Shown: positions 1 through 33,523 of the stretch, piece by piece
How positions within the stretch are numbered: position 1 is the stretch's first letter
Layout of the letters: each line of letters begins with the position of its first letter
Source: Deltaproteobacteria bacterium
Lineage (GTDB): Bacteria; Desulfobacterota; Syntrophia; Syntrophales; JAAYKM01
DNA length: 33,523 nucleotides
Assembly: GCA_012522415.1 (NCBI GenBank)
Contig: JAAYKM010000005.1
Coordinates: 1-33,523, forward strand
Direction of reading: 5' to 3'
Notes under the pieces: generated by a model
The model's database searches: none
What the model was told of the DNA's origin: nothing
The model's input: the letters and a program-made list of their open reading frames with translations, nothing else
Program-made: the position numbers and the translations under genes

Positions 1-1638
1 ACCCTCTTCCCCTGCGAGGTTTTGCTGGGCAGGTTCGAGATGGAGGGGAAGGAGATGGTTCAGGCCGCCGTACGCGATATTACGGAACGTGTTAAATCCG
101 AGGAAACCATCCGGGAAAGCGAGAACCGTTTCCGTCTCCTGGCGGAGAGCACGCCTCTGGGAATTGCCGTCCTCAATCCCGAACTGAAGTTCGAGTACTT
201 CAACCCCCGTTTTACGGAGATTTTTGGTTATACGCCGGAAGACTTGCCTGACTGGCGGATATGGTCGGAAAAGGCCTATCCCGATCCCGCATACCGTAAT
301 GAATTTGAAATGTTCTATAGGGGGGAGGTCATGGTCAATCCCGAAGCGGGACGGGTGCACCAACGTGTACTCAACACGTTCTGTAAAATCGGAGGCGAGA
401 AGATCATCCATTTCCGTGCCGTGATCATGCCGAACCATCACCACCTCCTGACCTTTGAAGATATTACGGAGTACCGGCAGATGGAAATTCAGCTTCGGGA
501 AGCACAGAAGATGGAGGCAATCGGCACCCTGGCGGGGGGGATAGCCCATGATTTCAACAATCTGCTCATGGGCATTCAGGGCTATGCTTCTCTGATGATG
601 CTCGAAATCGATCAGCAGCATCCCTTCTATAATAATCTGGAAGCCATCGAAAAACAGGTCCGCAGCGGCGCCGATTTAACCCGCCAGCTCCTGGGATACG
701 CCCGGGGAGGACGATACGAGGTCCGCCCGACAGATTTGAACGAACTGATCGAACAGACCCTGGGCCTGTTTTCCCGTACACGGAAGGAGTTGAATATCCA
801 CCGTTCCTATGGGAGCGCCCTCTGGGTGACCGATGTCGACCGGACGCAGATCGAACAGGTTCTGCTGAATCTTTTTCTCAACGCATGGCAGGCCATGCCG
901 GGGGGCGGGGACCTCTATCTGGAAACGACCAATATCCTGTTCGATGAGAAGGAGGCTTCGGATATCGACCTTGTCCCCGGGTCTTACGTCAGGATCATCA
1001 TTCGGGATACCGGTGTCGGCATGGATGAATGGACCCGCCAGCGGATCTTTGAACCTTTCTTTACCACGAAGGAAATGGGCCGTGGCACGGGGTTGGGCTT
1101 GGCCACCGTTTACGGTATTATCAAGGGGCACGGGGGGTTCATCGAGGTGCGTTCCGAACGGGGAAGCGGGTCCGTTTTCTTGGTTTACCTGCCGGCGTCC
1201 CAGGAGAGCCTGGAGGAGGAAAAGCTCCGGCCCACGCAAGAGCTGAAAAAAGGAAGGGAGACGATTCTGCTGATTGATGACGAAGAAGTGGTTCTGATCG
1301 TGACGAGGCGGATTTTAAGAATGCTCGGCTATGGCGTGATCACCGCTTCCTCCGGCCCCGGCGCCATCGAGCTTTATCGTTCCCGATGCGATGAGATCGC
1401 CCTGGTCATTCTGGACATGATCATGCCGGGGATGAGCGGCTGCGAAGTATTCGACAGGCTGAAGCGAATCAACAGCGAGGTAAAGGTGATTCTGTCCAGC
1501 GGATACAGCCTGGAAGGGCAGGCCCAGGACATTATAGACCAGGGGGCCCTGGCTTTCATTCAGAAACCCTTTTCAGCCAGCAAGCTTTCGGAGAAAATCC
1601 GGGAGGTGCTGGAACGGCCGGAGACGGACGGAGGGTAG
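1..1638 (+). CDS. PAS hybrid sensor histidine kinase with receiver domain, 5' end missing
   Basis: Two-component hybrid kinase that senses an unknown signal and phosphorylates its own receiver. The frame is open to base 1 and begins inside a PAS domain (the typical end '..VRDITERVK' lies near residue 30), so the true start is outside the window; the TTG at 22 is only the first possible start inside it. A second PAS follows (about residues 40-150, ending 'FEDITEYRQME'). Next come the HisKA H-box AGGIAHDFNNLL (base 531 onward), the HATPase N-box NLFLNAWQAMPGGG and the G-boxes DTGVGMD and GTGLGLATVYGII. A C-terminal receiver has an acidic pair LLIDDEE, phospho-acceptor Asp in VILDMIMPG and Lys in QKPF. 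No transmembrane segment is visible in the part present. No DNA-binding output domain is fused, so a partner regulator is expected elsewhere. Its signal cannot be told from sequence. The neighbouring fmt is convergent. Confidence 0.93.
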   Translation, partial: TLFPCEVLLGRFEMEGKEMVQAAVRDITERVKSEETIRESENRFRLLAESTPLGIAVLNPELKFEYFNPRFTEIFGYTPEDLPDWRIWSEKAYPDPAYRNEFEMFYRGEVMVNPEAGRVHQRVLNTFCKIGGEKIIHFRAVIMPNHHHLLTFEDITEYRQMEIQLREAQKMEAIGTLAGGIAHDFNNLLMGIQGYASLMMLEIDQQHPFYNNLEAIEKQVRSGADLTRQLLGYARGGRYEVRPTDLNELIEQTLGLFSRTRKELNIHRSYGSALWVTDVDRTQIEQVLLNLFLNAWQAMPGGGDLYLETTNILFDEKEASDIDLVPGSYVRIIIRDTGVGMDEWTRQRIFEPFFTTKEMGRGTGLGLATVYGIIKGHGGFIEVRSERGSGSVFLVYLPASQESLEEEKLRPTQELKKGRETILLIDDEEVVLIVTRRILRMLGYGVITASSGPGAIELYRSRCDEIALVILDMIMPGMSGCEVFDRLKRINSEVKVILSSGYSLEGQAQDIIDQGALAFIQKPFSASKLSEKIREVLERPETDGG

Positions 1639-1650
1639 GGGGCGGGAGAA

Positions 1651-1712
1651 GACGGGGCGCAAAAAAAGGTGATATCCGGGATGGGCTGACTAAACCATTC
1701 ATACGCCCCGTC
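1651..1712. repeat. 9-bp inverted repeat between convergent genes
   Basis: GACGGGGCG (1651-1659) is matched by CGCCCCGTC (1704-1712), separated by 44 bases, in the 141-base gap between the kinase stop and the fmt stop. A long stem-loop could act as a bidirectional terminator, but the loop is large and the T-rich stretch after the right arm (TCTTTTGTCTT) is imperfect. This gap holds no gene that I can support. Confidence 0.3.
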
Positions 1713-1779
1713 ATGGTTCATCTTTTGTCTTGCCGTTTAGGAAACGCGGTTGCAAAGGTGTAGCCGTACTGAACATGTC

Positions 1780-2730
1780 TTAAGCAAGAGGCCCCAGGAT
1801 TGTTTCTGGTGTGACGCGGTAACCACGGAGGAAATCAGCCATGGACATCCGTTTCCTGTTTTCCATCTGGATTTCCTCCGGGTAAACGAGACCGTCTGCG
1901 GCGGCAATGGCCGGATTGCCGTCCTTTCCGACACGGAGGACCGTTCCCGGTGATGACCCGGACGCGGATGCTTCACCCCGGGCGGCGTAAACTCTCAGTT
2001 TTTTCCCGTCCAAAAACGTGTAGGCCCCCGGATTTGGGGACAGGCCACGGATGAGAGAGAGAATTTCGCGGACCCCCTTGCTCCAGTCGATGAGGCCATC
2101 CTCTCTTTTGATGCGCGGGGCGAGTGTTGCCCTGCTGTGGTCCTGTTTGACGGGACGGATCGATCCATCTGCGATCATGCCGATCGTCTTCAGAAGCATC
2201 TCGGCTCCGAGGACGGCCAGACGGTCATGGAGGCTGCCGAAGTTGTCTCCCGGTGCGATCGGCACCGCCTCCTGCAGCAAAATGTCACCTGAGTCCACCC
2301 CCTCGTCCATCTGCATGATCGTCATGCCCGTCATGGTTTCGCCCCGGATCAGGCTCCACTGGATCGGGGCGGCGCCTCGGTATTTCGGGAGCAGGGACGG
2401 GTGAACATTGATGCAGCCATAGTGTGGTCGCGTGATCATTTCCATCGGCAGGATCTGACCAAAAGCGACGACAACGACCAATGCCGGCGCCAGGTCACGG
2501 AATATTTTCAGAAAGGATTCGTCACGAATTCTTTCGGGTTGAAAGAGCGGAAGGCTAGAGGCCTCGGCAAGGACTTTGACCGGTGGCGGCGTAAGACGGC
2601 GGCCCCGGCCGCTGGGACGGTCCGGTTGGGTGACGACGCCTGTCAGAGGCGCCCCGTTCCCGATCAGGATTTTCAACGAAGGAACGGCGAAATCCGGTGT
2701 GCCCATGAAAAGAATGGATGGCGCTTGCAT
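1780..2730 (-). CDS. fmt: methionyl-tRNA formyltransferase
   Basis: Transfers the formyl group of 10-formyl-tetrahydrofolate to Met-tRNA(fMet) for translation initiation in the cytosol. The 316-residue product has the usual family length. It has the N-terminal formyltransferase fold beginning ILFMGTPDFAVPSL, the folate-site signature HPSLLPKYRGAAPIQ and the catalytic triad Asn108, His110 and Asp146 (in MDEGVDSGD). A C-terminal OB-like tRNA-binding domain covers about residues 210-316. The ATG at 2730 has GGAGA seven bases upstream. It lies 80 bases after priA on the same strand and closes the minus-strand run. Peptide deformylase (def), often placed between priA and fmt, is absent here. Function is certain by family. 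Confidence 0.97.
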   Translation of the reverse strand: MQAPSILFMGTPDFAVPSLKILIGNGAPLTGVVTQPDRPSGRGRRLTPPPVKVLAEASSLPLFQPERIRDESFLKIFRDLAPALVVVVAFGQILPMEMITRPHYGCINVHPSLLPKYRGAAPIQWSLIRGETMTGMTIMQMDEGVDSGDILLQEAVPIAPGDNFGSLHDRLAVLGAEMLLKTIGMIADGSIRPVKQDHSRATLAPRIKREDGLIDWSKGVREILSLIRGLSPNPGAYTFLDGKKLRVYAARGEASASGSSPGTVLRVGKDGNPAIAAADGLVYPEEIQMENRKRMSMADFLRGYRVTPETILGPLA

Positions 2731-2810
2731 GAACTGATCTCCTGTAGAGCGCGAATATAGGGAAACAGCGTTGATGTGTCAAGGGATAAGGGAAAACCGG
2801 GGTTATGGCC

Positions 2811-5234
2811 CTACATGAAATTCAGGGGGTCCACGTCCGCTGTGATGCGGAGGGGGCCTTTCTTGTCCATCAGGAGAATGGTGCGAGCCAGTTCATGCAA
2901 CGGACCGGTTTCCCGGCCCTTCAAGAGAATCTGCCAGCGGTGGCGGCCCCGGATTTTTTCGATGGGGGACCGTATCGGTCCCATAACCTGGATGTGCCGA
3001 AACCGGCGTTCCTTCTCTTGCAGGGAGTCCAGAGTCGATTTCAGGACGGCCAGGTCTTTTTCTCCCTTCTCCCGATGGAGCGTGGAGAAATGTAGGGTAA
3101 TCATCCTGCTGAATGGTGGAAAGGAAAGCGTTTTTCGGAGAGCCATTTCATCCTCGTAGAAAGAGATGTAATCATGACTTCGGGCTCGAATAATGGCGTA
3201 GTGGTCCGGATTGAGGGTCTGAATAACGACGCGCCCGGGAGTTTCCCCCCGGCCGCTACGGCCGGAAACCTGCGTCAGAAGCTGGAAGGTTCGTTCGGCT
3301 GCCCGAAAATCGGGCATGTTCAGTGACAGGTCGGCGGAAATAACCCCAATCAGGTTGATATGCGGGAAGTCATGACCCTTGGTGATCATCTGGGTGCCGA
3401 GGAGGATATCTATGTCCCTCCTTTCGAGGCGCTTCAGGATGTATTCCCGGCTGCCCCTCCGGGAGATGCTGTCCCGGTCCATTCGTGCGATGACCGCATT
3501 GGGAAAATACTTTTTGACCTCTTCTTCCAGGCGTTCCGTGCCGATACCGTAACGTATGATGCGGTTTTTCCCACAGAGGGAGCAGACGGTTGCGACGGGG
3601 CTCTGGTGGTCGCAGTAATGGCAGTGAAGACGGTCTGTTTCAGAATGATACGTTAGAGAAACCGAACAGTTGGAACATCTGAACACATGGCCGCAATCCG
3701 GGCAGTGGACAAACGTGTGAAAACCCCTTCGGTTGAGAAACAGCAGGATTTGGTGTCCGCCGGCGAGGCTGTCCTCCATGGCGGAAAGGAGGGTACGTGA
3801 AAAAACGGGAATAGCCCCCCTTTCATCCCTTTCCTTTGTCATGGCCACCACGGCCACTTCAGGCAGGGGTCGTCCCTCCACGCGGGAGGGCAGTGACAGG
3901 TAGGCGTATTTCCCCGTGTGGGCATTGTAAAAGGTCGGCAAAGCCGGTGTGGCGGAACCGAGGACAACGGTGGCTCCATGCTGTTTCCCCTTGACAATGG
4001 CGGCGTCCCGACCGTTATAGGGTGTTCGCTCATCCTGTTTGTAGGAGTCGTCGTGTTCTTCATCGACGATGATCAGTCCCAGATTGCGGATGGGGGCAAA
4101 AACCGCCGATCTGGCACCCACGACGAAACGGACCTCGCCACGGAGGATACGCTTCCATTGGTCATAGCGAATCCTTTTCGGAATGTCGCTATGCCAGACA
4201 GCTATTTCCAGGAGGGGGAAGCGGTTCCCTATTCGCTCAAGAAGCTGCGCGGTCAGGGCGATTTCGGGGACGAGGTACAGAACGCCCCGTCCGGTGCGCA
4301 GGGTTTCCCCTATGGCGCGGAGATAGACCTCGGTCTTCCCGCTGCCCGTGACGCCATGGAGAAGGCAAACGGAAAAGGTGGATGCGGCGAGTTTCTCGTG
4401 GATATTTTGTACGGCTTCCCCCTGATCCCGGTTGAGAATCGGCGGTTCCATCCCCGGTCCCGCGGGACCACGAAGCCCCCCCCCGGGGGGGATATCCTTT
4501 AGCGAGATTTCCAGAACGCCCTTTTCCCGCAGGGCCCTGAACAGAGACGGAGTGTAGGCCTCCCGGCGCCGCAATTCGGCAAGGGCGGTCTCGCCCTGAT
4601 TTTCAATGTCCTGCAGAAGGGTCCGCTGCCTGTCTGTCAGGGTCACATTCTCCGGAAAGGGCCGTCGTACGGCGACACACTTCACGGTTCCGGCAGAGAT
4701 TTGCCGTTCCGTCAGTTCCTCGACGACCACCAAATTCCTTTTTTCCAGCGATTTTATGGCTTCTTTCAAGGCTTTTGCGGAGAGAAGGCCTTCAATCTCC
4801 GCATGGGTGACGCCTTCAGCACGGTGGCGAAGGAAAGTCAGAAGTTCAGTTTCGTCGGCGGTAAAGCACTCTGTCGGCTCCGCTTCGGTATCCCCTGCCA
4901 AGCGGATCACCCGCCTTGTTTTCGGGTTGATTCCTGCGGGAAGAGCCTCGCTCAAGACCCGACCGATTGGTTGCAGATAATAATCGGACAACCACTGGTA
5001 GAAAAGGAGGTCATCGGCATCAAAAAGCGGTTCCTCATCAAGAATCCGGATGAGGTCCTTCGTTTTCGGATAATCCGGGGTGGCCAGTACTTCTAAAATA
5101 TAGCCGGTGAGTGTCCTGCCGCCAAAGTGAACCAGTGCCCGTTTCCCGAGGGCCGTATCCGATTCCAGATCTGGAGGAACCCGGTATACGAAGGTTCTCC
5201 CGGTCGGAATGTTCACGGCGACTTTGACAAACAC
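2811..5234 (-). CDS. priA: primosomal protein N' (replication restart helicase PriA)
   Basis: A 3'-5' superfamily 2 helicase that recognises stalled forks and D-loops and reloads DnaB. Visible parts: N-terminal 3'-DNA-binding domain (VKVAVNIPTGRTFVYRVP), winged-helix region, Walker A GVTGSGKT (near residue 295 from this start) and Walker B/DEAH-type VDEEHDDSYKQ. A cysteine-rich insert follows (CPDC, CSNC, CHYC, CSLC: eight Cys, two zinc sites), then helicase motifs V-VI (GTQMITKGHD, QVSGRSGR). I chose the GTG at 5234 because AAGGA sits eight bases upstream and the family usually starts just before this beta strand. An in-frame GTG at 5288 would add 18 residues but has no Shine-Dalgarno. It lies between dksA and fmt in the minus-strand run. 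Confidence 0.95.
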   Translation of the reverse strand: MFVKVAVNIPTGRTFVYRVPPDLESDTALGKRALVHFGGRTLTGYILEVLATPDYPKTKDLIRILDEEPLFDADDLLFYQWLSDYYLQPIGRVLSEALPAGINPKTRRVIRLAGDTEAEPTECFTADETELLTFLRHRAEGVTHAEIEGLLSAKALKEAIKSLEKRNLVVVEELTERQISAGTVKCVAVRRPFPENVTLTDRQRTLLQDIENQGETALAELRRREAYTPSLFRALREKGVLEISLKDIPPGGGLRGPAGPGMEPPILNRDQGEAVQNIHEKLAASTFSVCLLHGVTGSGKTEVYLRAIGETLRTGRGVLYLVPEIALTAQLLERIGNRFPLLEIAVWHSDIPKRIRYDQWKRILRGEVRFVVGARSAVFAPIRNLGLIIVDEEHDDSYKQDERTPYNGRDAAIVKGKQHGATVVLGSATPALPTFYNAHTGKYAYLSLPSRVEGRPLPEVAVVAMTKERDERGAIPVFSRTLLSAMEDSLAGGHQILLFLNRRGFHTFVHCPDCGHVFRCSNCSVSLTYHSETDRLHCHYCDHQSPVATVCSLCGKNRIIRYGIGTERLEEEVKKYFPNAVIARMDRDSISRRGSREYILKRLERRDIDILLGTQMITKGHDFPHINLIGVISADLSLNMPDFRAAERTFQLLTQVSGRSGRGETPGRVVIQTLNPDHYAIIRARSHDYISFYEDEMALRKTLSFPPFSRMITLHFSTLHREKGEKDLAVLKSTLDSLQEKERRFRHIQVMGPIRSPIEKIRGRHRWQILLKGRETGPLHELARTILLMDKKGPLRITADVDPLNFM

Positions 5235-5242
5235 GGCGGCGG

Positions 5243-5247
5243 TCCTT
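5243..5247 (-). promoter_or_regulatory. ribosome binding site deciding the priA start
   Basis: AAGGA on the minus strand, eight bases before the GTG at 5234. The longer in-frame GTG at 5288 has no comparable purine-rich site, so this motif favours the shorter PriA. Confidence 0.5.
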
Positions 5248-5348
5248 CGCTGTTTGCCAAAGAAAGAAAAAAAGCGTCCTCTCCCCACGCGACTGGACGT
5301 GAGACGGCGGACGCTTGATCGTCATCACCTGAAAAATGAGGACTTACG

Positions 5349-5717
5349 TCATTCTCCCTTCAGCTTTTCGAGTTTTTCCTGTTTGGTCTTGCATTCGATA
5401 CAGAGCGTAGTAACGGGTCTTGCCATCAGCCGTTTTTCCGAAATGGTTCCTCCACAGGTGTCACAGATACCAAAGGTTCCGTCGTCAATACGTTTGATTG
5501 CTTCCTGCATTTTCGCGATAAGCTTTCTTTCCCGGTCTCGGATGCGCAGCTCAAAGTTCCGGTCCGATTCCAGGGCGGCCCGGTCGGTCGGGTCAGGAAA
5601 ATTGACCTTCTCGCTGGTCATTTCGGAGACGGTTTTTTCCGCCTCACCCAGAAGTTCGCTGATCTTCTGGGTCAGCATAAATCTGAAAAACGCTAACTTA
5701 TCCGGTTTCATGGTCAT
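5349..5717 (-). CDS. dksA: DksA/TraR-family RNA polymerase-binding zinc-finger protein
   Basis: Binds the RNA polymerase secondary channel and, with ppGpp, resets transcription during starvation. The 122-residue product has a coiled-coil segment whose tip carries the DxxDxA signature (DPTDRA) known to be needed for DksA function. It ends in a four-cysteine zinc finger, CDTC...CIEC, near residues 80-105. The ATG at 5717 has GGAG six bases upstream. In-frame ATGs at 5762, 5729 and 5711 are alternatives, of which 5711 is the only one downstream. A short, DksA-like acidic tip argues for true DksA over a TraR-type prophage protein, but paralogues are common in this lineage. It lies between rfaE2 and priA, about 150 and 114 bases apart, so it may have its own promoter. 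Rel is encoded further right in this window. Confidence 0.88.
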   Translation of the reverse strand: MTMKPDKLAFFRFMLTQKISELLGEAEKTVSEMTSEKVNFPDPTDRAALESDRNFELRIRDRERKLIAKMQEAIKRIDDGTFGICDTCGGTISEKRLMARPVTTLCIECKTKQEKLEKLKGE

Positions 5718-5866
5718 CTGCCACTCCATTATTCCGCAATCTGTCAAAAAGGCCATAACCAATACACGAAAGGCCGTTGTTTGTAAAGCAAAAAATCATC
5801 CCGCAAGACAGCCCACTTCCCAGTATGAGATGAATATCGCAGGAATGGAGAGGGAAGTCGTGATGG

Positions 5867-6349
5867 CTATTTGTCATTGTAAACAGCCCGAATCTTTTCG
5901 ACGAGGTTCGTCGTTGAGGCGCCCTTGACCTCTGGGATAACGGCAACCCGCCCTCCCCAGCCGCAAACGGTATCGCGGCCGACTATTTTTTCCTCCTTCC
6001 AATCGCCTCCTTTGACCAATATGTCCGGCCTCAAAATTCTGATCACTTCCAGGGGTGTCGGCTCATCGAAGATGGTCACGTAATCCACCGATTCCAGAGC
6101 GGACATCACGTCAGCCCTTTCCGTCTCGGGCACAATAGGTCTTTTCTCCCCTTTGATGGCCCGGACGGAACGGTCGCTGTTGAGGGCTACCACCAGAATA
6201 TCGCCTTCCTTTTTTGCCTCCCTCAGATAACGCACATGTCCGACGTGGAGAATATCGAAACAGCCGTTGGTAAAAACGACCCTTTTCCCCTGGCGGCGCA
6301 ACGTCTCAATTTCCGCTTTCAAGTCTTTTCGTGACAGAATTTTGCTCAT
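5867..6349 (-). CDS. rfaE2: D-glycero-beta-D-manno-heptose 1-phosphate adenylyltransferase
   Basis: Makes ADP-heptose from heptose 1-phosphate and ATP for the LPS inner core. The 160-residue product is the stand-alone cytidylyltransferase-like half of HldE. The kinase half is not fused and is not in the window. Seen directly: the nucleotide-binding signature TNGCFDILHVGHVRYL (residues 27-42, containing HxGH), then DRSVRAIKG and the C-terminal VEKIRAVY helix. The ATG at 6349 is preceded by AAGGGA. It lies 34 bases after comF and is probably co-transcribed. It supports an LPS-bearing outer membrane. Confidence 0.93.
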   Translation of the reverse strand: MSKILSRKDLKAEIETLRRQGKRVVFTNGCFDILHVGHVRYLREAKKEGDILVVALNSDRSVRAIKGEKRPIVPETERADVMSALESVDYVTIFDEPTPLEVIRILRPDILVKGGDWKEEKIVGRDTVCGWGGRVAVIPEVKGASTTNLVEKIRAVYNDK

Positions 6350-6383
6350 CGTTTCCCTTTCCGTCGTCCCCGGGCGGTGCCGT

Positions 6384-7121
6384 TCAGTAAAGGGCGCGGG
6401 CCAGGGTTAAAACCGTCACCGACGGGGCTCCCGCATGTCTCAGCGTGCGTGCGCATTCCCGTACGGTGCTGCCGGTCGTATAGACGTCGTCCACCAGAAT
6501 AACCTTTCTCCCCTCCAGGGCAACCTTTTTTCTGACCTGGAAGGCCCCCTTGACGCTTTGTTCCCGGTCCCGGCGGCCAAAAGAGACCTGAGGCGGCGTA
6601 TGAACAGACCGGACTAATGACAGGTAATCCAGTTTCTTGTTGTAGCGTTTGGCGAAAGCCCTTGCCAGAAGCAGGGATTGGTTGAACCCCCGCTCGCGCA
6701 GCCGTTTTGTGTGCAGGGGGACGGGTATGACCACGTCGTAATCGCTTAAATCGCAAGCGTGGTAGGAGTAGTCGGCCATCATTTTGCCCAGAGTTTCCCC
6801 CACCATCGTATCACCGACGTATTTGCATCGATGAATCATATCCTGGAGGACCCCTTCGTAGGCTGCAACCGACCGTGCCGCCACAAAAGGCGGGGGGGTC
6901 AGGAGGCATTTTTCGCAGAGATGATCCGCCGCCGCCGGATCGGCATAGGGGGTTCCGCACGAGGGGCAAAGGGGTGGGGAGCAACGGCGCAAACTGTCCG
7001 CACAGCTCCGGCAAACCGCGTAAGGGAGGGCTCTCTCCAGGACTTGCGTGCAGCCCACGCAGCGGGACGGCAAAATGAGGTCGATCAGACTTCGGCCAAT
7101 GTCGGCAACATTACATTTCAT
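6384..7121 (-). CDS. comF: ComF family amidophosphoribosyltransferase-like protein
   Basis: Double zinc-ribbon plus type I phosphoribosyltransferase protein. In naturally competent bacteria ComF is needed for DNA uptake, but in many anaerobes its substrate is unknown. The 245-residue product has N-terminal Cys pairs (CVGC, CRSC, CPSC, CEKC within the first 75 residues) and a PRPP-binding signature VILVDDVYTTGST near the C-terminus. Its ATG lies inside the end of rsfS, overlapping by 11 bases, so the two are translationally coupled. No other competence gene is nearby, so a role in DNA uptake should not be assumed. Confidence 0.9.
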   Translation of the reverse strand: MKCNVADIGRSLIDLILPSRCVGCTQVLERALPYAVCRSCADSLRRCSPPLCPSCGTPYADPAAADHLCEKCLLTPPPFVAARSVAAYEGVLQDMIHRCKYVGDTMVGETLGKMMADYSYHACDLSDYDVVIPVPLHTKRLRERGFNQSLLLARAFAKRYNKKLDYLSLVRSVHTPPQVSFGRRDREQSVKGAFQVRKKVALEGRKVILVDDVYTTGSTVRECARTLRHAGAPSVTVLTLARALY

Positions 7122-7509
7122 CGCTCAGGGCGGTCAGGCTTTGCGTGTCTTCAGGCACCCTCATTATCGGAGCGTCGGACCAGAGTCGTTCCAGATCGTA
7201 AAAAACCCGAACCGGTTCGTGAAAAATGGAAATTACGACGTCGATGTAATCGAGAAGAATCCACTTTCCAACTGCTGTCCCTTCCGTACCGAGGGGGAGG
7301 ATCCCGGTTTTTTTCATTTTTTCCTGGATGATGGAGGCCAGCGCCTGGACTTCCCGCTCCGAGTCACCGCTCATGATGACGTAATAGTCCGCGAATGAAG
7401 AAATATTTTTGATCCCGAGAATAACCAGAGCTTTGGGTTTCTTTTCCAGGGCCGCGTTGACACAGCGTAGAACCAGTTCCTGTGACGTAAGCGCCAGTGT
7501 TTCCTCCAA
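7111..7509 (-). CDS. rsfS: ribosome silencing factor RsfS
   Basis: Binds uL14 of the large subunit and blocks subunit joining under nutrient limitation. The 132-residue product shows the family core: DYYVIMSGDSEREVQALASII, GTEGTAVGKWILLDYIDVVISIFHEPVRVFYDLERLW. The start is TTG at 7509: a TGA codon immediately precedes it in frame, and GGGAGG lies five bases upstream. An ATG between them is out of frame and not used. nadD, a frequent neighbour, is absent. It is the first gene of the minus-strand run and is coupled to comF by an 11-base overlap. Confidence 0.95.
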   Translation of the reverse strand: MEETLALTSQELVLRCVNAALEKKPKALVILGIKNISSFADYYVIMSGDSEREVQALASIIQEKMKKTGILPLGTEGTAVGKWILLDYIDVVISIFHEPVRVFYDLERLWSDAPIMRVPEDTQSLTALSDEM

Positions 7510-7652
7510 TCATGCCTCCCGAATGTAAGTGGTTTCGTCCGTCCGCGAAGGGAACCGGTTTGTCGAACCGACTCCATAAGCGAGGTGGGTGGCGAGCAGG
7601 CCGTCGGGCCGCGTCTTCCCCCCTCCCTGTCCAACAATGGGCTTTGGTTATC

Positions 7653-7681
7653 CCGGTACCAAATAATTCGTGGTGTGTCAA
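7653..7681 (-). promoter_or_regulatory. possible sigma70-type promoter of the rsfS-comF run
   Basis: TTGACA on the minus strand (7681-7676) with a poor -10, TACCGG (7658-7653), after 17 bases, about 145 bases before rsfS. The -35 is perfect but the -10 is weak. The 243-base gap 7510-7752 holds nothing else that I can support. Confidence 0.3.
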
Positions 7682-7752
7682 TCTCAAAGGCTCCCATTCC
7701 GAGTTGATGAATCGAACGTGTTATGATAGAGGGGACCTTGACCGGAGCCGGG

Positions 7753-8640
7753 ATGGATTTCGGTCAACTTACTGAAAACAGAACAGTTATGTTGATGAAC
7801 CGTTGCCTTTTTCCGTATATCCAGGTTCATATGCCCTTTCATCTCCTGCGGGAAACGTATCTCCCTCTGGTCATGGCTGAGCGTATCAATCCGGAGGTGG
7901 CCATCAGTCACCGGGATCTGGATGAGTGTCCCCGGGAAGTTTTTCTAGAAATCGGCGGAAAATTGCAGGAAGCGGGATTGAGGGTAACGGTCCACCTCCC
8001 TTTTCTGGATCTGCGGCCCGGGGCGATCGATCCGATGGTTCGCCGGGTGTCGAAAGAGCGTATCGGAGACGCTCTTGATCTGTCCGTTTTCTTCCGGCCC
8101 GTTTCCGTCGTATGTCATGCGGCTTTCGACAGCCGCTACTATCCGTCCGATGAAGAGCAATGGCTAAACAACAGCCTGGAAACCTTTCGGTCGTTTCTGC
8201 CGCGAGCCCGGACTTTGGCTTGTCCGATCTGTGTGGAGAATGTATACGAAACGACGCCGGTCATACTGAAAAGGCTCCTGGACGGTGTGAACTCTCCATT
8301 TCTGCGTTTCTGCTTCGATACGGGGCACCATAACGTTTTTTCAGAGGTGCCGCTCGAAGACTGGATCAATACGCTGAGCCCCTACCTGACCCAGCTTCAT
8401 CTCCACGATAATCAGGGGAGCCGTGATCAGCATCTGCCGCCGGGGGAGGGTAATTTCCCGTTTGGTGATCTGTTTACCATGCTCAAAAAGAGGAATCTGA
8501 CGCCGATCGTCACCCTGGAAACCCATTCCCTTGAAAACTTTCGCAAGGCCGTCGCCCGGATCGGGGAAAGCGGGTGGTTTCCTCTGAAAGCGGCCGGGGC
8601 GGAGGAAATCGAGAAGGCATCCGGAGAAACCTTGTCATGA
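7753..8640 (+). CDS. sugar phosphate isomerase/epimerase-like TIM-barrel protein
   Basis: Member of the xylose-isomerase-like/AP-endonuclease-2 superfamily, which are metal-dependent TIM barrels. The substrate is unknown. Recognisable elements: [19 protein letters not shown] (a metal-ligand Glu is expected at this strand), [10 protein letters not shown] (typical D-x-GH metal and substrate site), [19 protein letters not shown] (another metal strand, highly typical of the family) and IVTLETHS (last catalytic Glu strand). The start is uncertain: ATG 7753 has GGAG five bases upstream and is used here, ATG 7789/7795 would fit the usual family length best, and ATG 7723 is the longest frame. The stop overlaps the next gene's ATG (ATGA), so it is translationally coupled to the permease. 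No sugar kinase or dehydrogenase is adjacent, so no pathway can be named. Confidence 0.85.
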
Positions 8641-9614
8641 TGCTCTATATCTGTAAGAGATTGCTCTTCATGATACCGCTTCTCCTCGGGATTACGATTG
8701 TCTGCTTCGGCGTCATGCACCTCGCGCCGGGGTCGCCGACGGATATGCAGACCCAGATGAACCCGCGGGCGTCCATTGAAGCGCAGGAGCGGTTGCGGGC
8801 CATGTATGGCCTGGACAAGCCCGTTTATGAACAGTACTGGATCTGGCTGAAAAAGGTTGCCGTTTTCGATCTCGGAACATCCTTTTCTCCTGACCGCCGC
8901 TCCGTCACGGAAAAGATTCGGGAACGGATTCCCATCACTGTCCTGCTCAATGTCCTGTCTCTCATCCTGATTCTTCTGGTGGCCATTCCCATCGGTGTTC
9001 TTTCGGCGGTGCATCAGAATTCTCTGTTCGACCGTCTGACCAGTGTATTCGTTTTTGTGGGTTTTGCCGTGCCGACCTTCTGGCTCGCCCTTTTACTCAT
9101 GATTTTTTTCGGTGTTCATCTGAACTGGCTGCCTATCTCGGGCCTGCGCTCCCTGAATTACGAGTACATGCCGCCCTGGACGGCTTTCTGTGATCTGCTC
9201 AGGCACCTGGTCCTGCCCGTTTTGCTGTCCGCCTTCGGGGGGCTCGCCGGTTTTTCCCGCTTTATGCGATCGAACATGCTCGAAGTGATCCGCCAGGATT
9301 ACATTACAACGGCCCGGGCCAAGGGCTTGAGTGAACGAACGGTGATTTACAAACATGCCCTGCGTAACGCCCTGCTGCCGGTCATCACCATTCTGGGGTT
9401 GTCCGTTCCCGGTCTTATCGGGGGGAGTGTCATTTTTGAGACCATATTTGCCATTCCGGGTATGGGGCAACTTTTCTACATGTCCGTCATGTCAAGGGAT
9501 TATCCCGTGATCATGGGGATCCTCTATATCGGCGCGATCCTTACCCTGTTCGGCAATCTTCTGGCGGACATATCCTATGCCCTGGCGGATCCGCGCATCC
9601 GGATTTCATCTTGA
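8637..9614 (+). CDS. ABC transporter permease, DppB/OppB (peptide/nickel) family
   Basis: Inner-membrane permease subunit of a type I importer. The 325-residue product has about six transmembrane segments. It begins with the family-typical N-terminus [21 protein letters not shown] and HLAPGSP, followed by a periplasmic loop ([13 protein letters not shown]). The cytoplasmic coupling signature is [27 protein letters not shown] (the EAA-like loop). The C-terminus [32 protein letters not shown] is typical of DppB. The ATG at 8637 overlaps the preceding stop. A transporter needs DppC, ATPases and a binding protein, and none is encoded next to it. The next gene is tolQ with its own promoter. It may therefore pair with subunits elsewhere or be a leftover of a reduced operon. 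Confidence 0.92.
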
Positions 9615-9637
9615 TGGACGGGGAAGCCAAAGTCAGG

Positions 9638-9666
9638 TTGACATGCGGCACGTTATCCTTTAGATA
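9638..9666 (+). promoter_or_regulatory. sigma70-type promoter of the tol-pal cluster
   Basis: A consensus -35 TTGACA (9638-9643) and a good -10 TAGATA (9661-9666) are separated by exactly 17 bases. They lie 40 bases before the tolQ start, in the 91-base gap after the permease. This is the best-formed promoter in the window. Confidence 0.75.
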
Positions 9667-9705
9667 AGACGGCTAATCTATTCAAAATAAGGGGGACATT
9701 CCGCT

Positions 9706-10437
9706 ATGCCTTCTGCAGGTTCCGTTGCCGTGGGGAGCAATTTCCACAACAGTGTTCTGGGTATGATTGTCGACGCCGGCGGCGTCGTACAGTTTGTTCT
9801 CTTTTTGTTGCTTGTCTTTTCCATTGTCTCGTGGGCCATTATTTTTCTGAAATACCGGGAATTGGGACGGATCAAAAAGGAAAACAACCTGTTTCTCGAT
9901 CTCTTCATGAAGAAGAACAGGATAGCTGATCTTATCGTCGAAGCCAGAAAATTCAGATATTCGACGGTGGCGGAAGTCTTTCGCGTTGGGTACGCTGAAC
10001 TCGTCAAGACGACCAAAACGACCAGAACCCCGGGAAGTGATGAGCCGCTTTCCCCATCGGCGGAGGACGGTATGATCGTTTTCCTCGAACGCGCCCTGGC
10101 CCGGAGTTGCTCAGCCGAAGCGTCGAAGATGGAGAAAGCTTTGGGTTTTCTGGCAACAACGGGGAACATAAGCCCTTTCCTCGGCCTGTTCGGAACGGTT
10201 TGGGGAATCATGGATACGTTCAAGGGTATCGGCGTCCGCGGGTCAGCGACCCTGGCCGTGGTGGCTCCCGGCATATCCGAGGCGCTCATCGCAACGGCGG
10301 CCGGTCTGGCCGCAGCGATTCCAGCGGTCATTTTCTATAACTATTACTTGAACCGAATACGCGGAATCAGTATTGAAACGGATAACTTTGCGTCCGATTT
10401 TCTGAATCTGATCGACCGTTACTACAGTAGAAGATAA
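9706..10437 (+). CDS. tolQ: Tol-Pal motor subunit TolQ
   Basis: Inner-membrane proton-channel subunit of the Tol-Pal system (MotA/ExbB family), which maintains the outer membrane and helps constriction at division. The 243-residue product has three expected transmembrane segments: one near residues 25-45 (VVQFVLFLLLVFSIVSW), and two after the cytoplasmic domain (LATTGNISPFLGLFGTVWGIM and ALIATAAGLAAAIPAVIFYN). The GLFGTVWGIMDTF and AAGLAAAIPA stretches are hallmark ExbB/TolQ sequences. Start ATG 9706 has a G-rich GGGGGA site upstream. It heads the cluster and is followed after six bases by tolR. ExbB is the alternative, but TolB, Pal and CpoB downstream settle the assignment. Confidence 0.96.
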   Translation: MPSAGSVAVGSNFHNSVLGMIVDAGGVVQFVLFLLLVFSIVSWAIIFLKYRELGRIKKENNLFLDLFMKKNRIADLIVEARKFRYSTVAEVFRVGYAELVKTTKTTRTPGSDEPLSPSAEDGMIVFLERALARSCSAEASKMEKALGFLATTGNISPFLGLFGTVWGIMDTFKGIGVRGSATLAVVAPGISEALIATAAGLAAAIPAVIFYNYYLNRIRGISIETDNFASDFLNLIDRYYSRR

Positions 10438-10443
10438 CACGCC

Positions 10444-10872
10444 ATGAGGTATTTCAAACGACACCGTTTCTCGGAACACCGTCCCCTGTCGGACATCAAC
10501 GTCGTCCCCCTCGTAGATGTCGTCCTGGTTTTACTGATCATATTCATGGTGACGGCGCCGATGCTTCAAATGGGGATAGATGTGAACCTGCCCAAGGTGA
10601 AAGCAAAGAGCGTGGACATTACCGAGGAAAAACTGGTCCTCAGCATTGATGACAACCGCATGATATTTCTGAATAAAAATCACATTGCCCTGGCGGACCT
10701 CCAGACGAAGCTGGAGGCCATTTTCCAGGACCGCATAGACCGGGAAGTCTTCATGAGGGCCGACAAAGAGGTCCCCTACGGTTTTGTCGTCGAAGTCATG
10801 TCGGAAATCAGGAAGGCGGGTGTGGACAGGTTGGGGATGGTAACGGAGCCGCCACGCGAGACAGGGGAATGA
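10444..10872 (+). CDS. tolR: Tol-Pal motor subunit TolR
   Basis: ExbD/TolR-family partner of TolQ. The 142-residue product has one N-terminal transmembrane helix (PLVDVVLVLLIIFMVTAPM) and a periplasmic domain. Asp25, in VVPLVDVVLVL, corresponds to the membrane Asp that carries protons in this family. The C-terminal segment VMSEIRKAGVDRLGMVTEPP is typical of the dimerisation domain. Its stop overlaps the tolA start by four bases (ATGA), so the subunits are translationally coupled. Confidence 0.96.
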   Translation: MRYFKRHRFSEHRPLSDINVVPLVDVVLVLLIIFMVTAPMLQMGIDVNLPKVKAKSVDITEEKLVLSIDDNRMIFLNKNHIALADLQTKLEAIFQDRIDREVFMRADKEVPYGFVVEVMSEIRKAGVDRLGMVTEPPRETGE

Positions 10873-11654
10873 CGGATCCGATTGATACGATTACGCTTGA
10901 TCCGGGTCTGGTGGAATCCATAGATCACCTGCGGGCGCGTTCCTACGAGAAGCCGGCCCTGGGTTCGGTGTTGGTCTCCTCCATAATGATCCATGCGCTT
11001 TTCCTCTCCCTGGTCCTGTTCCGTCCCATGACAACGGCGATGAAACTGACCTTGGGCCCATACTATACAGTCGATCTGGTGCGTGACGTCGAGGTTTCCG
11101 GTCGCCGTCTCAATCAGAGTACTTTCTCCAGAGATATGAAAGAACTCCTCGGTGACCAAAGCGGGACGGTGCTGAAAAAAAAGGCGGACACCCTCGAATT
11201 GCCGCCGATCAGCAGGCTCGACAGCGGGAAAAAACCGTCGCAGGATGTTGCCGAGGCCATTGAGGAGCTGCGGCGTAAAATGGCAGGGGACAGCCCACCA
11301 AAAAGGCCTCCTGCCGTCACCGACGCCCCGGCGTCAACCGGCTCTTCCGCAGCTTTGGACGAGATGAACGCCTACTACGGGGCGGTCTGGTCCCGAATCA
11401 GGACGAAATGGGCTTTCCCCGGCGGAATTCTCCCGGGAAACGACCTGGTTGCCGTGGTGCATGTCCGAATCATGAAAAATGGGGCAATTGAGGGGGTTGC
11501 CCTGGAAAAACGTTCGGCAAATGCATTTTTCAATGAATCGGCGGTCAAGGCAGTAAAAAAGGCGGCACCGTTTCCTCCCTTTCCTGTCTGGATGAGGGAT
11601 TCCAGTATCGAAGTGGGGATCCGGTTCCATTCGTCTCAACTCAATATGAGATAG
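10869..11654 (+). CDS. tolA: TolA-like energy transducer with TonB C-terminal domain
   Basis: Links the TolQR motor to TolB/Pal across the periplasm. The 261-residue product has a cytoplasmic N-terminus, a single transmembrane segment at about residues 35-55 (VLVSSIMIHALFLSLVLF) and a charged middle. It ends in a TonB/TolA C-terminal fold (YYGAVWSRIRTKWAFPGG ... VVHVRIMKNGAIEGVALEKRS ... FNESAVKAVKKAAPFPPFP). It is much shorter than enterobacterial TolA because the long Ala/Lys coiled coil is nearly absent, which is usual in this lineage as far as I know. Without the cluster it would be called TonB family; its position between tolR and tolB supports tolA. Confidence 0.9.
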   Translation: MTDPIDTITLDPGLVESIDHLRARSYEKPALGSVLVSSIMIHALFLSLVLFRPMTTAMKLTLGPYYTVDLVRDVEVSGRRLNQSTFSRDMKELLGDQSGTVLKKKADTLELPPISRLDSGKKPSQDVAEAIEELRRKMAGDSPPKRPPAVTDAPASTGSSAALDEMNAYYGAVWSRIRTKWAFPGGILPGNDLVAVVHVRIMKNGAIEGVALEKRSANAFFNESAVKAVKKAAPFPPFPVWMRDSSIEVGIRFHSSQLNMR

Positions 11655-11665
11655 TCATTTCTTTT

Positions 11666-11690
11666 GAATCCCGATGCGACGCCGGGATTC
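11666..11690 (+). other. hairpin in the tolA-tolB gap
   Basis: GAATCCCG (11666-11673) and CGGGATTC (11683-11690) form a perfect 8-bp stem with a 9-base loop. No T-run follows, so it is not a classic terminator. It may be an RNA-processing or stability element that sets tolB expression relative to tolA. Confidence 0.45.
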
Positions 11691-11749
11691 GCTTGTTCGG
11701 GCGGGTTTCGGGATGGAAATGCCTGCTGGTTTGAAGGGAAGGCTTCTTC

Positions 11750-11923
11750 ATGCGAAAAACAGTCATGTTCTGGGTTGGCTTAGCGGTTTTTTGGGGGTCC
11801 GTTTGCCTGACGGGGGCATCCGCACGGGTTTATCTCGATATCGATTCCCCCGGTTTTGAAAAATTTCCCCTGGCGATTGCGGATTTTCAGCAGCGGGACG
11901 GTGATAGAACATCCTCTGATTAA
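11750..11923 (+). pseudogene. tolB: 5' part of tolB, cut off by an in-frame stop
   Basis: The natural tolB start appears to be ATG 11750, with AGGGAAGG upstream. The frame encodes a signal peptide (MRKTVMFWVGLAVFWGSVCL, then TGASA, with cleavage likely after ASA), then the TolB N-terminus RVYLDIDSPGFEKFPLAIADF. This reaches TAA at 11921-11923, about 57 residues in. The same frame is open again straight after the TAA and continues into the rest of TolB. Reading bases 11921-11938 one frame over gives a TolB-like LIALVS, so one missing base near 11921 and one extra base near 11938 would explain the break. A single substitution making TAA is the simpler alternative. Sequencing error, a strain-specific mutation and a real pseudogene cannot be told apart here. 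Confidence 0.75.
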
Positions 11924-11962
11924 TCGCTTTGGTTTCCGAATGAAATTGGCCGCTATCTGACG

Positions 11963-13060
11963 ATGACGGACTATTTCCAGATCAAGGATCGTCGGGCCTT
12001 CCTTGAGTCCTCCGCGGTTTCCCGGGCCGACCCCTTCAAGGTATTTTTCCCCGACTGGACGACAATCGGCGTCGATTTTCTGGTCAAGGGCGTTTTTTCC
12101 CTGCAGGGAAACTCATGGGCCACGGAGATCCGTGTTTTCGACACCATCAAGGCGCAGGAAGTGTTTCGTAAAACATATCGGGGCACGCAGGAGGGAAAAT
12201 CACGGCTGGCCCAGGCGATGGCGGAGGACATCCTGTTTGCCCTGACGGGAACCAGAGGGTTGTTTGATTCAAAGATCACGTTCACGCAAAAGACACCCCT
12301 CGGGTCGGAGATTTATGCCATCCCCTTCGACGGTTCACCACCGGCTCCCCTGACGAAGGAGTATGCCCTGGTGGTATCGCCCCACTGGTCTCCGGACGGC
12401 CGCTACCTTTCCTATACATCCTACCGAAGCAAGACCCAGGCGGTCTATATCAAGGATGTGGAGCGAAAAACGACCAGACGGGTTTCACCTTATCCGGGAA
12501 TAAATCTGGCCGGTCCCTGGTCTCCGGACGGAACGAAAATGTTGTTGACCCTGAGTCGGGACGGAAACGGGGAAATTTACACTCTGGAGATTGCCACAGG
12601 TAAGCTGGCCCGGATAACCCGGCATTTTGCCATTGACGTTTCTCCCGTCTGGTCTCCCGATGGGAAGCAGATCGCTTTCGTTTCAGACCGGTCCGGATCA
12701 CCCCAGATTTATATCATGAACGCGGACGGCAGCGGGATCCGAAGGCTGACCGACGAAGGGGCATACAACACGTCCCCCGCCTGGTCACCCAGGGGTGACC
12801 GGATTGCCTACGAGAGCCGGACAAATCAGGGGTTTCAAATCTTCACGGTGAACACGCAGGGCGAAGACATTAGGGCGATGACGTCGGCGGAAAAAGGAAT
12901 TCACGAAAAGCCGGCCTGGTCTCCGGACGGCCGCTATTTGGCGGTCATATCGCGGCAGGGGAGACGCCATCGGCTGGTCATCATTTCAGTCAGCAGTTCC
13001 ACAACGCGGAAGATTTATGAAACGGACCGGAAGTGCAGCGGCCTGGACTGGACGCGCTGA
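11963..13060 (+). CDS. tolB: Tol-Pal periplasmic beta-propeller protein TolB (main part, N-terminus detached)
   Basis: Periplasmic hub of the Tol-Pal system that binds Pal and receives TolA. This 365-residue open part contains the rest of the N-terminal alpha/beta domain (MTDYFQIKDRRAFLE ... TIGVDFLVKGVF) and the six-bladed propeller. The propeller shows as repeated WSPDGRYL, WSPDGTKM, WSPDGKQIAFVSDRSG, WSPRGDRIAYES and WSPDGRYLAV blades. As it stands it lacks a signal peptide and a convincing ribosome binding site (ATG 11963 is an internal Met). On its own it would be neither well translated nor exported. The complete gene is most likely 11750-13060, see the 5' fragment. It is followed by pal after 153 bases with its own promoter. 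Confidence 0.88.
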   Translation: MTDYFQIKDRRAFLESSAVSRADPFKVFFPDWTTIGVDFLVKGVFSLQGNSWATEIRVFDTIKAQEVFRKTYRGTQEGKSRLAQAMAEDILFALTGTRGLFDSKITFTQKTPLGSEIYAIPFDGSPPAPLTKEYALVVSPHWSPDGRYLSYTSYRSKTQAVYIKDVERKTTRRVSPYPGINLAGPWSPDGTKMLLTLSRDGNGEIYTLEIATGKLARITRHFAIDVSPVWSPDGKQIAFVSDRSGSPQIYIMNADGSGIRRLTDEGAYNTSPAWSPRGDRIAYESRTNQGFQIFTVNTQGEDIRAMTSAEKGIHEKPAWSPDGRYLAVISRQGRRHRLVIISVSSSTTRKIYETDRKCSGLDWTR

Positions 13061-13090
13061 GCGGTTAATTCTTTTGGAAAAGTTTTTAAG

Positions 13091-13120
13091 TTGACCGGCA
13101 CCGGGTCTTTATGTTTTAAT
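13091..13120 (+). promoter_or_regulatory. possible internal promoter for pal-cpoB
   Basis: TTGACC (13091-13096) and TTTAAT (13115-13120), 18 bases apart, in the 153-base gap between tolB and pal. It would give a leader of roughly 85 bases before the pal start. A separate pal promoter would make Pal expression independent of upstream tolB. Confidence 0.5.
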
Positions 13121-13213
13121 ATCGTGTATTGTTCGATTCCATACCTTCAGTCCGAGCCCATGGATTTCAAATATCCAAATAGTTGCATAAAACACGATAA
13201 GGAGGACGAGCCG

Positions 13214-13798
13214 ATGAAAAATGTCATGCGTAACGTTTTCATAATGATCGTGACCTTGACGGTAGCCATGTTTTTTCTGGGTTGCGCCAAGGAACCGATC
13301 GTCAAGCAGGATGTTCCGCAACCGGAAAAACCGGTTGTAGCCGAGCCCGTACAACCCGATACGGGGCCGCTTGCCAGGGTCAGTGAGGCCGTGCCCGACG
13401 AGGGGATGCCCTCACAAAAAACCGGCGCCGAGGGTTTGGGTTATTTCAAGGTGGGGGATTATATTTTTTATGATGTACGCTTTGATTTTGACCGGTATTC
13501 GCTGCGACCCGAAGACCGGGAAGCCCTAACCCGTCATGCAAGGTGGTTCAAGGATCACCCGGATTATTCGGTTCTGATCGAAGGACACTGTGACGAGAGG
13601 GGCACGCAAGAATATAATCTCGCACTGGGGGAACGCAGAGCGGATGCGGTTCGAAAGTATCTGAGCGATTTGGGCGTTTCGGCGGGAAAAATGAGGACGG
13701 TCAGCTATGGGAAGGAAATGCCCCTCGATGGTTCGGGGACGGAAGAGGCCTTTGCGAAGAACCGACGAGCCCATTTTGTTGTAACCCCCGATAAATAA
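13214..13798 (+). CDS. pal: peptidoglycan-associated lipoprotein Pal
   Basis: Outer-membrane lipoprotein that binds peptidoglycan and TolB. The 194-residue product begins with a lipoprotein signal peptide ending in the lipobox FLGC (Cys at residue 23). A Pro-rich linker follows, and then the OmpA-like peptidoglycan-binding domain: VRFDFDRYSLRPEDREAL and VLIEGHCDERGTQEYNLALG, then ERRADAVRKYL. The start ATG 13214 has a perfect AAGGAGG eight bases upstream; a longer in-frame TTG at 13091 lies in the promoter region and is rejected. It is probably expressed with cpoB, 23 bases downstream. Confidence 0.97.
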   Translation: MKNVMRNVFIMIVTLTVAMFFLGCAKEPIVKQDVPQPEKPVVAEPVQPDTGPLARVSEAVPDEGMPSQKTGAEGLGYFKVGDYIFYDVRFDFDRYSLRPEDREALTRHARWFKDHPDYSVLIEGHCDERGTQEYNLALGERRADAVRKYLSDLGVSAGKMRTVSYGKEMPLDGSGTEEAFAKNRRAHFVVTPDK

Positions 13799-13821
13799 CG
13801 GATGGAGCGGAGGGTAAATAT

Positions 13822-14658
13822 TTGAAGAGAACCCTGAGTGCAATCTCGTTTTGTGTCCTCATGGCTTTGATTGCCGGATGTGCGATGCAAAGTGATCTCA
13901 ACCGTCTGACCCATCAGCTTCAGGAGCATCAGAGGCAGACAGACGAGTACCTCAAAGCGCATCAGGAGATGCTCGATCGTATGGAGGAATCGGTGACGTC
14001 CCTGCATAAAGGGCAGGCCGACGTCGGTGTCGAAATGATGTCCCTGAAAGAGTATCTGCAAGAAGTTCAGGGGTTGAGTGACAAGTGGCGAAAGGATCTG
14101 ACCCTCCGTTTGAGCCGCAAGGATGAGGAAACCAGGGAGCTCAGAGAGAAACAGGACCGCTTTGTTCTGCGACTCAATTTTCTGGAAACCTACCTGGGTG
14201 TGGTGGAAAAGGACACCAAAAGCGAGAACGGGGACAGGAATAAACCGTCAAACGGTGTGACAAAAGATACGCCCAAGGTGTTTTCCGACAAGGATCAGGT
14301 TTATGCGGCGGCCTATGATCTATTCAAGGAAGGGATTTACGAAAAGGCCCGGGCACAGTTTCGGGACTTCCTGAAAAATTACCCCAATACGGAGTATTCC
14401 GATAACGCTCAGTTCTGGATCGGCGAATGCTACTATTTTGAAGGAAACTATGAGCAGGCCATCCTCGAATACGACAAGGTCACAAAGAATTACCCGAACG
14501 GCGACAAGGTGTCGCAAGCCCTCCTGAAGCAGGGACTTGCGTTCGTCAGCATGGGGGATAAAGTCAGTGGGCGATTGATCCTGCAGCAGGTCATCAAGAA
14601 TTATCCCAATACAAGCCAGGCACGGGTAGCCCGTTCCAAACTGCTGGAATTGAAATAA
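13822..14658 (+). CDS. cpoB: Tol-Pal associated periplasmic TPR protein CpoB (YbgF), predicted lipoprotein
   Basis: Coordinates Tol-Pal action with peptidoglycan synthesis during constriction. The 278-residue product begins at TTG 13822 with GGAGGG seven bases upstream. It has a signal peptide ending in a lipobox-like LIAGC and a coiled coil (about residues 25-115, rich in heptads and Gln/Glu/Arg). The C-terminus carries three TPR-like repeats (AYDLFKEGIYEKARAQFRDF, QFWIGECYYFEGNYEQAILEY, LLKQGLAFVSMGDKVSGRLI). The enterobacterial protein is soluble in the periplasm; the lipobox here suggests membrane anchoring. It is the last gene of the cluster and is followed by a strong terminator. Confidence 0.93.
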   Translation: MKRTLSAISFCVLMALIAGCAMQSDLNRLTHQLQEHQRQTDEYLKAHQEMLDRMEESVTSLHKGQADVGVEMMSLKEYLQEVQGLSDKWRKDLTLRLSRKDEETRELREKQDRFVLRLNFLETYLGVVEKDTKSENGDRNKPSNGVTKDTPKVFSDKDQVYAAAYDLFKEGIYEKARAQFRDFLKNYPNTEYSDNAQFWIGECYYFEGNYEQAILEYDKVTKNYPNGDKVSQALLKQGLAFVSMGDKVSGRLILQQVIKNYPNTSQARVARSKLLELK

Positions 14659-14676
14659 ACCGGATTTTCAGAAACC

Positions 14677-14711
14677 GGGGGGCCGCCATACGATGCGGCC
14701 CCCCTTCTTGA
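14677..14711 (+). terminator. rho-independent terminator of the tol-pal cluster
   Basis: GGGGGGCCGC (14677-14686) and GCGGCCCCCC (14695-14704) form a perfect 10-bp stem with an 8-base loop. It is followed by TTCTTGATTT, 19 bases after the cpoB stop. Confidence 0.85.
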
Positions 14712-14803
14712 TTTGTCGTTTCGTGAGGCACCATACCCCCTGCTTCCCCGGCGAAACATGTCCATAGTATTGGAATCACCATCCTGCTTTCGTCGGGCCG
14801 AGA

Positions 14804-14819
14804 AACCGGGTTCCCGGTT
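14804..14819 (-). terminator. hairpin at the purN stop, possible terminator
   Basis: AACCGGG and CCCGGTT (14804-14819) form a tight perfect palindrome overlapping the purN stop codon. On the minus strand it is followed by TTTCTC, a poor U-tract. It could end the purM-purN transcript facing the tol-pal terminator. Confidence 0.4.
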
Positions 14820-15483
14820 AGAATTTTTCGAGAGGGGGGTTGTGTATCGGACGGATATCCCCTTCATGTAAATCCCTGATTTTCACATGCCGGTTTTGAA
14901 TGATGATGCGGCCTTCCGCATACAATTGAATCGCCTGCGGGTAGATGCGGTGCTCCTCGCGGAGGATGCGCTCCGCCAGGGTATCCTCCGTGTCCGTTTC
15001 CAGAACGGGGACAACGGCCTGGATGATGATCGGTCCTGAATCGACACCCTCATCGGCGAAGTGGACCGTGCATCCGGAAAATTTGACACCGTGATCGAGG
15101 GCCTGTTTCTGACCTTGGAGACCGGGAAAGGAAGGAAGAAGCGCCGGATGGATGTTGATGACCCGACGGGGAAAAGTTTTCAGGAATTGAGGAGATAGAA
15201 CCCGCATGAACCCGGCCATGACGACCAGTTCGACGCCAAAGGCCTTCAAGGTCTCCGCCATGTTCCGGTCGAAGGCCTCCCGGGTGGGGAATCCCCGGTG
15301 CCGGATGACGACGGTGGGGATTTCATGAATTTGTGCTCGGGTTAAAGCATAGGCGTCGGGATTGTTCGAGATGACCACGCGGATTGTTGCATCAAGTCGT
15401 CCCGCCTCAATGTGGTCGATGATCGACTGGAGGTTGGATCCACTGCCGGAAGCCAGGACACCGATAAGGACCTTTTTCGACAT
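14818..15483 (-). CDS. purN: phosphoribosylglycinamide formyltransferase PurN
   Basis: Third step of purine synthesis: transfers formyl from 10-formyl-tetrahydrofolate to GAR. The 221-residue product is close to the usual 190-220. Visible are the N-terminal GVLASGSGSNLQSII phosphate-binding region, the active-site run VINIHPALLPSFPG with Asn110 and His112, and Asp148 in HFADEGVDSGPIIIQ, which matches the family catalytic triad. It lies 87 bases behind purM on the minus strand and is likely co-transcribed. No folate-independent PurT is present here. Confidence 0.97.
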   Translation of the reverse strand: MSKKVLIGVLASGSGSNLQSIIDHIEAGRLDATIRVVISNNPDAYALTRAQIHEIPTVVIRHRGFPTREAFDRNMAETLKAFGVELVVMAGFMRVLSPQFLKTFPRRVINIHPALLPSFPGLQGQKQALDHGVKFSGCTVHFADEGVDSGPIIIQAVVPVLETDTEDTLAERILREEHRIYPQAIQLYAEGRIIIQNRHVKIRDLHEGDIRPIHNPPLEKF

Positions 15484-15570
15484 ACGGCGACCTCGTGCTT
15501 GGTTCCGAAGACATACGGTGCGGTCAAGGGAACCGGGAAAAGAAAAAAATCACTGCCGTTTTTTCGGGGA

Positions 15571-16623
15571 TCAGGGGTTGTCACTGAAGACAACCATCGG
15601 ATCTTCCTCCTCCCGTTTGTCCACGTAGCCGATCACATAGGCGCGTTCATCCAAATGCACCAGATGCTCCAGAATTTCCTCGGTTTCCTTTTCAGGAACG
15701 ACCAGGACCATACCGATTCCCATATTGAAAACCTGGAACATTTCCGTTTCGTCAATGTTGCCAAGGCGCTGCAGGACGGAGAAGATCGGTGGAATCTCCC
15801 AGGAGCCACGGTCAATGATGGCCATGCAGGGTTTCGGGATAACCCGGGGAATGTTGTCTAAGAAACCGCCGCCGGTTATATGAACGATTCCCCCGATGGC
15901 GAAGCTCTTCAAGAGATTCAAAATGGATTTTACGTATATGCTCGTGGGTTTGAGCAATTCTTCGCCGATTGGGCCTCGCAGTTCGTCCACCACCGAATCG
16001 ACAGTCAGCTTCGCTTTTTCAAAGATGACCTTTCGGACCAGAGAATAACCGTTACTGTGGAGACCGCTGGAGGCGATGCCGATGATCTGGTCTCCCACGC
16101 GGATTTCCGAACCGTCGATCAGGCGGTCCGCTTCGGCCACGCCTACACAAAAACCGGCCAGATCGTATTCGTCATCCTTGTAGAAACCCGGCATTTCGGC
16201 CGTTTCCCCGCCGAGGAGCGCGCAACCCGCTTCCGTACAACCCCTGACGATACCTTCGACGATCTGAACGTTTATATCCATGCTGATTTTGCCCGTGGCG
16301 ATGTAATCCAGGAAAAACAGCGGTTCGGCTCCGCTGACGACCACGTCGTTTACCGACATGGCCACCAAATCGATGCCGACGGTGTTATGCCTGTTCATCA
16401 TCTGGGCGATTTTCAGCTTGGTTCCGACGCCATCGGTTGAGGAGACGAGGATCGGATCCTTGATTTTCTGGGTGTCAAGGTGAAAGAAACCACCGAAGCC
16501 GCCGATATTCCCCATGACTTCCTTGCGGGATGTGGATTTGACCATCTGCCTGATTTTCTCGACAAAGGCATTACCACGTCCGATGTCCACACCGGCACTG
16601 CTGTAGGTGGTTTTTTCTTCCAT
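15571..16623 (-). CDS. purM: phosphoribosylformylglycinamidine cyclo-ligase (AIR synthetase)
   Basis: Closes FGAM to AIR with ATP in purine synthesis. The 350-residue product fits the family. It shows YSSAGVDIGRGNAFVEKI at the start, the glycine-rich GGFGGFF, the ATP and Mg signature STDGVGTKLKIAQM and DLVAMSVNDVVVSGAEPLFFLDYIA. GGETAEMPGFY and HITGGGFLDNIPRVIP complete the conserved set. The ATG at 16623 has GGGGAA upstream. It is followed by purN and diverges from recG, with a promoter-like sequence in the gap. Confidence 0.97.
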   Translation of the reverse strand: MEEKTTYSSAGVDIGRGNAFVEKIRQMVKSTSRKEVMGNIGGFGGFFHLDTQKIKDPILVSSTDGVGTKLKIAQMMNRHNTVGIDLVAMSVNDVVVSGAEPLFFLDYIATGKISMDINVQIVEGIVRGCTEAGCALLGGETAEMPGFYKDDEYDLAGFCVGVAEADRLIDGSEIRVGDQIIGIASSGLHSNGYSLVRKVIFEKAKLTVDSVVDELRGPIGEELLKPTSIYVKSILNLLKSFAIGGIVHITGGGFLDNIPRVIPKPCMAIIDRGSWEIPPIFSVLQRLGNIDETEMFQVFNMGIGMVLVVPEKETEEILEHLVHLDERAYVIGYVDKREEEDPMVVFSDNP

Positions 16624-16704
16624 AACGATTCCCCGAATTGTTGGCGGCTGTTTTATTTAAGGGAAGGATGTCTTCTCCCAAGATAGGTAAACCAACAGAC
16701 GTGC

Positions 16705-16733
16705 CTTCTAGCGCATATCCCATGAATTGTCAA
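16705..16733 (-). promoter_or_regulatory. sigma70-type promoter for purM-purN
   Basis: On the minus strand, consensus TTGACA (16733-16728) and TAGAAG (16710-16705), 17 bases apart, give a leader of about 75 bases before purM. A 15-base palindrome, CCTTGCG-G-CGCAAGG, sits just upstream at 16740-16754. Confidence 0.55.
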
Positions 16734-16739
16734 ATCATT

Positions 16740-16754
16740 CCTTGCGGCGCAAGG
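16740..16754. repeat. palindromic operator-like site in the purM/recG gap
   Basis: CCTTGCG, one central base and CGCAAGG form a perfect 7+7 inverted repeat. It lies seven bases upstream of the purM -35 and about 60 bases before recG. It is not the enterobacterial PurR box. The symmetry fits a dimeric DNA-binding protein, but no regulator gene is adjacent. Confidence 0.4.
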
Positions 16755-16815
16755 GGGATTCTGTTAACAATACCATCCTTTGTACCCGTAATCATTGCAT
16801 TCTCGATTCAACAAA

Positions 16816-19293
16816 ATGAAGAATATACAAACCATTGACGCCATTCTGGACAAAATGGAGAATCCTCTTCGATTCGCTTCCCGGGACGGGTATTTGCATC
16901 TCCACCTGCTGCGTGATGTCGAGAGTCTCATGGCGAAGCTCCTGGCCCAACTAAGCCTTGCCCTTCGCCAGTTCGACGGGTTAGCAGGGAGTCGCGAAAT
17001 AGGACGTATGTTCATGTCCTGGAAAGCCGTTTTCCGGCACTTTGACAGCCTGTCCCTGGAGGAGAAAAAAGAGCGGGTTGAAACGGCCCTCGATCTTCAT
17101 CGAGACATATCACAGCATCTTCGGCACCATTTCGTGGAACAACCGGAGACTTTGACGCTTTTACATGAGCAACTCCGTCGGGATATGGAACACAATCTGA
17201 AAAGGCTCGCCTTGCCCGTCCAGTACGTCCGGGGGGTGGGCCCCCGGATATCCCAGTTGCTGGCAAAGAAAAACCTCAGCCATGTCGAAGACCTGCTTTA
17301 TTTTTTCCCCCATCGCTATGAGGACCGCCGGTTTGTCAAATCCATCGCGGAAACGGAGGTCGGACGGCGGGAAACCATTGTGGGGACGGCGGCCCGTGTG
17401 GACATGCACAGGTACGGGAGGAAGCCGGTATTTGAGGTTGGTTTTCATGACGGATCCGGAACGCTGTCGGCGAAATGGTTCCGGGGCCGGCCTGCCTACC
17501 TGAAAAACGTATTCAAAACCGGGCGGCGCTATATCCTCTCCGGTGAAATAACCCGTTATTTTGACGGGAAAACCATGATTCATCCCGATTTTGAGCTGTT
17601 CGAAGATGAGGGAGACGACCTGCTGCATTTCAAACGGATTGTTCCCGTTTATTCGGAAACGGAGGGTCTTCGTCAGAAATCCCTCCGCCGGGTCATGATG
17701 GATGTGGTGGAACATTATGCGTCAAATCTCATGAGTCCCATACCCGAAGACATCTGCCGGCGTCGCCGGCTGATGGATATGGATCGCGCCATCCGGGACG
17801 TTCATTTTCCGCCACAGGATGCGGATTTTCGCCTTCTCAACGACATGCGTTCCGAAGCACACCGGCGTCTGATTTACGATGAGTTCTTTTTTTTCCAACT
17901 GGGAATGGCAGTCAAGAAGAAAGGGACGGTCCTGCAATCGGGAATTGCCTTCAAAACGGGGGGCAGTCTCGTGCGGCGATTTTTGGGTCTGCTTCCCTAT
18001 GAACTGACAGGTGCCCAGAAGCGGGTCATTGCCGAAATCGAGGCGGATATGGGGCGGAATTGCCCCATGAACCGACTGCTGCAGGGTGACGTCGGCTCCG
18101 GGAAAACCGTGGTTTCTCTGGTGGCAATGCTGACCGCCTGTGACAATGGCTGCCAGGCGGTGATCATGGTGCCGACGGAAATCCTGGCGGAACAGCACCA
18201 TCGGGGTATCGGCCCTTGGATGGAGGAATTGGGGGTGAAAACGGCCCTCCTTACGGGCAGTATCGGTGCCGCGGAAAGAAGAACCATGCTGGAGGCTATT
18301 CGGGACGGGACCATTCAAATCGTGATCGGTACCCATGCCCTCTTTTCCCGGGATACGGCATTTGCCAATCTCGGACTGGTCGTGATCGACGAACAGCATC
18401 GCTTCGGTGTTATTCAGCGGGCCTCCATTCGGGAGAAGGGCTTGAACCCCGATGTTCTGGTGATGACGGCGACCCCGATTCCCCGGACCCTGGCCATGAC
18501 GGTTTACGGTGACCTGGACGTGTCCGTCATCGACGAACTTCCGCCGGGGCAAAAGCCGATCCGCACGAAGCTCGTCTATGAACAGCAGCGCGAAAAGGTC
18601 TATGAGGCGGCCCGCAAGGAACTGGCCCGGGGCAATCAAGTCTTTGTGGTCTATCCGCTGGTCGAGGAATCGGAAACCCTTGATTTGAAGGATGCAACAC
18701 GCATGGCGGAACATTTGGGGAACGAGGTTTTTCCGGATGAGTCCGTCGGCCTCATCCACGGGAAACTCAAAGCCGCCCGGCGGGAAGAGATCATGACGGC
18801 TTTTCAATCCGGCCAGATCCGGATCCTGGTGGCCACGACGGTCATTGAGGTCGGTATCGATGTGCCCCGGGCGTCACTGATGATTATCGAGCATGCGGAA
18901 CGATTCGGCCTTTCCCAACTGCACCAGTTGCGCGGCCGGGTCGGACGGAGTGATATTCCTTCAACCTGTATTCTTCTGGTGCAGAAAACCGGATCCGAAG
19001 ATGCCCGACGCCGCTTGAAAGCCATGATCGAATCCCAGGATGGATTTCACAACGCCGAGGCGGATCTGTCGATTCGCGGTCCCGGCGAATTCATGGGGAC
19101 CCGGCAATCGGGAATGCCCGATTTTCGGGTGGCCAGTATTGTCCGGGACGGGAAAATTCTCGGTGAAGCCAAAAAGGATGCTTTCGATCTGATCGAAACG
19201 GATCCGGATTTGGGAAAAGACGAACATTTTTTCCTGAGGGAAGTGCTGAAGAGACGATGGCAAGGCAGGCTGGACATTGCTAAAACCGCCTGA
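16816..19293 (+). CDS. recG: ATP-dependent DNA helicase RecG
   Basis: Branch-migration helicase that remodels stalled forks and Holliday junctions. The 825-residue product is longer than E. coli RecG (693) because of a helical N-terminal extension of roughly 130 residues, which I recall in many deltaproteobacterial RecGs. After it come the wedge domain (ALPVQYVRGVGPRISQLLAKK), helicase motif I GDVGSGKTVVSL (near residue 425), motif II VIDEQHRFGV, motif III TATPIPRTLAMTVYGDLDVS, motif V ATTVIEVGIDVP, motif VI HQLRGRVGRS and the C-terminal TRQSGMPDFRVA. The start is uncertain: ATG 16816 is used, TTG 16795 is seven residues longer, and neither has a clear Shine-Dalgarno. Confidence 0.96.
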   Translation: MKNIQTIDAILDKMENPLRFASRDGYLHLHLLRDVESLMAKLLAQLSLALRQFDGLAGSREIGRMFMSWKAVFRHFDSLSLEEKKERVETALDLHRDISQHLRHHFVEQPETLTLLHEQLRRDMEHNLKRLALPVQYVRGVGPRISQLLAKKNLSHVEDLLYFFPHRYEDRRFVKSIAETEVGRRETIVGTAARVDMHRYGRKPVFEVGFHDGSGTLSAKWFRGRPAYLKNVFKTGRRYILSGEITRYFDGKTMIHPDFELFEDEGDDLLHFKRIVPVYSETEGLRQKSLRRVMMDVVEHYASNLMSPIPEDICRRRRLMDMDRAIRDVHFPPQDADFRLLNDMRSEAHRRLIYDEFFFFQLGMAVKKKGTVLQSGIAFKTGGSLVRRFLGLLPYELTGAQKRVIAEIEADMGRNCPMNRLLQGDVGSGKTVVSLVAMLTACDNGCQAVIMVPTEILAEQHHRGIGPWMEELGVKTALLTGSIGAAERRTMLEAIRDGTIQIVIGTHALFSRDTAFANLGLVVIDEQHRFGVIQRASIREKGLNPDVLVMTATPIPRTLAMTVYGDLDVSVIDELPPGQKPIRTKLVYEQQREKVYEAARKELARGNQVFVVYPLVEESETLDLKDATRMAEHLGNEVFPDESVGLIHGKLKAARREEIMTAFQSGQIRILVATTVIEVGIDVPRASLMIIEHAERFGLSQLHQLRGRVGRSDIPSTCILLVQKTGSEDARRRLKAMIESQDGFHNAEADLSIRGPGEFMGTRQSGMPDFRVASIVRDGKILGEAKKDAFDLIETDPDLGKDEHFFLREVLKRRWQGRLDIAKTA

Positions 19294-19343
19294 TATTCAG
19301 GGGAAACGCTTTTGCTGCCTCAATTTGGCCGGATGAATTTGTT

Positions 19344-19370
19344 TTGACAAAAGAAGGCACCTGTTATAGA
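19344..19370 (+). promoter_or_regulatory. probable promoter upstream of hom
   Basis: TTGACA (19344-19349) and TATAGA (19365-19370) are 15 bases apart. A TG at 19362-19363 makes an extended -10, and TTTTGA (19342) as -35 would give a 17-base spacer. It lies about 137 bases before hom, leaving a long structured leader. Confidence 0.5.
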
Positions 19371-19460
19371 AACCGGGCGTGTTTGCCGTGATCCTGAGGG
19401 GAACGGGGATCAGGCGGGGGACGCGGCGCACCGCTGCATCGCCGGGGTAAAATAATGGCT

Positions 19461-19488
19461 GCCGGCCAAGATTCCCGGTCGGCGTTTT
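19461..19488 (+). terminator. terminator-like hairpin in the hom leader, possible attenuator
   Basis: GCCGGCC (19461-19467) and GGTCGGC (19477-19483) pair over 7 bp with one G-U pair and a 9-base loop. They are followed by GTTTTAG, 19 bases before the hom ATG. Upstream in the same leader are GATCC/GGATC (about 19390-19411) and a GC-rich hairpin around GCGGCGCACCGC (about 19422-19433). I see no leader peptide rich in Thr or Met codons and no riboswitch that I recognise. Confidence 0.4.
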
Positions 19489-19506
19489 AGAGAAGGGGAC
19501 GGATCC

Positions 19507-20820
19507 ATGAAAGAGTCGATATCGATAGGCTTGATCGGTTTCGGTACCGTCGGTTGCGGTGTGGTAAAGCTGTTGCAGGAAGAAAAGGACCTTTTTGAAA
19601 AACGTGTCGGTGCCCGGCTCGTCTTACAAAAGGTGGCCGATCTCGATATCTCAACACCCCGGCCGGTGGTGCCGGAACCGGGATGCCTGACGACGGATGC
19701 CGGGGAAGTCATTGCCAACCCGGAGATCGATATTGTCGTGGAACTCATGGGAGGCTATGAGCCGGCCCATTCCTTTCTTGTGGAAGCCATCAGGGCGAAA
19801 AAGCATGTCGTGACGGCGAACAAGGCCCTCATCGCCACACATGGAAACGACCTTTTCCGTATAGCCGAAGAAAACGGGGTGGATATCGGTTTCGAAGCCA
19901 GTGTGGGCGGAACGATTCCGATCATCAGGACCATCAAGGAAAGCCTCGTTGCCAACCGTATCGAATCGATTTTCGGCATCATGAACGGTACGTCCAATTT
20001 CATCCTGACCAAGATGACCGACGACGGAGAAAGTTTTGCCGTTGTTCTCAAGGAAGCCCAGCGTCTCGGGTTTGCCGAGGCCGATCCGACGTTCGACGTC
20101 GAGGGAATCGATGCATCCCACAAGCTGGCGATTCTGGTTTCTCTGGCATACGGCAAGAATGTAAGCCTCGAGGAGATCTATGTCGAGGGCATTACGGGTA
20201 TTACGGAGCAGGATATCGCTTTTGCAAGGGAGCTGGGGTATCGGATCAAGCTGCTGGGCATCGCTGTCGATCGCGGCGATGCCGTTGAAGCCCGGGTTCA
20301 TCCGACGATGATTCCCTTCAGTCACCTCCTGGCGAATGTGAACACGAATTACAATGCCTTTCATATCGTCGGGAGCGCTTCCGGTCCGATTTTTCTGTAC
20401 GGGCAAGGGGCGGGCATGATGCCCACGGCATCGGCCGTGATGAGTGATATCGTTGATATCGCACGGAATATCCGTAAAGGTACCGGCTGTCGCGTGCCGG
20501 CCCGTTCGGTCCGGGAAAAGGACATGTCGGAGATTCGTCTGCGTCCCTTCGACGAGGTGAGGTCCAACTATTATTTCCGTTTCACCGCTGTAGATCGGCC
20601 CGGGGTCCTCTCCAAGATATCCGGCATTCTCGGTGAACGGAATATCAGCATCTCCACCGTGATTCAGAAGGGCAGGACAAAAGAAGGCGCCGTGCCGGTT
20701 GTCATGACGACTTACAAGGCGCGGGAGCGAGATGTCCGCGAAGCCCTGCAGGCAATTGACCGGCTGGATGTCGTCCTGGACAAGACCGTACTGATTCGCG
20801 TGGAGGACGATGAACTGTGA
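19507..20820 (+). CDS. hom: homoserine dehydrogenase with C-terminal ACT domain
   Basis: Reduces aspartate semialdehyde to homoserine, the branch point to threonine and methionine. The 437-residue product has the monofunctional bacterial layout. It starts with the NAD(P) fold IGLIGFGTVGCGVVKLL, then VVTANKALIATHG with the catalytic-region Lys. The catalytic core shows GFEASVGGTIPIIRTI, GIMNGTSNFILTKM and FAEADPTFDVEGIDASHK. An ACT regulatory domain at about residues 355-430 (YYFRFTAVDRPGVLSKISGILGERNISISTVIQKG) suggests feedback inhibition, usually by threonine. Start ATG 19507 follows GGGGACGG. It is followed by an apgM-type gene after 25 bases. No aspartokinase or threonine synthase is in the window. 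Confidence 0.96.
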   Translation: MKESISIGLIGFGTVGCGVVKLLQEEKDLFEKRVGARLVLQKVADLDISTPRPVVPEPGCLTTDAGEVIANPEIDIVVELMGGYEPAHSFLVEAIRAKKHVVTANKALIATHGNDLFRIAEENGVDIGFEASVGGTIPIIRTIKESLVANRIESIFGIMNGTSNFILTKMTDDGESFAVVLKEAQRLGFAEADPTFDVEGIDASHKLAILVSLAYGKNVSLEEIYVEGITGITEQDIAFARELGYRIKLLGIAVDRGDAVEARVHPTMIPFSHLLANVNTNYNAFHIVGSASGPIFLYGQGAGMMPTASAVMSDIVDIARNIRKGTGCRVPARSVREKDMSEIRLRPFDEVRSNYYFRFTAVDRPGVLSKISGILGERNISISTVIQKGRTKEGAVPVVMTTYKARERDVREALQAIDRLDVVLDKTVLIRVEDDEL

Positions 20821-20845
20821 TTTGCGTGAAAAAAATCTATAACCT

Positions 20846-22066
20846 ATGAAATACATCGTGTTGTTGGGAGACGGCATGGGTGATTACCCCCTGACCGAAC
20901 TCGGTGATCAAACCCCCCTGGAGTATGCCAGGACGCCGAATATGGATCTCATGGCAAGGGAGGGTACCATCGGCTTGATCGATACCATTCCCGAGGGTTT
21001 CACCCCCGGGAGCGATGTGGCGAACCTGAGTGTTCTGGGTTACGACCCCCATGAATATTACTCCGGACGGGCGCCTTTGGAAGCCGCCAGCATGGGGATT
21101 CATCTCGGTTCCGATGACGTCGCGTTCCGGTGCAACCTGGTGACTTTAACGGACGGACCCGATGCCCGGATGGATGATTTCACCGCTGATCATATCAGCT
21201 CCGCCGAGGCGAAAGCGCTTATCCTGGAGCTTCAGGCGGAACTGGGGAATGAAACCTTCCGATTTTATCCCGGTGTGGGTTACCGTCATTTGCTGGTGTG
21301 GCGTGGAGGGGATCCTTCGTCAAAAACCACGCCGCCCCATGATATTACCGGTAAGAAAACCGCACCTCATCTGCCCGTCGGGAGTACGAGTGACGTGCTG
21401 ATCGATTTCATGGAGAGGGCGAAACCCGTTTTGCGAAATCACCCGGTAAATCGGAACCGCCTGTCCAGGGGCAGGAAAGCCGCCAACGCCATCTGGCTTT
21501 GGGGGCAGGGTAAGGCTCCGGCTATGGCGCCTCTGACGGAGACGTACCATATTCGGGGCGGAGTCATCTCGGCGGTGGACCTGTTGAACGGAATCGGCGT
21601 GTACGCCGGACTGGAAGTGCTGCGTGTCGAAGGCGCCACGGGTTACATCGATACGAACTACCGGGGTAAAGGTGAAAAGGCCCTGGAATGTCTCCAGGAG
21701 CGGGATTTTGTTTTTGTCCACGTTGAGGCCCCCGATGAAATGGGGCACGAAGGCAATGTTCAGGGCAAGGTCAAGGCCATTGAAAACTTTGACGAGGCCG
21801 TTGTGGGGACCGTCCTGAATGGGCTGAACGCTTTCGATGCCTGGCGTATTTTGGTTCTTTGCGACCATCCGACGCCGATTGTCCGGCGCACCCATACGGC
21901 AGACCCCAGCCCCTTTGTCATCCTGTCGTCCCTGGGGAATGAGAATCGGAAAAACGGTGCGGCTTACACGGAAAGAGAGGCGAAGAATGGGGGGATTCTC
22001 GTGTCGCCCGGTTATCGGTTGATGAACCTCTTTATCAGGGACTGGGGCCGGTTCGTTGAAGCGTAA
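20846..22066 (+). CDS. apgM: ApgM-type phosphoglycerate mutase homologue, proposed homoserine kinase
   Basis: Alkaline-phosphatase-superfamily protein of the archaeal 2,3-bisphosphoglycerate-independent mutase type, 406 residues. Seen: metal-binding start LLGDGMGDYPLTELG, GSDVANLSVLGYDP with a candidate nucleophile Ser62, GRAPLEAASMGI, RCNLVTL, VHVEAPDEMGHEGN, and DHPTPIVRRTHTADPSPF. From memory, a subgroup of this family (TIGR02535) sits beside hom in genomes lacking ThrB and has been proposed as a non-orthologous homoserine kinase. The position 25 bases after hom fits that proposal. Sequence alone does not exclude ordinary glycolytic mutase activity. The stop overlaps the ybgC start by 11 bases. 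Confidence 0.85.
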   Translation: MKYIVLLGDGMGDYPLTELGDQTPLEYARTPNMDLMAREGTIGLIDTIPEGFTPGSDVANLSVLGYDPHEYYSGRAPLEAASMGIHLGSDDVAFRCNLVTLTDGPDARMDDFTADHISSAEAKALILELQAELGNETFRFYPGVGYRHLLVWRGGDPSSKTTPPHDITGKKTAPHLPVGSTSDVLIDFMERAKPVLRNHPVNRNRLSRGRKAANAIWLWGQGKAPAMAPLTETYHIRGGVISAVDLLNGIGVYAGLEVLRVEGATGYIDTNYRGKGEKALECLQERDFVFVHVEAPDEMGHEGNVQGKVKAIENFDEAVVGTVLNGLNAFDAWRILVLCDHPTPIVRRTHTADPSPFVILSSLGNENRKNGAAYTEREAKNGGILVSPGYRLMNLFIRDWGRFVEA

Positions 22067-22484
22067 CCAGACAAGAATCCGTGTCATTTACGCGGACACC
22101 GATGCCATGGGGATCGTTTACCACACGAATTATATTAAATGGTTTGAAATCGGTCGCAATGAACTCTTTCGGGAGATGGACATGCCTTATGCCTGGATTG
22201 AACAGCAGGGTTACGGTATGCCCTTGACGGAGGTTTTTGCCCATTATCTGTACCCGGCTGAGTACGACCAGTTGCTGTGGGTGGAAACGGGAATCGGCTT
22301 TGTGAAACGGGCCAGCCTCCGGTTTGACTATGTGATATGGGATGAGCCCCGGGAAAGGATGCTGGTGGAGGGACACACGGTCCATGCTTTTGTTGATCGG
22401 GGACGGAGGATTGTCAGAATCCCCCCCCTCATTTTGGACCGGATCAGAAAAACGGAAGAAACGGGAGAAACATATGGCGGATAA
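22056..22484 (+). CDS. ybgC: YbgC/4-hydroxybenzoyl-CoA thioesterase family acyl-CoA thioesterase
   Basis: Hotdog-fold thioesterase of 142 residues. It has the family N-terminal motif YADTDAMGIVYHTNYIKWFE, with the catalytic Asp in DTDAMG, then FEIGRNELFR and the strand VKRASLRFDYVIWD. YbgC proteins hydrolyse short- or medium-chain acyl-CoAs and in enterobacteria are encoded at the head of tol-pal; here it is apart from it. The start TTG 22056 lies inside the end of the preceding gene (11-base overlap) with only a weak G-rich site, so reinitiation is likely. Its own stop overlaps the next start, again by 11 bases. The substrate is unknown. Confidence 0.9.
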   Translation: MKRNQTRIRVIYADTDAMGIVYHTNYIKWFEIGRNELFREMDMPYAWIEQQGYGMPLTEVFAHYLYPAEYDQLLWVETGIGFVKRASLRFDYVIWDEPRERMLVEGHTVHAFVDRGRRIVRIPPLILDRIRKTEETGETYGG

Positions 22485-23148
22485 AATGACGAGGATGGAC
22501 CTGGAAGAGCCGGACAAGCTGCAGGTGTTGTTTGAAGAATCCCTGGAATATGTGCAGCGTAACCGAACCAGAATCACAATCATCGCCACAGTGGTTGTTA
22601 TTGTGGTTTTACTGGTTGCGGGCTGGTTCCTCTACAGCCGGATCTGTGAAAACAAGGCCCTTGCGCTCTATCAACCCGCTTTCCTTCTGGAAAAATCGGG
22701 GGACGCCAAGAAGGTGACGACGGCGGTCAAACAGTACAGAGATCTCCTTGACGCCTATCCGCGAAGCAATGCCGCCGTTTTGGCCTCCTATCGACTGGGC
22801 AACCTCTCCTTTAAAATGAACCGTTACGACGAAGCCATTGTCTTTTACAACCGATATCTGGGACGGGCGTCCAAGAGCAGCGATTTGACCACCCTTGTTT
22901 TGAGTGCTCTGGGGGCTTCACACGAAGCGAAGAAGGACCTGAAGAAAGCCCTGGAATATTACGAGAAGGCGATCGTTACGCCTGTCGATAACGGGTTCGT
23001 CGCCCTCAATTACCAAAACATCGCCCGTATTTACGAGGAGATGAATGACAAGGCCAAGGCCCTCGATTATTATGAAAAAGCACTGGCGATTACAGTCGAT
23101 CCGGCCACGGAACTCTTCATCAAAAGAAAAATCGCCCTGAACAGCTGA
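22474..23148 (+). CDS. membrane-anchored TPR protein (YfgM-like layout)
   Basis: Protein of 224 residues. It has a short cytoplasmic N-terminus, one transmembrane helix at about residues 30-50 (ITIIATVVVIVVLLVAGWFLYS), and four or five TPR-like repeats outside the membrane: YRDLLDAYPRSNAAVLASYR, LGNLSFKMNRYDEAIVFYNR, ALGASHEAKKDLKKALEYYE and NIARIYEEMNDKAKALDYYE. This layout matches YfgM/ancillary SecYEG-translocon type proteins, but the similarity is structural and I would not name it. ATG 22474 has GGAG six bases upstream and overlaps the end of ybgC. It is followed after 39 bases by iorA. Confidence 0.85.
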   Translation: MADKMTRMDLEEPDKLQVLFEESLEYVQRNRTRITIIATVVVIVVLLVAGWFLYSRICENKALALYQPAFLLEKSGDAKKVTTAVKQYRDLLDAYPRSNAAVLASYRLGNLSFKMNRYDEAIVFYNRYLGRASKSSDLTTLVLSALGASHEAKKDLKKALEYYEKAIVTPVDNGFVALNYQNIARIYEEMNDKAKALDYYEKALAITVDPATELFIKRKIALNS

Positions 23149-23187
23149 CCCAGCCAGTCTGGTACAATAGAGAGGAAGCAAGACGCA

Positions 23188-24981
23188 ATGAAAGTTCTGA
23201 TGTCAGGAAACGAGGCGATCGCCCGTGGCGCCTACGAACACGGAGTCCGTTTCGCCGCCGGGTATCCCGGGACACCGAGTACGGAGATCATGGAGACCTT
23301 CGCCCGGTATGAAGGCGTGTACGCCGAATGGTCGCCCAACGAAAAGGTTGCCCTTGAAGCCGCAATCGGAGCGGCCGTAGGCGGCGAAAAAGCCATGGCC
23401 GTCATGAAACACGTCGGGGTCAATGTTGCGGCCGATCCCCTGTTTACGGTAAGTTATACCGGAACGAATCGGGCCCTTGTCATTATATCCGCCGACGACC
23501 CCTCCATGCACAGTTCCCAGAACGAACAGGATAACCGCAATTACGCCAAATTCGCCAAGGTTCCCATGCTGGAGCCCTCCGACAGCCGGGAGGCGAAGGC
23601 ATATATCAAGGTCGCCCTCGACCTGAGCGAGGAGTTCGATACCCCCGTATTTTTGCGGACGACGACCCGGGTGGCCCATTCGAAATCCATCGTCGAACTG
23701 GAAGAGCCAATTCCGTGGGAAGACAAGACGGGGGTGAAAATCAACGCGGCTAAATATGTTATGGTACCCGGCAATGCACGGGTGCGCAGGCAGGCGCTGG
23801 AGACAAGAACGGCGGCCTTAAAGCAATTTGCCGAAAAAACGCCTCTGAACCGGGTCGAGATGGGAAGCAGGGAGGTGGGCATCATTACATCGGGCATGCC
23901 CTATAATTACGCGAAGGACGCCTTTCCGGACTATTCCTATCTGAAGCTCGGCATGCCGTACCCGCTGCCGGAGAAGCTTATCCGCAATTTTGCCTCAAAA
24001 GTGAAAAAGCTTTACGTGGTCGAGGAACTCGATCCGTTTCTGGAAGAGCAGATCAAAGCCATGGGTATCGACGTTACAGGGAAATCCATATTCCCCTTTG
24101 CGAATGAATTTGATCCCGGCATCGTCTCTTCCGCCATCAGCGGATGTGCCGAGATCGGCGCCATCCCTGCGGCACCGGATGTCCCCCCGCGACCGCCCAA
24201 TCTCTGCCCGGGCTGTCCGCACCGGGGTGTGTTTTACGTTCTGGGAAAGCTGGGCGCCTTCGTATCCGGTGATATCGGCTGCTATACCCTTTCCTTCATG
24301 AAACCCCTGGAGGGCCTCCATTCGACGGTCTGCATGGGGGCAAGCATCGGCATGGCCCATGGCATGAGCAAGGCCCTCGGTGACGGGGGAAAAGGCAGGG
24401 TCGTTGCCGTCATCGGCGATTCCACGTTTGTCCATTCGGGCATGACGCCTCTTTTGAATATGGCCTACAACGGGAGTGATGCGGTGGTCGTCATCTGTGA
24501 TAATTCCACCACGGCCATGACGGGGATGCAGGAACATCCGGCCACGGGTTACACCCTCCAGGGGCGGCCGGCCAAAAAACTGGATTTTGCCGCTCTGGCC
24601 GGGGTTTTTGGTATCGAGAATGTCGAGACCGTCGATCCGTTTGACTTAAAGCAGGTCCGGAAGGTCATGAAAAAGGAGCTGGCGGGCACCGGTCCTTCCG
24701 TCGTCATCGCCGAAAGCCCCTGTGTCCTCTTCCGTCGGGCCAATCCCGTCATCGGGAAGCCGCTCATGGTCGATCCGGAAAAATGCAACGGGTGCAAGCT
24801 CTGTCTCGGCCTGAGTTGCCCCCCTATTTCATGGCGTCCTTTTTCCGAAATGTCGGAAGGGACCTACGAAAAAAAGACGAAAAACCAGGAAGGGATTGCC
24901 TTTATCGAAAGCGTGTACTGTACGGGATGTACGCTGTGTCAGCAGCTGTGCAAGGCTGGGGCGATTGTGGAGGAGGAATGA
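23188..24981 (+). CDS. iorA: indolepyruvate:ferredoxin oxidoreductase, alpha subunit
   Basis: Oxidatively decarboxylates aryl 2-oxoacids (from Trp, Phe, Tyr) to acyl-CoA, reducing ferredoxin; cytosolic and oxygen-sensitive. The 597-residue product matches the family. It starts with the pyrimidine-binding domain (MSGNEAIARGAYEHGVRFAAGYPGTPS kept in pieces: GNEAIARGA, GYPGTPSTEI, SPNEKVALEAAIGAA). The central TPP-binding domain follows (LCPGCPHRGVF, GDIGCYTL, VIGDSTFVHSGM, ICDNSTTAMTGMQ). The C-terminus carries two [4Fe-4S] sites, CNGCKLCLGLSCP and CTGCTLCQQLC. TACAAT at 23163 could be a -10, but no good -35 lies before it. The beta subunit follows after three bases, and the pair can also serve syntrophic or fermentative amino-acid use or, in reverse, aromatic amino-acid synthesis. 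Confidence 0.96.
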   Translation: MKVLMSGNEAIARGAYEHGVRFAAGYPGTPSTEIMETFARYEGVYAEWSPNEKVALEAAIGAAVGGEKAMAVMKHVGVNVAADPLFTVSYTGTNRALVIISADDPSMHSSQNEQDNRNYAKFAKVPMLEPSDSREAKAYIKVALDLSEEFDTPVFLRTTTRVAHSKSIVELEEPIPWEDKTGVKINAAKYVMVPGNARVRRQALETRTAALKQFAEKTPLNRVEMGSREVGIITSGMPYNYAKDAFPDYSYLKLGMPYPLPEKLIRNFASKVKKLYVVEELDPFLEEQIKAMGIDVTGKSIFPFANEFDPGIVSSAISGCAEIGAIPAAPDVPPRPPNLCPGCPHRGVFYVLGKLGAFVSGDIGCYTLSFMKPLEGLHSTVCMGASIGMAHGMSKALGDGGKGRVVAVIGDSTFVHSGMTPLLNMAYNGSDAVVVICDNSTTAMTGMQEHPATGYTLQGRPAKKLDFAALAGVFGIENVETVDPFDLKQVRKVMKKELAGTGPSVVIAESPCVLFRRANPVIGKPLMVDPEKCNGCKLCLGLSCPPISWRPFSEMSEGTYEKKTKNQEGIAFIESVYCTGCTLCQQLCKAGAIVEEE

Positions 24982-24984
24982 GCC

Positions 24985-25563
24985 ATGAAGAATAACGTGA
25001 CCAGCGTCTATATGGTTGGTGTCGGCGGCCAGGGAATCATCCGGGCGAGCGATATTCTCTGTGAGGTCGTCATGAGATCGGGCCTCGACGTCAAAAAAAG
25101 TGAAGTCCACGGTATGGCTCAACGGGGCGGCAGCGTTACGAGTCACGTCCGTTACGGAGAAAGGGTTTACTCGCCCCTCGCCGCGAAAGGCGGGGTCGAT
25201 ATTCTCGTGGCCTTTGAAAGACTGGAGGCTCTGCGTAATCTGGATTATGTGAAGCCAGACGGACGGGTCATCATGAGTGAACTCGAGCTCTATCCCCCGG
25301 CCGTGAACCTGGGTGTGGCGCCCTACCCGGAAGGGGTCGCCGAGACAGTCCGGAAACGGGTGTCGGACGTGAAGGAAATCAACACCACCCGGATCGCCGT
25401 CAAGGCCGGCAATATCAGGGCTGAAAATACGGTTCTTTTGGGGGTCCTTTCTACCTATCTCGACGTCGACGTCAGGATATGGAGCCAGGTGCTCCACGAT
25501 TCTTTTCCGCCCAAGCTGCGGGATGTGAACCTGCGGGCGTTCGAGGCAGGACGGGCCGCCTGA
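24985..25563 (+). CDS. iorB: indolepyruvate:ferredoxin oxidoreductase, beta subunit
   Basis: Smaller, gamma-type subunit of the 2-oxoacid oxidoreductase, 192 residues. The N-terminus VYMVGVGGQGIIRASDIL is the family signature, followed by VKKSEVHGMAQRGGSVTSHVRYG, which is strongly diagnostic of IorB. The rest (VDILVAFERLEALRNLDYV, NTVLLGVLSTYLD) fits the pyruvate-ferredoxin oxidoreductase gamma domain. It starts three bases after the iorA stop, so the subunits are made together. It is followed by ispG in the same direction. Confidence 0.96.
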   Translation: MKNNVTSVYMVGVGGQGIIRASDILCEVVMRSGLDVKKSEVHGMAQRGGSVTSHVRYGERVYSPLAAKGGVDILVAFERLEALRNLDYVKPDGRVIMSELELYPPAVNLGVAPYPEGVAETVRKRVSDVKEINTTRIAVKAGNIRAENTVLLGVLSTYLDVDVRIWSQVLHDSFPPKLRDVNLRAFEAGRAA

Positions 25564-25627
25564 CGGACGGAACGACCACCTATCCAAGGACTTTGAAGGG
25601 GCGGTATTTCCGGGGACGGTGAAGCAG

Positions 25628-26698
25628 ATGCAAAAAAGGAAAACGACCAGAACCGTCCATGTCGGGGATGTACGGATAGGCGGTGATGCCCCGGTGGCAG
25701 TCCAGTCCATGACCTCCACCGACACCCGTGATGTACAGGCGACATGCGAGCAGATCGGGAAACTGGCCGGGGCCGGCTGTGAGATTGTCCGGGTAGCGGT
25801 TCCGGATCTGGAGGCCGTCTCTGTTTTATCCGAAATTCGCAGGCGATCCCCCCTCCCGATTGTCGCCGATATTCACTTTGACGACCGCCTGGCCCTGCTG
25901 GCCATTGGTCAAGGCGTGGACGGCATCCGTATCAATCCCGGCAACATTCCCAGAGAAAAGTTCAAGGACATTGCTCTGGCGGCCAAGGACCGTGGCGTTT
26001 GCATGCGGCTGGGCATCAACGGCGGTTCCCTCGAAAAAGACCTCCTGGCCCGGCATGGCGGCCCCACGGCACCGGCTCTCGCGGAAAGCGCCTTGCGGAG
26101 TGTCGCTTATCTGGAGGAGCTGGGGTTTGGCAATCTCAAGGTATCCCTGAAATCGTCGAACGTGGCAACCATGATCGATGCCTGTCGGGTGTTTTCGCAG
26201 AAGTGTGACTATCCCCTGCACCTGGGCGTATCCGAAGCCGGGACACTCCTTCCCTCTGCCATGAAATCCTCCGTGGGAGTCGAGATTTTGCTGGCCGAAG
26301 GGATCGGTGACACCATCCGGGTGTCGGTGACGGGTGATCCGGTTCAGGAGATGGCCGTCGCCTGGGGAATTCTCCGGGCATTGAACCTCCGTGAACGGGG
26401 CCCTGAAATCATCTCCTGCCCGACCTGTGGACGCTGCGAAATCGATCTTCCGGCTTTGGTAAAGGAAGCCGAGCGGAAATTGGCCCATGTGGAAACACCG
26501 CTGAAAATCGCCCTGATGGGATGCGTGGTGAATGGTCCCGGCGAGGCGGTGGAGGCGGATATCGGGATCGCCGGCGGTAAAGGAAGCGGAATGCTGTTCA
26601 AGAAAGGGCGGGTCGTACGAAAAATCAGGGAGTCGGAATTTATCCCGGTTCTTCTCGCCGAGGTCGAAAAAATGGCGGGTAAAATCATCGTTCATTGA
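25628..26698 (+). CDS. ispG: 4-hydroxy-3-methylbut-2-en-1-yl diphosphate synthase (IspG/GcpE)
   Basis: Reductively converts MEcPP to HMBPP in the MEP isoprenoid pathway using a [4Fe-4S] cluster. The product has about 356 residues. It shows VHVGDVRIGGDAPVAVQSMT at the start, the TIM-barrel strands VADIHFDDRLAL, GIRINPGNIP and LHLGVSEAG. The cluster region ISCPTCGRCEIDL and MGCVVNGPGEA provides the expected Cys ligands and the NGPGEA motif. ATG 25628 has GGTGA upstream; GTG 25619 would add three residues. It sits between iorAB and proS, an order I associate with this lineage. Confidence 0.96.
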   Translation: MQKRKTTRTVHVGDVRIGGDAPVAVQSMTSTDTRDVQATCEQIGKLAGAGCEIVRVAVPDLEAVSVLSEIRRRSPLPIVADIHFDDRLALLAIGQGVDGIRINPGNIPREKFKDIALAAKDRGVCMRLGINGGSLEKDLLARHGGPTAPALAESALRSVAYLEELGFGNLKVSLKSSNVATMIDACRVFSQKCDYPLHLGVSEAGTLLPSAMKSSVGVEILLAEGIGDTIRVSVTGDPVQEMAVAWGILRALNLRERGPEIISCPTCGRCEIDLPALVKEAERKLAHVETPLKIALMGCVVNGPGEAVEADIGIAGGKGSGMLFKKGRVVRKIRESEFIPVLLAEVEKMAGKIIVH

Positions 26699-26992
26699 TC
26701 ATATTCTTTTGCAAAGGGGACCGGTTTGCTTCCTCGTTTTCTCTTCCCCTAATCAAATCCTCAACAGCGCGGCCGAAGGTCCGGCATATCAAAGGAAGGG
26801 TGCCGATATCTCGTGGGGAAACCTCATTTTGTCCAAGGTCCATTACCGGTGCATGGCTGAGCGGATGGCCGCAACGTGACTCCGGGGTTTTTGGATGCAT
26901 TCCGGCGCCGGTTATGGTACCTTGAAACCGCATTCTCTTTTCCTGCATCAAAAGCACGGGAGCGCGGAACAATCATTCATCGGGGAGGCGTC
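26699..26992 (+). promoter_or_regulatory. 294-base ispG-proS gap with possible proS promoter
   Basis: No gene is supported here. TTGGAT (26891-26896) and TATGGT (26913-26918), 16 bases apart, are a moderate sigma70-like pair that would give a leader of about 70 bases before proS. Small frames on either strand have no ribosome site or recognisable product. Confidence 0.35.
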
Positions 26993-28717
26993 ATGCGCTA
27001 TTCGAATCTTTTTTTACCCACCGTCAAGGAGGTTCCCTCCGATGCGGAAATAGCCAGTCATCAGCTGATGATCCGGGCGGGCCTGATCAGAAAGTTGACC
27101 AGTGGCATTTATTCTTATCTGCCCCTTGGCCTGAGAACCGTTCGGAAGGTGGAGCAGATCGTACGTGAGGAGATGAACCGGGCAGGCGCCCAGGAGGTCT
27201 TCCTGCCCATGGTCCAGCCGGCGGAACTCTGGCAGGAATCGGGCCGCTGGGTTTTCTACGGCAAGGAATTGCTGCGTTTCCGGGATCGGCATGACCGTGA
27301 GTACTGTCTGGGCCCGACTCACGAGGAAGTCATCACCGATCTTGTACGCAACGAGATTAAAACGTACCGGCAACTTCCCCGGAACCTCTACCAGATTCAA
27401 ACGAAATTTCGTGATGAAATCCGGCCGCGTTTCGGTGTTATGCGCTGCCGCGAATTCAGTATGAAGGATGCGTACAGCTTCGACGCCGATGACGAAGGGG
27501 CCGATTTGAGTTACGGCAGGATGTTTGAGGCCTATCAGCGGATTTTTGCCCGTTGCGGCCTGGTGTTCCGGTCCGTCGAAGCCGATACGGGTTCCATAGG
27601 CGGTAGTTTTTCCCACGAATTCATGGTCATGGCGGCCTCCGGTGAAGACGGGATTGTTTACTGCGACCGTTGCACTTACGCGGCGAACCTGGAAAAGGCT
27701 GAGGTCTCGGAACCGGAGGGGCCTTCGGCCGACAAGGGAGCCCTGGCGCCCCTGGAGGAGGTGCATACCCCTGGCGTCAGGACCATCGAAGAGGTCTGCG
27801 CCTTTCTGCGGGTTACACCGGCCGATGTGGTCAAAACACTGATCTTCAATGCCGACGGCAAGGCGGTGGCCGTCCTGGTCCGGGGCGACGAGGAGGTCAA
27901 TGAAATCAAAGTCCGGAATTACCTGGGATGTGATGAACTGGAATTGGCGGGGGACGATATGATCCTCGCCGTCACGGGATCCCCCAGGGGGTTTGCCGGT
28001 GCTGTTGGAATTGGAACCCGTATTATCGCCGATTACTCCCTCATGGGCATGAAAAACATGGTCATGGGGGCCAATCGTGAGGATTACCATGTGAAAAACG
28101 TCAACCTGGACCGCGATTTCAGGGCCGACGAATTTGCCGACCTCAGGGTGGTCCGGGAAGGTGATGTCTGTCCCCGCTGCCAGGGAACGCTCACCTTTGC
28201 CCGGGGCATCGAGGTGGGGCATGTGTTCAAGTTGGGGACGAAATACAGCAAAGCCCTGAAGGCCGTCTATCTGGACAAGAACGGCAGGGAACAGGTCATG
28301 GTCATGGGATGTTACGGTATCGGCATTACCAGAACGGTGGCCGCCGCCATTGAGCAGTATCATGACGACGATGGCATCATCTGGCCCGTGCCAATCGCTC
28401 CGTTCCAGGTGATCATCACGCCGGTGAACAGCAACGAAAAAGCCCTGTGCACGGCGGCGGAGGATCTCTATCGGAGCCTGGCGGACAAAGGGGTGGACGT
28501 ACTTCTCGACGACCGGGATGAGAGGGCGGGGGTTAAATTTAAGGACGCCGACCTGATCGGCATTCCTTATCGTGTGACGATTGGGCCCAAAAAGCTCGCG
28601 GAAGGAAAAGTCGAAGTCAAGAATCGTAAAACCGGTGACGTGCTGGATGTCGATCTCGCCGGGGTGACGGATTATCTGGCGGCGGCCGTCAACACCGAGC
28701 TGGAAGGATTGGGCTGA
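26993..28717 (+). CDS. proS: prolyl-tRNA synthetase (bacterial type with editing domain)
   Basis: Charges tRNA(Pro); the matching tRNA-Pro(UGG) lies at 33047. The 574-residue product starts at ATG 26993 with GGGAGG upstream. An in-frame GTG-type start further left is rejected for lack of one. Seen: [20 protein letters not shown], motif 1 region ([20 protein letters not shown]), motif 2 ([12 protein letters not shown] and [20 protein letters not shown]), and the INS editing domain (about 225-400, CFLR...ADVVKTLIF...[16 protein letters not shown]). Motif 3 ([17 protein letters not shown]) and the anticodon domain ([26 protein letters not shown]) complete it. Length and INS mark the long bacterial type, which can deacylate Ala-tRNA(Pro). 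Confidence 0.97.
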
Positions 28718-28731
28718 GGTTCTGTGGATGG

Positions 28732-28755
28732 TTTGGCGTTTCATTTGGCGTTTCA
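28732..28755. repeat. perfect 2 x 12-bp tandem repeat before rel
   Basis: TTTGGCGTTTCA occurs twice in direct succession (28732-28743 and 28744-28755) in the 66-base proS-rel gap, 28 bases before the rel start. Too short for a VNTR call. It might be a regulator site or simple slippage. Confidence 0.6.
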
Positions 28756-28783
28756 GTTGTGTCCATTGATTTGAAGAAACCCT

Positions 28784-30934
28784 ATGCTGCGTATCACCGA
28801 CATCCTGGATGAAGCCGGGACATATCTCAACCCCGATGACCTGGAAATCATCGAAAAAGCCTACATCTATTCGGCGACGGTTCATCAGGGACAGGTACGC
28901 CTCTCCGGAGAACCCTACCTGACCCATCCCATGGAAGTGGCGGGGATTCTCGTCGGCATGGAAGTCGATGCGGCGACGATTGTGACGGGGCTGCTCCACG
29001 ATACGGTGGAGGATACCCTGGCCACCCTGCCTGAAATCGAGGAGGCCTTCGGGAAGGATGTCGTGTTTCTCGTCGACGGGCTGACCAAAATCAGCAAAAT
29101 CACCTTTGAAAGCAAGGAAGAACGTCAGGCGGAAAATTTCCGCAAGATGATCCTGGCCATGTCCACGGATATCCGGATTCTTCTGGTTAAGCTGGCCGAC
29201 CGTCTTCACAACATGCGCACCCTGGAGTTTCATCCCCCTGAAAAACAGAAGTACATCGCCAAAGAAACGATGGACCTCTTCGCCCCCCTGGCGAATCGCC
29301 TCGGGATAAACTGGATGAAAACCGAGTTGGAGGATCTGGCGTTCCGCTATCTGAATCATGAGGATTACAATGAACTGGCTCGGCGGGTGGCGAAAAAGAG
29401 GGAGGAACGGGAACAGTACACGGAGGAAGTGCGCAAAATCATCGCCGATGAAATGGCGAAGTACGATCTGAAGTGCGAGGTCGAGGGCAGGCCCAAGCAT
29501 TTTTACGGAATCTACAAGAAAATGCGGGAGCAGCGAATCGACTTCGACGAGGTATATGACCTGACAGCCTTTCGGGTCATTCTTGATTCCGACAAGGAAA
29601 AGGACTGCTATGAGGCCCTGAGCATCGTTCACGCCCACTGGAAGCCGATTCCCGGGCGGTTCAAGGATTATATCGCCATCCCCAAGGTAAACAACTACCG
29701 TTCCCTGCACACGACGGTTATCGGGCCGTACGGCGAGCGGGTCGAAATTCAGATTCGCACGCGGGAAATGCACGAGTGGGCGGAAGAGGGGATTGCGGCG
29801 CACTGGCGCTATAAGGAAAAACGGTCCCTTTACCAGGGAAGCGATGAGGAGCAGATCAAAAAACTCCGGGAGCTTCTGGAGGTGCAGAAGGATCTGACGA
29901 ACCCGCGTGAATTCATGTCCAACCTGAAGCTGGCCCTGTTCCCGGACGAAGTGTACGTCTTTACGCCCGACGGTGATGTCCGTTCATTTCCCAAGGGTTC
30001 AACGCCAATCGATTTTGCCTACAGTATCCATACGGATGTCGGTCATCAGTGTATCGGCGCCAAGGTCAACCGGAGCATTGTTCCCCTGAAGTATGAACTC
30101 CAGAACGGCGACACGGTGGAAATCATCACCCAGTCGGGCCATCACCCGAGTAAGGATTGGTTGAAGTTCGCCGTGACTTCCCGGGCCCGGCAGAAGATCA
30201 AATACTGGATCAATACGGAAGAACGGATCAAAAGCATCGCCCTCGGCCGGGATCTGCTGGAGAGGGAATTCCGGAAGCGAAATCTCAAATACGGTCAATT
30301 TATCAAGTCCGAAGAAATCAAACAGATATACGAGGATTATTCACTGAATTCGCTCGACGATCTCCTTGCCATGGTGGGTTATTTCAAGTTGTCGCCGAAG
30401 AGGGTCGTCAACTACATGCTGCCGGAACCGGAAGAGGAAGGCACGGAAGAAAAGTCGGCCCTGCCTGTCAGGAGAAGGGATCGCCCCAAATCATCCGCCG
30501 GCATCTCCCTTACCGGTATCGAGGATATCTTGGTCCGTTTCGGCAAGTGCTGCGATCCGATCCCCGGCGACGAAGTTCTCGGCTTCGTTTCACGGGGGCG
30601 GGGCATCACGGTGCATAAGGCCGATTGCCCGAATATTCAGGGGGCCGAGCCGGACCGCCTTGTCGAGCTGGAATGGAACATCAAGGAACGTCACACCTAC
30701 CCGGTTCACATCCGGGTGGTGTGCAAAGACACAAAGGGCGCCCTGGCGGAGATCAGCGCCGTTATTGCGTCGTCTGATGTGAATATCAGCCAGGCCCATG
30801 TTGACACGGGAGATTTGAGTGCCGTCCTCAATTTCCGGGTTGAAGTCAGTGACTTGGACCAGTTCAATAAGATCGTATCGGCAATAAAACGTATCAAAAA
30901 CGTGCAATCTGTCGAACGGCTTCGACATGTTTAG
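28784..30934 (+). CDS. rel: bifunctional (p)ppGpp synthetase/hydrolase Rel
   Basis: Makes and degrades the alarmone (p)ppGpp. The 716-residue product has the complete long-RSH layout. The HD hydrolase has intact metal ligands (His48, and HDTVED at 72-77). The synthetase core has YDLTAFRVIL, the basic RFKD (292-295) rather than the ExDD of synthetase-only RelA, and EIQIRT (321-326). TGS (VFTPDGDVRSFPKGSTPIDFAYSIHT), a zinc-finger-like region (RFGKCCDPIPGDEVLGF) and C-terminal ACT (VCKDTKGALAEISAVIASSDVNISQ) follow. Both activities should be present, so it can be the only long RSH. A GAAG site precedes the ATG. DksA is encoded at 5717-5349. Confidence 0.96.
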   Translation: MLRITDILDEAGTYLNPDDLEIIEKAYIYSATVHQGQVRLSGEPYLTHPMEVAGILVGMEVDAATIVTGLLHDTVEDTLATLPEIEEAFGKDVVFLVDGLTKISKITFESKEERQAENFRKMILAMSTDIRILLVKLADRLHNMRTLEFHPPEKQKYIAKETMDLFAPLANRLGINWMKTELEDLAFRYLNHEDYNELARRVAKKREEREQYTEEVRKIIADEMAKYDLKCEVEGRPKHFYGIYKKMREQRIDFDEVYDLTAFRVILDSDKEKDCYEALSIVHAHWKPIPGRFKDYIAIPKVNNYRSLHTTVIGPYGERVEIQIRTREMHEWAEEGIAAHWRYKEKRSLYQGSDEEQIKKLRELLEVQKDLTNPREFMSNLKLALFPDEVYVFTPDGDVRSFPKGSTPIDFAYSIHTDVGHQCIGAKVNRSIVPLKYELQNGDTVEIITQSGHHPSKDWLKFAVTSRARQKIKYWINTEERIKSIALGRDLLEREFRKRNLKYGQFIKSEEIKQIYEDYSLNSLDDLLAMVGYFKLSPKRVVNYMLPEPEEEGTEEKSALPVRRRDRPKSSAGISLTGIEDILVRFGKCCDPIPGDEVLGFVSRGRGITVHKADCPNIQGAEPDRLVELEWNIKERHTYPVHIRVVCKDTKGALAEISAVIASSDVNISQAHVDTGDLSAVLNFRVEVSDLDQFNKIVSAIKRIKNVQSVERLRHV

Positions 30935-30946
30935 TCGAATTCGCGG

Positions 30947-30976
30947 TTGACAGGGCGCATTTTTTTGCTGTAAGAG
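30947..30976 (+). promoter_or_regulatory. possible promoter for amidase-rph-rdgB
   Basis: Consensus TTGACA (30947-30952) with TAAGAG (30971-30976) after 18 bases, or TGTAAG after 16. It lies in the gap after rel, with a run of seven T between them. The -10 is weak. Confidence 0.4.
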
Positions 30977-31010
30977 GCTCAGTCATCAATCGGGGAGTAC
31001 ACGGAACATC

Positions 31011-31706
31011 ATGAGATCCACCTTCTTGAAATCCATCTTTTTCTTTATGCTGCTTCTGTTTGCCGTTTCTCCCGAAATTTTCGCACAATCGGCTGCGCAG
31101 GGTGGTTTCAGGGTGCTGATCGATCCCGCCCACGGTGGAGCAGATCCGGGGGTCATCCTGCCTGACAAGACCGCGGAGAAGGACATCACCCTTGCCCTGG
31201 CCGTTTCACTGAAGAAGTATCTCGAAGAGAGCGATCCGCGGATCAAAGTCTCCTTGACCCGATCGTCTGATAAAACAGTTTCCATTGCTGACCGCCGTAA
31301 CATGGTTAAAAAATACAAGGCGGCCCTGATGGTCAGCCTCCATGCGAATGCCGGTTTTGGTCCTGACGCATCGGGCTACGAGATCAGCCTGCCCGGGCTC
31401 AAGCATCTTGGTGGAAGCGCCTCAGGCGAAGGTGTGGTCACGAATATGGAGAGAACAAAATACGCCAACGACAGCATTCGTTTGGCCCAATTGATCCAGA
31501 AAAATCTGGAAATTATTTTTCCCCGGAAGGGACGCGGGATACGGGAAGTTCCCGTTCTGGTTTTGATGGGTCTATCCGTGCCTTCCGTTTGTGTGGAAGT
31601 GGGTTTTCTGACGAACAAGGACGACAAGGGCAAAATTCTGGACAAGGATGCTCAGAAGGATGTCGCACGATCCATCGGCCGGGGTATTCGCGGTTTTTTT
31701 GATTGA
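31011..31706 (+). CDS. N-acetylmuramoyl-L-alanine amidase (Amidase_3), periplasmic
   Basis: Zinc amidase that cleaves the amide between MurNAc and the peptide stem, used in daughter-cell separation. The 231-residue product has a Sec signal peptide (about residues 1-25, ending FAQ) and a catalytic domain only. Visible ligands: His41 (LIDPAHGGADPG), Glu56 (TAEKDITL), His111 (MVSLHANAG), and catalytic Glu196 (VCVEVGFLTN). No AMIN or SPOR domain is present, so its localisation signal is unclear. A typical AmiC would carry an N-terminal AMIN, and this is a short form. It is followed by rph and rdgB in the same direction. Confidence 0.94.
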   Translation: MRSTFLKSIFFFMLLLFAVSPEIFAQSAAQGGFRVLIDPAHGGADPGVILPDKTAEKDITLALAVSLKKYLEESDPRIKVSLTRSSDKTVSIADRRNMVKKYKAALMVSLHANAGFGPDASGYEISLPGLKHLGGSASGEGVVTNMERTKYANDSIRLAQLIQKNLEIIFPRKGRGIREVPVLVLMGLSVPSVCVEVGFLTNKDDKGKILDKDAQKDVARSIGRGIRGFFD

Positions 31707-31721
31707 TGGAGAATGAGGATC

Positions 31722-32447
31722 ATGTCAAGGTCTGGCGGCCGTTTGAGCAATGAGATTCGGGATTTGAAAATTACCAACCGGTTTCTCGAGTTTTCCGAGG
31801 GGTCGGTCCTCATCGAAATGGGGCACACAAAAGTGCTCTGTACGGCAAAACTCGAAGAACGGGTGCCGCCGTTTCTGAAGGGGACGGGCAGAGGCTGGTT
31901 GACGGCCGAGTATTCCATGCTGCCCGGGTCGACACCGGATCGGACCGCACGGGAAAACTCGCGGGGCGGTGTCGGCGGCCGAACCCATGAAATCCAGCGC
32001 CTGATCGGACGATCGCTGCGGGCGGTCACGAACCTGGATGTGCTGGGCGAAAGGCAGATCTACATCGATTGCGATGTACTTCAGGCAGATGGCGGGACCC
32101 GTACCGCCTCCATCACAGGGGCCTTCATCGCCCTCGCCGAGTTGTGCCGGAGTCTGGTGCGGAAAGAGATCATTGCCGAAATGCCCCTGCTGGACTTTGT
32201 CTCCGCCGTCAGTGTCGGCGTCGTGGATGGGGAAGTCCTGCTGGATTTGGAATATGTGGAAGATTCGCAGGCGGAAGTGGACATGAACGTCGTCATGACC
32301 GGATCGGGACGTTTCATCGAGGTACAGGGGACGGCGGAAGGGGAGCCTTTTGAAAGATCGGTGATGGAACGGCTGATCGATCTGGCCTCGGAAGGAATCC
32401 GGACCCTGATAGAGAAGCAGGAAGAAATTCTGGGGGATGTAATCTGA
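31722..32447 (+). CDS. rph: ribonuclease PH
   Basis: Phosphorolytic 3' exonuclease that trims tRNA and other RNA ends. The 241-residue product fits the family. It shows [55 protein letters not shown], the phosphate-site run [39 protein letters not shown] and [26 protein letters not shown] 31722 is preferred because purines GGAG/AGGA lie upstream at a usable distance; ATG 31713 sits one base from GGAG. The stop codon TGA overlaps the CTG start of rdgB. Confidence 0.97.
32432..32436 (+). promoter_or_regulatory. ribosome binding site supporting the rdgB CTG start
   Basis: GGGGG lies seven bases before the CTG at 32444, inside the last codons of rph. No ATG, GTG or TTG is in frame between the upstream stop at 32351 and 32510. 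Confidence 0.45.
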
Positions 32448-33034
32448 AACGTCTGGTCATTGCCTCGAAGAATCGGGGGAAAATCGAGGAAATTCGTCAT
32501 GTTCTCGATATGCCGGATATGAACATCCGATCCCTGGCGGACTACGATGCGGTGCCGAGGGTTGTTGAAAACGGACGGACTTACCTGGAAAACGCTTTGA
32601 AGAAAGCGAAAGCGTACGCCGATTTTACAGGCGAAGCCGTGCTGGCCGATGATTCAGGGCTGGAAGTTGATTCCCTTAATGGAGAACCGGGGATTCATTC
32701 AGCCCGTTATGCCGGCCCCGACGCCACGGATGAAGAAAACTATCTGAAACTGCTGAAAAAAATGGAAGGAATTCCTCCGGAAAAGAGGGGGGCCGGGTTC
32801 CGATGTGTCCTCGTTTTATACCGGCCGGGTGGCCGTTATGCATCTTTCGAGGGGTTCTGGCGGGGGATGATTCATACGAAGCCCCTTGGAAACAAAGGGT
32901 TCGGTTATGATCCCGTCTTTTTTCTGCCTGATCAGAGGCTGACGGCTGCGGAACTGCCGCCGGAAATGAAAAATGCGCTGAGTCACCGGGCGCAGGTGCT
33001 TGATCTGTTCAGGACATGGCTTCAGAACCACTGA
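32444..33034 (+). CDS. rdgB: XTP/dITP diphosphatase (RdgB/HAM1), probable CTG start
   Basis: Hydrolyses non-canonical purine nucleotides such as dITP and XTP so they are not put into DNA. From CTG 32444 the product has 196 residues, the usual length, beginning (M)[20 protein letters not shown] with the substrate-binding SKNRGK motif. This is followed by [59 protein letters not shown] and [11 protein letters not shown]. The first ATG in frame, at 32510, would remove the SKNRGK motif and the first strand, so it cannot be the functional start. CTGA overlaps the rph stop. CTG is a rare start codon; a point change or sequencing error from ATG or TTG is the alternative. Confidence 0.9.
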
Positions 33035-33046
33035 AATTTACACTGT

Positions 33047-33123
33047 CGGGGCGTAGCGCAGCCCGGTAGCGCGCCTGCTTTGGGAGCAGGATGTCGCAGG
33101 TTCAAATCCTGCCGCCCCGACCA
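33047..33123 (+). tRNA. tRNA-Pro (anticodon UGG), CCA encoded
   Basis: A 77-base cloverleaf. The acceptor stem is CGGGGCG/CGCCCCG with discriminator A and encoded CCA. The anticodon stem CCTGC/GCAGG encloses loop TTTGGGA, with anticodon TGG at 33081-33083. The T-loop GTTCAAATC is canonical. UGG reads all CCN codons with wobble. It is followed by a terminator and by an integrase relic, so its 3' end may be an integration site. Confidence 0.97.
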
Positions 33124-33131
33124 ATAAAATC

Positions 33132-33170
33132 AAGAGGTTATGGTTTGCCCGTAGCCTCTTTTTTATTTTT
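33132..33170 (+). terminator. rho-independent terminator after tRNA-Pro
   Basis: AAGAGGTTA (33132-33140) and TAGCCTCTT (33152-33160) form a 9-bp stem with one G-U and an 11-base loop, followed by TTTTATTTTT. The integrase relic on the other strand ends inside it. Confidence 0.8.
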
Positions 33171-33425
33171 GCTTGCGCCTATTGGTTGCGGTTTTGGTCT
33201 TTTGGGTGTAAATTTTTCTTCAATTTGAGTCAAGGCCGCCCGCTGGGATTCGTCTATCGAATGGAGGTAAATTTCTCTTGTCTTGGGGCTCTTGTATCGC
33301 AATAAACCGGATATTGCTTTCAGAGCCACTAGAGCTCACTGTGGAGTGTGTAAACCGGAAAAGCGAACGGTGGCGGCTTGTTTAAGGACCCTGGTGTAGT
33401 CGTATCTGAAAAACATCATAACCAT
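33138..33425 (-). pseudogene. decayed tyrosine recombinase/phage integrase, C-terminal part
   Basis: Read on the minus strand from 33425, one frame gives an integrase-like tail. It starts MVMMFFRYDYTRVLKQAAT then VRFSGLHTPQ, a TGA stop (33338-33336), AL, and then KAISGLLRYKSPKTREIYLH. The last part matches the family C-terminus with the catalytic Tyr in EIYLH. The conserved HxLRH box reads HTPQ-stop: Arg has become Gln and the second His is a stop. The linker to LLRYKS looks about nine residues short, and the usual His of GHKS is Tyr. Most of the enzyme is missing, so it is inactive. It points away from the tRNA with its C-terminus nearest to it, which fits a lost integrative element. Confidence 0.7.
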
Positions 33426-33435
33426 TTAATATTAA

Positions 33436-33466
33436 TTGACAATGATCATTTTTTATGCGATGTAAT
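33436..33466 (+). promoter_or_regulatory. sigma70-like promoter pointing out of the window
   Basis: Consensus TTGACA (33436-33441) is followed by TGTAAT (33461-33466) after 19 bases, or ATGTAA after 18. The 10-base palindromes TTAATATTAA (33426-33435) and AATGATCATT (33441-33450) flank or overlap it. The -10 lies in the left arm of an inverted repeat, so repression by a symmetric-site binding protein is plausible. An ATG at 33515 has no ribosome site. Confidence 0.4.
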
Positions 33467-33511
33467 TTGCAAGATTTTAACCCTTAACCCCTATTTTTCT
33501 TGCAAATTACA
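33461..33511. repeat. perfect 14-bp inverted repeat with 23-base spacer
   Basis: TGTAATTTGCAAGA (33461-33474) and its exact complement TCTTGCAAATTACA (33498-33511) enclose a 23-base spacer that contains TTAACCC twice in tandem (about 33477-33490). It may be a paired operator over the promoter, the end sequence of a small mobile element, or an RNA hairpin. The flanks show no obvious target-site duplication. Confidence 0.75.
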
Positions 33512-33523
33512 CAGATGAAACCA

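Follow-up and report, generated by a model that had tools for sequence, protein, structure and literature searches.

Insertion sequences must survive landing in transcribed genes without being switched on. In IS10 and IS50, an inverted repeat is situated near the transposase end of the element, and RNA that reads through from outside pairs over the translation start region; the element's own transcript begins too late to form that pairing. IS10 is a member of the IS4 family. The same family assignment is given for IS50 in the available portion of PMC9330008. The read-through protection of IS10/IS50 is not described in the available portions of PMC5006887 and PMC4265352.

Structured transposase leaders are described for several other elements, here as far as the accessible excerpts of the sources go. 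In the leader of IS200, one stem-loop occludes the transposase ribosome binding site and another terminates impinging transcripts (PMC3196728). The leader structure of ISPpu9 (5'-UTR, Asr9/Ssr9) lowers transposase translation (PMC8450116). In Amoebophilus, ISCaa2 and ISCaa9 are among five elements with stable hairpins predicted in their first 50 bp, which are proposed to interfere with expression (data not shown there); ISCaa9 is assigned there to the IS5 family, and one of the nearest elements to the IS5-family ISCaa3 is ISCaa2 (PMC3196728).

The feature considered here lies at the right edge of a deltaproteobacterial stretch of DNA of 33,523 nucleotides, analysed as a whole and called the window below. 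It is a leader hairpin, conserved as RNA, in an ordinary IS5-family element present in many copies. As in IS10/IS50, an inverted repeat is found near the transposase end, and the read-through RNA would be closed and the element's own RNA open. Unlike in those IS4-family elements, the arms flank a 23-nt loop just before the ATG and differ from relative to relative in a compensated manner, the left arm seems to include the -10 box, and the element is of the IS5 family. The stem-loop would cover the transposase ribosome site, as in IS200 (IS200/IS605 family), but no T run can be read after the stem. With ISPpu9 it has a structured transposase leader in common; that element differs in belonging to the IS110/IS492 family and, in the accessible excerpts, in having a structured native mRNA that is probably opened by antisense RNA. 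ISCaa2 and ISCaa9 resemble it in their predicted hairpins near the element's start and in being IS5 family (ISCaa9) or close to an IS5-family element (ISCaa2), whereas covariation and a link to the -10 box do not appear in the available text of PMC3196728.

A literature search brought up no account that we recognised of this leader in the IS5 group. The principle is known from IS10/IS50, and the promoter-in-arm design would be the distinct part here. The comparative evidence points to an IS5-type group that meets the problem of transcribed landing sites by means of an RNA hairpin in which the 5' arm apparently serves as promoter too. We regard it as an evenly balanced proposition that a large part of this group carries such an undescribed, covarying leader hairpin, with a left arm that contains or abuts the element's own -10 box, and that the arrangement constitutes a built-in test of transcript origin, making the transposase blind to host-gene transcription. 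This leads to an exact prediction, namely a transcription start within the left arm, and it offers a way to annotate such leaders, which would otherwise be taken for operators or transposon ends.

The insertion sequence and its ends

The features at the right edge of the window are the following.

33047-33123, + strand: tRNA-Pro (TGG) gene (tRNA detection, Rfam)
33132-33160: terminator-like stem after the tRNA-Pro gene
33138-33335, - strand: 65-aa open piece between the tRNA-Pro gene and the insertion sequence (phrog_1 integrase, E 0.016)
33398-33523, + strand: left end of a multi-copy IS5-family insertion sequence, inside which both contig and window stop (13 matches in its own genome)
33398-33412, + strand: left terminal inverted repeat AGTCGTATCTGAAAA; the right end reads TTTTCAGAACCGACT
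33436-33441, + strand: -35-like hexamer TTGACA of a putative promoter (best -35 in the promoter scan)
33461-33466, + strand: likely -10 hexamer TGTAAT inside the left arm, spacer 19 (putative; promoter scan)
33461-33474, + strand: left (5') arm of the leader hairpin (complementarity, folding, alignment)
33475-33497, + strand: hairpin loop, 23 nt (complementarity, folding)
33498-33511, + strand: right (3') arm, -17 to -4 before the start codon (complementarity, folding)
33515-33523, + strand: start of the transposase gene (ATGAAACCA), continued as MKPKQSESKKRQRDLF in the sister copy C44

The last 126-127 bases of the window recur in the same genome, with 13 matches including the window itself. 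Thirteen different flanks are joined to the same start, AGTCGTATCTGAAAA, read in one direction. All but one of these left ends (12/13) lie at, or no more than 40 bases from, contig ends, presumably because assemblers break at repeats longer than their word length. The copy in contig C34 is short and reaches only 35-36 bases into the element. The arm TGTAATTTGCAAGA, with at most one mismatch, has 23 matches in the genome, all inside copies of this insertion sequence: two arms in each of 11 copies and one in a remnant in contig C157. This remnant (L019, G000:C157:9976-10052) is a decayed left end of 77 bp, cut at the tip of the left hairpin arm; it lies upstream of a reading frame that, from the look of the protein, we take to be XdhC-like.

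A search for the inverse of the left terminal repeat, with at most one mismatch, found no right end; a loosened pattern succeeded, with TTTTCAGAACCGACT joined to unrelated flanks at nine contig ends. The short terminal inverted repeats typical of the IS5 family are thus present, as AGTCGTATCTGAAAA / AGTCGGTTCTGAAAA in this genome. Repeats of the same type bound the relatives L103 and L105, with a perfect 17-bp terminal repeat, TAGTCGTCCCTGAAAAA, in the full-length L103. In six of the nine right flanks, the first 4 bases equal the last 4 of one of 12 left flanks; at other offsets the mean agreement is 0.40, versus 6 at the true junction. A seventh right flank has 6 bp, AGGCAA, in common with a left flank, so that seven of nine right ends form a target duplication with a left end (4 bp in six, 6 bp in one). 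The 4-mer AAAT of one right flank fits three left flanks. Two right ends have no partner among the left flanks, and the window copy (left flank ...GTGT) has none among the nine right flanks. A short target duplication, another trait of the IS5 family, is therefore present in this element; for the relatives it reads CATT in L105 and was not seen in L103.

Elsewhere, the left end was matched in 3 of the 60 genomes of the relatives search, its own genome being one, and blastn against plasmids gave no match. An exact search of genome contigs for the arm pair returned none. An outward promoter-like sequence, TTGTCA-16-TATGAT (10 of 12), is found on the minus strand at 33442-33415 and could drive flanking DNA.

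The sequence-only reading had offered, as one of its two explanations, the ends of a miniature mobile element. Its mobile-DNA side is borne out by the 13 places with a left end, the 23 arm matches inside them and the target duplications. The ends themselves are elsewhere: AGTCGTATCTGAAAA at 33398 is the terminal repeat, and the element runs on into a transposase frame. The 14-bp repeat is no transposon end; it lies inside the insertion sequence, between terminal repeat and transposase start. The copy count that had been proposed to tell an operator from a transposon end accordingly gave the right answer as to mobile DNA, with many copies and target duplications, but the 14-bp arms are not the ends.

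The transposase and its relatives

A gene had also been expected to the right of the window; what a sister copy shows there is a transposase frame. The sister copy C44 runs 39 bases further than the window and continues ATG AAA CCA ..., read MKPKQSESKKRQRDLF, its ATG corresponding to window position 33515. The transposase of this element is known by 16 residues; the body of the insertion sequence was not found in the assembly when searched for by DDE_Tnp_1 and DUF772. A related start, MKPKQSPHRNRQHDL, occurs in genome G053, whose leader aligns with that of the window from before the promoter through the first codons, and other relatives have MKPK.. or MKPQ.. starts. The 457-aa transposase of the relative L103 scores 543.9 bits against NF033578 (cut-off 275) and also has matches to DUF772 and DDE_Tnp_1; a partial relative in L077 scores 175.2 bits, below the same cut-off. 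Through the NF033578 match of the full-length relative, the element, with its own transposase seen in part, is tentatively assigned to the IS5 family.

Of 155 genomes of the class, 18 contain relatives by searches with the N-terminus of a transposase of this type, which also has matches in 319 plasmid records; among the 40 plasmid matches listed, the transposase names, where given, are IS5 family or ISRm12. Unlike the leader studied here, the Bradyrhizobium-type leaders of the broader group are mostly without a clear stem at this place. One deltaproteobacterial MAG (G022) has relatives at four places (L102, L120, L124, L126); in one of these a stop codon follows immediately on the third codon.

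For the comparison of leaders, a genome scan gave 238 relatives. Eighty loci among them were retained; their sources include deltaproteobacteria, Verrucomicrobia, Planctomycetes, Omnitrophota and rhizobia. Fifteen with an identical leader were collapsed, and three (L148, L166, L167) had no start by rule; L148 and L166 were put back by hand and L167 was left out. Addition of the window's own leader, L033, L104 and L116 gave 68 leaders, and removal of L217, which is too short, left 67, which form 44 clusters at 72% identity. The TTG/GTG starts of L196, L208, L210 and L221 are doubtful, yet they were kept in the counts.

Conservation of the leader stem

The inverted repeat itself is as the sequence-only reading described it. 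Its arms, TGTAATTTGCAAGA (33461-33474) and TCTTGCAAATTACA (33498-33511), show 100% complementarity; 23 nt separate them, and the distance from centre to centre is 37. TTGACA is read at 33436-33441, a -10-like TGTAAT falls within the left arm at the long spacing of 19, and the two 10-bp palindromes (TTAATATTAA, 33426-33435; AATGATCATT, 33441-33450) and the two tandem occurrences of TTAACCC (33477-33490) are likewise present. The small palindromes and the tandem are treated as chance in AT-rich DNA: both are absent from the leaders of the closest relatives (L033, L146, L149, L150, L151, L154), and among the 11 copies in this genome that include the whole hairpin, 4 have TTAATATTAA disrupted (C44, the C73 end, C54 and C135).

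In the window this is the only perfect inverted repeat that has 14-nt arms and a loop no longer than 60. Such a repeat is held by 3 of 200 dinucleotide shuffles of the whole window and by none of 300 shuffles of the 126-nt end; a separate small run of six whole-window shuffles had one 14-arm repeat among them. In the region 32900-33523, Rfam at E up to 1 matched the tRNA alone, and the leader no described RNA family. Among the copies in this genome, 8/11 have a perfect stem and the remaining three a single A-C mismatch.

The leaders of relatives have a stem at the same place but with other letters. The arms are TTTGCAAGA/TCTTGCAAA in the window's element, TTTGCAGGA/TCCTGCAAA in L149, AAAATTACCGGG/CCCGGTGATTTT in L186 and TTTTCCCAGA/TCTGGGAAAA in L156. 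The leader studied here has a stem score of 32, versus 14.8 (sd 2.5) for its shuffles (z 6.7, reached by 0/100). In 36 of the 67 leaders the best stem is reached by at most 5 of 100 dinucleotide shuffles; in the other 31 it is reached by more than 5, and most Bradyrhizobium-type leaders are among these. Single leaders that beat their shuffles come from deltaproteobacteria, Omnitrophota, Verrucomicrobia, a Planctomycetes MAG and alphaproteobacteria.

In an alignment-free arm-swap test, each left region (-75..-31) of the 44 cluster representatives was combined with each right region (-30..-1). True partners score 22.89 and swapped ones 17.05 (z 8.9, 0/20,000 permutations). Four controls gave z values of -0.8, 1.6, 2.1 and 2.3; the two less flat ones (left versus coding, 2.1; shuffled left versus right, 2.3) indicate that shared composition may explain a small part of the signal. 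The own right region is the best partner of its left in only 8 of the 44 clusters, probably on account of similar arms in many relatives. In alignment A2, of the seven closest leaders, 7 of the 14 pairs are changed on both sides and 87.8% of cells are paired, versus 30.6 to 49.0% in slid versions; RNAalifold predicts the same 14 pairs. Compensating base changes, as in a structured RNA, are thus present. Alignments A3 and A4, of other leader groups, also fold into stems, with few double changes (2/11 and 1/11 pairs).

With a covariance model (R1), built from seven close leaders, 62 of the loci were searched, and 13 matches with E no higher than 1 were obtained. Three of them are very close leaders and one is L186 (E 0.0051); the E values of the other nine range from 0.06 to 0.87. 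Three of these nine are away from leaders (L152, L168, L212), and four are the minus-strand palindrome at leaders (L153, L161, L192, L205). The model finds few distant leaders, which suggests that the arms are too variable for one sequence-rich model. In Scalindua and Nitrospinaceae (L169, L173, L179, L181) the arms are different, GTTTTTGAG / CTCAAAAAC or similar; they bracket a -10-like box and end before GGAGG. Some clades, such as these two, appear to have rebuilt the leader hairpin with other arms.

G-U pairs are tolerated only in sense-strand RNA, and departures from Watson-Crick pairing were counted in stems chosen with G-U and A-C penalised alike. The 44 stems contain 43 G-U, 14 A-C and 29 other such cells; the binomial p of 7.7e-5 for G-U versus A-C is optimistic, as it counts related stems as independent, and rhizobial representatives supply many of the G-U cells. 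The 29 better stems have 39 G-U and 8 A-C cells (16 stems with more G-U, 3 with more A-C, the rest even). Swapped arms, with 164 G-U and 147 A-C, show little bias. The excess speaks against selection on the palindrome as protein-bound DNA, on a DNA cruciform or on an antisense transcript. The comparative data indicate that the leader stem is kept as transposase-sense RNA, with compensating changes.

A second IS5 group, with MGYK, MGFK or MAYK starts, was observed in L068, L069, L072, L073, L227, L228, L229 and L234. Here, TTTCCTTCA-like letters just past a CATATT-like box can pair with the GGAGG before the start. For 20 leader clusters of this group the arm-swap z is 2.7 (143/20,000) in a region chosen after looking and 0.8 in the original one; it is 1.9 for 12 clusters in the chosen region, and 1.7 for a mixed set of 16. 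On this weak evidence, the second group may have the same device by means of an anti-Shine-Dalgarno arm.

Promoter, folding and proposed mechanism

The putative promoter of the element consists of TTGACA and the TGTAAT that opens the left arm. With its spacer of 19, this -10 is not ideal; in alignment A2 the hexamer that matches the -10-like letters of relatives is 33459-33464. The own transcription start would fall at about 33471-33474. Comparable layouts occur in relatives: in L103/L189, TTGATT-17-TATAAT leads straight into TTGCCG, which is the arm, and the TATAAT of L161 and L205 does so into TTTGCAAG or TTTTGCAAGG. In a promoter scan of 24 leaders, only 10 have their start predicted no more than 8 nt from the inner end of the arm (0.21 in shuffled sequences). 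Hexamers that resemble a -10 box lie near the arm in 9 of the 44 leaders, versus 4.3 (sd 1.9, maximum 10) in shuffles, and in 7 of the 24 better stems, versus 2.4 (sd 1.5). Over the whole leader set, these counts lend moderate support to a promoter-in-arm layout.

Folded as RNA, the left end is predicted to reach -28.6 kcal/mol and to form 13-14 pairs of leader stem ahead of the start codon. For transcripts from 33471, 33473, 33474 or 33476 the predicted energy is -3.2 kcal/mol, and there is no leader stem; one from 33469 would retain a 6-bp stem (-9.6 kcal/mol). Positions -17..+3 have a mean unpaired probability of 0.24 when both arms are present and of 0.69 when the left one is missing. From -17 to -4 the region of translation start is covered by the 3' arm, as would befit protection against read-through, and the ATG is not in the stem. 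The unpaired probability of the ATG is 0.58 in the left-end fold and 0.55 without the left arm, and drops to 0.24 only when 60 bases of flank are included in the fold. No clear Shine-Dalgarno sequence is seen in this leader; L103 has CGGCAAATTT directly before its ATG.

The element with its ends and target duplications, the place of the hairpin before the start codon and the conservation of the stem as sense-strand RNA are shown by the data. The proposed course of events is the following. RNA reading through from a flanking host gene would start upstream of the left arm and carry both arms. The resulting hairpin would pair the ribosome landing site directly before the start codon, and little transposase would be made. 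With the -10 of the own promoter inside the left arm, the element's own transcript would begin at the last bases of this arm and would lack it; it would form no hairpin and be translatable. That the hairpin silences the transposase on read-through, with the own mRNA staying open, is in our judgement a likely reading, in which promoter, start and translational effect are deduced from the letters.

Alternative explanations

The most serious alternative is that the own mRNA also starts upstream of the left arm, so that the hairpin constantly lowers translation and is perhaps opened by another RNA, as could be the case for the 5'-UTR of ISPpu9. A structured leader with such an effect is reported for that element in the accessible part of PMC8450116; the promoter is only modestly supported here, and one lying further upstream would be possible. 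However, -10-like boxes overlap or abut the left arm in the window's element, L150, L161, L205 and L103/L189, an odd position for them if transcription had to include the arm. We consider this alternative unlikely, though it deserves to be kept in mind. Much less probable is a DNA operator, with a repressor, be it the transposase or a host protein, that closes the promoter by binding the half-sites. An operator would indeed look like a perfect palindrome that overlaps a promoter, but the conserved half-site letters that an operator would have are absent among relatives: the half-sites vary and yet stay complementary, and their departures from Watson-Crick pairing favour G-U over A-C. On these grounds the operator was rejected; it is also at odds with the confinement of all 23 arm matches to this element, so that no shared operator is seen. 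The sequence-only reading had proposed that a promoter under tight control serves an accessory gene just past the window. A promoter probably does overlap the left arm, but the gene is the element's own transposase, and the symmetry seems to act in RNA and not as an operator, judging from the stems of relatives and the G-U bias.

Two further explanations have next to no probability. Paired ends of a miniature mobile element (MITE) would fit a multi-copy sequence with target duplications; these duplications, however, flank AGTCG...CGACT and not the 14-bp arms, one copy runs into a transposase frame, and the full-length relative encodes a transposase of 457 aa. The MITE was rejected on the position of the duplications and on the transposase frame. 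A chance palindrome in an AT-rich leader, which the few shuffled windows with such a repeat might suggest, is refuted by the conservation with compensating changes across relatives. The preferred reading remains that of an RNA hairpin that would close read-through transcripts and leave the own mRNA open.

Genomic surroundings

To the left of the insertion sequence, between it and the tRNA-Pro gene, lies on the opposite strand the 65-aa open piece, which looks like the C-terminal end of a tyrosine integrase. This piece has no Pfam match, no plasmid match and no second copy in the genome. The insertion sequence may have landed next to, or in, the decayed integrase gene of an island at tRNA-Pro.
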